Shown here piece after piece: positions 1 through 64,000 of a stretch of 64,000 bases of DNA. Position numbers and translations under genes: made by a program. Below the pieces are notes generated by a model that saw only the letters and a list, made by a program, of their open reading frames with translations, made no database searches and was not told where the DNA came from. The DNA comes from Roseobacter denitrificans OCh 114 (GTDB taxonomy: Bacteria; Pseudomonadota; Alphaproteobacteria; Rhodobacterales; Rhodobacteraceae): assembly GCF_000014045.1 (NCBI RefSeq), contig NC_008209.1, positions 1-64,000 on the forward strand, written 5' to 3'. Numbering within the stretch: the first letter of the stretch is position 1; each line of letters starts with the position of its first letter.

Positions 1-89
1 ACCATGGCGACTTCCCATCCCTGGAAGGGATAGATCGGACCAACATCGGCCATATCCACGGCCCAGCTTTCATATCCAATAGTAGACAT
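1..89 (-). CDS. Truncated N-terminus of a small protein gene downstream of amt
   Basis: Reading leftward from an ATG at 87-89, an open frame of 29 codons runs off the window edge. It begins MSTIGYESWAVDMADVGPIY. A GGAG ribosome binding site lies 7 bases upstream, and only 11 bases separate this start from the amt stop codon, so it is almost certainly the second gene of the amt transcript. I do not recognise a family from this fragment, and no catalytic motif is visible. By position it may be a small accessory protein of ammonium or amine uptake, but that is inference from neighbourhood only. Confidence 0.6.
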   Translation of the reverse strand, partial: MSTIGYESWAVDMADVGPIYPFQGWEVAM

Positions 90-100
90 TCTTGATCTCC

Positions 101-1474
101 TTATTCAGCGGGTCTGATTTTGGATGCGAGAAAGGCTTTGTCGGCCTGAATGATCTCTTGTTTTGCATCCTCATAGGCATGGTGCTCGGCATAATCGAGA
201 CCTTCGAGTTCCACCTCTTCGGGAATACGCAATACCCCTGCCGCGGCCTGCATCTTGGCCACGATGAAAGCCGGCAGGAAGCCAAGTCCGAAGAACATGA
301 TGACCGCGCCAAGGAACTGACCGACCGGATTGATCGAAGCATAGCCTTCAAACGGCGAAGCAGGAGCACCCCAGAGTACGAAACCCGAAATCACGAGACC
401 CACGAAACCCGCGTAGCCATGCACCGCAACCGCGCCCACGGCATCGTCCAGCTTGAAACGACGTTCGACCCAGAAGTGCAAACGATAAACGATCACCACA
501 CCAACTGCAGCGATCAGCATCGCCTGAACCGGATGATAGAGGTCGTTCCCCGCAGAGGCAGTGATCACCCCGGCAAGCCCACCTGAGAAGGTCCAGAACG
601 CATCGCCCTTGGACACAACATAGGCCGCCATCAATCCACCGGACAGGGACATCAGGAAATTGAACGTGATCGCCGACAGAGTTGTGGGCGCGAGGTAGAT
701 GTTCGTGGCCGTCCATGTGATGCCGGTGATCTCCCCGCCGATGACTTCAGGCGCGATAAGAGGCACGTTGCAGGCCGCGTAAAAGCCCCAGAAACCGGTG
801 TAGATCAGGAAAATCCCGATGGTCAGCATCCACGGGTTATGCGGAGGAATGTCGCGTGGCGTGCCGTCCGCTGCAAATTTGCCGATGCGCGGCCCAAGCA
901 CGGTGATCACACCCAGCGCATAGCCCCCGGCAATGGCGTGGATCACACCGGAGGCATAGGCGTCATGATAGCCGAGGTATTTGACCATCCATCCGCCATA
1001 GTGCCAGCCCCAGGCAGCATCAATGATCCACCACACGGACCCGATGAGCACCGCGTGAACCCACAGGGCCGAAGAGCGGATACGCTCGATCACGGAACCA
1101 GAGACGATGGAGGCCGCGGTCCAGGAGAAAAGCAGGAAGGCCGCCCAGAACACGCCGGTGATTCTATCGCCTGCGTTCGGGCCCATTGTTTCAGCCCAGG
1201 GCAGGTTCGCCGCACCGGCTTCCAGATCAAGCCCGCCAAAGAACGGGAACATCGGAAACGCCCAGTAGATCCACCAGCCAAAGAAAAAGAAGGTGACCGT
1301 GACCAAGGGAATGACCATCACGTTTTTCATCAGGGTATGCATGTGGTTGCGCCGTCGACTCGCGCCGACTTCATACATGCAGAACCCCACGTGAATCAGG
1401 AACATGAACACGACCGTCACCCAGTAATAAAACTCGGTGAACACCGTGGTCAGTGCGTTTAGATTACCATCCAT
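101..1474 (-). CDS. amt: Ammonium transporter (Amt/MEP family)
   Basis: Inner-membrane channel of 457 residues conducting ammonium or ammonia, with about 11 hydrophobic segments. The twin-histidine pore of AmtB is recognisable: His179 in GVIHAIAGG with Asp171 eight residues before it (AmtB Asp160/His168 spacing), and His352 in AVHGYAGFVG. The family motif around residues 120-133 (ASIVSGSVIERIR) is also present. No cleavable signal peptide is obvious and the C-tail is longer than in AmtB. The start has an AGGAG site about 8 bases upstream. No glnK lies directly beside it. It is divergent from dmmDABC, which would release methylamine and ultimately ammonium, so it may serve recapture of leaked ammonium or uptake of methylated amines. 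The substrate preference is inference. Confidence 0.93.
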   Translation of the reverse strand: MDGNLNALTTVFTEFYYWVTVVFMFLIHVGFCMYEVGASRRRNHMHTLMKNVMVIPLVTVTFFFFGWWIYWAFPMFPFFGGLDLEAGAANLPWAETMGPNAGDRITGVFWAAFLLFSWTAASIVSGSVIERIRSSALWVHAVLIGSVWWIIDAAWGWHYGGWMVKYLGYHDAYASGVIHAIAGGYALGVITVLGPRIGKFAADGTPRDIPPHNPWMLTIGIFLIYTGFWGFYAACNVPLIAPEVIGGEITGITWTATNIYLAPTTLSAITFNFLMSLSGGLMAAYVVSKGDAFWTFSGGLAGVITASAGNDLYHPVQAMLIAAVGVVIVYRLHFWVERRFKLDDAVGAVAVHGYAGFVGLVISGFVLWGAPASPFEGYASINPVGQFLGAVIMFFGLGFLPAFIVAKMQAAAGVLRIPEEVELEGLDYAEHHAYEDAKQEIIQADKAFLASKIRPAE

Positions 1475-1516
1475 ATCTGTCTCCTCAGTCGGAATAGTCT
1501 TTATTATTGTGAAATA

Positions 1517-1568
1517 TTTTTTACTGCAGGGGAGCGTCTTTTTTCATATCTGTCAATTTTTTTTACTG
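1517..1568. promoter_or_regulatory. Paired 10-bp direct repeats in the amt/dmmD divergent promoter region
   Basis: The 248-bp gap 1475-1722 between divergent amt and dmmD is A+T-rich against a GC-rich background. It holds two identical copies of TTTTTTACTG, at 1517-1526 and 1559-1568, whose spacing of 42 bp is four helical turns. This would suit a regulator binding twice on one face of the DNA, possibly one of the two regulators encoded at 5659-7435. No convincing sigma-54 promoter was found. The dmmD start has a GGGAG site at 1711-1715. The operator role is inference. Confidence 0.3.
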
Positions 1569-1722
1569 GTTTGACGGATTCAGTCTGATCTGCCGACCGC
1601 AAAAACACGCCGATAGCGGGGCTATAAAGTTTCCCATCAGGAAAAAATTCTGATCACAGGTATTGCTTTTTCAACGCACTTGGGTCTCAATATCGCGGAA
1701 CAGAAGATCAGGGAGACAGGAA

Positions 1723-2871
1723 ATGGCGATCATTTACAGAACGTCGGCACTGGCGCAGCGCCATGCTGAAATCGGCGGTGAACTGGAAGACTGGAATGGC
1801 ATGGGAACCGCATGGTTCTACGACCATTCCGATGAGCGTGCGAAAGCGGACTACGAGGCTGTGCGCACCAAGGCCGGCCTTATGGATGTGTCGGGCCTCA
1901 AGAAGATTCACCTGAGCGGTCCGCACGCAGCAGCGGTAATCGACCGGGCCACCACGCGCAACGTGGACAAGCTGATGCCGGGTCGCGCGGTCTATGCCGC
2001 GATGCTGGACGATCGCGGTCTCTTTATCGACGACTGCGTGATCTACCGTTTGTCGGTGAACAACTGGCTTTTGGTCCACGGCACGGGAACAGGCCACGAA
2101 AGCCTTGCGATGGCCGCCTATGGCAAGAATGTGTCGATGATCTTTGACGACGATCTACACGATATGTCGCTGCAGGGTCCCGTTGCGGTGGATTTCCTCG
2201 CCAAACATGTGCCGGGCATTCGTGATCTCGCGTATTTCGGCATCATCCAGACCAAACTGTTCGGCATGCCCGTCATGATTTCGCGCACCGGCTATACCGG
2301 CGAGCGCGGCTACGAGATTTTCTGCGAAGGCCGTCACGCCATCGCCCTGTGGGACGCGATCCTCGAAGATGGCAAGGACATGGGCATTCGCCCGGTGCAG
2401 TTCTCCACCCTCGACCTGCTGCGGACCGAAAGCTACCTGCTGTTCTATCCCGGCGACAATTCCGAGACCTACCCCTTCGAGAATGGCGCCGCCTGTGGCG
2501 ACTCGCTGTGGGAGCTGGGGCTGGAATTCACCGTCTCACCGGGCAAGACCGGTTTCCGCGGTGCGGAAAACCACTATGCGCTTGAGGGCAAGGAACGCTT
2601 CAAGATCTACGGCGTGCGGCTTGAAGGTACAACCGCCGCGGATGAGGGGGCAGATTTGCTCAAGGATGGCGAAAAGGTCGGTGTCGTGACGTATGGCATG
2701 CGCTCTGATCTGTTTGATCACACCGTAGGCATTGCCCGGATGCCCGTCGAATGTGCAACCCCGGGAACCAAGATGACGGTGCGCAATGGCGATGGCACGG
2801 AAATCCCATGTGTCGCCGAGGAAATGCCATTCTATGACAAGGACAAGGCCATCCGCACAGCCAAGGGCTGA
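1723..2871 (+). CDS. dmmD: DmmD, GcvT-family folate-binding protein of the dimethylamine monooxygenase operon
   Basis: First gene of dmmDABC, 382 residues, made of an aminomethyltransferase/GcvT folate-binding fold with a C-terminal GcvT barrel domain. In Roseobacter strains this order (GcvT-like D, then A, B, C) defines the dimethylamine monooxygenase operon. Its likely role is capture of the formaldehyde released on N-demethylation as 5,10-methylene-tetrahydrofolate, which is inferred from family and context. The frame stays open further upstream, but the ATG at 1723 is chosen because GGGAG stands 7 bases before it and the protein then begins with a typical family start (MAIIYRTSAL). A strong hairpin separates it from dmmA, so it may be made in different amounts from the other subunits. 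Confidence 0.85.
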   Translation: MAIIYRTSALAQRHAEIGGELEDWNGMGTAWFYDHSDERAKADYEAVRTKAGLMDVSGLKKIHLSGPHAAAVIDRATTRNVDKLMPGRAVYAAMLDDRGLFIDDCVIYRLSVNNWLLVHGTGTGHESLAMAAYGKNVSMIFDDDLHDMSLQGPVAVDFLAKHVPGIRDLAYFGIIQTKLFGMPVMISRTGYTGERGYEIFCEGRHAIALWDAILEDGKDMGIRPVQFSTLDLLRTESYLLFYPGDNSETYPFENGAACGDSLWELGLEFTVSPGKTGFRGAENHYALEGKERFKIYGVRLEGTTAADEGADLLKDGEKVGVVTYGMRSDLFDHTVGIARMPVECATPGTKMTVRNGDGTEIPCVAEEMPFYDKDKAIRTAKG

Positions 2872-2886
2872 TCTGGATGTACATTG

Positions 2887-2913
2887 AAAGGCGCCTTCCA
2901 AGCGGGCGCCTTT
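2887..2913 (+). terminator. Terminator-like hairpin between dmmD and dmmA
   Basis: A perfect 9-bp stem, AAAGGCGCC at 2887-2895 pairing with GGCGCCTTT at 2905-2913, encloses a 9-base loop and is followed by TT. It resembles an intrinsic terminator with a short U-tract. It lies 16 bases after the dmmD stop and about 35 bases before the dmmA start, so it could attenuate transcription or protect the dmmD message. dmmA has its own good ribosome binding site (GGAGAG near 2934). Confidence 0.7.
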
Positions 2914-2947
2914 TTCGCCACCGTAGATCGAAAGGAGAGACGGCAGC

Positions 2948-3556
2948 ATGTCGAAATTTCAGTTTCCGAAAAGCATCAGAAGCCGCCCTGTCTATGGGAC
3001 ACTGACGCCGCGTCGGGGCAAATCACACCTTATGATAGCGGATGCGGAAGGGGCAGAGGCCTTGCTGGATCTGGCCCAGCAAGACGCGGAAGTCTTTCGC
3101 ACCGCCCATCTGATCTATATTCCCAAAGCCACCGGCGAAACCTATGTGGAAAAACTCAAGGCGCTGAAGCCTGCGCAATTCTATGTCGGGCCAAGCTATG
3201 AGGCCTCGGTGTCGCGCATCCGCCGCGTTCTGTCGGATGCCCACATGGGTCTGCAGGTTTACCTGACCGGCACCGAGGGCCTGATGGGTCAGGCGATGAA
3301 CGAAGCCATGACCGCAGGCATTCCGCATCAGGCAATCCAGACCGAGCATCGTGGCTCTGTCGCGCGGCGCATGCAGTGCGTGCACTGCAAGGGCATCACC
3401 GAGGATGTGATGACCGACCCGTTCCAATGTACCCATTGTGGATTGCACCTTTTCGTTCGGGATCATTATTCACGCAGACTTGCCGCCTTTCAGGGCGTGT
3501 GCATTGATGCCGAAGATCCCGGAAACATCCCCGAACCCGTGGAGCTGTACAAATGA
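2948..3556 (+). CDS. dmmA: Dimethylamine monooxygenase subunit DmmA
   Basis: A 202-residue cytoplasmic protein matching the DmmA-type subunit: an alpha/beta N-terminal region (about 1-135) and a C-terminal zinc-ribbon-like module with CxxC pairs at Cys144/Cys147 and Cys161/Cys164. With DmmB and DmmC it forms the NAD(P)H-dependent enzyme that converts dimethylamine plus oxygen to methylamine and formaldehyde. The exact role of DmmA in the complex (structural, or electron relay) cannot be told from the sequence. Start at 2948 follows GGAGAG by about 10 bases. The stop overlaps the dmmB start by 4 bases (ATGA), so A and B are translationally coupled. Confidence 0.85.
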   Translation: MSKFQFPKSIRSRPVYGTLTPRRGKSHLMIADAEGAEALLDLAQQDAEVFRTAHLIYIPKATGETYVEKLKALKPAQFYVGPSYEASVSRIRRVLSDAHMGLQVYLTGTEGLMGQAMNEAMTAGIPHQAIQTEHRGSVARRMQCVHCKGITEDVMTDPFQCTHCGLHLFVRDHYSRRLAAFQGVCIDAEDPGNIPEPVELYK

Positions 3557-4539
3557 GCGCCGCCCCCCAGAAAGCCAAAGCCGGTGCCGAAAAGATCGAG
3601 GTCGAAGTCAGCGCCATTGTCCCCGTCAACGAACTGGTCTCACGGTTCGAATTCAAACGCCGCGACGGGCAGCCGTTCCCACCTTTTTCTGCGGGCGCAC
3701 ATACCGTCGTTGAAATGAATGACAATGGCCGGATGCGTCTCAACCCCTATTCGCTCATGTCTGACCCGGCGGATACGTCGATCTATGCGATCTCCGTGCG
3801 CCGCGACGATGAGGGACGGGGCGGGTCACTTTTCATGCACCGGCACGTCAAGGTCGGCGATCCGATGACGATCACCTATCCGGTCAACCTCTTTCCGCTT
3901 GATCTGCGCGGGCACAAACATGTGTTTCTTGCAGGCGGGATCGGCATCACGCCCTTCCTGTCGATGATTGCCACGCTCGAACGCATGGGCGGGCGTTGGG
4001 AAATGCACTACGCCTGCCGGAGCAAAGCACTGGGGTCTTACGTGGACGAACTGACAGGACGCCACCCGGACAAGGTGCATGTCTATTGCGATGATCAGGA
4101 CGAGGCGATCCCCCTGGAAAGCCTGCTCGATGGTCAGCCCCTGGGCACACATGTCTATGTCTGCGGCCCGGCGGGAATGATCAACTGGGTGCACAGCACC
4201 GCCGAAGCGCATGGATGGCCCAAGGAACACGTACACTCCGAAGAATTCCTTGCGCCGCAACCGGGCAAACCTTTTGAGGTACGCTTGTGCAAATCCGACA
4301 TCGTGATTCAGGTGGGTGAGCACGAAAGCCTGCTGGAAGCGATCGAGCGTTGCGGCGTTCAGGCGCCGTTCCTCTGCCGCGGCGGAGCTTGCGGGCAGTG
4401 CGAAACCGATGTGGTCGAGGCCGATGGCGAATTCATCCACCGCGACCACTGGCTGGAAGAAGAAGAACACGCCAGCGGCAAGAAAATCATGCCATGCGTC
4501 AGCCGCTTTGTCGGCAAAACGCTGGTTCTGGATCGATAG
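3553..4539 (+). CDS. dmmB: DmmB, flavin and [2Fe-2S] reductase subunit of dimethylamine monooxygenase
   Basis: A 328-residue PDR/VanB-type reductase. An N-terminal flavin-binding barrel carries NPYSLMS at residues 64-70. A nucleotide-binding domain follows with GGIGITP at 128-134 and VCGPAGM at 203-209. A C-terminal plant-type ferredoxin domain binds [2Fe-2S] through Cys275, Cys280, Cys283 and Cys315. It passes electrons from NAD(P)H to the haem-dependent demethylase subunit DmmC. It starts within the dmmA stop codon and ends 11 bases before dmmC. By sequence alone it could be any Rieske- or P450-type reductase, but the operon context fixes the assignment. Confidence 0.9.
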   Translation: MSAAPQKAKAGAEKIEVEVSAIVPVNELVSRFEFKRRDGQPFPPFSAGAHTVVEMNDNGRMRLNPYSLMSDPADTSIYAISVRRDDEGRGGSLFMHRHVKVGDPMTITYPVNLFPLDLRGHKHVFLAGGIGITPFLSMIATLERMGGRWEMHYACRSKALGSYVDELTGRHPDKVHVYCDDQDEAIPLESLLDGQPLGTHVYVCGPAGMINWVHSTAEAHGWPKEHVHSEEFLAPQPGKPFEVRLCKSDIVIQVGEHESLLEAIERCGVQAPFLCRGGACGQCETDVVEADGEFIHRDHWLEEEEHASGKKIMPCVSRFVGKTLVLDR

Positions 4540-4550
4540 GGAGGTCCTTT

Positions 4551-5618
4551 ATGACGATACAATTCAACACCGAAACGTTCCGCGACGACTATTCCTTCCG
4601 CAACTCGGACTGGGCGATCAAACGCTTCCCGTTTCCGTTCCACGAAGACAGCTATATGTATTCGGTCAACATGGAGCAGCATCGCGGCGGACCGAAGGGG
4701 TCGGTCTACGAAATGCGGTTCGATGTCGATGAGCACTATGTCTCGGAGATGGCAGACCGCGCCATTGTGCTGGCGGAGGATCCGCTGCGGTGCCAGTCGC
4801 TGCCGCATATGACGCTGGCGGGCTGGGACACGCTGGAGCTGATCATGGTCAGTAAATCAGAGGATTACCCCGACCTGTTCGAGTTGCACCGCGACGGTAA
4901 TCGCTGGCGCTGGATCAACAAGCCAATGGACATTGATCACACCTTTACATTCCTGGATGAGACCACGCTTCCCTGCGGGCCGCTGGAATACATCACCCGT
5001 CAGGCACAGGGCGATTACGCCGTGCTCGATCAGCGCGATGACATGCTTTACATGGACGCCGGCATGGTAACGACGCAGGCGGACTGGAGCCTCGATTTCG
5101 ACATCGGCATGGATTTTTTCGAATGGCACGCGCCGGTGCCGCTGGCGCATGAAATGGGTATTTTCAAGCGCGCGTTGAAATTCCTGCTCAACATCCAGCA
5201 GGGCGCGCCCGCCCGGCGGCTGAACTGGACGATGACGGTAAACCCCCTGCTCGATACAAGCCCAGAGAACTATCACAAATGGGGTGTGCAAAAGACGACG
5301 CTGACGCCGGAAAACATCGGTTCCAAACAGCATTTGCGGGTGGAGTTGCAAACCTTCTACCGTTTGCCGCGGTCCAATGCGCTGCTGTTCCCGATCCGCT
5401 GTTACCTGATCTCGTTTCAGGATCTGGTGACGATCCCGAAATGGGGCCGCCGTCTGCACCGCGTCATCCGCGACCTGCCCGAGGAACTGGCGACCTACAA
5501 GGGCTTCATCGACAACCGTCCGTTGATGCTGGACTATCTCAGCCGGTATGACGACGGTTTGCCGACATCGCCCGGCGTCTGGCCGGACCTCGACACCGAG
5601 CCGTCCTTGCAAAAGTAG
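4551..5618 (+). CDS. dmmC: DmmC, haem-dependent oxidative N-demethylase subunit
   Basis: A 355-residue member of the haem-dependent oxidative N-demethylase family (HODM alpha-like, formerly DUF3445). This is the presumed catalytic, haem-carrying subunit that hydroxylates an N-methyl group of dimethylamine. The sequence is rich in aromatic residues, has no signal peptide or membrane segment, and shows family landmarks such as RLNWTMTVNPLLDTSP near residue 224 and a C-terminal RLHRVIRDLPEEL stretch. The ATG at 4551 is preferred over upstream in-frame codons because GGGAGG precedes it and the upstream part overlaps dmmB. The haem ligand cannot be named from sequence alone. Last gene of the operon. 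Confidence 0.87.
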   Translation: MTIQFNTETFRDDYSFRNSDWAIKRFPFPFHEDSYMYSVNMEQHRGGPKGSVYEMRFDVDEHYVSEMADRAIVLAEDPLRCQSLPHMTLAGWDTLELIMVSKSEDYPDLFELHRDGNRWRWINKPMDIDHTFTFLDETTLPCGPLEYITRQAQGDYAVLDQRDDMLYMDAGMVTTQADWSLDFDIGMDFFEWHAPVPLAHEMGIFKRALKFLLNIQQGAPARRLNWTMTVNPLLDTSPENYHKWGVQKTTLTPENIGSKQHLRVELQTFYRLPRSNALLFPIRCYLISFQDLVTIPKWGRRLHRVIRDLPEELATYKGFIDNRPLMLDYLSRYDDGLPTSPGVWPDLDTEPSLQK

Positions 5619-5629
5619 GATCGGATAAT

Positions 5630-5654
5630 GCCGGGTGCGGATCGCCCGCCCGGC
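5630..5654. terminator. GC-rich inverted repeat between convergent dmmC and regulator gene
   Basis: GCCGGG at 5630-5635 pairs with CCCGGC at 5649-5654 around a 13-base loop, inside the 40-bp gap between the convergent stops of dmmC and the cupin regulator. No T-run follows on either side, so it would be at best a weak bidirectional terminator. It is unlike the 99-bp repeats that fill three other convergent gaps in this window. Confidence 0.35.
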
Positions 5655-5658
5655 CTGC

Positions 5659-6306
5659 TCAGCTTCTCTGCGGGTAGCAGATCACCGACAGGTAACGCGC
5701 GGGCAATTCGATCAGGTCTTCGGGACCGTGGGGGGCATCCGCGTCGAAAAAGAGCGTATCCCCCGCTTCGAGCGTATAATGCGCGTTCCCATGCATGTAA
5801 CCCACCTTGCCTTCCAGCATGTAGATCATTTCGATCCCCTCATGCTGGAATGTCTGGAACGTATCCGCTTCGGTATTGAGCGTGATGAGATAGGGTTCCA
5901 CGATCACACCGGAATTATTCGACCCGATATGGCCCAAAAGGTCATAGTGATGCCCCGCACGGGTGCCCGCACGTTCAATCTCAAGACCCTCCCCGGCCTT
6001 GGTATGCACAGCCTCGCGATGTTCCTCGAACCCTTTGAAAAAGGCGGTGAGCGGCACCGACAGGGCATTGGCCAACGCCTGCAACGTGGTCAGCGACGGG
6101 GACGTATTGCCGTTTTCGATTTTTGACAACATGCCGATAGACAGATCCGTCAGACGGGACAATTCGGCCACGGTCATGCCCTTTTGCTTGCGATACGCCC
6201 GAACCTCACGCCCGATTGCAACCTCAAGCACTTTCTCGCGTTCTTCGCGAACGCCATGTGGGTCCTGGATCAGTTTTGTCATGGTCTTGGTACTGTCTAC
6301 GTTCAT
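5659..6306 (-). CDS. XRE-family transcriptional regulator with C-terminal cupin domain
   Basis: A 215-residue DNA-binding regulator: a helix-turn-helix domain at about 32-87 (GREVRAYRKQKGMTVAELS, then SKIENGNTSPSL) and a cupin sensor domain at about 135-210. Such HTH-cupin proteins often regulate amine, polyamine or amino-acid catabolism in response to a small ligand bound in the cupin. It is convergent with dmmC and divergent from the GlxA-type regulator, so dmmDABC or the sox genes are plausible targets. The start is uncertain: the ATG at 6306 has only a weak AAAGG upstream, and an in-frame ATG at 6282 has no better site. Confidence 0.85.
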   Translation of the reverse strand: MNVDSTKTMTKLIQDPHGVREEREKVLEVAIGREVRAYRKQKGMTVAELSRLTDLSIGMLSKIENGNTSPSLTTLQALANALSVPLTAFFKGFEEHREAVHTKAGEGLEIERAGTRAGHHYDLLGHIGSNNSGVIVEPYLITLNTEADTFQTFQHEGIEMIYMLEGKVGYMHGNAHYTLEAGDTLFFDADAPHGPEDLIELPARYLSVICYPQRS

Positions 6307-6427
6307 GATGACCGGCCTTTACACTACATAAAACGAGGATGTGCAACACACCCGCCTCGCGACAAAGGGTAAGCGATTTTCCACTTATTGCAAAAAAATT
6401 TTACTCAGATTAAAAAATGTTTTGCAC

Positions 6428-7435
6428 ATGACACGTTCCACCACTTCGCCCCGATCCATTGGTTTTCTGCTTTTTCCAGGTTTTCCGATGGCCTGCCTAA
6501 CCTCGGTAATCGAGCCTTTGCGCGCGGCGAACGAGATATCTGGAGCGACCGCCTTCACCTGGGAACTGATTGCGGAACAACCGGGCCCGGTGGCGTCCAG
6601 CGCGGGTATCCCTTTCGGGCCACAGAGTCTTTTGGCGGACGTGGATGCCCCGGACTACCTGCTCCTGCTTTCTGCGCCCTCTGTGCGTTTTGCCGACCAG
6701 CGCACACCTGCGCATCTGCGGCGACTGGCACGCCATGGCTGTACCCTCGGCGCCATCAGCGGCGGTGTGTTTCCACTGGTGCGCAGCGGCGCGGTCGAGG
6801 GCGCGCGCCTGTCCGTCCATTGGTGCTATGAGGCTGCATTCGCGGCGGAATTTCCCGACATGTTGCAAAGTGACGAGGTGATCGAGACATCGGATCGCTG
6901 CGTAACGGCGTCGGGCGCCGCCGCCGCCTTCGATCTTGCCCTTGGCTTTATCGACACGGCCCTTGGGCCGAATGTTGCAACTGAGGTCGCATGCTGGTTC
7001 CAGCACCCGATGATGCGCAAGATCGGCGTCAAACAATCGGTGCCGGCGCATTTGACCGACAGCATTCAGAACGACCTGTCCCCCCTTGTGTCGGACGCCA
7101 TCCGCATCTTTGCCGAAGACCTGTCAAACCCGGTATCGGTCGCAGGCGTGGCCAAAGCCCTGAATGTGTCGCCCCGGCATCTGGAACGCAGTTTCAAGAA
7201 AGCGGCGGGACAGAACCCGACGACCTATTTCCGATGGTTGCGGATGCAGGCGGCGCGACAGATCGTGCTTTATACCAATGACGCCATCTCCGATGTGGCG
7301 GCTGCGGTCGGATATGCGAGCACCAAACACTTCATCCGTCACTACCGTGCTGAATATGGCCTGAGCCCGCAGGAAGACCGCAAGCGGATCAACCTCTATC
7401 GCACAGAAGGCAATCGCCCTGTGCCGTCGGTCTGA
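6428..7435 (+). CDS. GlxA-family AraC-type regulator, GbdR-like
   Basis: A 335-residue regulator with an N-terminal DJ-1/PfpI (glutamine amidotransferase-like) sensor domain at about 10-175 and a C-terminal AraC double helix-turn-helix at about 230-325 (VAGVAKALNVSPRHLERSFK, then DVAAAVGYASTKHFIRHYR). This is the architecture of GbdR, CdhR and SouR, which respond to dimethylglycine, carnitine metabolites or sarcosine. Standing next to soxGADB, a role as activator of sarcosine or betaine catabolism is likely, though the ligand is inferred. The ATG at 6428 is chosen because the upstream extension of the frame is A+T-rich intergenic sequence. It is followed by a 99-bp repeat that fills the gap to soxG. 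Confidence 0.87.
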   Translation: MTRSTTSPRSIGFLLFPGFPMACLTSVIEPLRAANEISGATAFTWELIAEQPGPVASSAGIPFGPQSLLADVDAPDYLLLLSAPSVRFADQRTPAHLRRLARHGCTLGAISGGVFPLVRSGAVEGARLSVHWCYEAAFAAEFPDMLQSDEVIETSDRCVTASGAAAAFDLALGFIDTALGPNVATEVACWFQHPMMRKIGVKQSVPAHLTDSIQNDLSPLVSDAIRIFAEDLSNPVSVAGVAKALNVSPRHLERSFKKAAGQNPTTYFRWLRMQAARQIVLYTNDAISDVAAAVGYASTKHFIRHYRAEYGLSPQEDRKRINLYRTEGNRPVPSV

Positions 7436-7440
7436 CCTGG

Positions 7441-7539
7441 AGCGTCCGGAGAGATACCCGCAGCATCATGTATCACGTAACGTGTTGAAAGCCTTGATTC
7501 CAGGCCGCGTTACGTGATCGAGGTTTTTCGCATGACGCT
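7441..7539. repeat. 99-bp palindromic intergenic repeat, copy A
   Basis: This unit fills the gap between the convergent stops of the AraC-type gene (5 bp away) and soxG (directly abutting). Its ends are AGCGTC at 7441-7446 and GACGCT at 7534-7539. Inside lies a perfect 11-bp inverted repeat, ATCACGTAACG at 7472-7482 and CGTTACGTGAT at 7508-7518. Copies B (16893-16991) and C (38754-38852) have the same length, ends and placement. The right end shares GGTTTTTCG with copy C. It is probably a bidirectional terminator or a small mobile or REP-like element. Confidence 0.75.
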
Positions 7540-8100
7540 TCAAAGGGCGGCGCGACAGGCGGTCAAAAGCGCATGATGCAGCGACCCGGCCGAACTGCGC
7601 GGCCCGATGACAGAGAACGTCTGCGGATCGCGGCAGAGCAGGAAACAGCCCAGATGGTCGATGCTGGTGCGCGTCGCCTCCCCCCCGCGCCAGATATGCG
7701 TATCAACGGGGCACAGGATTTCCATGACCTGCGGCAAGTGCGGCCCACTCAGGTCGAAACGGCACCATGCATCGGTCTGTTCGGTGGCGCTGGCTGTGCT
7801 GCCGAATGCCGCAACCAGCTGTTTTGCAAGGTCTTCATGCGTGTCGATGGGGGCCTCGATCATCCACTGGTCGGGACCGGTCCAGAAGGCGGACAGGGTA
7901 TCGCCCGCAAGCCGTGACGGCGCGGGGGCTTGTGCCCCGATGGTCTTGGACAGGGTTTCGCCTGCTGCCTTTTCCGCGCCCATCCGGGCCGCAACCGACG
8001 CAAGCGCGCGATCCGTCACTTCCGTGACCGTGACAGCGCCAACGGTATCGACGCGCGGTGCCTGTCCGCCCAAAGGCGTAATGGGTATCAGATCATGCAC
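7540..8100 (-). CDS. soxG: Sarcosine oxidase gamma subunit
   Basis: Last gene of the soxBDAG operon. It encodes the gamma subunit of heterotetrameric sarcosine oxidase, a small GcvT-like fold that packs against the alpha subunit and is needed for assembly. The body shows SoxG features such as FWTGPDQWMIEAP and WCRFDLSGP. I prefer a GTG start at 8098-8100, which overlaps the soxA stop as GTGCATGA and has GGGGAG 7 bases upstream. This gives 186 residues. An in-frame ATG at 8136 would give 198 residues and a 44-bp overlap. The stop codon directly abuts a 99-bp repeat. Confidence 0.85.
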   Translation of the reverse strand: MHDLIPITPLGGQAPRVDTVGAVTVTEVTDRALASVAARMGAEKAAGETLSKTIGAQAPAPSRLAGDTLSAFWTGPDQWMIEAPIDTHEDLAKQLVAAFGSTASATEQTDAWCRFDLSGPHLPQVMEILCPVDTHIWRGGEATRTSIDHLGCFLLCRDPQTFSVIGPRSSAGSLHHALLTACRAAL

Positions 8101-11044
8101 GGAGACGCTCCCCTTCTGGATCAACGAAATGGGCACTGACGACTTCGACCTCGTGATCGACGCCCGTCAGCGGGCTGACCAGCCGCACCTTTTCGCCCAT
8201 CCGCGAGTCACCGGATTTCAGATAACCGATGGCGATATGGCAGCCAAGGTTCGGTGAATAGCAGGCCGAGGTGATATAGCCCTGATCATGGGCGGCATCC
8301 ACCGGGTCGCCCACCGTTATCAGATGCGCACCGGCGGGTACTTTGTCCGTGCCGTTCAGCGCCTTGAAACCCACGAGCTTGAGCGCGTCTTCCTCGGTCA
8401 GGCCGGGGCGTTCCGAGAGGGTGTTGCCGATGCAGTCTTTCTTTTTCGACACCATGCGCCCCATGCCAAGGTTATGCGCGGAGGTCGTGCCGTTCAGCTC
8501 GTTGCCCGCCGCATGGCCCTTTTCGATGCGCATGACGCTCAGTGCTTCGGTGCCGTAGGGGGTGACGCCGAATTCCTCACCTTCCGCCATGAGCCTGCGC
8601 ATCAGCGCGTCGCCATAGCGGGTCGGCACGGCGATCTCAAAGGCCAGTTCGCCCGAGAAGGAAATCCGGAACAGGCGCGCGCGCAGGCCACCGCACACCG
8701 TGATCTCCCCACATGCCATGAAGGGGAACCCTTCGTTCGAGATGTCGAACTCCGGGTCCACGATCTTTTGCAACAGCTTGCGCGAATTCGGTCCCGCAAC
8801 CGCATATTGCGCCCAGGCCTCGGTGGTGGAGATCAGCTGCACATCAAGATCAGGGAACAGGCACTGGCGCACGAATTCCATGTGACGGTAGACGGGGACG
8901 GCATTGGCGGTCGTGGTGGTCACGACGAAATGATCCTCCGCCAGACGTGCAGCGGTGCCATCATCCATGGCGATCCCGTCTTCGCGCAGCATCAGGCCAT
9001 AGCGCGTCTTGCCGACCGCCAGCTTGGCAAAGGCGTTTGCATAGACCTTGTTCAGGAAATCCGCGGCATCCGCGCCCTGAACGTCGATCTTGCCCAAAGT
9101 GGTACAATCACAGACACCCACGGACTTGCGGGTTTGCAACACCTCGCGGTCAACGCTTTCACGCCAGTTTGTCTCACCGGGTTTGGGGAACCACTGCGCG
9201 CGCAGCCACATGCCGACCTCGACGAATACCGCACCCTGTTCCTCGGCCCAGTAATGGCTTGGGGTCTTGCGCACGGGGCGAAAATCCTCATCCCGCGAGC
9301 GGCCCGCAAAAGCGCCAATGGCGGTGGGCGTATAGGGTGGGCGGAACATCGTTGTCCCGACCTGCGGGATCTGCTTGCCCGCAACTTCGGCCATGATGGC
9401 AAGCCCGGCGATATTCGAGGTTTTCCCCTGATCGGTGGCCATGCCCAGCGTCGTGTACCGCTTGAGATGCTCCACCGAGACGAAGTTCTCCTGATGCGCC
9501 AGTTTCACGTCCTTGGCTGTCACATCGTTCTGCTGATCGACCCAGGCGCGCTTGGCGTCCTTGACGTGCCAGAATGCGCTGATCCGCAGCGGTGCATCCT
9601 CGGCGGCTGGCAGATCAGGGCGCGTTGGTGTGTGACCCAGGTCCGTCAGCGCGGTGCAGGCCGCGTCCTGCCCGGATGCCAGTGCCGCGTGCGTTGAAAA
9701 CGCGCCCGTGGCCGCTCCCGCCGGGATCAGACCCGTGGGCAACGTCCCACCGGGAACAAAGGCCGCCAGATCGTCGTTCCACTCAGGCCGCCCGCGTTGA
9801 TGGCAGGTCATGTGCACATTGGGGTTCCAACCACCCGACACGCCCAGACCGTCGACATAAAGCGTGCGCAGGCCCCCTGACGCGCGGCGCACATCTACGC
9901 ATTTCAGGCCAAGACGGCCCTTGGTGTTGACGACCACGCCGCCGGGGATCGTTTCGTAATCGGCTTTGGACACAGCATCCGAGCGCGTGTCGATCACCGT
10001 GACCTTGACACCCTTGGCCCGCAGATCGACCGCCGTGCGGTGGCCGTCGTCGTTGTTGGTGAACACCGCGACCGATTTGCCCAAAGTCACCGCCCATCGG
10101 TTCGCATAGGCGCGCATGGCCGAGGCCAGCATGATGCCGGGCCGGTCGTTGTTTTCGAACACAATGGGCCGTTCGGTCGCCCCTGCGGCAAGGATGGCGC
10201 GCTTTGAATAGACGCGCCACAGGATCTGCCGGGGTTTGCCGGGAGCGGGTTCCGCAAGATGATCGCTGACCCTTTCCAGCATACCGTAGACGCCATGATC
10301 GAATGCACCGATTACCGTGCTGCGCGACATCACCCGCACATTTGGCATCGCGTGCAACCGCGCGACCGCTTCCTGCGCCCAGGCGTGTCCATCCTGATCC
10401 GAAAGCAACCCGGTCTCTGACGCCAGACGCCCGCCCAGCACATAGTCTTCATCTGCAAGAATCACGCGCGCGCCGGACTCGCCCGCCGTAAGTGCGGCGG
10501 CCAAACCGGCCGGACCCGCACCGATAATCAGAAGATCGCAGTGCAGGAAACCCTTGTCATAGGCGTCCGGATCAGGCTCATGGCTCAGGCTGCCCAGACC
10601 GGCGGCGCGGCGGATGATCGGCTCATAGAGCTTTTCCCAGAAGGCCGCAGGCCACATGAATGTCTTGTAATAGAACCCCGCTGACAGAAAGGGCGACAGG
10701 CTGTCGTTGATCGCCATCGCGTCCCATTTCAGCGAGGGCCAGCGGTTCTGCGAGGTTGCACTGAGCCCGTCAAACAGCTCGGCTGTTGTAGCGCGGGTGT
10801 TGGGTTCGCTGCGCGCACCGCTGCGCAACTCGACAATCGCGTTCGGCTCTTCCGAACCGGCGGTCATGGGCCCACGGGGTCGGTGATATTTGAACGACCG
10901 GCCCATCAGGCGCACGCCATTGGCCAGAAGCGCGGAGGCCAGCGTATCACCGGCACAGCCGGTGTAGCGCGCGCCGTCAAAGGTAAACGACTTGGTGGCT
11001 TTGCGGTCGATAAGACCGCCGTTCAAACGATTGATCTGGTTCAT
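8093..11044 (-). CDS. soxA: Sarcosine oxidase alpha subunit
   Basis: A 983-residue subunit of tetrameric sarcosine oxidase, which oxidises sarcosine to glycine and, with tetrahydrofolate, yields 5,10-methylene-THF and H2O2. The N-terminal 2Fe-2S-ferredoxin-like fold (about 15-90) lacks cluster cysteines, as is normal in this family. A nucleotide-binding domain begins with GAGPAG at 175-180 and binds NAD+. The C-terminal part (about 600-983) is a GcvT folate-binding module with LGMGRMVSKKKDCIG. The length is standard. The start overlaps the soxD stop by 4 bases and the stop overlaps soxG, so the three are coupled. Confidence 0.95.
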   Translation of the reverse strand: MNQINRLNGGLIDRKATKSFTFDGARYTGCAGDTLASALLANGVRLMGRSFKYHRPRGPMTAGSEEPNAIVELRSGARSEPNTRATTAELFDGLSATSQNRWPSLKWDAMAINDSLSPFLSAGFYYKTFMWPAAFWEKLYEPIIRRAAGLGSLSHEPDPDAYDKGFLHCDLLIIGAGPAGLAAALTAGESGARVILADEDYVLGGRLASETGLLSDQDGHAWAQEAVARLHAMPNVRVMSRSTVIGAFDHGVYGMLERVSDHLAEPAPGKPRQILWRVYSKRAILAAGATERPIVFENNDRPGIMLASAMRAYANRWAVTLGKSVAVFTNNDDGHRTAVDLRAKGVKVTVIDTRSDAVSKADYETIPGGVVVNTKGRLGLKCVDVRRASGGLRTLYVDGLGVSGGWNPNVHMTCHQRGRPEWNDDLAAFVPGGTLPTGLIPAGAATGAFSTHAALASGQDAACTALTDLGHTPTRPDLPAAEDAPLRISAFWHVKDAKRAWVDQQNDVTAKDVKLAHQENFVSVEHLKRYTTLGMATDQGKTSNIAGLAIMAEVAGKQIPQVGTTMFRPPYTPTAIGAFAGRSRDEDFRPVRKTPSHYWAEEQGAVFVEVGMWLRAQWFPKPGETNWRESVDREVLQTRKSVGVCDCTTLGKIDVQGADAADFLNKVYANAFAKLAVGKTRYGLMLREDGIAMDDGTAARLAEDHFVVTTTTANAVPVYRHMEFVRQCLFPDLDVQLISTTEAWAQYAVAGPNSRKLLQKIVDPEFDISNEGFPFMACGEITVCGGLRARLFRISFSGELAFEIAVPTRYGDALMRRLMAEGEEFGVTPYGTEALSVMRIEKGHAAGNELNGTTSAHNLGMGRMVSKKKDCIGNTLSERPGLTEEDALKLVGFKALNGTDKVPAGAHLITVGDPVDAAHDQGYITSACYSPNLGCHIAIGYLKSGDSRMGEKVRLVSPLTGVDHEVEVVSAHFVDPEGERLRA

Positions 11045-11328
11045 TTCGACCGCCCTTCGGTGCGCGCAACATCGCGTGCCAGTTCGACCTTGGTGATTTC
11101 ATGGGTGGTGGTGTCGCGCGTCACCACAAGCCACGATCTGTCGCCCTGCTCGTGAAACCACAATTCACGGTGCAGGCCCGCCGGGTTGTCGCGCAGATAG
11201 CCGTATTCATGAAACGCAGCGGCTGCGTCGTCGGCCTGCCAGTCAGGGCGGTGGATCAACGACGCGTCGCCCTTGTAAACGAATTCAGCGGCGTCGCGGG
11301 GTCCAAGCAGAGGATGGTCAATAATCAT
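11041..11328 (-). CDS. soxD: Sarcosine oxidase delta subunit lacking the usual zinc ligands
   Basis: The small (95-residue) delta subunit of tetrameric sarcosine oxidase. Classical SoxD binds a structural zinc through an N-terminal Cys-x2-Cys (in CPxCGPR) and a later His-x3-Cys. Here the first motif reads HPLLGPR, with His5 and Leu8 in place of the cysteines. The second reads WFHEQGDRSW, keeping His59 but with Asp63 for cysteine. The flanking fold is intact (ELWFHEQGDRSWLVVTRDT), so this looks like a non-zinc or altered-metal variant, not a decayed gene. Gene order soxB-soxD-soxA-soxG is canonical, with a 12-bp gap from soxB and a 4-bp overlap with soxA. Confidence 0.88.
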   Translation of the reverse strand: MIIDHPLLGPRDAAEFVYKGDASLIHRPDWQADDAAAAFHEYGYLRDNPAGLHRELWFHEQGDRSWLVVTRDTTTHEITKVELARDVARTEGRSK

Positions 11329-11340
11329 ATCCGGTGTGCC

Positions 11341-12591
11341 TCAATGCAGGTTGGGCTGGTTGCCCTGGCCCTTTTCGTCGATCATGTGCCCGGTGGCGAA
11401 GCGATCGAAACCATAGGCCGTTGCGGTCGGGTGCGGTGTGTCGGTGGCCAGCAGATGCGCATAGGCAAAACCCGATGCCGGCGTGGCCTTGAACCCGCCA
11501 TAGCACCACCCCCCATTGAAATAGAGCCCGTTGATATGGGTGCGGTCGATGATCGGGGAGCCATCCATCGACATATCCATGATGCCGCCCCACATGCGCA
11601 ACAGCCGCGCACGACCCAAGTTGGGGAAAATCGCCATACCGCCTTCGCAGACGTCTTCGACCACGGGCAGGTTGCCGCGCTGCGCATAGGAATTGTAGCC
11701 ATCAAGGTCGCCCCCGAATACCAGGCCACCCTTGTCAGACTGGCTGCAATAGAAATGCCCCGCGCCAAAGGTTATCACACCCGGCAGCAGCGGTTTCAGT
11801 CCCTCCGAAACAAAAGCCTGCAGCACGTGGCTTTCGATCGGCAGGCGCATCTCGGCCTTGGCCATCAGCCGCGAGGATGATCCGGCCACGCAGGCTGCGA
11901 CCTTTTTCGCGCCGATGAACCCTCGCGAGGTTTCGACCCCGATGCAGGTGCCATTCTCGATGCGGAAACCTGTGACCTCGCAATTCTGGATGATGTCAAC
12001 GCCCTGCTGATCCGCCGCGCGGGCATACCCCCAGGCAACCGCATCATGGCGCACCGTGCCACCGCGATGTTGCGCCAGCCCCCCCTTGATCGGAAAGCGC
12101 GCGTTTTCAGTGTTCAGGAACGGGTAACGCTGCTTGATCTGCTCAGTGCTCAGCAGTTCCGCATCAGCGCCATTCAGGATCATCGCGTTGCCGCGGCGGA
12201 TGAAAGCATCGCGCTGCGCATCGGTATGGATCAGGTTCAGGATGCCGCGCTGGCTCACCATCGCGTTGTAGTTCAGTTCCTGCTCAAGACCTTCCCAGAG
12301 TTTCAAAGAGAACTCATAGAACGGCTGGTTCCCGTCAAGAAGGTAATTCGAGCGGATGATCGTTGTGTTGCGACCCACGTTGCCGCCACCGATCCAACCC
12401 TTTTCAAGAACAGCGATTCGGCTCTGCCTGAACTCCTTGGCGAGGTAGTACGCGGTCGCCAGACCGTGCCCGCCGCCACCGATGATGACAAAATCGTAGG
12501 CATTTTGCGGGGAGGCGTCCCGCCATGCTGGCCCCCAGCCGCGATGGCCGGTCAACGCCTCTTTTAACACCGCAAATCCGGAATAGCGCAT
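11341..12591 (-). CDS. soxB: Sarcosine oxidase beta subunit
   Basis: A 416-residue flavoprotein subunit carrying the sarcosine dehydrogenation site. The FAD-binding Rossmann motif VIIGGGGHGLATAYYLA lies at about 35-51. The segment GGTVRHDAVAWGYAR (177-191) corresponds to the region that holds the covalent FMN histidine in characterised enzymes. I could not decide between His175 and His182. First gene of soxBDAG, with AAGGAG 10 bases before the ATG. It is divergent from tmoX across a 258-bp regulatory gap, so betaine/TMAO uptake and sarcosine oxidation may be co-controlled. Confidence 0.95.
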   Translation of the reverse strand: MRYSGFAVLKEALTGHRGWGPAWRDASPQNAYDFVIIGGGGHGLATAYYLAKEFRQSRIAVLEKGWIGGGNVGRNTTIIRSNYLLDGNQPFYEFSLKLWEGLEQELNYNAMVSQRGILNLIHTDAQRDAFIRRGNAMILNGADAELLSTEQIKQRYPFLNTENARFPIKGGLAQHRGGTVRHDAVAWGYARAADQQGVDIIQNCEVTGFRIENGTCIGVETSRGFIGAKKVAACVAGSSSRLMAKAEMRLPIESHVLQAFVSEGLKPLLPGVITFGAGHFYCSQSDKGGLVFGGDLDGYNSYAQRGNLPVVEDVCEGGMAIFPNLGRARLLRMWGGIMDMSMDGSPIIDRTHINGLYFNGGWCYGGFKATPASGFAYAHLLATDTPHPTATAYGFDRFATGHMIDEKGQGNQPNLH

Positions 12592-12849
12592 CGAATCAGA
12601 CTCCTTTGCCTGAGTTTCAAAGGAATTTTAACGTTTGTCGCCCCCGCTTTCAGACAGAAGTGGGCTCAAATCGGACATTTCCCCAACCTTCTGGGGTGAA
12701 CTTCAAGGGGTGCAATGCAGAGGGGATAAATAACATAGTGAAAAAATGTTGATTTTTAAGAAACATGCCGAGTAGTCTATGGGCACAATCAAGCTGTGTG
12801 AGCTTGGACTCTTTTCGCAAAAAGCGAAAGATCAGACAGGGAGAAATAA
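12592..12849. promoter_or_regulatory. Divergent regulatory region soxB / tmoX
   Basis: This 258-bp gap has no credible ORF. Toward tmoX it is A+T-rich (12730-12770) and contains a small perfect hairpin, CAAGCT at 12790-12795 with AGCTTG at 12801-12806 around GTGTG. A second weak one follows, TTTCGC at 12813-12818 with GCGAAA at 12824-12829. The tmoX start has AGGGAG in front (12837-12842). The two hairpins would fall in the tmoX leader or serve as operator half-sites for the GbdR-like or cupin regulators. Promoter boxes could not be placed reliably. Confidence 0.4.
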
Positions 12850-13797
<948 letters not shown>

Positions 13798-13826
13798 TCG
13801 AGGACTTCACAATTTAGCACCACTTC

Positions 13827-13849
13827 CCCGGGCCTTTTTCTGGCCCGGG
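13827..13849 (+). terminator. Intra-operon hairpin between tmoX and tmoW
   Basis: A perfect 8-bp stem, CCCGGGCC at 13827-13834 and GGCCCGGG at 13842-13849, encloses the loop TTTTTCT. No T-run follows, so it is more likely a 3'-stabilising or partial-termination structure. It would let the binding protein be made in excess over the tmoW and tmoV products. It begins 30 bases after the tmoX stop. Confidence 0.65.
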
Positions 13850-13878
13850 TTCCTGCTGTCGAATTTCGGGGATTTCAC

Positions 13879-14913
13879 ATGAAAGATTCAATGAACGTGG
13901 CCAGCGACATCGTCATTTCGGCCAAGAATGTCTGGAAGGTGTTTGGCAATAATCCCGAAGCCTACCTCAAGACAATGACCGCTGGCCGAAGCTTTGACGA
14001 CATACGTGCCGATGGCTACATCGCAGGCGTGCGCGACGTGTCCGTCGATGTGTCACGCGGCGAACTGTTGGTCATCATGGGGTTGTCCGGGTCCGGCAAA
14101 TCGACGCTGGTGCGCTGCCTGTCACGGCTGCATGAAATCACCGCCGGTACGATCACGGTTGATGATCAGGTCATCGGAGACCTGTCCGAGAAACAACTGA
14201 TCGAGCTGCGCCGCAACAAGATGGGTATGGTGTTCCAGTCCTTTGGCCTGCTGCCGCACCGGACCGTGCTCGAAAACGTATCTTTCCCGCTTGAAATGCG
14301 CGGACAGGACCGCCACACGCGCCGCGAACGCGCGCTTGAGGTGATCAAGCTCGTTGGTCTGGAAGGCCGCGAAGAATATTTCCCCCGCGAACTCTCTGGC
14401 GGTCAGCAACAGCGCGTCGGCATCGCGCGCAGCCTCGCCATCGAGCCAGACATCTGGTTCCTCGATGAACCTTTCTCGGCGCTTGACCCGTTGATCCGCC
14501 GTGAAATGCAGGACGAATTCATTCGCCTTCGCGCCATGCTGGGCAAGACCATCGTCTTTATCACACATGACTTCGACGAGGCCCTGCGCCTTGCCGACCG
14601 CATCGCCATCATGAAAGACGGCGCCATCGAACAATGCGACACGCCCGATCAGATCGTGCTCAACCCGGCCACCGACTATGTGGCAAAGTTCACACAGGAG
14701 ATCGACAAGGCACGCGTCGTGCATGCCGCCGGGTTGATCAAACCCGACCTCACCGGCAGCGGTGAACCGGTCAAGGCCTCGGCCACCATTCAGGAACTGG
14801 CGAAAATGCTGATTGATGACGCGCGGGACGTGATCCCGGTCGCCGATGAAACCGGGCCCATTGGTGCCATGGCGCGTAAAGATGCGCTTGATATCCTGTT
14901 GCAGGCGAACTGA
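13879..14913 (+). CDS. tmoW: ABC transporter ATPase of TMAO/betaine uptake (TmoW-like)
   Basis: A 344-residue ATPase of the ProV/OpuAA type. Walker A GLSGSGKST lies at 68-76, the ABC signature LSGGQQQR at 172-179, and Walker B with catalytic Glu197 in WFLDEP. The C-terminal 45 residues resemble a single CBS-type regulatory segment, which in the family senses ionic strength or nucleotides. It energises uptake with the double-domain permease encoded next. An ATG at 13891 is an alternative start. The stop overlaps the tmoV start by one base (TGATG). Confidence 0.88.
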   Translation: MKDSMNVASDIVISAKNVWKVFGNNPEAYLKTMTAGRSFDDIRADGYIAGVRDVSVDVSRGELLVIMGLSGSGKSTLVRCLSRLHEITAGTITVDDQVIGDLSEKQLIELRRNKMGMVFQSFGLLPHRTVLENVSFPLEMRGQDRHTRRERALEVIKLVGLEGREEYFPRELSGGQQQRVGIARSLAIEPDIWFLDEPFSALDPLIRREMQDEFIRLRAMLGKTIVFITHDFDEALRLADRIAIMKDGAIEQCDTPDQIVLNPATDYVAKFTQEIDKARVVHAAGLIKPDLTGSGEPVKASATIQELAKMLIDDARDVIPVADETGPIGAMARKDALDILLQAN

Positions 14914-16892
14914 TGGCGATTGTTGCAACAAACACCGAAAGCCAGACAACGCCACTGTCATCGCGCACTTTGGGGTTGGGGCTCTTTCTTTTCGCCGTCG
15001 CACTGACCTTGCTGCACTACGCGGGTCTCTTGCCAGCGTGGCTGCACCGGCTGCCCGAAGCGGTGATCCCGCCCTTTGAGACATGGCTTGATGCGATTTT
15101 CAACTTTGTCAAAGACGACCTTGGCCTGCTCGCCCTGACGCGGTTTCTGACCGGAGGGCTTGAAGCGGTGCTCGATGTGACCGCGAACCTGCTTTATGGC
15201 AAACGTCGCTGGCCCTTCATCGACCCCATTCCATGGAGCGCGATCGCAGCGGCAACGACCGTGCTTGGCTATTATCTTGGTGGCTGGCGGCTGGCGGCTC
15301 TGGCGGGGGGCACCTGTGTCTGGACCGCGATGATCGGCCAGTGGGAAATCGCCATGGAAACCATGTCGGTGCTGGTTATCTCAGCGCCCCTTGCTTTTAT
15401 GATCGGTCTGCTGGTCGGTATCTATGCGTGGAAATCCCCGTCGTTCAATCGCGCGCTGCTGCCGTTCCTGTCGGTCATGCAGACTCTGCCGTTTTTCACC
15501 TACCTGCTTCCGGCGGTGATCTTCTTCAAGGTCGGCCCGACGGCGGCGGCGGTGGCCACGACGGTTTTCGCCATCCCCCCGATGATCCTGATGACGACGC
15601 TCGGCCTGCAAAAGGTATCCTCCGAAGTTGTCGAGGCGGGCAAGATGAGTGGTTGCACGCGCTTTCAGATGATGCGGCATGTCTACCTTCCGTCGGCCCG
15701 CACCGAGATCCTCGTCGGCGTGAACCAGGTCATCATGCTCTGTCTGGCAATGGTCGTTCTGACAGCCTTTATCGGGATGCCGGGACTTGGCGCAAAACTC
15801 TTGCAGATGCTCGGCAGCTTCAAGATCGGCCGCGCATTCGAGATCGGCGTCACCATCGTGCTGGTCGCGATCACACTTGATCGCCTGTCCAAAGCATGGG
15901 TTGCGAAACTGCCCGAACACTTTGATCGTGGCACACCTTTCTACATCCGGCACAAATATCTGGTTGCCGGTGCCGTGGGCTTTGCGCTGTTCTTCGCACT
16001 CGCGCAGCTGGTTCCCATCCTTGCAGAAGTCGGGCGGCGGCAATCGCTGTCACAGGGCCGCGAGATTGACCAGTTGATCAAAGCCTACCTTGCGCTGGAT
16101 TGGGTGAAAGCATCGACCGACGCCATGCGCTACGTGCTGAACGTCTGGATCCTCAACCCGTTCCGCGACTTCCTGCTCAGCATCCCGACAAGTGCGTTCA
16201 TCATTCTGGTGGTTGCCGCCGGGCTGGTGATCGCCGGGCCGCGTCAGGCGGTTCTGGCGGCAGTCTTCTTCAGCCTTGTCGCGCTCAGCGGCTGGTGGGA
16301 CAGATCAGTGATCACGCTCTATTCCGTGATTGCTGCTGTATCGCTGGCGCTGATCATCGGCATTCCGGTGGGCATCCTTGCGGCACGGCGCGAAACCACC
16401 GCCCGGCGGATGTTGCTGGTCTGTGATACAGCGCAGACCTTCCCCAGCTTCATCTACCTGATCCCGGCGATCATGCTGTTCGGCATCACGGCCACCTCGG
16501 TTGTCATGTCGATCCTGATCTTCGCCATGGTGCCACTGGTGCGCTATACCATCGAAGGTTTGCGCAGCGTACCCGCCGAAATGATGGAAGCCGCCGACAT
16601 GTCGGGCGCAACCAAGCTGCAAAAGCTGTGGCAGGTGCAACTGCCGCTGGCGCTGCCGACGATGGCCGTGGGCTTTAATCAGGCGATCATGTTCGCATTC
16701 TTCATGGTCATCATCGCGGCCTTCATCGGCACGCAGGATCTGGGCCAGGAACTGCAACGCACGCTGGCCGGGGCCTATCTGGGCAAGAACCTCGTTCTGG
16801 GCCTTTGCGTTTCGCTGATGGCGCTGACCTTCGACATGATTGTCATGAAGTGGGCACAGGAGAAGAAAGCGAAACTGGGGCTGGCGCGTTAA
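14913..16892 (+). CDS. tmoV: ABC transporter permease with two fused membrane domains (TmoV-like)
   Basis: A 659-residue inner-membrane permease carrying two complete binding-protein-dependent transport domains, roughly residues 130-335 and 430-655. Each has a family EAA-type loop (VVEAGKMSGCTRFQMMRHV and MMEAADMSGATKLQKLWQV). Betaine transporters usually use a single-domain permease as a dimer; the fused form is seen in the TmoXWV type, where one chain supplies both halves. The last codons are directly followed by copy B of the 99-bp repeat (TAA then AGCGTC). Confidence 0.87.
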   Translation: MAIVATNTESQTTPLSSRTLGLGLFLFAVALTLLHYAGLLPAWLHRLPEAVIPPFETWLDAIFNFVKDDLGLLALTRFLTGGLEAVLDVTANLLYGKRRWPFIDPIPWSAIAAATTVLGYYLGGWRLAALAGGTCVWTAMIGQWEIAMETMSVLVISAPLAFMIGLLVGIYAWKSPSFNRALLPFLSVMQTLPFFTYLLPAVIFFKVGPTAAAVATTVFAIPPMILMTTLGLQKVSSEVVEAGKMSGCTRFQMMRHVYLPSARTEILVGVNQVIMLCLAMVVLTAFIGMPGLGAKLLQMLGSFKIGRAFEIGVTIVLVAITLDRLSKAWVAKLPEHFDRGTPFYIRHKYLVAGAVGFALFFALAQLVPILAEVGRRQSLSQGREIDQLIKAYLALDWVKASTDAMRYVLNVWILNPFRDFLLSIPTSAFIILVVAAGLVIAGPRQAVLAAVFFSLVALSGWWDRSVITLYSVIAAVSLALIIGIPVGILAARRETTARRMLLVCDTAQTFPSFIYLIPAIMLFGITATSVVMSILIFAMVPLVRYTIEGLRSVPAEMMEAADMSGATKLQKLWQVQLPLALPTMAVGFNQAIMFAFFMVIIAAFIGTQDLGQELQRTLAGAYLGKNLVLGLCVSLMALTFDMIVMKWAQEKKAKLGLAR

Positions 16893-16991
16893 AGCGTCCT
16901 GCGAAACAGCTGCCTCACCCACCGCATTCCGAAACCAAGGGTTTCAACGCGGTGGGTGATACTTGATGTTTCAGGTATTTCGTCAGGCGCC
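16893..16991. repeat. 99-bp palindromic intergenic repeat, copy B
   Basis: The unit occupies the entire gap between the stops of convergent tmoV and rluA, touching both. Its ends are AGCGTC (16893-16898) and GGCGCC (16986-16991). A perfect 11-bp stem, TCACCCACCGC at 16915-16925 with GCGGTGGGTGA at 16949-16959, encloses a second hairpin, GAAACC at 16931-16936 with GGTTTC at 16940-16945. Compared with copy C without gaps, long tracts match (AACGCG, TGATACTTGAT, TCAGGT). The stem bases differ from copy A but remain paired. Confidence 0.78.
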
Positions 16992-17639
16992 CTAAAAGGG
17001 GGCGGTTGCGCGCACCTTCATAGAACGCCCACCCTGCGGATGTTTAAACCGCAACTCTTCGGAGTGCAGCATCAGCCGCGGGTAATCGCGCGCGGGCCCC
17101 GTCGCATAAAACGGATCACCCAATATCGGATGGCCAAGGGCGCGCATATGCACCCGCAACTGGTGGCTGCGCCCCGTGTGCGGATGCAGGCGCATGCGCG
17201 CGGTCTGACCGTCGTCTTTCAGAACGCGCCATTCGGTTTGCGCGGGTTTTCCTGTCTCATGGCAGACCATCTGCCGGGGCCGGTTCGGCCAATCCACGAT
17301 CAGCGGCAGATCAACGGTGCCCGTTTTATCGCACGGCACACCCCAGACCCGCGCGACATATGTTTTCCGGGTCATGCGCTTTTCAAACTGCAACCCCAGG
17401 TGCCGTTGCGCATGCGGCGTCAAGGCAAAGATCATCACACCTGAGGTGTCGCGGTCCAGCCGATGCACCAGCAGCGCATCAGCAAACATCGCCTGTACGC
17501 GCGCCAACAGGCAATCGGCCAGATGCGGCCCCTTGCCGGGCACAGACAAAAGCCCCGCCGGTTTATCCACCAGCAGCACTTCGGCGTCTTCATGCAGTAC
17601 CGTCAAAGGGGTTTGCGGGGGCGCGTATGTCTCATCCAT
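16992..17639 (-). CDS. RluA-family pseudouridine synthase
   Basis: A 215-residue RNA-modifying enzyme converting uridine to pseudouridine. The RluA-family catalytic motif HRLDRDTSG gives the catalytic Asp62, and the later RSHQLRVHMRALGHPILGD segment is the other family signature. The size (E. coli RluA is about 219) and lack of an S4 domain point to the RluA subgroup acting on 23S rRNA and tRNA, not to RluC/D, but the target is not proven. It lies 30 bp downstream of the dehydrogenase gene on the same strand and may be the tail of that operon. Confidence 0.85.
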   Translation of the reverse strand: MDETYAPPQTPLTVLHEDAEVLLVDKPAGLLSVPGKGPHLADCLLARVQAMFADALLVHRLDRDTSGVMIFALTPHAQRHLGLQFEKRMTRKTYVARVWGVPCDKTGTVDLPLIVDWPNRPRQMVCHETGKPAQTEWRVLKDDGQTARMRLHPHTGRSHQLRVHMRALGHPILGDPFYATGPARDYPRLMLHSEELRFKHPQGGRSMKVRATAPF

Positions 17640-17669
17640 GCGCCCTGCTCGCAGATCGCCCCGCTCTTT

Positions 17670-20117
17670 TCAACCCGCCTTGACCCGTTCGGATTTCGGA
17701 TCATACATCGGCTGCAGCGAGACGTCGGCCGCCACGCGCACGCCTGCCACATCCACCTCATAGTCGGAGGCAAGCACCTCGGCCGCGGTTTCCCCGGCAC
17801 AAGGCACATACCCCAGCCCCATCGCGCCCCCCAGATGATGACCATAGGCACCGGAACTGAGAAAACCGACGATCTCACCGTTTCGCAGGACAGGTTCATT
17901 GTGATAGAGCAGCGGTTCGGGATCTTTCAGCTTGAATTGCACCAAGCGGCTTTCAAGCCCGGTGTCCTTCTTGCGCAGGACGGCATCACGACCGATGAAA
18001 TCAGGCTTGTCCGTTTTGACCGCAAACCCAAGCCCCGCCTCCAGCACATGATCCTCGCAAGTGATATCATGCCCGAAATGGCGGAAGCCTTTTTCCATCC
18101 GCGCACAATCCATCATATGCATGCCACACAGCTTGACCCCGAGGTCCTGCCCTGCCTCATGCAGCACTTCAAAGGCATGCGCGGCCATATCCGACGAGAC
18201 ATAGACCTCCCAGCCCAGCTCGCCCACATAGGTCACGCGGTGAACACGGGCCAGCCCCATGCCCAGCTCAATCTCCTGCGCGGTCCCGAAAGGGTTCACC
18301 GCGTTCGAGAAATCCGCCGGCGAGACCTCTTGCAACAGTTTGCGCGCGTTCGGCCCCATGATGGCCAACACACCCTCGCCAGCTGTGACATCCGTGACCA
18401 CAACGTTGAAATCCCCGCGATGGCGCATCATCCACGTCTGATCCGCCAAACGGGTTGCCGCCGGAGTGACGACCAGAAACGCCGTTTCCGACAGGCGCGT
18501 AACGGTAACATCCGCCTCGATCCCACCTTTGTGGTTGAGGAATTGCGTATAGACGATCTTGCCGACCGGCACATCAAATTGCCCGCCGCCCACATGGTTC
18601 ATGAAGGCCACCGCATCGCGACCTTCCACGCGGATCTTGCCAAAGGACGACATGTCATACATGCCCACATTCGTGCGGACTGCCGCGACTTCCTCGGCGA
18701 CATTGACAAAGAAGTTCTGCCGCTTCCATGTGTATTCATATTCCGGTTTCTGGTTATTGACCGCGAACCAATTGGCACGCTCCCAACCGGCCAGTTCCCC
18801 CATCACGGCACCATGCCGGATCAGGTGGTCGTGAAAAGGTGTGCGCCGCACCCCGCGCGCCGTCGCCTTTTGCCGGAACGGGAAATGATCTGCGTAAAGC
18901 AGCCCCAGCGTTTCTTTTGATCGCTCGAACAGATAGGTCTTGTTGCCTTGGAATGGCTGCATGCGGCTGATGTCAACATCGCCCAGATCAAACGGTTTTT
19001 CGCCCGCCTCCATCCATTGCGCAAGCGCCATCCCCGCCCCGCCAGCGGATTGGATACCGATCGAGTTAAATCCGGCGGCAACCCAGAAATTATCCATCTC
19101 CGGCGCAAGGCCAAGGTGATAGGCATCATCCGGCGTGAAACTTTCGGGGCCGTTGAAAAACGTGTGAATGCCCGCTTCCGCCAGCATTGGCATGCGCTCT
19201 ACCGCTGCCTCAAGGATCGGTTCAAAGTGGTCGAAGTCTTCGGGCAGCTGGTCGAATTCGAAATCAGCAGGAATACCCTTCATCGCCCAGGGTTTGGCGT
19301 TTGGTTCAAACGCGCCCAGCAGCATTTTGCCTGCGTCTTCCTTGTAATAGGCGCATTCATCAGGCACGCGCAGCACCGGAAGCTGGGTCAAACCGGCGAT
19401 GGCCTCGGTGACAATGTAAAAGTGCTCGCAGGCATGCAGCGGTACGTTGACACCCGCCATGCGACCCACTTCATGCCCCCACATACCGCCACAATTGACC
19501 ACCATATCCGCCGTGATGTGACCCGTCTGCGTACCCTGCGTCCAATCCACGCCGGTAGCGCGCCGCCCCTCGCAGGTGATGCCGGTGACGCATGTGCGCT
19601 CCAGCACCTTTGCGCCGCCTTGCCGCGCGCCCTTGGCCAGCGCCAGCGCGATATTGGCCGGATCGCCCTGCCCGTCCTTGTCGAGATAGACCGCACCGGT
19701 CACATCGCTGATGTTGAGATGTTCGTACCGCGCCTTGACCTCCTGCGCGGAGATTTCCTCGACATCGACGCCAAAGGCACGCGCCATGGCCGCCTGACGG
19801 TAGATCTCTTCGCGGCGCTCCTCGGTCAGCGCAACGGTGATTGACCCACAGCGCTTGAACCCTGTCGCAACGCCCGTTTCCGCCTCTAAATTGCCGTATA
19901 ACTCCTGACTGTATTTCGCCAGTTTCGTCATATTCGCCGTGGCGCGCAGTTGCGCGATCAATCCGGCCGCGTGCCAGGTCGTCCCGGACGTCAGCTGTTT
20001 GCGTTCCAGCAAGACAACATCGCTCCAGCCCTGTTTGATCAGGTGGTAGGCGACAGAACAACCGATGACGCCGCCACCGATAATAACGACCCGTGCGTGC
20101 GAAGGAGGAAGTGCCAT
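17670..20117 (-). CDS. Dimethylglycine/sarcosine dehydrogenase-like FAD and GcvT protein (copy 1)
   Basis: An 815-residue fusion: an N-terminal FAD oxidoreductase (about 1-370, motif VVIIGGGVIG at 10-19), a middle FAO domain, and a C-terminal GcvT folate-binding module (about 430-815). His49 in GTTWHAAG matches the histidine that binds FAD covalently in dimethylglycine and sarcosine dehydrogenases. It should demethylate dimethylglycine or sarcosine and pass the carbon to tetrahydrofolate. The ATG at 20117 is chosen because GGAGA stands 6 bases upstream; the frame remains open further up but overlaps the preceding gene. A sister gene at 21034-23484 differs enough to suggest a different substrate. 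Confidence 0.88.
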   Translation of the reverse strand: MALPPSHARVVIIGGGVIGCSVAYHLIKQGWSDVVLLERKQLTSGTTWHAAGLIAQLRATANMTKLAKYSQELYGNLEAETGVATGFKRCGSITVALTEERREEIYRQAAMARAFGVDVEEISAQEVKARYEHLNISDVTGAVYLDKDGQGDPANIALALAKGARQGGAKVLERTCVTGITCEGRRATGVDWTQGTQTGHITADMVVNCGGMWGHEVGRMAGVNVPLHACEHFYIVTEAIAGLTQLPVLRVPDECAYYKEDAGKMLLGAFEPNAKPWAMKGIPADFEFDQLPEDFDHFEPILEAAVERMPMLAEAGIHTFFNGPESFTPDDAYHLGLAPEMDNFWVAAGFNSIGIQSAGGAGMALAQWMEAGEKPFDLGDVDISRMQPFQGNKTYLFERSKETLGLLYADHFPFRQKATARGVRRTPFHDHLIRHGAVMGELAGWERANWFAVNNQKPEYEYTWKRQNFFVNVAEEVAAVRTNVGMYDMSSFGKIRVEGRDAVAFMNHVGGGQFDVPVGKIVYTQFLNHKGGIEADVTVTRLSETAFLVVTPAATRLADQTWMMRHRGDFNVVVTDVTAGEGVLAIMGPNARKLLQEVSPADFSNAVNPFGTAQEIELGMGLARVHRVTYVGELGWEVYVSSDMAAHAFEVLHEAGQDLGVKLCGMHMMDCARMEKGFRHFGHDITCEDHVLEAGLGFAVKTDKPDFIGRDAVLRKKDTGLESRLVQFKLKDPEPLLYHNEPVLRNGEIVGFLSSGAYGHHLGGAMGLGYVPCAGETAAEVLASDYEVDVAGVRVAADVSLQPMYDPKSERVKAG

Positions 20118-20146
20118 AAGAGGTCTCCGTTCAGAAAAACCTGCCC

Positions 20147-21037
20147 TCAAACGAGGGTATGTCCGGCTGCCAGCAGCCGCTTTTTGAGTTCCGCGATGTG
20201 TTTTGGGCCGACCTCGCAGCAGCCGCCGACGATGGTGGCCCCGGCGGAAACCCATTCCATGACATAGCCGGCATAGGCGCGCGGCCCCATATCGCGGCGC
20301 GTTTCGAGCGTGTCCACGGTTGGTTTTTCTTTCAGGAAGTCTTCGGAAATTTGCACGAAGCCATTGGCATAGCCGCCAAACGGTTTTCCGCTTTGCGCGA
20401 GGATCGGCATCGCCTTGGTGACTGCCTCGGGAGCTGAGCAGTTGACGAGCACGGCATCCGCATTTGCGGCAACCTCCAGCGCGTCCTCAAGCGGTTCGCC
20501 TGAACGCAACTGCATCCCGTCACTGTCCGAAACTGTCAGTGACAGCCAAACGGGCAGGTTTGTGCTGCGCGCCCCTTCAAGAGCGTCACGCGCATGGGCA
20601 ACCGAAGCGACCGTCTCAAGGATGAGCAGATCACACTCAGGTGCAAGCAGCGCCGCAGCCTCGACAAAGAGCGGCACAGCAACCTCACGGGAGGGGTGGA
20701 GGTCAGGACGATAGCTCGCCACCAGCGGCCCCAGCGCTCCGGCGATACGGCCAGAGCCATGTGTCGCGCGCGCCGCGGACGCTTCGCTCAGGGCGCGCTG
20801 ATACAGATCCTCAAACGCGTCCTCCATACCGGTGCCTTCCAGCCGGTCATGGTGGATTGCATATGAATTCGTCGTGGCGACCGTCGCACCGGCGGCAAAG
20901 TAATCCGCGTGCACCGCTTCGACCAGACCGGGGTGATCCACCATCACCTGCGCTGACCACAGTGGCGTGGGCTTGTCCCCCGCACGGTGCACCAATTCCT
21001 GCCCCATGCCACCATCCAAGAGGGTAATCTGCGTCAC
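20147..21037 (-). CDS. Homocysteine S-methyltransferase (betaine-homocysteine methyltransferase-like)
   Basis: A 296-residue zinc methyltransferase of the Hcy-S-MeTrfase family. The three zinc-binding cysteines are visible: Cys200 in LVNCSAPE and Cys273/Cys274 in GGCCEVGP, with the N-terminal LLDGGMG motif. Flanked by two dehydrogenases acting on dimethylglycine or sarcosine, it probably takes a methyl from glycine betaine, yielding dimethylglycine and methionine. S-methylmethionine as donor is the main alternative. The GTG at 21035-21037 overlaps the upstream stop as GTGA and follows GAGAGG, so I prefer it to the ATG at 21067, which would overlap by 34 bp. Confidence 0.87.
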   Translation of the reverse strand: MTQITLLDGGMGQELVHRAGDKPTPLWSAQVMVDHPGLVEAVHADYFAAGATVATTNSYAIHHDRLEGTGMEDAFEDLYQRALSEASAARATHGSGRIAGALGPLVASYRPDLHPSREVAVPLFVEAAALLAPECDLLILETVASVAHARDALEGARSTNLPVWLSLTVSDSDGMQLRSGEPLEDALEVAANADAVLVNCSAPEAVTKAMPILAQSGKPFGGYANGFVQISEDFLKEKPTVDTLETRRDMGPRAYAGYVMEWVSAGATIVGGCCEVGPKHIAELKKRLLAAGHTLV

Positions 21038-23484
21038 GCACGGATCCTCTCGTTTTGCGGATCCCAAAGCGGCTGATCTGCCTGCACCGTTGCCCTGCGG
21101 CGTTGACCATAGATTTCAACCTCGATCTCGGTGCCCGGTTCGGTCAAATCCTTGCGCAGCATGCCAAGCGCGATGGACTTGTTCACACGGTAGCCCCAAT
21201 CGCCCGAAGTCGTCTCGCCGACGACCTCATCCCCGTGAAACAGCGGCGCCATATAGGGCGCATCCTGTGCACCGGCATCCACCACCAGCGTGACGAATTG
21301 CTTTTTCACGCCCTGCTGTTTTTCGTTCAGCAAGGCCGCCTTGCCGGGAAAATCCTGTGGTTTGTCAAAGCGGATGAACCGTTCCAGCCCGCCTTCGAGC
21401 AGCGAATAATCCGACGACAAATCACCTTTCCACGCGCGGTATCCCTTTTCGATCCGCATGGAGTTCAGCGCATACATCCCGAAAGGCACAGCCCCCGCAT
21501 CAAGGATGGCGTCATACATCGCCGGGATATCCGCGTTTTCGGCGTGCACTTCCCAGCCAAGCTCCCCCGCAAAGGACACGCGCAGCAGGGCCGCCCATCC
21601 GCCTGCAACCTCGGTCTCCTGAAAGCTGAGCCACGGCAGGGTCAGATCGGCGTCGCACAGCTTGCCCAGAAGGGCGCGCGCCTCCGGGCCCGTCACGATC
21701 AGGGTCGACATCCGGTCGGTCCAGTCTTCAAGCGTAAAGGCACAGTTGTCCGGCATTTGCGCTTCGAGCCATTCGCGGTCGTGCCATTGCGCCGATGCGG
21801 CCGTCACAAGAACAAAACGGTCCTCCGCCTCGCGCGTCACGGACATTTCGGTCAGGATGCGCCCCCGGCTGTCCGCAAAATAGAGCAGACCAACGCGGCC
21901 AATCCTGGGCAACGATCCCGTGGTCAGGCCACGCAGCCATTCATCTGCCCCCGGTCCTGCCACCTTGAAGCGCGAAAACCCCGGCAGGTCCAGCACGCCG
22001 ACGCCATCGCGCACGGCCTCGACCTCTTCCTTGATGCGTGCGGCCCATGGCCCGTTGCGGTCCCATGTCTGGGTCGACTCCTCGGATGTATCATCGCCCG
22101 GTTTGGCAAACCAGTTCGCCCGCTCCCAGCCATTGAATGCGCCCATCTGGCCGCCAAGCGCACGGATCTTCTCATCCACCGGAGACAGTTTCTTGTCCCG
22201 TCCCGCAGGCCATTCGTGGCGCGGGAAATGCATCGCGTATTCATGGCCATAGGTTTCAAGCGCCTTGCTCAGGCAATAGTCGTGATCCGCATAATCGGTG
22301 TAGCGGCGCGGATCGACGGCCCACATGTCCAGTTCCGTCTCGCCGTGCATGATCCATTCCGACAGCACCTTGCCGGCCCCGCCGCCCTGCGCGATCCCGA
22401 AGGTAAAGCTGTGCCCTTCAAAGGCGTTCCTGACCCCCGGCATCGGGCCGATCATCGGCAAACCATCGGGCGCATAGGGAATAGGCCCGTTGATGTTGCG
22501 CCCCACGCCGGATGTGCCCAAAAGTGGCAACCGTGCCATCGCATCTTCGATATAATACTCCAGCCGCTCCAGATCATCCGGGTAAAGCTGGAACGAGAAA
22601 TCCTCCGGCATGGGATCCTCCGGCGTGACCCAATGCGCCTTGCAGTTGCGCTCATAAGGGCCGAGGTTCAGACCCGTCTTTTCCTGCCGCAGGTAATAGG
22701 ACGTATCCACATCGCGGATCATCGCGACCTTTTTGCCGTTTTCCTTGGTCCAGGCTTCCAGCTCGGGGATCGGTTCGGTCAGGAAATACTGATGGCTCAT
22801 GACCACCATCGGCACAGTGCGCCCGCCGAAGGGTTTGAACATCTCGCCCACGCGCTGCGCGTAATAGCCCGCACAATTGACGACCTTTTCGCAGCGAATA
22901 TCGCCTTTTTCGGTTTTCACGATCCATTCGTCGCCATCCCGGTCCATCCCAATGACCGGGCAGAACCGTTCAATCCGCCCGCCTGCCTGCCGCGCGCCCT
23001 TGGCCAGCGCCTGCGTCAGTTGTGCGGGGTCAATATCACCATCCAACGGATCCCACATGCCCCCCGCAAGATCATGCGTTTCCATGAAGGGGTTATACTG
23101 CTGCAATTCCTCAGGTGTGCAGATGTCCATCTGCAGACCCTGTGCGCGCCCCATGCCGGCAACTTTCTCGAACTCCTGCATCCGTTCCTTGGAATGCGCC
23201 AGACGCACAGCCCCGGTGACATGGTAGTTCATCGGGTAATCCACGTCGTCACCCAGCGTCCGATACATGGCCGCCGAATAGCGCTGCATGTTCATCACTG
23301 CCCACGACCCGGCGAAATTCGGCACGTTACCCGCCGCATGCCATGTCGACCCGGCGGTCAACTCGTTCTTTTCAAGCAATACGCAGTCTTTCCACCCGGC
23401 CTTGGCCAGATGATAAAGGGTCGAGGTGCCCACCACGCCCCCGCCAATAATCACGACGCGCGCTGTTGTTGGAAATTCAGCCAT
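21034..23484 (-). CDS. Dimethylglycine/sarcosine dehydrogenase-like FAD and GcvT protein (copy 2)
   Basis: An 816-residue enzyme with the same domain order as the copy at 17670-20117: an FAD domain (VVIIGGGVVG near residue 10), His49 in GSTWHAAG for covalent FAD, an FAO middle domain and C-terminal GcvT domains. It acts on a methylated glycine and transfers the one-carbon unit to tetrahydrofolate. The start at 23484 has AGGAG about 8 bases upstream and lies one base after the stop of a 43-codon ORF. The downstream methyltransferase begins in its stop codon. The two copies may split dimethylglycine and sarcosine oxidation; which is which cannot be assigned. Confidence 0.88.
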   Translation of the reverse strand: MAEFPTTARVVIIGGGVVGTSTLYHLAKAGWKDCVLLEKNELTAGSTWHAAGNVPNFAGSWAVMNMQRYSAAMYRTLGDDVDYPMNYHVTGAVRLAHSKERMQEFEKVAGMGRAQGLQMDICTPEELQQYNPFMETHDLAGGMWDPLDGDIDPAQLTQALAKGARQAGGRIERFCPVIGMDRDGDEWIVKTEKGDIRCEKVVNCAGYYAQRVGEMFKPFGGRTVPMVVMSHQYFLTEPIPELEAWTKENGKKVAMIRDVDTSYYLRQEKTGLNLGPYERNCKAHWVTPEDPMPEDFSFQLYPDDLERLEYYIEDAMARLPLLGTSGVGRNINGPIPYAPDGLPMIGPMPGVRNAFEGHSFTFGIAQGGGAGKVLSEWIMHGETELDMWAVDPRRYTDYADHDYCLSKALETYGHEYAMHFPRHEWPAGRDKKLSPVDEKIRALGGQMGAFNGWERANWFAKPGDDTSEESTQTWDRNGPWAARIKEEVEAVRDGVGVLDLPGFSRFKVAGPGADEWLRGLTTGSLPRIGRVGLLYFADSRGRILTEMSVTREAEDRFVLVTAASAQWHDREWLEAQMPDNCAFTLEDWTDRMSTLIVTGPEARALLGKLCDADLTLPWLSFQETEVAGGWAALLRVSFAGELGWEVHAENADIPAMYDAILDAGAVPFGMYALNSMRIEKGYRAWKGDLSSDYSLLEGGLERFIRFDKPQDFPGKAALLNEKQQGVKKQFVTLVVDAGAQDAPYMAPLFHGDEVVGETTSGDWGYRVNKSIALGMLRKDLTEPGTEIEVEIYGQRRRATVQADQPLWDPQNERIRA

Positions 23485-23485
23485 T

Positions 23486-23617
23486 TCACTTCTCCTCTTG
23501 TGGGACAAAGTCCGTAGTCTTGTCATAGCCCCCTTTGCCGACGGCAAAGCGATGTGTTTCGCGATCAAAACCGGCGGGTGGCGTATTCGGGTTAGGCGTG
23601 GTGACGTTTGATGTCAT
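23486..23617 (-). CDS. Small ORF of 43 residues in the dehydrogenase operon
   Basis: An ATG at 23615-23617, one base after the lysE stop, opens a 43-codon frame that ends with TGA at 23486-23488, one base before the next ATG (TGAAATG). The peptide is hydrophilic and proline-rich at first (TPNPNTPP) and ends GKGGYDKTTDFVPQEEK. A GGGG stretch about 10 bases upstream could serve as a ribosome binding site. The perfect packing between two genes argues that it is translated. A 7-bp hairpin (CTTTGCC at 23533-23539 and GGCAAAG at 23543-23549) lies within it. I recognise no family. It could be a small partner protein or a leader peptide coupling translation. Confidence 0.5.
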   Translation of the reverse strand: MTSNVTTPNPNTPPAGFDRETHRFAVGKGGYDKTTDFVPQEEK

Positions 23618-23618
23618 G

Positions 23619-24239
23619 TCAGTTGCGCCCCGGCGCATTGGAAAGGCCAAGCAACAGACCGTAGATCACGAAGCAGGACGCCAGAATGCGCCGCAGCCAA
23701 ACGCTGAAAACCGCATCCAGCGCGGCCCGCCCAAGCCCTGCGCCAAGCGCACAAAAGCCGGTGTAGCTGAGCGCGGTCAGCGTCAGCGCGGTTGGCACGA
23801 TGACGATCATCTGCTCCCAAATCGGCACATCCGCTTGCACGAACTGCGAAAAGGCCGCGAGGTAACCTGCAACGCTCTTGGGGTTGATGGTGGCGATGGC
23901 GAGCGCCTGAAAGTAGATGGATTTTGCTGGTTTTGCGCTGATCGTCACCGGGGTGCGCGCCTGCATCCAGCCGCGCACCCCAAGGTAGATCAAAAACCCC
24001 GCACCGATCATCTTGGCCGCGAAAAACCCAGCGGGTGATGCCGCAATCAGCGCCGTGATGCCAAAGGCGGAGAGGATCAGGAACAGCGTCGCTTGCGTCA
24101 GGATCGCCAGCACCCCGATCATCGCGCGGCCAAACCCGAGGTATATGCCGTTTTGGATGCAATTCACCGCATTGGGACCCGGCGTTGTGACAAAGACAAT
24201 CCAGAACAGCGCGAATATCGTCCATGCCTCAAACCCCAT
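23619..24239 (-). CDS. LysE/RhtB-family amino-acid exporter
   Basis: A 206-residue inner-membrane protein with about six hydrophobic helices and the LysE hallmark near the N-terminus, TTPGPNAVNCIQNG. The family exports amino acids and related small molecules by proton exchange. In an operon for methylated glycine breakdown it may relieve excess glycine or a related product, which is inference. The ATG at 24237-24239 overlaps the stop of the upstream regulator by one base (TGATG), which fixes the start over the longer open frame. Confidence 0.85.
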   Translation of the reverse strand: MGFEAWTIFALFWIVFVTTPGPNAVNCIQNGIYLGFGRAMIGVLAILTQATLFLILSAFGITALIAASPAGFFAAKMIGAGFLIYLGVRGWMQARTPVTISAKPAKSIYFQALAIATINPKSVAGYLAAFSQFVQADVPIWEQMIVIVPTALTLTALSYTGFCALGAGLGRAALDAVFSVWLRRILASCFVIYGLLLGLSNAPGRN

Positions 24240-24811
24240 CAATAAACCGGCGGCGCGATGACCCAGATCGCCACTGCCGGCTCTGCGTAGGGGTTTGACC
24301 AACGGAAGGCTTCGCCGCGAATGCGAAAACTGTCACCGGGGTAGATCGTGTGGACGGTATCGTTGATCTCGATCTGCAAGGTGCCGGAGAGCAGATAGGC
24401 GACTTCTTGCGTGGGGCGGGTGACCATCTCACTGACGCGGCTGCCCGGTTCAAAGGTGGAATGCACCATCTCGAAATCATCCGTGAGGTCAGGCGACAAC
24501 AGCTCTTCGACCAACCCCTCGGTTTTCGAGCCCATCGGGCGGCGCGCAGCGGCACGCACGATATAGCCCGCCTCGGTCGCGGTCGCCGGCGCGTGGCGAA
24601 ACAGCATCGAGATTGAAACCTCAAGCACCTTGGCAATCGCGCGCAGGTCGGAAATCGACGGGTCGGATTTGTCCCGCTCCACCTGACTGAGCCAGCCGAC
24701 AGAACGCCCCAATCGCTCCGCCAGATCCGCCAGCGTCAGCCCGCGCGCTTTGCGCAGGGCCCGCAGATCGGCCCCCAAAGTCTGTGGTTCGTCTGGCAAG
24801 CTGTGGTGCAT
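24239..24811 (-). CDS. XRE-family regulator with cupin domain, first gene of the dehydrogenase operon
   Basis: A 190-residue transcriptional regulator: helix-turn-helix at about 12-66 (LRALRKARGLTLADLAERLG, SQVERDKSDPSISDL) and a cupin domain at about 115-188 (YLLSGTLQIEIND). It is the second HTH-cupin regulator of the island, but shorter than and different from the one at 5659-6306. It is coupled by overlapping stop/start to lysE and so probably autoregulates this whole operon, with an amine or amino acid as the likely cupin ligand. Confidence 0.87.
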   Translation of the reverse strand: MHHSLPDEPQTLGADLRALRKARGLTLADLAERLGRSVGWLSQVERDKSDPSISDLRAIAKVLEVSISMLFRHAPATATEAGYIVRAAARRPMGSKTEGLVEELLSPDLTDDFEMVHSTFEPGSRVSEMVTRPTQEVAYLLSGTLQIEINDTVHTIYPGDSFRIRGEAFRWSNPYAEPAVAIWVIAPPVY

Positions 24812-24930
24812 GGGCGTGAAAATTCTCCTTCGAATTTCACGGTGCCTGAGTTGAATGAAAAAATCCAGACATTTTTCACGCCGCAGGGTGCGTTTTTTCC
24901 GCCCGATTGAACATCTCTTGCCTCCGGACG

Positions 24931-25386
24931 TTACAACCGACCGAAAACAGCCTTCAGAATATCGTCGATCTCATCCGCATCGCGCTGCTCGAATGCAGCG
25001 GGCTGGTCGCTGTCGATATCAAATACACCCAGCAACGCGCCACGCGCGTTTTCGACCGGCAGCACGAGTTCGGACCGCGTGCTCGAGGCGCAGGCGATGT
25101 GACCCGGAAAGGCATCGACGTCTTCAATAAGCTGTATTTCGCGCGTCCTTGCGGCAGCCCCGCAAACGCCGCGCGAAAAAGGGATGACCAGACAACCATG
25201 ACCCCCTTGATAAGGCCCGATCTTGAGCATTTGCGGCCCCGTCACCCGGTAAAACCCAGTCCAGTCGAAACGGTCATCGCAGTGATGGATTTCGCAGGCC
25301 ACCGTGGCCATCAGGGCAATAACATCGGTCTCTCCCTCGGTCAGGGCAGCGATGGTTTTGGCGAGGGTTGGGTAATCGGTTTTCAC
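24931..25386 (-). CDS. msrC: Free methionine-(R)-sulfoxide reductase, GAF domain
   Basis: A 151-residue single-GAF-domain enzyme reducing free methionine-R-sulfoxide with thioredoxin. All three cysteines of the E. coli enzyme (YebR) are present at matching motifs: Cys65 in GCLVIPF, Cys75 in RGVCG and catalytic Cys99 in HIACAS. This separates it from signalling GAF proteins. It stands alone, 119 bp upstream of the regulator gene on the same strand and 48 bp downstream of the thiolase gene. Confidence 0.87.
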   Translation of the reverse strand: MKTDYPTLAKTIAALTEGETDVIALMATVACEIHHCDDRFDWTGFYRVTGPQMLKIGPYQGGHGCLVIPFSRGVCGAAARTREIQLIEDVDAFPGHIACASSTRSELVLPVENARGALLGVFDIDSDQPAAFEQRDADEIDDILKAVFGRL

Positions 25387-25434
25387 GCGTCTGCGCTCCG
25401 GAATAGAAATCTGTTTGTTAACAAAACAAATGGC

Positions 25435-26607
25435 TTAGCCGCGTTCAATCGCAATGGCAGTCGCCTCGCCCCCCCCAATACAGATCGCAGCGACACCCCG
25501 TTTGACATCGCGCTTTTCCATCGCATTCAGCAAGGTCACCATGATCCGCGCGCCCGATGCGCCAATCGGATGCCCCAGCGCACAGGCACCGCCGTTCACG
25601 TTTACGACTTCGTGATCAAGAGCCATTTCATGCATGAAGGCGAGCGGCACAACCGCGAAGGCTTCGTTCACCTCCCACAGATCAACGCTGCCCTTGTCCC
25701 AGCCTGTCTTTTCCAAAAGTTTCCGGGCGGCCGGAACCGGGGCAGTCGTAAACAAACCCGGTGTCTGTGCGTGGGTTGCATGGCCAACAATGCGCGCACG
25801 CGCGGTCAGGTTTTTTGATGCGGCATAAGCACCTGAGGCCAAGACCAGCGCCGCCGCGCCATCCGAAATGGACGAGGCATTCGCCGCAGTAACCGTGCCG
25901 CCTTCGCGAAACGCGGGCTTGAGCTGCGGGATTTTATCCGGCCTTGCTGCCCCCGGCTGTTCATCCGCGCTGACCTTGATCGTGCCCTTGCGCGACACCA
26001 CGTCAACCGGCGTTATTTCGCCGTCAAAGGCGCCGGACTTCTGCGCCTCCACCGCGCGGGACAAGGATGCCAGTGCATATGCATCCTGCGCCTGCCGGCT
26101 GAACTGAAACATCTCGGCACAGTCTTCGGCAAAAGTGCCCATCAGCCGCCCCTTGTCATAGGCGTCTTCCAACCCATCCAGAAACATGTGATCAATCACT
26201 TCACTGTGCCCCAAACGCGCGCCAGAGCGCATTTTATGCAGCAGATAGGGGGCGTTGCTCATGCTCTCCATCCCGCCCGCCGCGACCAGACCGGCCTGCC
26301 CCAACGCGATTTGATCAAAGGCAATCATGGCCGCTTTCATGCCGGACCCACACATCTTGTTCAGCGTGGTGGCCGGTACGGTTTCATCCAGACCAGCGGC
26401 AAAACCCGCTTGCCGGGCCGGTGCCTGCCCCTGCCCCGCCGGCAATACGCAGCCCATCAGAACTTCATCAACCGATGAAACGCCAGCATCCTGCAGCGCC
26501 GATTTCAAGGCCACACCGCCAAGCTGTGCCGCGCTGAAAGAGGACAGCGCGCCCTGAAACCCACCCATTGGTGTGCGCGCCGCGCCCAAGATCAAAACAT
26601 CTGTCAT
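25435..26607 (-). CDS. Acetyl-CoA C-acetyltransferase (thiolase)
   Basis: A 390-residue thiolase II. The acyl-accepting cysteine is Cys86 in NKMCGSGMKA, and the second active-site residues are His346 in ALGHPIGASG and Cys376 in CIGGGEA. It condenses or cleaves acetoacetyl-CoA, serving polyhydroxybutyrate or degradative routes. No phaB or other beta-oxidation gene adjoins it, so the pathway cannot be fixed. It is divergent from the STAS gene across about 80 bp. Confidence 0.92.
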   Translation of the reverse strand: MTDVLILGAARTPMGGFQGALSSFSAAQLGGVALKSALQDAGVSSVDEVLMGCVLPAGQGQAPARQAGFAAGLDETVPATTLNKMCGSGMKAAMIAFDQIALGQAGLVAAGGMESMSNAPYLLHKMRSGARLGHSEVIDHMFLDGLEDAYDKGRLMGTFAEDCAEMFQFSRQAQDAYALASLSRAVEAQKSGAFDGEITPVDVVSRKGTIKVSADEQPGAARPDKIPQLKPAFREGGTVTAANASSISDGAAALVLASGAYAASKNLTARARIVGHATHAQTPGLFTTAPVPAARKLLEKTGWDKGSVDLWEVNEAFAVVPLAFMHEMALDHEVVNVNGGACALGHPIGASGARIMVTLLNAMEKRDVKRGVAAICIGGGEATAIAIERG

Positions 26608-26689
26608 GCTTCGTTAACTCCGAATACCTAAATGAAATCGTAAGACTTACCGGGTAAGACCGTTTCCCATGTTTATGTCGGAGTATACG

Positions 26690-27043
26690 ATGGAACTTGC
26701 AAGCAAAACAGAAGAGCAATTGCGGATCGTGTCCGTTCAGGATACGCGCATCGATGCTGCTGTTGCAATTGAGTTCAAAGATGCAATGCGCGTGGAAACT
26801 GATGACGGGCCGGACCTTGTCGTTCTGGACCTGAGCCGTGTCGAATTCATTGATTCCAGCGGGTTAGGTGCCATCGTGGCCGCGATGAAGCATATGGGCA
26901 AGGACCGGAAAATGGCGCTTGCGGGCCTAACACCAACGGTTGAGCGTGTGTTTACCCTGACACGAATGGACTCGGTCTTTAGTGTCTTTCCGACCTTGGA
27001 AGGCGCTTTGGCTGAATTAAAGCCGCAACAGACGTGCCAATAA
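26690..27043 (+). CDS. STAS-domain anti-sigma factor antagonist
   Basis: A 117-residue SpoIIAA/RsbV-like protein with the phospho-acceptor motif FIDSSGLG at 53-60 (Ser56 or Ser57). Unphosphorylated, such proteins bind the partner kinase and free its target. The ATG at 26690 is preferred because CGGAG lies 7 bases upstream; in-frame ATGs at 26669 and 26675 lack this. The partner kinase gene starts 11 bases downstream. No sigma factor or PP2C phosphatase lies near, so the output is unknown. Confidence 0.87.
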   Translation: MELASKTEEQLRIVSVQDTRIDAAVAIEFKDAMRVETDDGPDLVVLDLSRVEFIDSSGLGAIVAAMKHMGKDRKMALAGLTPTVERVFTLTRMDSVFSVFPTLEGALAELKPQQTCQ

Positions 27044-27054
27044 GGAGCGAGTAA

Positions 27055-27501
27055 ATGGAATCGGAACAACTCCGTCCATTTAGAGTCTGCGTCGAAAGCG
27101 GACAATACGCAGCAAGAGAAGCTCTGCGCGAGTTTCTTGATGCATTGCGCCCTCTGAAACTGGACGTTGAAGAATCCGGCACCATCGAACTGGTACTGGC
27201 CGAGGTATTGAACAACATCGTTGAACATGCCTACCCGCCGTCACAACCCTCCGGCCCCATCGCGATCGAGTGCGCACACCGCCAAGACGGTCTGATCCTG
27301 AAGATCAAGGATGAAGGACATGCAATGCCGGATGGCAAAATGCCTCTGGGCGAACTGACGCCCCTCGATGTGGAATTGGAAGACATGCCAGAGGGCGGAT
27401 TTGGATGGTTTCTCATTTCACATCTTGCAAAAGACGTCCGGTATGCGCGTGTCGGGCATGAAAACCACCTGAACATGCGCCTCGCAGTAGGCACGTCATA
27501 A
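27055..27501 (+). CDS. Anti-sigma factor-type serine kinase (RsbW-like ATPase domain)
   Basis: A 148-residue HATPase_c_2 protein. The N-box LAEVLNNIVEHAY spans 48-60 (Glu50 and nearby Asn residues bind Mg-ATP), and a G1-like DEGHAMP follows at about 86-92. It should phosphorylate the STAS protein encoded just upstream and sequester a partner, either a sigma factor or another regulator. A strong AAGGAG lies 9 bases before the ATG. A two-gene antagonist/kinase pair without a sigma gene is common in Rhodobacterales, so the target is likely encoded elsewhere. Confidence 0.85.
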   Translation: MESEQLRPFRVCVESGQYAAREALREFLDALRPLKLDVEESGTIELVLAEVLNNIVEHAYPPSQPSGPIAIECAHRQDGLILKIKDEGHAMPDGKMPLGELTPLDVELEDMPEGGFGWFLISHLAKDVRYARVGHENHLNMRLAVGTS

Positions 27502-27618
27502 CGTTTTCACCAACGGCATCCCTTTTTCACGGCGCCTTCCTCAAACGGCCCCGTTTTGGACATATTCCTGCCTTTTTTCAGCATCACTCTGAAACGCGTA
27601 GCTGCAAATAGCTTCCCT

Positions 27619-27659
27619 CGACGCTGCGTGTAACAGCCCCCACCCAATACGCAGCGTCG
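27619..27659. repeat. 11-bp perfect inverted repeat upstream of the gamma-glutamyltransferase gene
   Basis: CGACGCTGCGT at 27619-27629 and ACGCAGCGTCG at 27649-27659 are perfect inverted copies separated by 19 bases, inside the otherwise empty 262-bp gap 27502-27763. No T-run follows. It may be a terminator for the STAS/kinase pair or an operator for the next gene. It does not belong to the 99-bp repeat family: the ends and the length differ. Confidence 0.5.
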
Positions 27660-27763
27660 GGGACTCCCCTTTGAGAACACTGATTTATCCCGTCATGGGT
27701 CGTGGACTTCCATCCCGAAGTCGCTAGTTTACGCGCAGAATTATCATGACCAAAGGCCCTCAC

Positions 27764-29341
27764 ATGCGCGATTTTCACCTTCCCGGCCGTTCCCCGGTTC
27801 TTGCCAGCAACGGCATGTGTGCCACATCACATCCGCTGGCTGCAAAAACCGCGGTTGATGTTCTGCAACAAGGCGGCAATGCGATGGATGCCGCCATCGC
27901 GGGCGCTGTCCTGCTGGGCCTGTGCGAACCGGCGATGACGGGTATTGGCGGTGATTGCTTTGTTCTTTGGTCTGATCGTGATCGCCAGAATGTGCGTGCG
28001 TTGAACGGATCAGGACGCGCGCCCGCAGCTTTGGATGCGCATGATCTGCGCGAGGCCGGCGAAACCACCGTTCCATCCTTTTCGGCCCATGCCGTGACCA
28101 TTCCCACAGCGGTTGCCGCTTTTGCCCATCTGGCGGAAACAGTCGGCACCCTCGGTCTCGACAGGCTGCTGGCGCCCTCGATCAAATACGCCCAGGAAGG
28201 TATCCCGGTCGCACCTCGCGTGGCCTTTGACTGGGAAAACTATGGCCACAACCTGCAAGGCAGTGCGCGGGAACAATACCTGATCGACGGAAAACTCCTG
28301 AAAACCGGTGATATCTTCCGCGCCCCCGGTCAGGCGGAGGTCTTGCGCCGCATCGCCGAACAAGGCGCGTCGGCTTTTTACACCGGCGAAATTGCCGAAG
28401 ACATGGTGGCCACTCTTCAGGCAGCGGGCGGTGTGCACACATTGGATGATTTCGCGGCCGCAGCCTGTGACGAGACCACGCCAATCTTCGGCACCTACAA
28501 GGACATCGACATCGTTGAACATCCCCCCAACGGTCAAGGGGCTACCGCGATCCTGATGCTCAACATCCTCGCGCAGTTTGACCTAGCGTCGATGGCGCCT
28601 TTTGGCACCCAACGCGCACATATCGAGGCAGAGGCGGCGAAACTGGCCTATGATGCCCGCAACCGTTTCCTTGCGGATGCCGATCATACCACGCGGCTGG
28701 CGCATATGCTGGATATGTCGCTTGCCAAAAAACTGGCCGCGATGATTGATCCGGGCAAAGCGATGCCAGCGGCCGCCCCGTTGACGGAAATGGTCCACAA
28801 GGACACCGTCTATATTTCCACCGTGGACCGCGATGGAATGGCCGTGTCGCTGATCTATTCAATCTTCAAGGATTTCGGCTCGGGCATCGCCTCTGATAAA
28901 TTCGGGATTCTGTTACAGAACCGCGGGGCGGGATTTACGCTCGAACAGGGGCACCCGAATGAGCTCAAGGGCGGCAAGCGTCCGATGCACACCATTATCC
29001 CTGCGATGCTGCGCAAGAACGGCAAGGTGATCATGCCGTTCGGCGTCATGGGCGGGGCCTACCAGCCGAACGGACATGCGCGGTTTGTAACCAACCTCAC
29101 CGACTTTGGCATGGACCCGCAAGCGACCATTGATGCACCGCGCGCCTTTTCCGACATGGGCAATATGCAGGTTGAACGGGGCTATAGTGATGCAGTGCGC
29201 CAGGAACTGACCGATCTGGGTCACTCGGTGAGCATACCCCAGACGGCAATCGGCGGGGCACAGGCGATCATGATGCATGACAATGGCGTTCTTGAGGGCG
29301 CGAGTGATCCGCGCAAAGATGGCTGCGCCCTGGGCTACTGA
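27764..29341 (+). CDS. Gamma-glutamyltransferase family protein
   Basis: A 525-residue Ntn-hydrolase. The self-processing nucleophile is Thr348 (counting from the ATG at 27764) in KDTVYISTVDRDG, equivalent to the TTHYSVVD site of E. coli Ggt; the C-terminal GVMGGAYQPNGH is also typical. There is no signal peptide, unlike periplasmic Ggt, so it probably acts in the cytoplasm, perhaps on gamma-glutamyl amides. That would fit N-methylglutamate or gamma-glutamylmethylamide metabolism but is unproven. An in-frame ATG at 27746 exists; AAAGG before 27764 favours the later one. It converges with hspQ, 8 bp away. Confidence 0.87.
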   Translation: MRDFHLPGRSPVLASNGMCATSHPLAAKTAVDVLQQGGNAMDAAIAGAVLLGLCEPAMTGIGGDCFVLWSDRDRQNVRALNGSGRAPAALDAHDLREAGETTVPSFSAHAVTIPTAVAAFAHLAETVGTLGLDRLLAPSIKYAQEGIPVAPRVAFDWENYGHNLQGSAREQYLIDGKLLKTGDIFRAPGQAEVLRRIAEQGASAFYTGEIAEDMVATLQAAGGVHTLDDFAAAACDETTPIFGTYKDIDIVEHPPNGQGATAILMLNILAQFDLASMAPFGTQRAHIEAEAAKLAYDARNRFLADADHTTRLAHMLDMSLAKKLAAMIDPGKAMPAAAPLTEMVHKDTVYISTVDRDGMAVSLIYSIFKDFGSGIASDKFGILLQNRGAGFTLEQGHPNELKGGKRPMHTIIPAMLRKNGKVIMPFGVMGGAYQPNGHARFVTNLTDFGMDPQATIDAPRAFSDMGNMQVERGYSDAVRQELTDLGHSVSIPQTAIGGAQAIMMHDNGVLEGASDPRKDGCALGY

Positions 29342-29349
29342 TCAAGCGC

Positions 29350-29676
29350 TCAGTTGAGCTGAAAATGCAACGGATAGCTGCCATCCTGTAGCGGGCCGAA
29401 CAGATCGGGGATATCGGGGTGATCCACCGGTTCGCCTGAATAATCCGCGATCAGGTTCTGCTCCGAGACATAGGCGACGTAATAGCTCTGCTCGTTTTCG
29501 GCCAGCAGGTGATAATACGGCTGCTCTTTCACCGGACGGCTGTCTTCGGGAATCGCTTCATACCATTCTTCGGTGTTTGAAAACTCGGGGTCTACATCAA
29601 AGATCACCCCGCGAAAGGGATGTTTCTTGTGGCGGACGATCTGACCCAGGTGATATTTTGCGCGCGTTTTAATCAT
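29350..29676 (-). CDS. hspQ: Heat shock protein HspQ (YccV family)
   Basis: A 108-residue member of the HspQ/hemimethylated-DNA-binding family. The signature KYHLGQIVRHKKHPFRGVIF near the N-terminus and the EQPYYHLLAE motif match. In enterobacteria HspQ is a specificity factor for Lon and binds hemimethylated oriC DNA; the role here is inferred. The ATG at 29676 starts the conserved core, and upstream open frame is non-conserved. It converges with the gamma-glutamyltransferase gene. Confidence 0.88.
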   Translation of the reverse strand: MIKTRAKYHLGQIVRHKKHPFRGVIFDVDPEFSNTEEWYEAIPEDSRPVKEQPYYHLLAENEQSYYVAYVSEQNLIADYSGEPVDHPDIPDLFGPLQDGSYPLHFQLN

Positions 29677-29761
29677 AGCATTGCAGCCCCTCGGTTCCGT
29701 TAGTAGACGCATCGGGCGGTGTTTGTCCAATACTTGGTCGGCAAAAGTAAGGAAACAGTTT

Positions 29762-30643
29762 GTGAACCTCGCACTGACAGTGCTCGAAATCGTAGCGCCG
29801 GTGTTTCTGTTGGCAGCCATCGGATTTGTCTGGGTCAAACTGGGCAATGAATACCGCATCAGGTTCGTCACACAGCTTGCCATGACGCTCTCGGTGCCCT
29901 GCCTGATTTTCGTCTCCCTGATGGAAACACAGATCGCACCAGAAGACTTGACCGCCCTGTCACTGGCCGCCATCGGGGCCTATGGCGTCGTCACAGTCGC
30001 AATCCTTGCGCTGGTTTTTGTGCTCAGGCTCAACCGCCAGACATTTGCCGCGCCCCTCATGTTCGGCAATACCGGTAACATCGGGTTGCCACTGGCGTTT
30101 TTCGCCTATGGCGAAACGGGGCTGGGCTATGCCATCATCGTGTTCGGCATCATGGCCGTCTGGTCTTTCACCTTTGGCGTCTGGCTCGTCGCGGGTGCCG
30201 GATCGTTCGGCAAGGTGGTCCGTGAACCCATGGTCGCAGGCACCATTCTGGGCGCGATCTTTTTGTGGCAGGGCTGGCAAACCCCGCCCTTTGTGACAAA
30301 TACGCTCGACCTCATCGGGCAGATGGCAATTCCGCTGATGCTCATCACCCTTGGGGTCGCCATTGCGCGGCTGAAACCGGGGGGGATCTTGCGCGCAACG
30401 GCTTTAAGCGCAGTTAAACTGGTGATCTGCACGGGCGTCGCGTGGTACATCGGGGATGCGTTTGAACTTGATCGCATTGCCTTGGGCGTGCTGGTCCTGC
30501 AGGTAGCAACACCGGTGGCGGTCACCTCTTACATGCTGGCGGAAAAATACGGCGCGGATGCCGAAGAGGTTGCGGGCCTCGTTGTGGCTTCAACCCTGAT
30601 GTCTGTTGCTGCCTTGCCTCTGTTGCTGGGCTTTTTGTTGTAG
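29762..30643 (+). CDS. AEC-family permease (auxin efflux carrier type)
   Basis: A 293-residue membrane protein with about ten hydrophobic helices in two inverted halves (N-terminal LTVLEIVAPVFLLAAIGFVW, mid NTGNIGLPLAFFAYGE, C-terminal PVAVTSYMLAEKYGADAEEV). Bacterial AEC members export or import organic acids such as malate or malonate. A GTG start at 29762 is preferred because AAGGAA stands before it. The substrate cannot be inferred from neighbours. Confidence 0.85.
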   Translation: MNLALTVLEIVAPVFLLAAIGFVWVKLGNEYRIRFVTQLAMTLSVPCLIFVSLMETQIAPEDLTALSLAAIGAYGVVTVAILALVFVLRLNRQTFAAPLMFGNTGNIGLPLAFFAYGETGLGYAIIVFGIMAVWSFTFGVWLVAGAGSFGKVVREPMVAGTILGAIFLWQGWQTPPFVTNTLDLIGQMAIPLMLITLGVAIARLKPGGILRATALSAVKLVICTGVAWYIGDAFELDRIALGVLVLQVATPVAVTSYMLAEKYGADAEEVAGLVVASTLMSVAALPLLLGFLL

Positions 30644-30713
30644 AAAACGTGATTTCCCCTTGGCGAAGATTTGCGCTACTGCAATAAAAAACAAAAATAA
30701 AAGCGAGAGGCAG

Positions 30714-31298
30714 ATGAGCAGAACTCTTCGCGCTATGGCAATTTTACTGTTGGTCGCCTCCTGCGGGGGGGTGTCCTCTACGGCTCCGCGTAATCTGAAC
30801 GATGCGTGCAGCATTGCCGAACAGCGCCCTGAATACATGCGTGCGTTTCAGCGGACCCAGCAAAAATGGGGCGTACCGGTGCATGTGCAAATGGCAACGA
30901 TGCATCAGGAAAGCCGGTTTATCGGCAATGCAAAGACGCCGCATAAATACGCTCTGGGCGTCATTCCGATGGGCCGCGTTTCCAGCGCATATGGCTATTC
31001 GCAAGCGCTGGATGGCACATGGTCGGATTACCAGCGCGCCACGGGCAAGCGTCTGGCGCGCCGGGATCGTATCCGCGACGCCTCCGATTTCATGGGCTGG
31101 TACATGAACATCAGCCAGCAGCGTAACGGCATCCCCTTGCATGATGCGCGCAACCAGTACCTTGCCTATCACGAAGGGCACACAGGCTATGCGCGTGGAT
31201 CCTACAACCGCAAATCCTGGCTTTTGAATGTGGCCGACAAGGTGGATGCGCGCGCCGATCTTTATCAGGCGCAACTGGCCACCTGTAACCTGCGCTGA
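30714..31298 (+). CDS. Lytic transglycosylase-like lipoprotein
   Basis: A 194-residue predicted lipoprotein: a signal peptide with lipobox LVAS-C17, then an SLT-like domain with a likely catalytic Glu66 in MHQESRF and GYSQALDGTW further on. It would cleave peptidoglycan glycan strands at the inner face of the outer membrane. It is smaller than MltA-C enzymes. The start at 30714 has GAGAGG upstream. It converges with lolA, 5 bp apart. Confidence 0.8.
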   Translation: MSRTLRAMAILLLVASCGGVSSTAPRNLNDACSIAEQRPEYMRAFQRTQQKWGVPVHVQMATMHQESRFIGNAKTPHKYALGVIPMGRVSSAYGYSQALDGTWSDYQRATGKRLARRDRIRDASDFMGWYMNISQQRNGIPLHDARNQYLAYHEGHTGYARGSYNRKSWLLNVADKVDARADLYQAQLATCNLR

Positions 31299-31303
31299 TC
31301 ACA

Positions 31304-31906
31304 TCAGCGGTCGCGGCCTTTCTCGCGATCCGCATCGAAAAGAGAGTTGGGCAGCTCCATGCCCGTCTCGAATGCGTCCAATATGACCCGCGTCTGTGCG
31401 CCTGAGGCATCATGAATGACCCATTGCTCAAGGCGCGTGGGTTGATCGGTGAAATACATCTCCAGAAAGCCGTTTTCGAGGTTGTCGGGGTCTTCGGCGG
31501 TCACGATCGTCGCAGTCCCGTCAAAGCGCGCATTGCGCACCATCGCGGCCCGCGTCAAATCAATATCACGGCCCAACAGCAGCGACAGCGGCGTGCGGCT
31601 CAGCGGATATGTTTCCGACGGTTGGTTGGATTTGCGGTCAATGATCACCACCGCAGAGGCCGCCGCAATCACCAGCGCCTGTTCGGGCGGGTCGTATTCA
31701 AACCGCATCCGACCGGGGCGGCGGATGTACAGCTGCCCGGTGCTGACGGACCCATCATCATTGATCTGCCGGAAGGTGCCCTTGAGCGTTTCAAGACTGT
31801 TGAGATAGGCGGATATCTCCGCCAGCTTCAACTGTTCTGCCGCGGCGGACGCCACGGGGATCAACGTCAGACATGCAGCCAGCAGGGCGCGCGGTAAAAA
31901 GCTCAA
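31304..31906 (-). CDS. lolA: Outer-membrane lipoprotein carrier protein LolA
   Basis: A 200-residue periplasmic chaperone that takes lipoproteins from LolCDE to the outer membrane. The signal peptide ends near SAAA-EQ (residue 23). The body shows the LolA pattern: LKGTFRQIN, GRMRFEYDPP, YPLSRTPLSLLLG, and the conserved central strand. It follows ftsK on the same strand after 95 bp, an order common in Rhodobacterales. Confidence 0.9.
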   Translation of the reverse strand: MSFLPRALLAACLTLIPVASAAAEQLKLAEISAYLNSLETLKGTFRQINDDGSVSTGQLYIRRPGRMRFEYDPPEQALVIAAASAVVIIDRKSNQPSETYPLSRTPLSLLLGRDIDLTRAAMVRNARFDGTATIVTAEDPDNLENGFLEMYFTDQPTRLEQWVIHDASGAQTRVILDAFETGMELPNSLFDADREKGRDR

Positions 31907-32001
31907 GGAAACATCCTCCGATAGTCGAACCTAACCGTCACATAGGCGACATCGGCCCGTTATGCGATATCACCGCATCAAACGAAGCACTTTTTTGCCC
32001 G

Positions 32002-34800
32002 TTATCCCTGCTCAGGTACGAGAATCTCGCGTTTGCCGACGTGGTTCGCAGGCGAGACGAGCCCCTGATCTTCCATCTGCTCCACCAGCCGGGCGGCTTT
32101 GTTATAGCCGATGGCGAGTTTGCGCTGGATATAGCTGGTCGAACATTTGCGATCCTTCAGGACCACCTGCACCGCTGTGTCATAAAGCGCGTCTTCACCA
32201 TCGGTGTTTCCGCCCAGACCCAGCACCGCGTCGATGTTGCTTTCGGCATCCTCGGAGGGCCCCTCAACCACACCATTAACGTAGTCAGGTTCACCGTAGG
32301 CCTTGAGGTGATTGACGATTTCCTCGACCTCTTCGTCCGACACGAAAGGACCGTGGCAGCGCGTGATCTTGGCCCCGCCCGCCATATAAAGCATGTCCCC
32401 CATGCCCAAAAGCTGCTCCGCGCCCATCTCCCCGAGGATCGTCCGGCTGTCGATTTTCGACGTCACCTGAAAGGAAATCCGCGTGGGGAAGTTCGCCTTG
32501 ATCGTACCCGTGATCACGTCCACCGAGGGGCGTTGCGTCGCCATGATCAGGTGAATGCCCGAGGCGCGCGCCATCTGCGCCAGACGCTGAATGCAGGCTT
32601 CAATTTCCTTGCCGGCCACCATCATCAGGTCCGCCATCTCATCAACGATAACGACAATATAGGGCAGCGCCACGGGCGTGTTTTCTTCGGTCTCAAAGAT
32701 CGGCTCGCCGGTTTCCTCGTCAAACCCGGTCTGCACCGTGCGGCTGAACATCTCGCCCTTGCTGAGCGCCTCGCGCACACGGCCGTTATAGCCTTCAATG
32801 TTGCGCACACCCATTTTCGACATCTTGCGATAGCGTTCTTCCATTTCACCGACCACCCATTTCAGGGCGACAACCGCCTTTTTCGGGTCGGTCACAACAG
32901 GCGACAGCAGATGCGGGATGCCGTCGTAAACGCTCAGTTCCAGCATTTTGGGATCAATCATGATCATCCGACATTCCTGTGGCGTGAGCTTATAGAGCAA
33001 CGACAGGATCATCGTATTGATCGCAACCGATTTACCCGACCCCGTGGTCCCGGCAATCAAAAGGTGGGGCATTTTGGCAAGGTTCGCCACAATCGGATCG
33101 CCGCCGATATCCTTGCCCAGGGCAAGCGGCAGGCGCATGTTCGTATCGCCAAAATCACGGGCGGACAGGATTTCGCGCAAGACGACCTTTTCGCGGGTAT
33201 CATTGGGCAATTCGATCCCGATCACCGACCGGCCCGGCACGGTCGACACCCGCGCGGAAAGGGCCGCCATGGACCGCGCGATATCATCGGCCAGACCGAT
33301 GACCCGGCTTGCCTTGAGGCCCGGTGCAGGCTCCAGTTCGTACATGGTCACGACGGGGCCGGGGCGCACGGCAACAATTTCGCCCTTTACGCCATAGTCA
33401 TCCAGAACGGATTCCAGCATGCGCGCGTTTTCCTCAAGCGCTTCATCGCTAAGGTGCAGGCGCGGCACATCTATCGGATTTTCCAGCAGGTTCAGCGGCG
33501 GCAGTTCGAAACCGGGGTGCGTGTCATCAAAGGACAGCGTTGGCTGCGCTTCGGCCTGCGCACGGCGAGAAGGCTGCACCGGTTTGCGGACCGGCTGCTG
33601 CACAACGCGGCGCGGGGCGGGACGCGGAATTTCGATAACCTCGTCAACGCGGGGCTCTGGCATATCAAATGATGCGGTGTCTTCTACTTCTATTTCCGGC
33701 GCGGGTGGCTTCGCATGGCGCGCGGTGAGCGGAGGTTCGGGCCGCACGACCGGCGTTGTATCCAGCACCAGCGGATCCGGCCCACGCCCCCGACCACGCG
33801 TCAACGGGGCCGTCGCCGGGACATGCACCGCCGTGCTTGAGCGCACGCGGGATTTGATCACATCCGCGATGCGCGCCTTTATTCTGTCCTCGCCCGGGCC
33901 CTCTTCGACATCGGGTGCGTCGGGCTGTGCGACCAACTCCGGTTCGGGCATTGCGTCCGGTCGACGCACAAGGCTCGGCATGCGGGCGAACAAGCCGGTT
34001 TTCGGCTGGGTCTCCGCTGTTTCAAACATCATGTTATCCGGCAAGGGCGCGACTTCGGTCTGCGCGAGTGCGGCCATTTCCTCTGCCTGCGCCCGGCGTT
34101 CCGCGCGCCGCGCCGCAAGCTCCTGCGCGGTGGAAACGGCACCCTGTGCACTGCGCCCCAGCAGGGTCATGACACCGGCATAAAGCATGACAAGGCCCAT
34201 CAGCAGAAAACGTCCGATCCGGGCCACCTCAGCACGCGTGAAGCCCAGAACAAAACCGCCAAACACGATGATGCCAATGGCCATCAGCAAGGACATCAGT
34301 TTCACAGTGACGGTCGAACCAACCGGCAACAGCGTCAAAATCGCACCCATGACCGTGTCGCCAAAAAGCCCACCCAGCCCGAAGCTGTGAATATCAAGCC
34401 AATTGCCAGCGGGCGTCAGCGTCGCTGCATAGATCGACCCCAGCGCGATCGCAATCGGGGCAAAGATCAGACGGCCCAAGGCGCGCTCCGCCCCCGCGTG
34501 CAGCGCAAAACGCAGCCCCCATGCCACCAGCACGATGCCAATGCCCCAGGACCCCCAGCCGACAATCATGAACAACGGTGCCGCAATCGAGGCCCCGATC
34601 CGCCCCATCCAGTTCTGGACCGTCGCATCGGTTGACACCATCCAATTGGGATCATCGGGCGTGTAGGACGCAATCATCGCGCAGGCCATCGCACCAAGAA
34701 CCATCAGCACCAGCCCGAACAGTTCTTTCCCGCGCTTTTCCATCGCCTCCGCCATGTTGCTGTCGAAAAGTGGATCGCGCCCGCGTGTCTGAAATGCCAT
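32002..34800 (-). CDS. ftsK: DNA translocase FtsK
   Basis: A 932-residue septal DNA pump. The N-terminal region has four to five membrane helices (about 20-190), followed by a proline- and arginine-rich linker (about 190-420). The motor domain has Walker A GTTGSGKS near residue 585 and Walker [10 protein letters not shown] near 710. The C-terminal winged-helix gamma domain (about 865-925, [21 protein letters not shown]) reads KOPS sites and activates XerCD. Start choice: ATG at 34800 with AAGGG ten bases upstream; ATGs at 34818 and 34839 are alternatives. It is just downstream of the dapC-like gene and probably transcribed with it. Confidence 0.93.
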
Positions 34801-34823
34801 ACCCTTTTTACCCTTCATGTTTT

Positions 34824-36002
34824 TCACGGATACAAACAATCGCGGATCATCTGGATGCCCCGCTCAGTTTCCGCTTTTGGTGCCACCATCGCGGCCCGAA
34901 TATACCCCTGGCCGGGGTTTACCCCCTCCCAGTCCTGCGCCAGATACCCGCCCGGCAAAACCCGCACACCGGTTTCGCGCCAGAGCTTCACCGCCGCCCG
35001 TTCGTCGTTTTCGACCGGCAACCACAGGAAAAATCCGGCATCCGGGCTGGCATAGCCCGGCACATTCCCCAAAATCCGGTCTGCAATTTCGTATTTTTCG
35101 ACATAAAGCGCGCGGTTTTCGTGCACATGCGCTTCATCGTTCCACACCGCCGCCGCTGCCATCTGCAAGGGCAAGGGCAAAGGCGCGCCCGCATAGTTTC
35201 GCAGTTGCTTGATTTCCGCGATATTCTTGGCCCCACTGGCAACAAAGCCGGACCGCAGCCCCGGCAGGTTCGACCGTTTGGACAGGGAGTGGAAAATCAC
35301 GACGCGGTCCGGGTCTGCGCCGATGTCTTGGGCCACCTGCAACGCCCCCACGGGCGGCGCCCCGCGATAAATCTCGGAATAACATTCGTCGGCAAAGACT
35401 TTGAAATCATATCGCTCGGCCAGCCCCATGAGGTCACGCCAGTATTCTGCACTCGCTACCGCCCCTTGCGGGTTGGCCGGTGAGCAGATGTAGGCTGCCG
35501 TCGTGCGGTTCAGCGTTTCCTCAGACAGGGATGAAAAGTCAGGCAGATGACCGTTTTCGATCGTCGCAGGCACCATGACAGGGTCCGCGCCGACGGACAG
35601 GGCGGCGATCATATAGACCTGATAGAACGGGTTTGGCATCAAAACTGCGGGGCGTTGTCCGTTTTTCGTCTCCGGACAAAGGGCCATCACCGCGTTATAC
35701 AACCCTTCCCGCGTGCCGTTGAGGGCCATGACCTGCGTGTCCGCATCGACGGGCACGCCGTAGCGACGCTGCACAAAGCTCGCGATGGCTTGGCGCAGTT
35801 CAGGCGCGCCATCATTGGGCGGATAGCTGTTGAACCCGGCTGAATGTTCGTTGATGACTTCCATAACCCACTGAGGGAAAAGGTGTTTCGGCTCACCAAT
35901 GGTCATGTGAACAGGCACGCCGCCGCCCTCATGCACGTCCAGAAGAGCGCGCAGGCGCGGCCAAGCATGTGCCGGAAGGTTCGAAAACCGCTCTGGATAC
36001 AT
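34824..36002 (-). CDS. PLP-dependent aminotransferase, DapC-like (succinyldiaminopimelate type)
   Basis: A 392-residue class I/II aminotransferase. The PLP-binding lysine lies in [11 protein letters not shown] near residue 244, and the N-terminus [18 protein letters not shown] is typical of the DapC group that transaminates N-succinyl-LL-2-amino-6-oxopimelate in lysine and peptidoglycan synthesis. Other class I specificities remain possible. The ATG at 36002 is chosen to match that N-terminus, with GAGGC a few bases further up. It precedes ftsK closely. Confidence 0.82.
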
Positions 36003-36110
36003 CATCAAAACTGCCTCAGTCGGGATCGTTATCGTCCCGTTGCGCTTAAGGTAGCCAAGCTGACGCCCTGCGTCCACAAAAACGCGCAGCTTTATCGCAG
36101 TTTGTGTCTT

Positions 36111-37439
36111 TTAGGCCAAAGCCTGTTCCGCCGCCGTTCCCAGACGCAAAAGCGCTTCCTCGCGGTGCGGCGGTGCCATCAGCATCAGCCCGCAACTGGG
36201 CGTATCCGTTGGCAGGCTCAGCGCGCAAAGCCCCATCAGATTGCCAATGCGCGTATTGCGCAGCGACATCAGGTTTTCTGTGACGTAATAATCATGATCC
36301 GTGTTCAGCCTGTTCAGATTCGGCGGCAAAATGGGTGCTGTCGGTAAAATGACAGCGTCAAACCCGGCCGTTGCTTGATGGTAAGAAACGCGGGCCGCTT
36401 CAAGTGCGGCCCAGGCGGCAACATAATCCGGCCCGGAATGGTTCTGGCCAAGTCGAAAGCGCTTGAGGATCTCCTCATACATCGCATCCGGGTTCGCTTC
36501 GATCACGTCGCGCCACAGCCCATAGGCCTCGGCGGTGTAAAGGCATGTGGTCAGCGCCATCGCATCGTTTACCGCGTCGATATGGATTTCTTCAACCTGC
36601 GCGCCCGCCAGTTCCAGCTTGGAAACGGCGGCGGAAAACGCTTCTGCCGGACCGCTGCGCAAATCTTCCATCGCAACGGTGTTCAACACCGCCAAACGCC
36701 TGCCCGTAAGCGATGCGCCGGATAGATCCGCCGCCCTGCCCCCTTGCAGCACCGCCAGCATCAGCGCTGCATCCTCGACCGAACGGCACAGCGGGCCGAC
36801 CGTATCAAAGCGGGCCGCCAGAGGGACAACACCGTCGTTGCTCAACCGCCCCGATGTGGTCTTGAGCCCCACAAGATCGTTCCAGGCCGCCGGTATGCGC
36901 ACCGAACCACCGGTATCAGAGCCAACACCCACAGCGGCCAGATCGAACGCCACGGAGGCCGCCGCCCCGGAAGAAGACCCGCCCGGCACCGCACCGTCAT
37001 CATTTATGCAGGGCGGCGTCGCCGTGCTGGGATTATAGCCCAGACCGGAAAACGCCAACTCGCTCATATGTGTCTTGCCGAGACAAACAAGCCCGGCAGC
37101 GGTCGCGTTTTGCAGCACTTTCGCGTCACGTTCCGGGACGCGGTTTTTCAACAGCAGCGACCCGGCCTCTGTGGCAACGCCTGCGGAATCAAACAGATCT
37201 TTCCAACTGATCGGCACACCGTCCAGTGGCGAACGCCGCTGACCACTGCGCGCACGACCCCGGGCTGCTGCCGCTTCGTGCAAAGCACGCTCTGGCGTCA
37301 CACGGGCGTAGATTCGATCCCGCAACGGATATACGCTGATCGCATCCAGATAGGTTTGCGTCAGATCGACCGGGTCGATTTCCCCCGCGGTGATCCCCCT
37401 GCCCAGATCCGCCGCTGTCAATTTAAGCCACGCCTGCAT
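36111..37439 (-). CDS. Amidase signature family hydrolase
   Basis: A 442-residue amidase with the Lys / cis-Ser / Ser triad: Lys80 in SWKDLFD, Ser155 in GGSSSGAA and nucleophile Ser179 in GSDTGGSVRIP. The family hydrolyses diverse amides. Lack of gatC or gatB nearby argues against GatA. The start at 37439 has a GGGGGAT element just before it; an ATG at 37451 is an alternative. It is divergent from ubiH across 87 bp, and no neighbour indicates the substrate. Confidence 0.87.
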   Translation of the reverse strand: MQAWLKLTAADLGRGITAGEIDPVDLTQTYLDAISVYPLRDRIYARVTPERALHEAAAARGRARSGQRRSPLDGVPISWKDLFDSAGVATEAGSLLLKNRVPERDAKVLQNATAAGLVCLGKTHMSELAFSGLGYNPSTATPPCINDDGAVPGGSSSGAAASVAFDLAAVGVGSDTGGSVRIPAAWNDLVGLKTTSGRLSNDGVVPLAARFDTVGPLCRSVEDAALMLAVLQGGRAADLSGASLTGRRLAVLNTVAMEDLRSGPAEAFSAAVSKLELAGAQVEEIHIDAVNDAMALTTCLYTAEAYGLWRDVIEANPDAMYEEILKRFRLGQNHSGPDYVAAWAALEAARVSYHQATAGFDAVILPTAPILPPNLNRLNTDHDYYVTENLMSLRNTRIGNLMGLCALSLPTDTPSCGLMLMAPPHREEALLRLGTAAEQALA

Positions 37440-37526
37440 GCCATCCCCCATAAGCGTTCGATTTTGGCGACGGTAGCGACGCAACCGCGCATGGACAATC
37501 CCCCCGCCCCGGCCATATTCAGACAC

Positions 37527-38753
37527 ATGGCATTTGACAGCGACATTTTAATTGTAGGGGGCGGGCTGAACGGGCCGACGCTTGCCCTTGCTCTTGCACA
37601 GGCGGGGCACAGCGTGACGATGATTGACGCGGTGCCGCTGGGCAGTCGCAAAAGCCCCGGCTTTGATGGCCGCTGCTATGCCATGGCGCTGACTTCCACC
37701 CGGCTGCTTGAGGCCGTTGGTATCTGGGAAACGCTCGAACCTGATGCGCAACCCATGCTCGACATCAAGGTTACCGATGGCCGCGCGGGAGAGGGACCAT
37801 CGCCCTTTTTCATGCATTTCGACCATGCCGAGATCGAAGAAGGCCCCATGGGCTATATGGTCGAAGACAGACACCTCAGGCCCGCCTTGCTCAGCGCCTC
37901 GGACGCGCATGAAAACATCCAGACGCTGCACGGTGAAACGGTGGTTTCACAATCCGCAGAGGCAGGCAGCGTATCGGTGACACTGGCAAGCGGGCGCGTC
38001 CTGACGGGCAGGTTGCTCGTGGGGTGCGACGGGCGCGGGTCCGGCACGGCCATGCGCGCCGGGATCAAACGCACAGGCTGGGACTATGGCCAGACCGCAC
38101 TGGTCTGCGCGGTTGAACACGCATTGCCCCATCACGGCGTCGCACATCAATTCTTTATGCCGCCGGGGCCGCTGGCGATCCTGCCCCTGACGGGCAACCG
38201 CTCCTCCATTGTCTGGAGCGAAACCGCCGAAAACGCAGCACTGATCAACGAGATGCCGGACGAGGCCTATATCGACGTGCTCAAACCCAGGTTCGGCAGT
38301 TTTCTGGGTGATATTACGCGCGTCGGTACGCGCTACACCTACCCTTTGTCGCTGTCGTTGGCGAATACGCTGGTCGCGCCCCGGGTTGTTCTGGTCGGCG
38401 ACGCAGCCCATGGCGTCCACCCGATTGCAGGTCAGGGACTGAACGCAGGCGTTCGCGATATCGCCGCATTGGCCGAGGTCGTGACGGATGCAAAACGGCG
38501 CGGCGAAGACATCGGCGCCGAGGGCGTGCTTTCGCGCTATCAGGAATGGCGACGGTTTGATAACACCACTCTGGCGCTGGCCACCGACACGTTCAACCGT
38601 CTGTTTTCAAATGATAACCCCGTGTTACGGGCGGTGCGCGACATTGGCATGGGGATTGTCGGAAACATGCCCGCCTTGCGTCGGAGTTTCATCCGCGAAG
38701 CCGCCGGTCTGACCGGAGACTTGCCCAAACTGCTGAAAGGTCAAAGGCTCTGA
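37527..38753 (+). CDS. ubiH: UbiH/UbiF-family FAD monooxygenase
   Basis: A 408-residue flavin hydroxylase of ubiquinone biosynthesis: the N-terminal FAD motif LIVGGGLNGPTLALALAQAG, the middle DGRGSGTAMRAG, and the family motif GDAAHGVHPIAGQGLNAG near residue 290. It adds a hydroxyl group to the benzoquinol ring of a ubiquinone precursor; the ring position is not clear from sequence. An upstream in-frame ATG at 37491 is possible. The stop codon is directly followed by copy C of the 99-bp repeat. Confidence 0.87.
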   Translation: MAFDSDILIVGGGLNGPTLALALAQAGHSVTMIDAVPLGSRKSPGFDGRCYAMALTSTRLLEAVGIWETLEPDAQPMLDIKVTDGRAGEGPSPFFMHFDHAEIEEGPMGYMVEDRHLRPALLSASDAHENIQTLHGETVVSQSAEAGSVSVTLASGRVLTGRLLVGCDGRGSGTAMRAGIKRTGWDYGQTALVCAVEHALPHHGVAHQFFMPPGPLAILPLTGNRSSIVWSETAENAALINEMPDEAYIDVLKPRFGSFLGDITRVGTRYTYPLSLSLANTLVAPRVVLVGDAAHGVHPIAGQGLNAGVRDIAALAEVVTDAKRRGEDIGAEGVLSRYQEWRRFDNTTLALATDTFNRLFSNDNPVLRAVRDIGMGIVGNMPALRRSFIREAAGLTGDLPKLLKGQRL

Positions 38754-38852
38754 AGCGTCATTCGAAAAACATCAATCACCTGACGCCGCATGAAATCAAA
38801 GATGCCAACGCGTCACCTGATACTTGATACATCAGGTTTTTCGCCAGACGCT
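38754..38852. repeat. 99-bp palindromic intergenic repeat, copy C
   Basis: The unit fills the full gap between the stops of convergent ubiH and the Trm112-like gene, abutting both. The outer inverted ends are the longest of the three copies: AGCGTCATTCGAAAAAC at the left, and GTTTTTCGCCAGACGCT at the right, which is complementary to it apart from a few bases. The inner stem, ATCACCTGACGC at 38775-38786 with GCGTCACCTGAT at 38810-38821, has two mismatches. An alternative hairpin pairs ACCTGAT with ATCAGGT (38815-38821 and 38831-38837). Confidence 0.78.
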
Positions 38853-39038
38853 CTAATCCAGCACCCGCGCCTCATCAATCAGCATCACCGGAATACCGTT
38901 GCGAATGGGATAGGCGAGGTTCGCAGTCTCCGAAATCAATTCCTGACGCTCTTGATCGTATTTCAGCGTCTCATGGCTGCGCGGGCAGATCAGCGCTTCG
39001 AGCATGCGGCGGTCAAACACCACTTCGGTCTCGCTCAC
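38853..39038 (-). CDS. Trm112-like zinc-ribbon family protein (YcaR type)
   Basis: A 61-residue protein of the Trm112p/YcaR family, containing the [14 protein letters not shown] and [17 protein letters not shown] signatures. Members act as small partners or stabilisers of methyltransferases. Only one of the usual CxxC cysteines is kept (CPRS), as in several proteobacterial members. The start overlaps the stop of the LON-domain gene by 4 bases (ATGA), so the two are coupled. Confidence 0.85.
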
Positions 39039-39679
39039 TGCATCATCTCGCTCTCTTGCCCACCGCGCAACTGGTATTCCATCAGCGTCACCAGCGTCTC
39101 GCGGCGGGTAGTCAACGATGGGGCTTCTAGCAGTGCCTGTTTGTCTTCAGGATCAAAATCAAGCATCATCGACAGGGAATTGACCAGCAATTCGTCATCC
39201 GCTTCTTTCAGGGTTTCCCAGTCAGCGGACAACTGACGCGCATCAAAGTACCGCTCCAGCAGCTTCAGGAAACCTTGCCTCTGGAACGCTGTATCGGTTT
39301 CATCCGGGCCAAGGTCCCGATCGAACCCATCCCACACGACATCGCAGCGCCGATAAGGCGTAAACCCTTCAATCTCCTTGACGACGCGAAAACGCGACAC
39401 CCCTGCGAGCGTGATCAGATAGCGGCCATCTTCGGTCTCGGAAAATTGCATGATCCGCCCCGCACACCCGATGGTGTGCAACCCGGTTCCGCCACGGCCC
39501 GGCACCTCATTGGGCTGTATCATCCCGATCAGCCGTTCACGCGTCTTCAGCGCGTCCTCCAGCATCTGGAGGTATCGCGGCTCGAAAATATGCAGCGGCA
39601 ACCGGGACCGGGGCAGCAGCAAGGCACCACCCAGGGGGAAGATTGCGATCGTGTCAGGCAATTCGGAGGCTTTTATCAT
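39035..39679 (-). CDS. LON N-terminal substrate-binding domain protein
   Basis: A 214-residue stand-alone LON substrate-binding (PUA-like) domain protein without ATPase or protease parts. The motif [26 protein letters not shown] near the N-terminus (residues 11-36) marks the family. Function is not established; such proteins may bind unfolded peptides or regulate proteolysis. It lies between cnoX (27 bp upstream) and the Trm112-like gene, forming a proteostasis-flavoured operon. Confidence 0.85.
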
Positions 39680-39706
39680 ACTTGGGAACCTAGCCCGCCC
39701 GAACGA

Positions 39707-40624
39707 TCAGGCAAATATGATGGAACTGAGTTTGCGCCGCCCGTTCAGAACAATCGGATCATTCGGCTTAAGTGCCTCGAATATCGTGAACAATTGCGCC
39801 TTGGCCGCGCCGTCATTCCATTCCTGGTCACGTCGGAAAAGTTCCAGCAACTCCGCAACGCCGCCCTCCACATCGCCGTTCGCGTGCAGGGCCTGCGCCA
39901 GATCGAAGCGCGCCTGATTGTTGTCCGGGTCTGCCGCAACGGCGGCTTTCAACTCGTCAACCGGCCCGGCCCCCTCGGCCTGACGGGCAAGTTCCAGCTG
40001 CGCAAAGGCCGCTTCCAGCTCCGGGGCTTTCGAAATCTCCGCCGGGGCACCGTTCAAAATCGCCTCCGCCTGATCCAACTCGCCCATCGCGATATGCGCC
40101 CTCACCATGCCGCCATAGGCCGCTGCGTGTTTCTCATCCTCGCCCAATACGGCGGCAAAGGTCTGCGCCGCATCCGCCGCCGCCCCCTCGGCCAGCATTT
40201 CCTCTGCCGCAGCCACCGCATCTGCCAGACCATCGCCGGGCGCTTCACCGCCCGTGGCTTTCACCACACGGTCCACAAACGCCTTGATTTCGGATTCGGG
40301 CAACGCCCCCTGAAACCCGTCAATCGGCTGCCCTTTGGAGAACGCATAGACGGTCGGGATAGACTGAATCTGCAACTGCCCGGCGATCATCTGGGCTTCA
40401 TCCACGTTGATCTTGACCATCTTGACCGCGCCCTTGGCCGCCCGCACCGCAGCTTCAAGCTGGGGACCAAGCGTTTTGCAGGGTCCACACCAGGGGGCCC
40501 AGAAATCTACGATCACCGGCACCGTCTGGGACGTATCAACCACATCCGCCATGAACGTGGCTTCGGTTGTGTCCTTGATCAGATCATCCGCTGCGGGTGC
40601 AGCACCCAAATTCAGGTCCATCAT
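39707..40624 (-). CDS. cnoX: Chaperedoxin CnoX (thioredoxin plus TPR)
   Basis: A 305-residue cytoplasmic protein: a thioredoxin domain (about 20-130) with a complete WCGPC active site at 45-49, then a TPR-like C-terminal half (about 145-305). This is the YbbN/CnoX architecture, which holds oxidation-sensitive proteins and delivers them to GroEL or DnaK. The E. coli protein lacks the canonical motif, so this one is expected to be redox-active as well. It probably shares a transcript with the LON-domain and Trm112-like genes. Confidence 0.88.
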   Translation of the reverse strand: MMDLNLGAAPAADDLIKDTTEATFMADVVDTSQTVPVIVDFWAPWCGPCKTLGPQLEAAVRAAKGAVKMVKINVDEAQMIAGQLQIQSIPTVYAFSKGQPIDGFQGALPESEIKAFVDRVVKATGGEAPGDGLADAVAAAEEMLAEGAAADAAQTFAAVLGEDEKHAAAYGGMVRAHIAMGELDQAEAILNGAPAEISKAPELEAAFAQLELARQAEGAGPVDELKAAVAADPDNNQARFDLAQALHANGDVEGGVAELLELFRRDQEWNDGAAKAQLFTIFEALKPNDPIVLNGRRKLSSIIFA

Positions 40625-40678
40625 CGTGTTATCCTTCCGCCTGCGCGTCTAGCGTTATATGGGAGGCAAATTGCTTTT

Positions 40679-41467
40679 TCAAAGGTCAAATTGCGCAAAA
40701 ACCGGGGCGTGATCACTGGGCTTTTCCCAGCCCCGCGCACCGCGAAGGATGCGACTGTCGTGACCCGCTGCGGCGATGTCCGATGTAGCCCAGACGTGAT
40801 CCAGCCGCCGCCCCTTGTCCGCCGCATCCCAGTCCGCAGCGCGGTAGGACCACCAGCTATAGAGCCTGCCTTCGGGAATGTCCTGCCGGGTGATATCGAC
40901 CCAGCCACCGGCGTCTTGCGTTTGCGCCAGATGCTCAACCTCGATGGGCGTGTGGCTGACCACCTTGAGCAGCTTTTTGTGATCCCAGACATCGTCTTCG
41001 CGCGGGGCGATGTTCAAATCACCCACAAGGATTGATTTTTCGGGCTTTTGCGCATGAAACCAGTCGCGCATTTCCGTCAGATAATCGAGTTTCTGACCGA
41101 ATTTTTCGTTCACTTCCCGGTCCGCCACGTCTCCGCCCGCTGGCACATAGAAATTATGCACCGTCACGCCGTTTTCCAACCGGCCGGCAATATGGCGCGC
41201 GTGCCCCAAACCCGCGAAGTCTTCGGCGGCGGCTTCCTGCATCGGGATTTTCGAAAGGATGGCCACCCCGTTGTACCCTTTTTGCCCGCGTGCCACGACA
41301 TGCCCGTATCCTGCGGCGGCGAAAGCCTCCAATGGCATCTTGTCGACCGGGCTTTTGCATTCCTGCAAACACAGGACATCGGGCAATTCCTCGGTCATGA
41401 GTTTCAGCACCAGAGCTTCGCGCAACCGCACAGAATTGATGTTCCAGGTTGCCAACGAGAACGCCAT
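40679..41467 (-). CDS. xthA: Exodeoxyribonuclease III
   Basis: A 262-residue AP endonuclease/3'-5' exonuclease of base-excision repair. Family signatures are clear: the N-terminal FSLATWNINSVR, the metal-binding LCLQECK, VGDLNIAPREDDVWD in the middle and SDHAPVFAQF at the end. The length is standard. It begins 122 bp beyond the terminator of the putative small RNA at 41589-41662, so it must have its own promoter. Confidence 0.93.
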   Translation of the reverse strand: MAFSLATWNINSVRLREALVLKLMTEELPDVLCLQECKSPVDKMPLEAFAAAGYGHVVARGQKGYNGVAILSKIPMQEAAAEDFAGLGHARHIAGRLENGVTVHNFYVPAGGDVADREVNEKFGQKLDYLTEMRDWFHAQKPEKSILVGDLNIAPREDDVWDHKKLLKVVSHTPIEVEHLAQTQDAGGWVDITRQDIPEGRLYSWWSYRAADWDAADKGRRLDHVWATSDIAAAGHDSRILRGARGWEKPSDHAPVFAQFDL

Positions 41468-41588
41468 AGAAAAACTCCGCCATCTAGATTCTGCGGCACC
41501 CTAAACACTGCACGCCGCTGGCACCATGCCCAACCGTGACGGATCGTGTTTTCTTTTCCGGGGGAGGGGTGCAACCTGTGGAGCGGGC

Positions 41589-41616
41589 AAAAAAAGACCG
41601 GGCATAAAGCCCGGCC
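41589..41616 (-). terminator. Intrinsic terminator (minus strand)
   Basis: On the minus strand a CCGGGC / GCCCGG stem (plus coordinates 41598-41603 and 41609-41614, loop of five) is followed by seven consecutive Ts (41589-41595). This is a textbook intrinsic terminator. It ends either the response regulator transcript or, more interestingly, the putative small RNA started by the FNR box. Confidence 0.85.
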
Positions 41617-41662
41617 AAGTCCAACAGGGAGGTGCATGTCATGACCCGGACATGCGCGGGTT
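41589..41662 (-). ncRNA. Putative FNR-controlled small RNA
   Basis: A perfect FNR box centred at 41703.5 predicts, for class II spacing, a start near 41662 on the minus strand, with a weak -10 (TACACC) at 41669-41674 in the right place. The transcript would then run about 74 nt to a seven-U terminator at 41589. It would contain a first hairpin (CATGTC paired with GACATG), a single-stranded CACCUCCCUGUUGGAC segment complementary to ribosome binding sites, and the terminator stem. No credible ORF fits. The alternative is a simple 3' UTR of the response regulator gene, which ends at 41728. Inference from sequence alone. Confidence 0.5.
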
Positions 41663-41696
41663 CTCTATGGTGTAGCAAAGTATGGTTAACAGCGTC

Positions 41697-41710
41697 TTGA
41701 TTCATATCAA
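41697..41710 (-). promoter_or_regulatory. Perfect FNR/Crp-family (FnrL-type) binding site
   Basis: The 14-mer reads TTGATATGAATCAA on the minus strand, an exact match to the FNR consensus TTGAT-N4-ATCAA with all ten fixed bases. Such a match is expected far less than once in 64 kb by chance. It lies 17 bp after the response regulator stop codon, with no annotated gene within 220 bp downstream on either strand, but with a terminator-ended short sequence immediately following. Confidence 0.75.
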
Positions 41711-41727
41711 AAACGGTAAGAAATCTC

Positions 41728-42414
41728 TTACGCCATTAGTCTGTATCCACCGGATTCTGTCACAAGCAGCCGTGCATTCGAAGGATCGGGTTCGATTTTC
41801 TGACGCAGGCGGTAAATATGCGTCTCCAACGTATGTGTCGTGACCCCGGCGTTATACCCCCAGACCTCGTGCAAAAGCACATCGCGTGCCACAACACCTT
41901 CGGTCGAGCGGTAGAGGAACTTCAGAATATTGGTTTCCTTTTCCGTCAGGCGGATTTTCTTTTCATCTTCGGTGATCAGCGTCTTCATCGCGGGCTTGAA
42001 CGTATAGGGTCCAAGCTGGAACACCGCGTCTTCGGACTGCTCGTGCTGTCTGAGCTGGGCACGAATCCGTGCCAGAAGCACCGGAAACTTGAAGGGTTTG
42101 CTGACATAATCATTCGCGCCTGCATCCAGCCCCAGAATCGTATCGGCATCGCTGTCGTGCCCGGTCAACATCAGGATCGGGCTTTTCACGCCCTGTTTGC
42201 GCATCAAACGGCATAATTCGCGACCGTCCGTATCCGGCAGTCCCACGTCAAGGATCACCAAGTCATACAACGCCTCCTTGGCCCGCACCATCGCATCCGC
42301 ACCATTCGCCGCCTCAAAGACATCAAAGTCTTCGGTCATGATCAACTGTTCGCTCAGCGCATCTCGCAGATCATCATCATCATCCACCAACAGGATTTTC
42401 TTTAACTGTGCCAT
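41728..42414 (-). CDS. OmpR/PhoB-family response regulator (CenR-like)
   Basis: A 228-residue two-component regulator. The receiver domain (5-120) has acidic residues DDDDD at 11-15, phospho-acceptor Asp56 in ILDVGLP and the KPF lysine near 108. The winged-helix DNA-binding domain (about 130-228) ends THTLETHIYRLRQKIEPD. From general resemblance to Rhodobacterales sequences it may be CenR, an essential regulator of envelope genes, but I could not verify this. No histidine kinase is adjacent. The start at 42414 has CGGAGG 7 bases upstream. Confidence 0.88.
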   Translation of the reverse strand: MAQLKKILLVDDDDDLRDALSEQLIMTEDFDVFEAANGADAMVRAKEALYDLVILDVGLPDTDGRELCRLMRKQGVKSPILMLTGHDSDADTILGLDAGANDYVSKPFKFPVLLARIRAQLRQHEQSEDAVFQLGPYTFKPAMKTLITEDEKKIRLTEKETNILKFLYRSTEGVVARDVLLHEVWGYNAGVTTHTLETHIYRLRQKIEPDPSNARLLVTESGGYRLMA

Positions 42415-42576
42415 CTGACGCCTCCGTTTCACTTCCTAAGACTTGTGCATTTCACAGCGATCTCACAAGCTTATGCGCAACCGCCTCACGGCCTCGTGTT
42501 ACAAAGCCGTCCAAATGTTTCAATTCCGTCCGAATTACCCTAGATCGAGGCATGAAATGTCAGGCATTGTAACATC

Positions 42577-43665
42577 ATGAGCTTCTCACCCGACCAAAAT
42601 GAATTGATAGCCCGCGCGCGCGCGGACCTGCGGATGGGCGTACCCGTCGTGATTGACGGCGCGACGCCACTGCTTGCAGCCCCGGTGGAAACGCTCAATG
42701 CCGCGCGGCTGGGTGATGTGATGGCCCTGTCGCAAGATGCGGTTCTGGTCATTACCGCACGCCGCGCCGCGACGCTCAAGGCGGCCGCCTATGATGGCGA
42801 TCTGGCCCGGGTGAAACTGTCCCCCGATGCGACACTGGCCTGGGTGAACGGGGTCGCGGACCCGGCGGGTGATCTGATGAACCCGATGAAAGGGCCTCTG
42901 GCCTGCGCGCGCGGTGGGGACGCCGAAACGCACCGCTTTGCCATTCAACTGGCGAAAGCCGCGCGCTTGTTGCCAGCGGTTGTCTGCGCCCCGGTGGACA
43001 ATGCGCCGGCCTTTGCGCAGGCGCATAACCTCGTGTGTCTCGCGGCGCAAAGCGGACAGGCGATGCTGGATGCCTCAAGCCCCTTGCACGCGGTGATCAG
43101 CGCGCGCCTGCCGATGGAGGTATCAGAGGCCGGGCGATTGCATGTGTTCCGGCCCGAAGACGGCGGTGAAGAGCATTACGCCATTGAAATCGGCAGGCCG
43201 GATCGCGCCGCCCCGCTGCTGACAAGGCTGCATTCCGCCTGTTTCACCGGGGATCTGATGGGATCGCTCAAATGCGACTGCGGTCCACAGTTGCGCGCCG
43301 CCCTCGCGCAGATGGGAGCGGAGGGGAACGGCGTGCTTCTGTATATGAACCAGGAAGGGCGCGGCATTGGTCTGGCCAATAAAATGCGGGCATATTCCTT
43401 GCAGGATCAAGGGTTTGACACGGTCGAAGCCAACCACCGGCTCGGGTTTGAGGATGACGAACGCGACTTTCGCCTCGGCGCCGCAATCCTGAAATCCATG
43501 GGGTTTTCCAAGGCGCGGCTGCTGACGAACAACCCGCGCAAGGTCGCCATGATGTGCGAAAACGGCATCGACGTGACCGAACGTGTGCCGCTTCATGTGG
43601 GCGAGAACGCGCATAATCACGCCTATCTCGCGACGAAAGTCGCCAAATCGGGCCATCTGAAATGA
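42577..43665 (+). CDS. ribA: GTP cyclohydrolase II with long N-terminal extension
   Basis: A 362-residue protein whose C-terminal half is GTP cyclohydrolase II, the first step of riboflavin synthesis. The zinc cysteines are in CFTGDLMGSLKCDCG (around 223, 234, 236), the substrate-loop motif is NQEGRGIGL, and LLTNNPRKV and VPLHVG follow. The first 180 residues are not part of the catalytic core; by length and position they correspond to the DHBP synthase half of RibBA fusions, but lack its acidic catalytic motif and are probably a degenerate domain. It overlaps the L,D-transpeptidase gene by 4 bases. Confidence 0.88.
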   Translation: MSFSPDQNELIARARADLRMGVPVVIDGATPLLAAPVETLNAARLGDVMALSQDAVLVITARRAATLKAAAYDGDLARVKLSPDATLAWVNGVADPAGDLMNPMKGPLACARGGDAETHRFAIQLAKAARLLPAVVCAPVDNAPAFAQAHNLVCLAAQSGQAMLDASSPLHAVISARLPMEVSEAGRLHVFRPEDGGEEHYAIEIGRPDRAAPLLTRLHSACFTGDLMGSLKCDCGPQLRAALAQMGAEGNGVLLYMNQEGRGIGLANKMRAYSLQDQGFDTVEANHRLGFEDDERDFRLGAAILKSMGFSKARLLTNNPRKVAMMCENGIDVTERVPLHVGENAHNHAYLATKVAKSGHLK

Positions 43666-44156
43666 AGCCGGATGATATGGTTGTCACGCCTCGGGGCCTG
43701 CGGTTTCAGGGGCAGCTCTTTCCCTGCAGCATCGGGAAAACCGGCATCACCCGGCGCAAGAAAGAAGGGGACGGGGCCACCCCCACGGGCATTCACCGGA
43801 TTGTCGGCATGTTGTACCGCCCGGACCGGATTGCAAAACCCGCAGACTGGGCCTTGCCCATCGGGCTGAATGATCTGTGGTCAGATGATCCGGGGCATGA
43901 AGATTACAACATGATGGTACGTGCACCCTACTCGCACAGCCACGAAAAACTGCGCCGCGCGGATCCCCTGTACGATCTTGTGCTGCTGACCGACTGGAAC
44001 TGGCCCTACGCAGTCAAAGGACGTGGTTCTGCGATCTTCATGCATCAGTTTCGCCGCCCCGGGTTCCCGACCGAAGGGTGTATTGCCCTGTCGCGCGGGA
44101 ACTTGCGCCGCATCGCCCCGCGGATCACGCTTCAGACACGGCTGATTGTACCGTAA
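43662..44156 (+). CDS. L,D-transpeptidase (YkuD) family protein
   Basis: A 164-residue compact YkuD-domain protein. The catalytic motif is His128 in IFMHQFRR, with Cys140 in FPTEGCIALSRGN. These enzymes crosslink peptidoglycan or attach lipoproteins. No signal peptide is visible, as in several short alphaproteobacterial members. It is translationally coupled to ribA (ATGA overlap), an unexplained pairing of vitamin and cell wall genes. It converges with yggS, 7 bp apart. Confidence 0.87.
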   Translation: MKPDDMVVTPRGLRFQGQLFPCSIGKTGITRRKKEGDGATPTGIHRIVGMLYRPDRIAKPADWALPIGLNDLWSDDPGHEDYNMMVRAPYSHSHEKLRRADPLYDLVLLTDWNWPYAVKGRGSAIFMHQFRRPGFPTEGCIALSRGNLRRIAPRITLQTRLIVP

Positions 44157-44163
44157 CCCCCGG

Positions 44164-44820
44164 TCACGCCGGAACGCGCGCCCCGAAGATCGCCGACCCG
44201 ACGCGGATATGCGTGGCCCCAAAGGAAATCGCCTTTTCGAAATCGTCACTCATGCCCATGCTCAGACCCGCAAGGCCGTTGCGCTCCGCAATCTTGGCCA
44301 GCAAGGCGAAATGCAGCGACGCCTCTTCGTCAATTGGCGGAATGCACATCAAGCCCCTGACGGGCAGGTCGAGCGCGCGACACTCCGCGATAAATGCGTC
44401 GGCGTCGGACGGCGCAACACCTGCTTTCTGCGGCTCTTCCCCGGTGTTGACCTGAACGAACAGCTCCGGGCAGTGCCCTATTTCCTGCGCGAGCCGGGCA
44501 CAGGTCTTGGCAAGCTTGGGCCGGTCGAGGGTATGAATGGATTGAAACAGATCAAAGGCCTGTCGCGCCTTGTTAGTCTGCAAGGGGCCGATGAGGTGCA
44601 GATCAACGCCGTCATGGTCATCGCGAAACGCGGGCCATTTGCCTGCCGCTTCCTGCACCCGGTTTTCACCAAAGCAGCGGTGGCCCTCTTTCAGCACCGC
44701 TTCCACCCGCTCATTCGGCTGCACTTTGGACACGGCAATCAGCTTGACCGACCCCCTGTCGCGCCCCGCCTGCGCCACCGCTTTTTCGATACGTTGTGAA
44801 ATGTCACTCAGGCTCATCAT
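44164..44820 (-). CDS. PLP homeostasis protein YggS (PLPBP)
   Basis: A 218-residue PLP-binding protein with Lys32 in LIAVSKVQP as the cofactor lysine, CFGENRVQEAAGKW and HLIGPLQTNKA following, and the C-terminal IRVGSAIFGAR. It buffers free pyridoxal phosphate and affects amino- and keto-acid balance. Two adjacent ATGs (44820 and 44817) could start it; GAGAGAC precedes them. Confidence 0.92.
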   Translation of the reverse strand: MMSLSDISQRIEKAVAQAGRDRGSVKLIAVSKVQPNERVEAVLKEGHRCFGENRVQEAAGKWPAFRDDHDGVDLHLIGPLQTNKARQAFDLFQSIHTLDRPKLAKTCARLAQEIGHCPELFVQVNTGEEPQKAGVAPSDADAFIAECRALDLPVRGLMCIPPIDEEASLHFALLAKIAERNGLAGLSMGMSDDFEKAISFGATHIRVGSAIFGARVPA

Positions 44821-44871
44821 GTCTCTCGTCTACTCTGCATGGACAACATAAACCCGTTGTCCAAAAGAAAA

Positions 44872-44895
44872 GGGGCGGACCCAAAGGACCGCCCC
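44872..44895 (-). terminator. Porin gene terminator
   Basis: On the minus strand GGGGCGGTCC pairs perfectly with GGACCGCCCC (plus 44886-44895 and 44872-44881, loop of four), followed by TTTTCTTTT. It starts about 24 bp after the porin stop. A further perfect 7-bp inverted repeat, GGACAAC at 44841-44847 with GTTGTCC at 44856-44862, lies just beyond, as a possible backup or as part of the yggS leader. Confidence 0.88.
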
Positions 44896-44918
44896 AAATT
44901 CACGATGTTACTTTCAAC

Positions 44919-45881
44919 TTAGAAGTTGAAGATCACACCCAAGTCACCAACGGTATCGCCGAGGCTGTTTTCACCGATACCACCTTGGAGGCGTACACCG
45001 CCACCGAGGCTGTGACGGAAGCCGACGGCGTATGCAGTGTCGTCACCTTTGGTCGCTGCGAACGAGTCGTCGCTGTCGAGGCCGTTATCGGATACAACGA
45101 AACGAACGTCTGTTGCTGCACCGACTGGTACGGCAACGGATGCACCAAGCGCTACGGAGTCTTGATCATCGCTATCGGCTGCAAGCAGCGAGAATGCGAA
45201 GGAGCCGAGGTCGCCGTTGAAGGACAACGCCCAGAAGTCCGTATCGTCGAAGTCACCGCCATCAACGTTACCAAAGGCAGCACCGACACCGAAGTTGCCG
45301 AATTTGTAGCCGGCACCGATCTGGTACTCTTCTGTTGCTGAGTCCAGCGCGTTGTCAGAATAAGACGCACCGAATGTGAAATCGCCAACGGTGTAGCTGG
45401 TTTTGATCGTTGGATCGATCTCGTCGCCACCGTTGATGCCGCTGATGATGCTACCGGTTACGAAGTTGCTGGATGTTTCAGCAAAGTCTGTAAGGCCGAT
45501 GCCGTTACCGTAGTAATCAACAACGTCGCCGGAGTCGATCAGGTCGGATGTGTTGCCAAGGAACACGTTGAAGCCGCCGGCGCGTACGCCAAATTCAGGC
45601 GCTTCTACGACGTTGCCGCCGCCGGAACCTTGACCGTCGCCGTTGTCGTTGGATTCCAAACGCAGACGTGCGCGGAACTCGACGCCGCCGTCTGTTTCAG
45701 TTGTACCAACAACGTTCAGGCGGAAACGCTGGTCCAGCTGTGTGTCGCTGCGATCGCCTGCATCGTCAGCGCCGTCGTTGTAAACGATACCGAAGCGACC
45801 GAAGCCGTCGAACGTGATGTCGGCGGCGGCCATTCCGGCTGTCGCGACAAGCATCGTGGATGCCATAAGAATCTTTTTCAT
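44919..45881 (-). CDS. Outer-membrane porin
   Basis: A 320-residue porin: a signal peptide cleaved near MAAA-DI (residue 20), then an alternating beta-barrel pattern rich in Gly, Asp and Asn with no cysteine, ending in the terminal Phe (VIFNF) that outer-membrane proteins need for BAM. It belongs to the Rhodobacter-type general porin group of trimeric channels. Many acidic residues suit a marine organism. It has its own promoter region and a strong terminator, consistent with high, single-gene expression. Confidence 0.92.
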   Translation of the reverse strand: MKKILMASTMLVATAGMAAADITFDGFGRFGIVYNDGADDAGDRSDTQLDQRFRLNVVGTTETDGGVEFRARLRLESNDNGDGQGSGGGNVVEAPEFGVRAGGFNVFLGNTSDLIDSGDVVDYYGNGIGLTDFAETSSNFVTGSIISGINGGDEIDPTIKTSYTVGDFTFGASYSDNALDSATEEYQIGAGYKFGNFGVGAAFGNVDGGDFDDTDFWALSFNGDLGSFAFSLLAADSDDQDSVALGASVAVPVGAATDVRFVVSDNGLDSDDSFAATKGDDTAYAVGFRHSLGGGVRLQGGIGENSLGDTVGDLGVIFNF

Positions 45882-45942
45882 GTCTCAATCCCTCAGGGTT
45901 AGATAGTGTCTGGGGCGTTTGTGCATCCCGGACGTGTTCATC

Positions 45943-45971
45943 GTAATGTCGCACGACCCCGCCAATCTCAA
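45943..45971 (-). promoter_or_regulatory. Possible sigma-70 promoter of the porin gene
   Basis: On the minus strand TTGAGA (45966-45971) and CATTAC (45943-45948) are separated by exactly 17 bp, about 60-90 bp before the porin ATG. The -35 matches five of six positions, the -10 only three of six. The remainder of the gap 45882-46128 shows no ORF. Confidence 0.25.
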
Positions 45972-46128
45972 GCCAAGACAAAAAAAGTCTCCGAGTTTCC
46001 AAAAAGCTGGTGCTGGATTGCCACACCCCCATCAGGCCCCTTCAGAGGACCCATTTGATGCCTGCCGCTTGCGGCACCCCGGCAAGTGAAGTAAGCCGTT
46101 GTAAAAGGTCTATCGAGGCGGATTTTCG

Positions 46129-46620
46129 ATGCAGAAGATATGGGTCACACAGATAATTACGGGCATGGCCGTGGCCGCCGCGCTGTCAGGCTGCGGCGTC
46201 GCGACTCCCTCGAATGCCGTTATCGGTCCTCAAGCGGGCGACAACTTCACCAGCCAACGCGATAGAAACCGATCGTCCGGCACCACGATCTGGGATGCGT
46301 TTCGTGCTGGCGGTGGGGAACAGACCGTCGCAGTGAACAAATACCTTTGGGCCGCATCACTCGAAGTGCTGAATTTCCTGCCCGTTGAGTCGGTTGATCC
46401 GTTCACCGGGGTCATCATTACCGGTTTCGGCACACCGCCGGGCAGCGGGCGGGCCTATCGCGCGACCATTCTGATTGATGATCCCGCACTTGACGCGCGC
46501 TCCCTGAATGTGTCGCTGCAGACACGCAACGGGCCTGCCAGCGCGCCTGCCGTTCAGGCGGTCGAAAACGCCATCCTTAGCCGGGCGCGCCAGCTGCGCA
46601 TTGCGGATGATGCGCTCTAA
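46129..46620 (+). CDS. DUF3576-family lipoprotein
   Basis: A 163-residue predicted lipoprotein with lipobox LSG-C22 after a short hydrophobic signal. The mature part contains the DUF3576 features [28 protein letters not shown] and a [13 protein letters not shown] strand. The family is conserved in alphaproteobacteria without a known function. Standing just before leuS-lptE it may act in envelope assembly, which is inference only. Confidence 0.82.
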
Positions 46621-46733
46621 CCGGGACTGCACGTTGCAACGATGAAACGCAGCACAGGCCCGATCCAATTCCCGGCGCCGGGCTCCGCACAGATGACGGT
46701 TCCCGGCGCTCTCACGTCAAGAAGGACGCCGTC

Positions 46734-49280
46734 ATGACGCGTTACACCCCAGCCGAAATCGAAGCACGCTGGCAAAAGGCATGGCGCGAAAACGAAGTTT
46801 TCAAAGCCATCCGCTCCGCAGACAAACCCAAGTACTACGTGCTGGAGATGTTCCCCTACCCGTCCGGGCGCATCCATATGGGACATGTGCGCAACTACAC
46901 CATGGGCGACGTCATCGCGCGCTATAAGCTGGCGACCGGGCATAATGTGCTGCATCCCATGGGCTGGGACGCCTTTGGCATGCCTGCGGAAAACGCCGCC
47001 ATGGCCATTGGCGGGCATCCCAAGGACTGGACCTATGGCAACATCAAGGACATGCGCGACCAGATGAAGCCGTTGGGCCTGTCCATCGACTGGTCGCGCG
47101 AATTTGCCACCTGCGATCCGGAGTATTATGGCCAGCAGCAGGCGCTGTTCCTCGATTTTCTGGAGGCGGGGCTGGTCTATCGCAAGAACGCAATCGTCAA
47201 CTGGGACCCAGTGGATATGACCGTTCTGGCCAATGAACAGGTCGAGCAGGGGCGCGGCTGGCGCTCTGGTGCCTTGGTTGAGCGGCGGGAACTCACCCAG
47301 TGGTTCTTCAAGATTTCGGATCATTCCGAAGAGTTGCTGAGCGCGCTGGACACATTGGAAAACTGGCCGGCCAAAGTCCGCCTGATGCAGGAAAACTGGA
47401 TCGGCAAGTCGCGCGGGCTGCAATTTGCCTTTTCGACGATTGACGGACCCGACGGCCATGACCGGATCGAAGTCTACACAACCCGGCCCGACACGCTGCT
47501 GGGTGCCTCCTTTGTCGGCATCTCCCCGGATCATCCGCTCGCCAAACTTCTCGAACGCGATAACGACAATGTAGCGGCCTTCTGTGCCGAATGCCGCAAG
47601 GGCGGCACCACCGAAGAAGCCATCGAAACCGCTGAAAAGCTGGGTTTTGATACCGGCCTCCGGGTGCGCCACCCCTTTGACACGGCTGCTGAACTGCCCG
47701 TTTACATCGCGAATTTCATCCTGATGGATTATGGCACCGGGGCGATTTTCGGCTGCCCCGCACATGATCAGCGCGATTTCGAGTTCGCAACCAAATACGA
47801 CCTGCCCATTATCTCGACCTTCCTGCCGTCACAGGACGCCGATGAGGTACTGAGCGAAGCCTTCGTGCCGGCAAAAACCGAAAAAGTGTTCTATAACAGA
47901 GGCTTTGCCGGGGCGGAATTCCAGACGGGACTAGAGGCGATTGATGCCGCCATCGACTTTTGCGAAAGCAACGGCATCGGTCAGGGCGTCACAAAATACC
48001 GCCTGCGCGACTGGGGTCTGAGCCGCCAGCGCTATTGGGGCTGCCCGATCCCGGTGGTGCATTGCGACGATTGCGGCGTGGTGCCGGAAAAGAAAGAAAA
48101 CCTGCCCATCGAACTGCCCTATGACGTCAGCTTTGACACCCCCGGCAACCCGCTGAACCGCCACCCCACGTGGCGCGACACACCCTGCCCCGCCTGCGGA
48201 AAACCGGCGCAGCGTGAAACCGACACGATGGACACCTTTGTCGACAGCTCATGGTATTTTGCCCGCTTCACCGCGCCGCGTGCCGAGACGCCGACCGTCA
48301 TGGAAGACGCGCAATACTGGATGAATGTCGATCAATATATCGGCGGCATCGAACACGCGATCCTGCACCTGCTCTATTCACGATTCTTTGCCCGCGCCAT
48401 GCAGATGACCGGCCACCTGCCCCAAAGCGCGATCGAACCTTTCGACGCGCTGTTCACCCAAGGCATGGTCACGCATGAAATCTACCAGACCCGCGACGCA
48501 AACGGTCGCCCGGTCTATCATCTGCCCGAAGATGTCACGGATGGCAGACTGGCGGATGGCACCGAGGTGGAAATCATCCCTTCGGCCAAAATGTCGAAAT
48601 CCAAGAAAAACGTGGTTGATCCGCTGGGCATCATCGCAAGCTATGGCGCGGATACCGCCCGCTGGTTTGTCCTCTCCGACAGCCCGCCCGAACGGGATGT
48701 GGAATGGACGGCATCAGGCGCCGAGGCCGCCTTCAAACACCTGACCCGGGTCTGGACCCTGAGCGAACGCATCGGCAAAATGGACAAAGACGCCGCCGGG
48801 CAAGGGGATGAGGACCTGCTGCGTGCGATGCATGTCTGTATCCATGATGTGACGATGGGCATCGAATCCTTCGGGTTCAACGCGGCCATTGCCAAGCTCT
48901 ACGCCTTCACCGCCAAGCTGCAGAAATCCAAGGCAGGCTACGGCGCACAACGCACTGCCATCATGACACTGGCGCAACTGATGTCCCCGATGACGCCGCA
49001 CCTGGCCGAAGACATCTGGGCGCATCAGGGCGGCGACGGGCTGGTGACAACCGCGCCCTGGCCCAGGGCGGACGAGGCGATGCTGGTCTCCGATACCGTC
49101 ACGCTGCCGGTTCAGATCAACGGCAAGCGGCGCGCCGAAATCGTCATATCCGCTGATTTAAGCAAGGAAGAAGTTGAAAAAATCGCCCTTGCGGACCCGG
49201 CTGTGATACGCTCCCTGAATGGGGCCACCCCGAAAAAGATCATCGTCGTACCGGGACGGATTGTGAATGTCGTCGTATAG
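46734..49280 (+). CDS. leuS: Leucyl-tRNA synthetase
   Basis: An 848-residue class Ia aminoacyl-tRNA synthetase. The HIGH motif appears as HMGH in [15 protein letters not shown] near residue 48 and KMSKS in [10 protein letters not shown] near 618. The large CP1 editing domain (about 220-420) and C-terminal anticodon-binding region are complete. The 113-bp leader upstream carries the palindromes CGTTGCAACG (46632-46641) and CCCGGCGCCGGG (46671-46682), of unknown meaning. The end overlaps lptE by 14 bp. Confidence 0.96.
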
Positions 49281-49746
49281 CCGCCGCAGCCTGCTTTTCC
49301 TGCCCCTCGCTCTGGGGGCCTGCGGCTTTGCGCCGGTCTATGGAACCGGCAGCACCGGCAGCGCGCTGCAAAACGCGGTTGAGGTCAGTGACCCCAATGA
49401 CGTGGACGGATACCTTGTCGTGCGCCGCCTCGAAGAGCGTCTGGGCCGCGCCGCACAACCCACTTACAAACTGACGCTGGCAGTTGACTCCAAACGCGAA
49501 GCGCTGGCGGTGAACCGAAACAGCAACATCAACCGCTACAACATCGTCGGCACGGCGAACTACGTTCTGGTCGAACAGGCGACGGGTCGGGTTGTCACGT
49601 CGGGCTCCGTCGATAACTTCACCGGCTCCTCGGCGACAGGCACGACCGTCGCGACGCTGGCCGCCGAACGGGATGCCCGCGAGCGGCTGATGTCCCTGCT
49701 CGCAGACCAGATTGTCGTCCGCTTGCTGAGCACCGATCTGACATGA
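49267..49746 (+). CDS. lptE: LPS assembly lipoprotein LptE
   Basis: A 159-residue lipoprotein with lipobox LGA-C19 and the mature start GFAPVYGTG typical of LptE. It plugs and matures the LptD barrel in the outer membrane for lipopolysaccharide export. The gene order leuS-lptE-holA is standard in proteobacteria and supports the call. The start lies inside the end of leuS and the stop overlaps holA by 4 bases, so all three are coupled. Confidence 0.9.
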
Positions 49747-50744
49747 AACTCTCCACCCGCGATGCTGTTTCCTACTTCGCGCGCCCTGACCCGGACAAGA
49801 CCGGCATTCTGATTTACGGCGCGGACGCCATGCGCGTGGCCCTGAAACGCCAGCAATTGCTGGCCGCGCTTTTGGGCAAGGAGGCCGAGGAAGAAATGCG
49901 CCTGACGCGTCTGAACGGCGGTGATCTGCGCAAGGACCCGGCGCTTTTGCTGGATGCTGTCAAGGCCGTGGGGTTCTTCCCCGGCCCGCGCGCCGCCTTC
50001 GTGCAAGAGGCCAACGAAAACACGGCCCCCGCAATCCTGACCGCCCTCGCCGATTGGCAGCCCGGGGATGCGCAGATCATTGTGACCGCCGGGGCGCTGA
50101 AACCAACCTCGAAACTGCGCAAGGCCTTTGAGGCCCATCCGAACGCCTATGCCGCCGGAATTTACGACAACCCGCCCACACGCGCGGAAATCGAAACGAC
50201 GCTGGCTGAAACCGGCCTCGCCCTGCCGACAGGTGACGTGATGGCCGCCCTCAGCGATCTGGCGCAGGCCATTGACCCGGGTGATTTTCGCCAGACCATC
50301 GAAAAACTCGCGCTCTACAAATTGCACGACCCGGCCCCGATCTCCCTGCAGGACATCGCGGCCTGCGCGCCAACCTCGACCGAGGCGGATGTGGATGATG
50401 TCCTGATGGTGGTTGCCGAGGCGCGCGCCCATGAAATCGGCCCGATGATGCAGAAACTGATCGCGCAGGGGGCCAATCCGGTCGGCCTGTGTATCGGGGC
50501 GATGCGCCATTTCCGCGCCCTGCACCGGGCGGCCTGTGATACATCCGGCAGGCCGACGATATTTGGCCCCAACCGGGATCGCATGCTGGCACAGTCGCGC
50601 AAATGGGGCGCGGCCAAACTGGAAACCGCGCTCACCGTCCTGATGGATACAGACCTGCAACTGCGCTCTGCCGGGCAACATGCGCCGGGCATGGCGCTGG
50701 TCGAACGCGCCTTTATCCGCCTTGCCATGCTGGCGCCTCGATAA
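49743..50744 (+). CDS. holA: DNA polymerase III delta subunit
   Basis: A 333-residue delta subunit of the clamp loader, which opens the beta ring. There is no strong short motif, but the length, the N-terminal AAA-like region (ILIYGADAMRVALKRQQL), the LFYxL-like middle and the position after lptE identify it. GST-like and flavoprotein genes follow. Confidence 0.9.
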   Translation: MKLSTRDAVSYFARPDPDKTGILIYGADAMRVALKRQQLLAALLGKEAEEEMRLTRLNGGDLRKDPALLLDAVKAVGFFPGPRAAFVQEANENTAPAILTALADWQPGDAQIIVTAGALKPTSKLRKAFEAHPNAYAAGIYDNPPTRAEIETTLAETGLALPTGDVMAALSDLAQAIDPGDFRQTIEKLALYKLHDPAPISLQDIAACAPTSTEADVDDVLMVVAEARAHEIGPMMQKLIAQGANPVGLCIGAMRHFRALHRAACDTSGRPTIFGPNRDRMLAQSRKWGAAKLETALTVLMDTDLQLRSAGQHAPGMALVERAFIRLAMLAPR

Positions 50745-50762
50745 CCGCGAAAGGAAACGCAC

Positions 50763-51347
50763 ATGTATACGGTCATCGGCCCCGTCAAATCCCGCGCCAT
50801 GCGCGTCCTGTGGATGCTCGAAGAACTGGGCGAGGCTTATAATCACATCGACGCCGCACCCCGCTCCGACGCGGCGCGCACATATAACCCATCCGGCAAG
50901 GTGCCCGCGCTGCTGGACGGCACGGAGGTGCTGACCGATTCGATGGCCATCCTTACCTATCTGGCGGATAAACACGGCAAACTCACCGCACCGGCAGGCA
51001 CAATTGCGCGGGCGCGGCAGGATGCGATGACCTTCTGGCTGTTGGATGAATTCGACGCGATCCTCTGGGCCGCAGCAAAGCACAGCTTCGTGTTGCCGCA
51101 GGAACAGCGCATGCCAGCGGTCAAGGACTCCCTCAAGGCAGAGTTCAGCGCATCCGCTGATCAGCTGGCCGCAAAACTTGATGGGCCGTTTCTGATGGGT
51201 GATCAGCTGACGGTTCCGGACATTCTGGCCTGTCACTGCCTGAACTGGGCTGTCGGTGCCGGATTCCCGCGCGTGGATGACAGACTATTCGCCTATGGCA
51301 AAAACCTGCGCCAACGGCCTGCGTTTCAGGCGGCGGCTGCGAGGTAA
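50763..51347 (+). CDS. Glutathione S-transferase family protein
   Basis: A 194-residue GST-fold protein: a thioredoxin-like N-terminal domain (1-80, NPSGKVPALLDG and LTDSMAILTYLADK typical of the glutathione site) and an all-helical C-terminal domain (about 85-190). No catalytic cysteine or serine is obvious near residue 10; the class is unclear. It follows holA by 18 bp with AAAGGAAACGC upstream and overlaps the convergent flavoprotein gene by 22 bp. Confidence 0.85.
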   Translation: MYTVIGPVKSRAMRVLWMLEELGEAYNHIDAAPRSDAARTYNPSGKVPALLDGTEVLTDSMAILTYLADKHGKLTAPAGTIARARQDAMTFWLLDEFDAILWAAAKHSFVLPQEQRMPAVKDSLKAEFSASADQLAAKLDGPFLMGDQLTVPDILACHCLNWAVGAGFPRVDDRLFAYGKNLRQRPAFQAAAAR

Positions 51348-52510
51348 TCCACCGCCCCGCGTCCCGCCCAGCGCCCGGTCGCAAGACATGCGGTTATCAG
51401 GTAGCCGCCCGTCGGTGCTTCCCAGTCGATCATTTCCCCCGCACAGAACACACCGGGGCGCGATTTCAGCATCAGACGATCATCCATCGCCGCAAAAGGC
51501 ACACCGCCAGCGGTTGAGATCGCCTCATCCATCGGTCTGAGGCCATCGTAGCGAACGGCCAGTTTCTTGAGCGTTGCGACCCAGGCCTCGCGCGACGGAC
51601 GTCCCGCCGCCGTCATCTCGAAGAAGAAGGCGATCTTGGCAGGCGACAGGCGCAGGGTGTTGCGCAGCCAATGCGCCAGCCGCAGCTTGCCCGACTTGCC
51701 GGCCAGTTCCGCTGCCAGCTTTTCGGCGGTGCGATCCGGTGCAAGATCCACGAACAAAGGCGCGCCCGCGCGCAAGGCCGGCGTAAGGCTGTAAACCCCG
51801 CCACCCTCCAGCCCGGTTTGCGTGATCGCCGCCTCCCCGCGGGAGGACATGCTCCCGGCCTGCCATGCGACCGATTTCAGCGCCACACCGAAATGCGGAG
51901 CCATGTGATCGCTCCACCGGATCGACACCGCCGCATTCGACGGCGCAAAGGGGGTCAGCGCGCAGCCCTGCGCCCCAACCGCATCAGCCCATGCGCCGTC
52001 CGACCCCAGCCGCGCCCAGCTTGCACCGCCCGTGGCCAGCACGGTAACATCCGCTGTCAATTTTTGCGCTCCAGCGGGTGTCTCAAAAAGCGCTGCTTCC
52101 TGATCCCAGCCCAGCCAGCGCCAGCCGGTGCGACGCTCAACCCCCGCTGCATCCAGACGCGCCAGCCACGCGCGCAACAGCGGTGATGCCTTCATCGCCT
52201 TGGGAAACACCCGGCCCGTTGAGCCTGTGAACAAATCCTGACCAAGCCCGCGCGCCCAATCCTGCACCGCCTGCGCATCAAAGCGCGCGATCATCGGGCG
52301 CAAAGGCGCTTCAGCCTCGAAATAATGCCGCATGAACGGGGCAAAGGCTTCGTCCTTCGTGAGGTTCAGACCCGATTTGCCCGCCATCAGAAACTTGCGC
52401 CCCACCGAGGGTTTCGCGTCACAGATGATCACGCGATGCCCCGCCGCGCTGAGGGTTTCGGCCGCCATCAAACCGGCGGGGCCCGCCCCGATCACCAGTG
52501 CTGTGCTCAC
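51326..52510 (-). CDS. TIGR03862/HI0933-family flavoprotein
   Basis: A 394-residue FAD protein of the BaiN/HI0933 family: N-terminal VIGAGPAGLMAAETL at 6-20, GRKFLMAGKSGLNLTKDE, and the C-terminal GVFCAGEMIDWEAPTGGY. The role of the TIGR03862 branch is unknown; some relatives reduce unsaturated rings. A GTG start (52508-52510) overlaps the MscS stop as GTGA. The 3' end overlaps the convergent GST gene. Confidence 0.87.
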   Translation of the reverse strand: MSTALVIGAGPAGLMAAETLSAAGHRVIICDAKPSVGRKFLMAGKSGLNLTKDEAFAPFMRHYFEAEAPLRPMIARFDAQAVQDWARGLGQDLFTGSTGRVFPKAMKASPLLRAWLARLDAAGVERRTGWRWLGWDQEAALFETPAGAQKLTADVTVLATGGASWARLGSDGAWADAVGAQGCALTPFAPSNAAVSIRWSDHMAPHFGVALKSVAWQAGSMSSRGEAAITQTGLEGGGVYSLTPALRAGAPLFVDLAPDRTAEKLAAELAGKSGKLRLAHWLRNTLRLSPAKIAFFFEMTAAGRPSREAWVATLKKLAVRYDGLRPMDEAISTAGGVPFAAMDDRLMLKSRPGVFCAGEMIDWEAPTGGYLITACLATGRWAGRGAVDYLAAAA

Positions 52511-53841
52511 GATGCGAGGTCCGGCACGCCGCCCTTGATCTCCACCACACGCTGCGGATAGGGGATTTCGATGTCATTCTCCTTGAGCGTATTCCAGATC
52601 AGGAAAAGCACGTCCGACGTGAATTTGTTCGGCCCGTCGTCAAAGCCGTTGACCCAGAATTCAACCGCGAAATCAATGCCGCTGTCACCAAACCCACGCA
52701 ACTCGCAATCGGGCGGGTAAGGTTCATTCAGCACACCGGGGTGCGTGGCCACTGCCGCCTCGATCAGCGCGGGCACCCGGTTGATGTCCGTATCATAGCT
52801 GACGGAAAACGGGGCCTCATAGCGGTTGGCCGATCCGCTGTCGGAATAATTCACGACCCGAGTGGTGATGAAATCCTCGTTCGGCACCACGATCCAGCGC
52901 CCGTCAAAGGTTTCCAGAATCGCCGCGCGCGCGGTCATTTTCACAATGCGACCGGATTCGCCGCCATCCAGTTCCACATAATCCCCAACCGTGGCCTGCC
53001 CTTCGATCAGCAGGATCACACCGGAGATAAAGTTCGAGGCGATCTTTTGCAGCCCGAACCCGAGGCCCACACCGACCGCGCCCCCGATAAATGCCAGCGT
53101 GCTGAGGTTGATGCCCATGATGTTCATCAACAGCAAAAACGCGATGCCAAAGATCGAAAACTCCACCACCTTGGCGATCAACTGGCGCAGCGACGGGCGC
53201 ATGTCCTGCTGGCTTTCGATGAATTGCGCACTCTGTCGGTTCGACCACCCGCCGAGCCAGAACAACACGCTGCCCGCGATCAGCCCCCGGATCAGGCTCA
53301 TCACCGAGAACGAGATGTTGCCGAGGCTTATGGTCGTCTCGGTCAGCTTGGCACTCACCGCATCCAGCAGACCCAGCGCATAGATCGCAGCGATGGGGAT
53401 CAGCACATATTTCCCCAGCAGCTTCAGCAACGGGTCCGAAATGATGTCCCGCACCAGCGTGCGCACGGCCAGAAACAGGAACACACGTTTGCCAAAGGCG
53501 ATTACCGCGCCACTGTCGAAAATCGACCGAACGACACTTTCCCCAACCGCAGTGAACACATAGGCCAGCAGCGGCAACAGCAACGGCAGAAACATCAAAA
53601 CCGTGCGCCGGGACCGCGCGATGATCGACTCCGCCTCCGCCGCCGGGGTCAGCAACCGCGTCAGCGTTCCGCGCAGCCGTGCCGCAGCAATCACCGCCAG
53701 CACATAGGCAAGCACCAACAAGGCAAACTGCGACCATGCCGCCGGGCTCAGCGCCCATGACTTCGCGATCTCCCATATCTGCAACGCATAGCCCGCCGCA
53801 AGCTGCACAATTTCCGGCTGCCCGGTGAGGTCAAACTCCAC
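52507..53841 (-). CDS. MscS-family mechanosensitive ion channel
   Basis: A 444-residue membrane protein with about five to six helices (30-260) and a conserved MscS pore and beta domain (about 245-370): GGAVGVGLGFGLQKIASNFISG, VGDYVEL, then NEDFITTRVVNYS. It releases solutes at hypo-osmotic shock, relevant in a betaine- and TMAO-using marine cell. The C-terminal cytoplasmic vestibule is short. Coupled to the flavoprotein gene downstream by GTGA. Confidence 0.9.
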   Translation of the reverse strand: MEFDLTGQPEIVQLAAGYALQIWEIAKSWALSPAAWSQFALLVLAYVLAVIAAARLRGTLTRLLTPAAEAESIIARSRRTVLMFLPLLLPLLAYVFTAVGESVVRSIFDSGAVIAFGKRVFLFLAVRTLVRDIISDPLLKLLGKYVLIPIAAIYALGLLDAVSAKLTETTISLGNISFSVMSLIRGLIAGSVLFWLGGWSNRQSAQFIESQQDMRPSLRQLIAKVVEFSIFGIAFLLLMNIMGINLSTLAFIGGAVGVGLGFGLQKIASNFISGVILLIEGQATVGDYVELDGGESGRIVKMTARAAILETFDGRWIVVPNEDFITTRVVNYSDSGSANRYEAPFSVSYDTDINRVPALIEAAVATHPGVLNEPYPPDCELRGFGDSGIDFAVEFWVNGFDDGPNKFTSDVLFLIWNTLKENDIEIPYPQRVVEIKGGVPDLAS

Positions 53842-53944
53842 AGCCGCCTCCTCTTTATAAATCCACTCATCCGCCTTGCTGTGTGCCTGCCTGTGCCCTT
53901 CAGGGCAAGGTAAATGTCTGACCGGGGGCCGCCGCAGGGCAGCG

Positions 53945-55948
53945 TCAGACAGCCACCCGTGGGCGGCCCGCGGCTTCGACGGTAATCATCGCCTCGACAA
54001 AGACCTCTCGCGCCTCAACCCCGGCCGTTTTTATGTCGCGCGTCACGCTTATCTGAATATCAGCCGCCCCCGCCTGCGCGGCATCGGCGCGCGCGCGTTC
54101 GGTCAGCCACGCCTCAAGCGCCACCAGAGCGGCATCGCAATCGGTGAAATCCTGCGGCCCGCTGTCAAAATGAACGCGAAACATGCCATCGGATGGCGCG
54201 GTCACACTGCCTGCCCGGCGCATTGTCACGCGCCCGACCACTGCACCGATCGCATTCGCCACCCCTGCGTGTGCGGGCAAGACCATTTCGGACCGCACAG
54301 CGCGCCCGACCGCCGGATAATAGGTTTGCGCCGACGCCCCAAGCCCCACAATCGGCACATCAAGTGCCGCATCAAACCGCAGCAGACCGCGATGCGCGCG
54401 CAACCCCGCCTGCATCAGCCCATGGCGCGCCAGATCGCCCGCTGCGCCGCCGAAATCCGCATTCTCTTCGGCAAAGGCGGCCTCCAGCAGCGCCGTAACC
54501 GTCTGCTGCGTGAGTTGATCCACGATCATCTGCGCCATGTCCTGCGCCGTTCGCGCCAGCATCTCACCCGCGCCGGAGCGTCGCCGCGCCAGCAAAACCA
54601 ACGCCTTGCGTGCGGCCTCGGCATCCCAATCCGCCAGCGTCCCCAGCACATGGCTCGCATCCGACGGGGTGACACCGCCCAATTGCACAAGGCCGCGTTC
54701 CACCAACCTGTTGAGCGCGCTGTGCTCAAGGCGGGCGCGCAGAACCGCGCCCAAGGGGTGGATGCCCGTGCCGATCCGATCCAGCAGCGTTGTTTCCCGC
54801 GCGCCCAGCCCCTCGGTGGATTGCCCCCGCACAGCTTGCACAAACCGCGCGTCATGCTCGCCCGGTGCTGCGGCGCGCAGGGCAGCGTCCAGGGCAGCAT
54901 GCACGACCTCGGGCGCGTGATGCGCCATCAGCGACACCGGAATGACCCGGCGCGGCCCCAGCGTGATCGCGCGCGCCAATCCCCCTGACACCATCTCGAC
55001 CGCGCTGTCCCCGCCAAGGCCTGTGGTGCGCATGGCCACCGCTTCGACCATCGTACGATAGGGACCGACCCGCGCCCCCGCCGGGTCAATCGCCGGGCGA
55101 CCGTTCCGGAGCAGCGCGATATCCGTCGTCGTCCCGCCAATATCACTGACCAGCGCATCCTGCGCACCCGTCAGCCACCGCGCGCCCACCAGTGACGCCG
55201 CCGGACCACTCAGGATCGTCTCAATCGGATGGTGCCGCGCCTGTAGGGCCGAAATCAGCGCGCCATCCCCGCGCACCACCATCATCGGCGCCGTGATGCC
55301 AAGGGCGCGCAGCATATCTTCCGCCCGCCCGATCAGCCGGTCAATCATCCCCACAAGCCGCGCATTCAGCAGCGCCGTCATCGCCCGTTTCGGCCCGTTC
55401 AGCTTGGCAGATAACGCATGCGACGCGGAAACAGGCCGCCCCGTCACCTCTCCTATCAGCGCGGCAACCTCAAGTTCATGCGCCGGGTTGCGCGTTGCAA
55501 ATTGCGCCGCGACGGCAAAAGCGCTTACGTCTTTTGCCTGCCCCCTCAGAAACTGGCGGACCTGCTCCAGATCAAGCGCAGCCACCTCAGCCCCCGCATG
55601 ATCATGCCCGCCCGAACAGATCAGCACCGGGTCGCCTTTCAGCGCGTCACGCAGGCCATGAGTGTCCAGATCACGTTCCTGAAAGCCGATCAGAATCAAA
55701 GCGATCCGCCCGCCCTGCCCCTCCACCAGCGCATTGGTGGCCAGCGTGGTCGACAGTGAGGCCATGGACACATCAGCGGGAGCAACCGCCCCGTCACGCA
55801 ATACCGCCCGCACGGCGGCGCCAATGCCCTCGGCCAGATCGTGCCGCGTGGTCAGGGATTTCGCCGTGGCGATGACCTCTTTTTCATCACGGATCAAAAC
55901 CGCATCCGTATAGGTGCCGCCCGTGTCCACACCCAGCAAGATCGGCAT
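53945..55948 (-). CDS. Hydantoinase/oxoprolinase family protein, subunit A type
   Basis: A 667-residue HyuA-type protein: an N-terminal ASKHA ATPase start LLGVDTGGTYTDAVLI, the internal DIGGTTTDIALL near residue 275, and a C-terminal domain. HyuA-HyuB enzymes hydrolyse hydantoins, 5-oxoproline or N-methylhydantoin using ATP. No hyuB is adjacent, so this is an orphan A subunit, or a short single-chain variant. The start at 55948 follows GGAGAAG; the upstream open frame is not conserved. N-methylhydantoin would fit this methylamine-using cell, but this is speculation. Confidence 0.85.
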   Translation of the reverse strand: MPILLGVDTGGTYTDAVLIRDEKEVIATAKSLTTRHDLAEGIGAAVRAVLRDGAVAPADVSMASLSTTLATNALVEGQGGRIALILIGFQERDLDTHGLRDALKGDPVLICSGGHDHAGAEVAALDLEQVRQFLRGQAKDVSAFAVAAQFATRNPAHELEVAALIGEVTGRPVSASHALSAKLNGPKRAMTALLNARLVGMIDRLIGRAEDMLRALGITAPMMVVRGDGALISALQARHHPIETILSGPAASLVGARWLTGAQDALVSDIGGTTTDIALLRNGRPAIDPAGARVGPYRTMVEAVAMRTTGLGGDSAVEMVSGGLARAITLGPRRVIPVSLMAHHAPEVVHAALDAALRAAAPGEHDARFVQAVRGQSTEGLGARETTLLDRIGTGIHPLGAVLRARLEHSALNRLVERGLVQLGGVTPSDASHVLGTLADWDAEAARKALVLLARRRSGAGEMLARTAQDMAQMIVDQLTQQTVTALLEAAFAEENADFGGAAGDLARHGLMQAGLRAHRGLLRFDAALDVPIVGLGASAQTYYPAVGRAVRSEMVLPAHAGVANAIGAVVGRVTMRRAGSVTAPSDGMFRVHFDSGPQDFTDCDAALVALEAWLTERARADAAQAGAADIQISVTRDIKTAGVEAREVFVEAMITVEAAGRPRVAV

Positions 55949-56012
55949 GCATTCTTCTCCTGTTACCGGGTTCGATCTAACAAAACAAAACGCGCGGTCC
56001 CGCCTGTTTGCG

Positions 56013-57068
<1,056 letters not shown>

Positions 57069-57734
57069 TCAGAAATCCAGATCATTGTAATGTTTGGCGG
57101 GCGGAAAGCCCGGCACCTGATCTGCCAGAATGTTGCGAAAGGCCGGACGGGATTTGATCTTGGCATACCAGTCCTTCACCACCTCTGATCGGTTCCAATC
57201 CACGTCCGAATTGTAATCCAGCGCGCTTAGATGGGCGGCCGCCGCAAAATCCGCCAGCGTCATGGAATCCCCGGCCAACCAGCGGCGGTGATCCAGCAAC
57301 CACGTCATGTAATCAAGGTGATACTTGATCGCCTTTGACCCAGCCTTGACGTTTTTACTGTCGGGATAGCCCAGTTTCATCATCTTCTTGTTGACCCGCT
57401 CATACAGCAGCTTCGACGTCACCTCATGGTGAAACTTGTCATCAAACCAGCCCACGAGGCGACGCACCTCGGCCCGCGCAATGGCATCCTTGGGCATCAG
57501 CGACGGGTCAGGCCGCGTCTCTTCGATATACTCACAAATCGCGGCACTCTCGGCCATGATCACGCCGTCAATCTTGAGCACCGGCACCTTGCCCGCCGGG
57601 TTGCGCCGCATGAATTCCGGGTCTTCTTCCCAATAGCGCTCTTCGACCAACTCAACATCAATCTTCTTTTCGGCAAGGCTGAGCCGGACCTTCCGACAAA
57701 ACGGGGACAGGGGAACATGAAAGAGACGGGCCAT
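57069..57734 (-). CDS. Glutathione S-transferase family protein
   Basis: A 221-residue GST with a thioredoxin-fold N-terminus (VPLSPFCRKVRLSLAEKK; Cys12 in SPFCRK at the usual catalytic spot, as in beta/omega-type GSTs) and a C-terminal helical domain. The NPAGKVPVLKIDGVIMAES glutathione-binding stretch is intact. It begins 55 bp after mtgA and is followed by queG. An in-frame GTG at 57746 is an alternative start. Confidence 0.88.
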   Translation of the reverse strand: MARLFHVPLSPFCRKVRLSLAEKKIDVELVEERYWEEDPEFMRRNPAGKVPVLKIDGVIMAESAAICEYIEETRPDPSLMPKDAIARAEVRRLVGWFDDKFHHEVTSKLLYERVNKKMMKLGYPDSKNVKAGSKAIKYHLDYMTWLLDHRRWLAGDSMTLADFAAAAHLSALDYNSDVDWNRSEVVKDWYAKIKSRPAFRNILADQVPGFPPAKHYNDLDF

Positions 57735-57789
57735 CAGTTTTTCCACAGTGCAAAGGGTCTCTCTTCAATGCCTGCAACGGCGCGCGGAT

Positions 57790-58512
57790 TCAACTCTCGA
57801 AACAGGCGGCGCGCCCATCTCTGCGGATCGTCGCGGCTCCGTCGATGATCGCGCGCGCGCGTTTGCGCACAAAATCAGACGGGCGCGAGGCAGACCGTGT
57901 TTTGGGGCTGGGCAAAATCGCGGCAAGCCGGGCCGCCTGCGTGGCACTCAACGCATCCGGACTGACGCCGAAATAATGCGCAGCCGCCGCTTTGACGCCA
58001 AAGACGCCCGTGTCGAATTCCGCAATGTTGAGGTAAACCTCAATGATCCGCCGCTTGGGCCACAGCCCTTCCAGAACCGGGGTCAACAAGGCCTCTGCCG
58101 CTTTGCGCGTGTAATTGCGCCCATGCCACAGGTAAAGGTTCTTGACCGTTTGCTGGCTCAGGGTCGAGGCCCCGCGCGTGCCCCCATCCTCGATCGCCTC
58201 CCGGATGGCGACCATGTCAAACCCCCAATGGGTGCAGAAATTCGCATCCTCCGCCGCCACCACCGACCGCGCCATGACCGGTGCCACATCCTCCAACGCG
58301 ACCCATTCATAGGACACACCACCCAGTTTGCGCCCTTCTGCAAACATATAGGGGGTGGTCCAGGGCGGCACGAAACGGCCCAGAAACATCACCAGCAGCC
58401 CCAAGGCCACAACGACCAGCCCCACACGCACCGCAATGCGCAGGACCTTGCGCACAAGACCTTGCGATCCCGTGCGCCGTGTCGCCTTGGTTCTGGTTTT
58501 ACGCTTCGCCAT
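57790..58512 (-). CDS. mtgA: Monofunctional biosynthetic peptidoglycan transglycosylase
   Basis: A 240-residue GT51 enzyme with one N-terminal membrane helix (about 27-47) anchoring it to the inner membrane. Catalytic motif 1 is EDANFCTHWGFD near residue 88, with RGASTLSQQTVKNLYLW and RRIIEVYLNIAEF following. It polymerises lipid II into glycan. The first 20 residues are very basic (KRKTRTKATRR), as is usual for the cytosolic tail. It sits 52 bp after gltB. Confidence 0.92.
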   Translation of the reverse strand: MAKRKTRTKATRRTGSQGLVRKVLRIAVRVGLVVVALGLLVMFLGRFVPPWTTPYMFAEGRKLGGVSYEWVALEDVAPVMARSVVAAEDANFCTHWGFDMVAIREAIEDGGTRGASTLSQQTVKNLYLWHGRNYTRKAAEALLTPVLEGLWPKRRIIEVYLNIAEFDTGVFGVKAAAAHYFGVSPDALSATQAARLAAILPSPKTRSASRPSDFVRKRARAIIDGAATIRRDGRAACFES

Positions 58513-58564
58513 GGCGCCACAGTAGGCGCGTCGCCATGGCTTGTGAACCGCGCAGCGGCATCAA

Positions 58565-61500
58565 TTATTCCGCCGGGATCGCGCCTTCTTCCAGTGCCAG
58601 CGGCGCGGGCAGATGAACCAGCATCTCCTTGGGGCAAACCTGCAGGAAATGCTGCTTCTCGATATCCCAGTGTTGCAGGATATCGCCCACGCGACGGCTG
58701 TTGGTTTCCGCCAGATGCATCTCAAGCAGCCCGCGCAACTCGGCCATCCAGTGACCTTCGCCCACCGGGCACGTCACCAGCGTTTCCATGTTCATCAGCG
58801 CCGGTGCCTTGCCTTCCGGGTCATACAAATACGCCATGCCCCCGGTCATCCCCGCACCAAAATTCGCGCCGATGTCCCCAACGATCACCGCCACACCACC
58901 GGTCATGTATTCGCAGCCGTTCGATCCACAGCCCTCGATCACCACCTTGGCACCCGAATTGCGCACCGCAAACCGCTCCCCGGCGCGCCCGGCGGCAAAC
59001 AGATAGCCATCCGTCGCACCATAAAGCACGGTATTACCGATGATCGTGTTCTCCCCGGCCACAATCGGCGAGGCCATGGGCGGGCGCACGACAATCCGGC
59101 CACCGGAGAGCCCCTTGCCCACATAGTCATTGGCATCCCCGGACACCTCGAGCTTCAGCCCCGGTGCCGCAAAAGCCCCGAGCGACTGGCCCGCGGACCC
59201 GCTCAGCTTGACCGTCAGGTGATCCGGTTGCAGGTTGTTGCGCATCCCGAATTTCTTGACGATATGGCTTGAGGTGCGCGTGCCCACGGTGCGATGCGTG
59301 TTCTGAATGGCATAGGACAGCTGCATCTTTTCGCCATCCTCCAGAAAACGCTGCGCATCGCGCACGATTTCCGCATCCAGCGTATCAGGCACCGCGTTGC
59401 GCGCTCTGGCGCGGTCATAGACGATATCCGCCGCCCCATCGACCGTGATCAACAGCGGGTTCAGGTCCAGATCATCCAGATGCGCCGACCCCCGGCTGAC
59501 CTGCGTCAGCAAATCGGCGCGCCCGATCACATCATCAAGGCTGCGCGCCCCGATCTGCGCCAGAATTTCGCGCACTTCGCTTGCATAGAATGTGATGAGG
59601 TTCACGACCTTGTCGGCATTGCCAGTGAACTTCTCGCGCAGCGCTTCATCCTGCGTACAGACCCCGACGGGGCAGGTGTTGGACTGGCATTGCCGCACCA
59701 TGATACACCCCATCGCGATCAGGGCTGCGGTGCCGATACCATATTCCTCGGCCCCCAGCATCGCCGCCATCACGATATCGCGGCCCGTGCGCAACCCCCC
59801 GTCCGTGCGCAGCGTGACGCGGTCGCGCAGGTTGTTCATCGCCAGCACCTGATGCGCTTCGGTCAGACCCATTTCCCACGGCAGCCCCGCGTATTTGATC
59901 GAGGTCGCAGGGGAGGCACCCGTGCCCCCGTTATGCCCCGAAATCAGGATCACATCCGCCTTGGCCTTGGCCACACCCGCCGCAATCGTGCCGACCCCGG
60001 AGGAGGCAACGAGTTTCACCGTCACCTTGCAACGCGGATTGATCTGCTTGAGGTCATAGATCAGCTGCGCGAGGTCCTCGATGGAATAGATGTCGTGGTG
60101 CGGCGGTGGCGAAATCAGCGTCACGCCCTTGGTCGAATGACGCAGCCGCGCAATCAGGTCCGTGACCTTCATCCCCGGCAATTGCCCGCCCTCGCCCGGC
60201 TTGGCCCCCTGTGCGACCTTGATCTCAAGCTCTTCGCATTGGTTGAGGTATTCCGCCGTCACGCCGAAACGCCCGGAGGCGACCTGCTTGATCTTGGCCG
60301 ACGGGTTGTCGCCATTTGGTTCGGGGACGAAATGTGCCGGGTCTTCGCCACCCTCGCCACTGTCGGATTTCGCGCCGATCCGGTTCATCGCAACGTTCAG
60401 CGTCTTATGCGCCTCCGGGCTCAACGCGCCAAGGCTCATGCCCGGCGTCACGAAACGCTTGCGTATGGAAGTGATGCTTTCCACCTCTTCAAGCGGCACC
60501 GGTTTGCCCAGAGGTTTGATATCCAGCAGGTCGCGCAAATGGATCGGCGGATTGCTCTGCATCTTGGCCGAATACTGTTTCCACATCGCATAGGATGCGG
60601 TGTTGCAGGCCGTCTGCATCATATGCATCGACGTCGCTTCCCAGGCGTGGGTCTCGCCGGACTTGCGCGCTTTGTAAAAACCACCGATGGGCAGAACGGA
60701 GCCGGCCCCGGCCCAGCCTTTGGCGTGCACCTCTTCGACCTTGTGCTGGATGCCGTGAATGCCGATGCCGCTGATCCGGCTGGTCATGCCGGGGAAGTAT
60801 TCCGCACACATCGCGCGGCTCAGACCCACCGCTTCAAAGTTCAGACCCCCCCGATAGGAAGAAATCACGGAGATCCCCATCTTGGCCATGATCTTCAACA
60901 GGCCCTGATCAATCGCATAGCGATAGCGCGCCACCGCCTCGGTCAGCGTGCCGTCAATCAACCCGCGCTCGATCCGGTCCGCAACCGTGTCCTCCGCCAG
61001 ATAGGCGTTCACGATGGTCGCACCCGCCCCGATCAGCACCGCAAAATAATGCGGATCAATACACTCCGCCGAGCGTACATTCAGCGAACAGAACGTACGC
61101 AGCCCCTGCCGCACCAGATGGCTGTGCACCGCCGAAGTCGCAAGGATCATCGGCATGCCCACCTTGGTGGCGTCACTCATGTGATCGGTCAGCACGATAT
61201 GCCCGGCCCCCGAACGCACCGCGTCTTCGGCCTCCGCACGGATGCGCTTCAACCCCGCATCCAGATTGCCGCGTCCCGCCTCGAAGGTGCAGTCGATCTC
61301 AACCAGTTCGGCGTTGAAATGGCTCACCAGCGTATCAAACTGCGCATTGCCCACGAACGGGCTGTCCAGCGTGATGATCTCCGTCTGGCTGCTGTCCTCA
61401 TCCAGCACGTTTTTCAGATTCCCGAACCGCGTCTTGAGGCTCATCACCCGGTATTCGCGCAAACTGTCAATCGGCGGATTGGTGACCTGACTGAAATTCT

Positions 61501-63094
61501 GACGGAAAAAATGGCTCAGCGGGCGGTACTGCTTGGACAGCACCGCCGAGGGCGTATCATCCCCCATCGACGCCAGTGATTCCTTGGCATCCTCGACCAT
61601 GGGCGCCAGAATTTGCTCAATCTCTTCAATGCTGTAACCCGCGGCAACCTGCCGGCGGCGCAGTTCGTTGCCCGCAAAGATCGTGGTTTCCGTGACGCCG
61701 GTCAGCGCCTCGTCCAGATCCTTGATCTTGCCGACCCACTCGCCAAAGGGCTGGTTGGACGCCAGCTTGTCCTTGATCTCGGTGTCGTGAAACAGCCGCC
61801 CCTCGTGCATGTCCACGGCCAGTATCTGACCCGGACCCAATGCGCCCTTTTCCACCACATTCGCCTCGTTCAGCGGCACCATGCCCGCCTCAGACCCGGC
61901 GATTAGCATGCCATCATTGGTCACCACATAGCGCATGGGCCGCAAGCCGTTGCGATCCAGCCCGGCACAGACCCAGCGCCCATCCGTCATGGCCAGCGCC
62001 GCAGGCCCGTCCCACGGCTCCATCACCGAGTTGCAATAGGAATACATGTCGCGCCAGCTCTGCGGCAATTCCACCGCCTGTTTGGACCAGCTTTCCGGCA
62101 CCAGCATGGTCTTGGCCATCGGCGCACTGCGCCCGGCGCGCACCAACACCTCGAACACCGCATCAAGCGCCGCACTGTCGCTGGACCCCGCAGGCACAAT
62201 CGGTTTGATGTCCTCTGCCATCTCCCCAAAAGTCGACGATGCCATGCGAATCTCATGGCTCTTCATCCAGTTCAGATTGCCCTTCAGCGTGTTGATTTCC
62301 CCATTATGGGCCAGCATCCGGAACGGCTGCGCCAGCCACCACTGCGGGAAGGTGTTGGTCGAATAGCGCTGGTGATAGATCGCGAATGCGCTCTCGAACC
62401 GCTCGTCCATCAGGTCGGGGTAAAACTCCGCCACCTGCTCGGCCAGCATCATGCCCTTGTAGATGATCGACCGGCACGACAGGGACGCGATGTAAAGCGA
62501 AGGGACTTGTGCTGCCGCCGCCGCCTTTTCAATACGGCGGCGTATGACATAAAGTTCGCGCTCGAATGTCTCTTCGTCCACGCCCTTGATGTTCGAAATC
62601 AAAATCTGCTCGATCTCGGGCCGCGTTGCATTCGCCTTTTCACCCAATACCGAGATATTGACCGGCACATGACGCCAGCCATAGATGTAATACCCCATCC
62701 GCAACACTTCGGTTTCCACGATGGTCCGGCAGGTTTCCTGTGCGGCGAAATCCGTGCGCGGCAGAAACACCTGCCCGACCGCCATCAGCAATTCCGTCTT
62801 GGGCTGGTGGCCCGTGCGGCGCACCTGATCATAGAAAAACGGCGCCGGGATCTGCACATGAATGCCCGCACCATCACCGGTCTTGCCATCCGCATCGACG
62901 GCCCCCCGGTGCCAGATCGCCTTGAGCGCCTTGATCCCGTTTTCAACGACCTCGCGGCTGGGTTTGCCATCCACGGAAACGACCAGCCCGACCCCGCAGG
63001 ACGAATGCTCTTCCGCTTCGGAATAAAGCCCGTTTTCCGCCATATAGGCGCGTTTTGCTTCTTCGCGGGCTACCCATGCGTCATCATAAGTCAT
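58565..63094 (-). CDS. gltB: Glutamate synthase large subunit
   Basis: A 1509-residue GOGAT alpha subunit making glutamate from glutamine and 2-oxoglutarate. A 32-residue propeptide precedes the nucleophile Cys33 in HSSCGVGLV (glutaminase domain to about 430). Then come the central domain, the FMN-binding synthase domain, and the [3Fe-4S] cysteines in CQSNTCPVGVC near residue 1140. The C-terminal beta-helix carries GCGSNGCEYMTGG. The ATG overlaps the preceding GFA gene by 4 bases. gltD is not downstream (mtgA is), so the small subunit must lie elsewhere. It would assimilate ammonium freed from methylated amines. Confidence 0.96.
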   Translation of the reverse strand: MTYDDAWVAREEAKRAYMAENGLYSEAEEHSSCGVGLVVSVDGKPSREVVENGIKALKAIWHRGAVDADGKTGDGAGIHVQIPAPFFYDQVRRTGHQPKTELLMAVGQVFLPRTDFAAQETCRTIVETEVLRMGYYIYGWRHVPVNISVLGEKANATRPEIEQILISNIKGVDEETFERELYVIRRRIEKAAAAAQVPSLYIASLSCRSIIYKGMMLAEQVAEFYPDLMDERFESAFAIYHQRYSTNTFPQWWLAQPFRMLAHNGEINTLKGNLNWMKSHEIRMASSTFGEMAEDIKPIVPAGSSDSAALDAVFEVLVRAGRSAPMAKTMLVPESWSKQAVELPQSWRDMYSYCNSVMEPWDGPAALAMTDGRWVCAGLDRNGLRPMRYVVTNDGMLIAGSEAGMVPLNEANVVEKGALGPGQILAVDMHEGRLFHDTEIKDKLASNQPFGEWVGKIKDLDEALTGVTETTIFAGNELRRRQVAAGYSIEEIEQILAPMVEDAKESLASMGDDTPSAVLSKQYRPLSHFFRQNFSQVTNPPIDSLREYRVMSLKTRFGNLKNVLDEDSSQTEIITLDSPFVGNAQFDTLVSHFNAELVEIDCTFEAGRGNLDAGLKRIRAEAEDAVRSGAGHIVLTDHMSDATKVGMPMILATSAVHSHLVRQGLRTFCSLNVRSAECIDPHYFAVLIGAGATIVNAYLAEDTVADRIERGLIDGTLTEAVARYRYAIDQGLLKIMAKMGISVISSYRGGLNFEAVGLSRAMCAEYFPGMTSRISGIGIHGIQHKVEEVHAKGWAGAGSVLPIGGFYKARKSGETHAWEATSMHMMQTACNTASYAMWKQYSAKMQSNPPIHLRDLLDIKPLGKPVPLEEVESITSIRKRFVTPGMSLGALSPEAHKTLNVAMNRIGAKSDSGEGGEDPAHFVPEPNGDNPSAKIKQVASGRFGVTAEYLNQCEELEIKVAQGAKPGEGGQLPGMKVTDLIARLRHSTKGVTLISPPPHHDIYSIEDLAQLIYDLKQINPRCKVTVKLVASSGVGTIAAGVAKAKADVILISGHNGGTGASPATSIKYAGLPWEMGLTEAHQVLAMNNLRDRVTLRTDGGLRTGRDIVMAAMLGAEEYGIGTAALIAMGCIMVRQCQSNTCPVGVCTQDEALREKFTGNADKVVNLITFYASEVREILAQIGARSLDDVIGRADLLTQVSRGSAHLDDLDLNPLLITVDGAADIVYDRARARNAVPDTLDAEIVRDAQRFLEDGEKMQLSYAIQNTHRTVGTRTSSHIVKKFGMRNNLQPDHLTVKLSGSAGQSLGAFAAPGLKLEVSGDANDYVGKGLSGGRIVVRPPMASPIVAGENTIIGNTVLYGATDGYLFAAGRAGERFAVRNSGAKVVIEGCGSNGCEYMTGGVAVIVGDIGANFGAGMTGGMAYLYDPEGKAPALMNMETLVTCPVGEGHWMAELRGLLEMHLAETNSRRVGDILQHWDIEKQHFLQVCPKEMLVHLPAPLALEEGAIPAE

Positions 63095-63525
63095 TTTACG
63101 TCTCCCTCGACAAATCTGTTCTTTGCTTCGTATGCCGCGCCGGTTGCGCGCGGATGATCCCCGGTCAGCGTCGCCATCGCGCCGTCCACGTAAATTTCCG
63201 ACCGCACGTCCCAGCCGCGCGCCGCATCAAACAGGCCCGGCATCAACTCATAGGCGGTGCCCGGCGTATCCGTGTCGCGCATCCACAAATGCGACCCGCA
63301 GCGCGGACAAAACGCGCGCTGCGAAAAGTCAGAGGAGGCATAGCGCGCCACATCGCCCGTGACCGTCACCGCCTCGGCCTGCGCCTCGAAACACATGAAC
63401 ACGCCGCCGTTCCAACGCTGGCACATGCGACAATGGCAGGCACCGGGGCGCGGATCATGCGCGCCCGCGACGGTGATCTGCACTGCGCCGCACAGGCATT
63501 GCCCTGTCAGATGGTCTGTGCTCAT
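63091..63525 (-). CDS. GFA/CENP-V-domain protein, copy 1
   Basis: A 144-residue zinc-binding protein of the glutathione-dependent formaldehyde-activating enzyme (Gfa)-like family. Zinc cysteines appear in QCLCGAVQ (11 and 13 region), CHCRMCQRWNG and FCPRCGSHLW. True Gfa links formaldehyde to glutathione, though many members have other or unknown roles. It is coupled to gltB by an ATGA overlap and to a second GFA gene likewise. Confidence 0.87.
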   Translation of the reverse strand: MSTDHLTGQCLCGAVQITVAGAHDPRPGACHCRMCQRWNGGVFMCFEAQAEAVTVTGDVARYASSDFSQRAFCPRCGSHLWMRDTDTPGTAYELMPGLFDAARGWDVRSEIYVDGAMATLTGDHPRATGAAYEAKNRFVEGDVK

Positions 63526-63956
63526 GCGCCCGGCTCTCCGCCTTCGGTAAAGGCCGCAATCGTCTCGGCCTCCGTCATGCGCCGGTGATCACCGCTGAAG
63601 GCATAGCCTTGCGGGCAGTTGTCCGAAAAATACTCCAGCGTCAGCGGGGCACCCGCCGCATCCGGGAACAACCCCGACGACAAATACCGCGCACCGTCAT
63701 GCAGCGTGCCGTACCAAAGGGTCGAACCGCAGGTGCCGCAAAACGCCCTCTCCGCCCAGTCTGACGATTTGAAAACCTTGATCGGGCCACTGGCCTCGGT
63801 CCCTGCCTGCTCCGTCATGATGGAGATATAGGGCCCGCCATTCTGACGCTGGCACATCCCGCAATGACAGGCCACCAGCGTGGGCGCATCAATGACCGCC
63901 GCGATCTGCACCGCGCCGCACAGGCATTGACCGTCAATTTTCTGTCTGTCGCCCAT
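63522..63956 (-). CDS. GFA/CENP-V-domain protein, copy 2
   Basis: A 144-residue relative of the protein encoded at 63091-63525, with the same three cysteine motifs (QCLCGAVQ, CHCGMCQRQNGG, FCGTCGSTLW) but a diverged body (EYFSDNCPQGYAFSGDHRR). The two genes are probably an old tandem duplication. It is first of the three-gene coupled set GFA2-GFA1-gltB. Upstream (63957-64000) no gene is visible before the window ends. Confidence 0.87.
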   Translation of the reverse strand: MGDRQKIDGQCLCGAVQIAAVIDAPTLVACHCGMCQRQNGGPYISIMTEQAGTEASGPIKVFKSSDWAERAFCGTCGSTLWYGTLHDGARYLSSGLFPDAAGAPLTLEYFSDNCPQGYAFSGDHRRMTEAETIAAFTEGGEPGA

Positions 63957-64000
63957 TTCTGGATATTCCCGTTACGTTTCCGTCAAAGGTCAGCCTTGCT

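Follow-up and report, generated by a model that had tools for sequence, protein, structure and literature searches.

Which RNA is served by the perfect FNR box on the minus strand of the window (the 64,000-nt stretch of DNA analysed), and does this RNA have a promoter of its own? The original prediction answered with a small RNA behind a response-regulator gene, thought to be undescribed. The small RNA and its place proved right, its novelty did not: positions 41590-41662(-) match SorX (Rfam RF02784) over the full length of the model (1-73/73) with 96.3 bits and an E value of 6.9e-23 at a gathering cut-off of 46.6. The candidate therefore belongs to an already named family, in Rhodobacter sphaeroides called RSs2461, near which an FnrL ChIP-seq site has been reported (in passages of PMC4263372). 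Besides SorX, no family was found at gathering scores in the Rfam scan of the whole 64,000-nt window.

The SorX region has the parts of a compact small RNA gene. The RNA (41590..41662, minus strand), with 41662 as predicted primary transcript start, has a fold with a z-score of −2.83 (41588-41662). It comprises a 5′ hairpin GCATGTC/GACATGC (41634..41655, minus strand), a loop segment ACCTCCCTGTTGGA (41620..41633, minus strand), which is invariant in alignment A1 of 12 sequences (only the RNA part was used, since rows G012, G017 and G115 are without the upstream part), and an intrinsic terminator with a T run (41589..41616, minus strand), the stem of which (41596-41616) has 8 bp, 7 of them G-C pairs. 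The terminator had been placed 74 nt downstream of the predicted start; it is present, but the 74 nt lead to the end of the T run rather than to the beginning of the terminator. SorX lies directly downstream of an OmpR-type response regulator gene (41728..42414, minus strand; Pfam Response_reg and Trans_reg_C), as expected for a member of the family, and this gene is the positional counterpart of RSP_0847 in R. sphaeroides. That the regulator is CenR-like, as had been suggested, could not be confirmed: it has a receiver and a Trans_reg_C domain, and among the 25 best NCBIfam families listed not one passes its curated cut-off. Downstream of SorX follows a gene of the endonuclease/exonuclease/phosphatase family (40679..41467, minus strand; Pfam), labelled xthA-like by us; by eye, the same gene order including the xthA-like gene is found in Ruegeria pomeroyi SZCCDBG043.

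Reviews routinely use SorX to illustrate how a small RNA is released from the 3′ end of an mRNA in response to oxidative stress (SorX passages of PMC9438474). As described in the SorX passages of PMC6238624, SorX (RSs2461) of R. sphaeroides is a 75-nt RNA that is cut by RNase E from the 3′UTR of the mRNA of an OmpR-type regulator, RSP_0847; RNase E converts a 116-nt precursor (5′ end 2,598,182) to the 75-nt SorX (5′ end 2,598,224). The same passages of the review ascribe the first cut of pre-SorX to an unknown nuclease and report that SorX represses potA (PMC9438474); binding of SorX to Hfq is stated there and in the SorX passages of PMC5036791. Co-transcription with the regulator gene from an RpoHI/II promoter is given in the relevant part of PMC3320616. 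Two small RNAs whose putative promoter region holds an FnrL ChIP-seq site were listed in 2014, and RSs2461 is one of them; according to the same passages, a regulatory influence of this site could not be established (PMC4263372). The SorX of the window shares with that of R. sphaeroides the sequence, the fold, the terminator and the position after an OmpR-type regulator gene. Whereas the latter is described as cut from a 3′UTR transcribed from the RpoHI/II promoter, the former has a perfect FNR box and with it an apparent promoter of its own, the start of which falls on the 5′ end of the mature RNA.

On the minus strand the regulator gene is followed by the FNR box TTGATATGAATCAA (41697..41710), a spacer of exactly 22 nt, the −10-like hexamer TACACC (41669..41674), the predicted start 41662 and the terminator ending at 41589. 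As originally predicted, the box is perfect; it is the sole perfect TTGATN4ATCAA in the window (expected 0.04; at least one in 4 of 100 shuffles). The combination of box, 22 nt and TA likewise occurs once (expected 0.05; reached in 5 of 100 shuffles). The centre of the box is 41.5 nt upstream of the predicted start and the −10 element at −12, which is the geometry of a class II FnrL promoter and bears out the spacing that had been claimed; the same geometry is conserved across other genera, as described below. TACACC matches TATAAT in 3 of 6 positions, and a generic sigma-70 scan of 41500-42600 returned no promoter.

We consider it quite likely that the SorX gene has its own FnrL-activated class II promoter. 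At low oxygen FnrL would bind to TTGATATGAATCAA and contact RNA polymerase at −41.5; transcription from 41662 would then yield mature SorX of about 74 nt directly as the primary transcript, which ends at the terminator. To this extent the earlier interpretation as an oxygen-responsive small RNA is partly supported. SorX would then work like FnrS of Escherichia coli, a small RNA activated by FNR at low oxygen, with which RSs2461 shares no sequence similarity (both in passages of PMC4263372). By the Rfam scan only SorX, and not FnrS, reaches its gathering score in the window.

FnrL is encoded in the genome (equivalog NF045989, 456.7 bits at a cut-off of 300), its translation displaying the N-terminal cysteines, and there are 33 TTGAYN4RTCAA sites in the genome versus 3 for the reversed pattern. 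Within the family FnrL is over the cut-off in 339 of 394 members. A strong FnrL match (E values as read by us) was seen in 44 of 45 genomes with the box versus 99 of 106 others (Fisher p 0.44); with FnrL nearly universal, this is a weak test of an association.

A real promoter could also have as its main activator another protein of the Crp/Fnr family, either a Dnr-type NO sensor or a CrpK-like protein, which we regard as unlikely though not negligible. There are 10 HTH_Crp_2 matches over the cut-off in the genome, of which only FnrL has been assigned and not all need be Crp/Fnr proteins. The Dnr-type site of Dinoroseobacter shibae is also written TTGAT-N4-ATCAA, and in R. sphaeroides CrpK and FnrL share site determinants (passages of PMC4263372). 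Against another activator stand the presence of FnrL in the genome and the box itself, which is identical to the canonical FnrL site TTGAT-N4-ATCAA as written in the consulted part of PMC2908626.

The evidence for an own FnrL-activated promoter that goes beyond the single locus comes from comparison of genomes. SorX loci were taken from two genome searches, 19 from the window's genus and 152 from other genomes, each of another genus; the latter are the higher-scoring matches among the matches listed and no random draw, G070, which was listed twice, having been left out. One of the 152 loci was dropped as too short, so that 151 were counted. A strict box was defined as TTGAN6TCAA ending 52-90 nt before the conserved SorX loop. 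Such a box is present in 44 of the 151 other genera among the matches listed, whereas dinucleotide shuffles of the same 151 loci give 0.15 on average and never more than 2. Within the genus of the window 5 of 19 genomes have it; records of Ruegeria pomeroyi SZCCDBG043 and Phaeobacter sp. CECT 5382 also carry the box. A strict box within 110 nt is absent in the majority, 106 of the 151 other genera among the matches listed, which counts against an own promoter as the general rule. Conservation in relatives was the check by which the original prediction was to be judged: the 44 genera speak in its favour, the absence of the box in 14 of the 19 genomes of its own genus against it, and the claim is not refuted.

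TA is found exactly 22 nt downstream of the box in 40 of 49 loci, the next best of 26 offsets tested reaching 10 of 49; on the opposite side of the palindrome TA at 22 nt occurs in 0 of 50 loci (distance limit widened to 110 nt). When a box with at most one mismatch and TA at +22 were both required, 49 of 170 loci qualified versus 0.16 in shuffles. Over the box loci TATAAT is matched on average in 3.10 positions for offset 20 and in 2.84 for offset 22, so that the exact −10 hexamer is not fixed.

A second sample consisted of named genome records picked by box and loop and blind to the −10 element. It comprised at least 118 stretches, from which 2 duplicates were removed and 7 stretches titled as other phyla set apart, leaving 109. 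Among the matches listed, 82 of these 109 distinct stretches have TA at +22 (next best offset 18). With the duplicates kept, the C-terminus of the regulator and its stop are located upstream in 106 of 111 stretches among the matches listed, and 83 of these 106 have TA at +22. The 7 stretches from other phyla among the matches listed are chance pattern matches; 3 of them have TA at +22 and 4 have it at +30. They include two pairs of near-copies and are no clean negative control. In an even draw of 394 family members, made irrespective of the SorX score, box and SorX-type loop were found together in 68, a count of pattern matches that need not all lie at the SorX locus, some of them having other stems; no match to the reversed pattern of box plus loop was seen in the rows of this draw.

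Where the covariance-model start is at a known place (17 box loci), the predicted start, 41.5 nt away from the centre of the box, can be compared with the 5′ end of the SorX model. The two coincide in 10 of the 17 loci, that of the window among them, and lie within 2 nt of each other in 13; in the other 4 the predicted start is 7-16 nt upstream. This looks like a widely conserved FnrL class II promoter with its start at the 5′ end of mature SorX.

How does this agree with the processing described for R. sphaeroides? On a rival view SorX of the window would be only a 3′UTR product, freed by RNase E from a response-regulator transcript that extends into the terminator, and the box would be coincidental or serve another purpose. 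Such processing is published for R. sphaeroides (SorX passages of PMC6238624 and PMC9438474). The C-terminus and stop of the regulator are located upstream in 164 of 171 SorX loci. In 30 of 114 loci without the box the SorX loop starts within 75 nt of the regulator stop, which leaves no space for such a promoter outside the gene. This short spacing is found in 0 of 50 box loci, however, and the −10 signature at +22 and the coincidence of the start sites also argue against processing as the only source, which we therefore hold to be quite improbable. The best reading is one of two sources: read-through and processing, by which the same SorX would additionally be released from the mRNA 3′ end of the regulator gene upstream, in the manner known from R. 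sphaeroides, plus an own FnrL-activated promoter where the box exists.

A tree built from 33 regulator genes, 19 belonging to the window's genus and 14 selected from other genera, cannot be reconciled with fewer than 4 gains or losses of the box, and well-supported branches demand 3 of these; the five genomes of the window's genus that have the box stand together on a weakly supported fork. Evidently the box has come and gone. A bolder proposal, to which we give even chances, is that FnrL directly controls the SorX of the roseobacters, which would be mainly an independent small RNA induced at low oxygen and a counterpart of FnrS by convergence. Two unrelated routes would then lead to one RNA with coinciding 5′ ends, the promoter coming and going inside a 3′UTR.

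Bound FnrL might instead be a roadblock to, or a repressor of, SorX or read-through transcription. In R. sphaeroides some targets are given as lowered by FnrL (Table 2 of PMC2908626), but the class II position of the box with a −10 element at activating spacing makes this very unlikely. A chance palindrome near a small RNA, as the one perfect site in 4 of 100 shuffled windows might suggest, is contradicted by a conservation far above that in shuffles and by the fixed spacing, and can practically be dismissed.

The 14 members of the window's genus without the box (L001, L003-L005, L009-L013, L015, L017 and L019-L021) have another motif in common. By eye, TTAACCA (12 of 14) or TTAACCG (2 of 14) lies about 50-70 nt before SorX, shortly followed by TATAT in 9 of 14; TTAAC is found at the corresponding place in the box carriers of the genus, too. 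The TTAACC-type motif could be another promoter or a CtrA-like half-site. Eight Tateyamaria records (L145, L160, L176, L193, L198, L199, L226 and L245) have a SorX with an enlarged, different 5′ hairpin; they were selected for the upstream box, and 6 of the 8 are without TA at +22.

In the R. sphaeroides genome (G093) SorX is found at the published coordinates. An imperfect box, TTGCGTGAGATCAA, at 2,598,148-2,598,161 overlaps the stop of the regulator gene and is farther from SorX than the range counted above; TATAAA follows 22 nt after it. This predicted −10 element (2,598,184-2,598,189) implies by arithmetic a start at about 2,598,196, which is neither of the two published 5′ ends (2,598,182 and 2,598,224) and thereby speaks against the own promoter. 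The mismatch means that the R. sphaeroides promoter is inactive under the published conditions, or that its transcript is quickly trimmed to 75 nt, or that it is unused. The 5′ end of the 116-nt pre-SorX, 2,598,182, was considered as start of the FnrL promoter and rejected, since the predicted −10 TATAAA lies downstream of it. The FnrL site of R. sphaeroides hemN is TTGCGcaggATCAA (Table 2 of PMC2908626); FnrL sites can thus include a half-site resembling the one found at SorX in R. sphaeroides.

SorX itself is already known; what appears to be new is the anatomy of the promoter. No description of an own SorX promoter was found in the titles and abstract openings of the SorX/FnrL and SorX/transcription-start literature, a coverage outside which lies the original paper on SorX (Peng et al. 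2016), and none is given in the SorX passages of PMC6238624, PMC8625941, PMC8307010 and PMC5036791. If an FnrL promoter operates here, low oxygen and oxidative stress would feed the same SorX RNA by two routes: the molecule which in R. sphaeroides is supplied under oxidative stress by heat-shock-type sigma factors via processing of a 3′UTR would be the same as the one driven by FnrL. It would also point to a role for the FnrL site reported near the SorX of R. sphaeroides and provide a case for small RNA genes gaining and losing promoters inside 3′UTRs.

Where targets of SorX and SorY are known, they are transporter mRNAs: potA (SorX passages of PMC9438474) and takP, which is involved in malate import (passages of PMC6238624, PMC8307010 and PMC5036791). 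The loop of SorX, ACCUCCCUGUUGGA, looks like an anti-ribosome-binding-site element, and its segment ACCTCCCTGTTGGA is likely the target-pairing and anti-Shine-Dalgarno region. SorX would pair via CCUCCCUGUUGGA with the ribosome-binding sites of transporter mRNAs. When the own genome was searched with the loop (up to 2 mismatches), 38 matches were obtained versus 11 for the reversed control; the 38 include SorX itself and a SorY-like gene, and 28 of the other 36 were inspected. Two candidate sites were picked because a long open frame starts at a plausible spacing. One (L339, G000:C1:2210354-2210367(+)) is complementary just before the start of a gene for a DctP-type TRAP solute-binding protein (Pfam), with −22.0 kcal/mol; the other (L335, G000:C1:1254265-1254278(-)) lies just before the start of a gene that by eye resembles those of ABC-type solute-binding proteins, with −19.8 kcal/mol. 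As target sites of SorX or SorY, picked from a short list by complementarity, the two are only suggestive.

The SorY-like gene (L312/L274, G000:C1:3099710-3099769(+)) scores 55.9 bits with the SorX model and 45.6 bits with the SorY model, the cut-off of which is 111. The loop segment of the window's SorX is also present in this gene. SorY (RF02651) and the SorX of the window share the loop CTCCCTGTTGGACT and the type of terminator. On the same chromosome the SorY-like gene occupies another locus, where it follows an open frame resembling that of a LysR-type regulator, whereas SorX of the window follows an OmpR-type regulator gene and has the FNR box; in the 170 nt upstream of the loop of the SorY-like gene no TTGAN6TCAA box was seen. 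A third, weak SorX-like match (L319, G000:C1:2505379-2505443(-)) has 27.5 bits, below the cut-off; it has the loop CTCCCTGTTAGACT and a terminator-like end, and a similar copy is found in G012.
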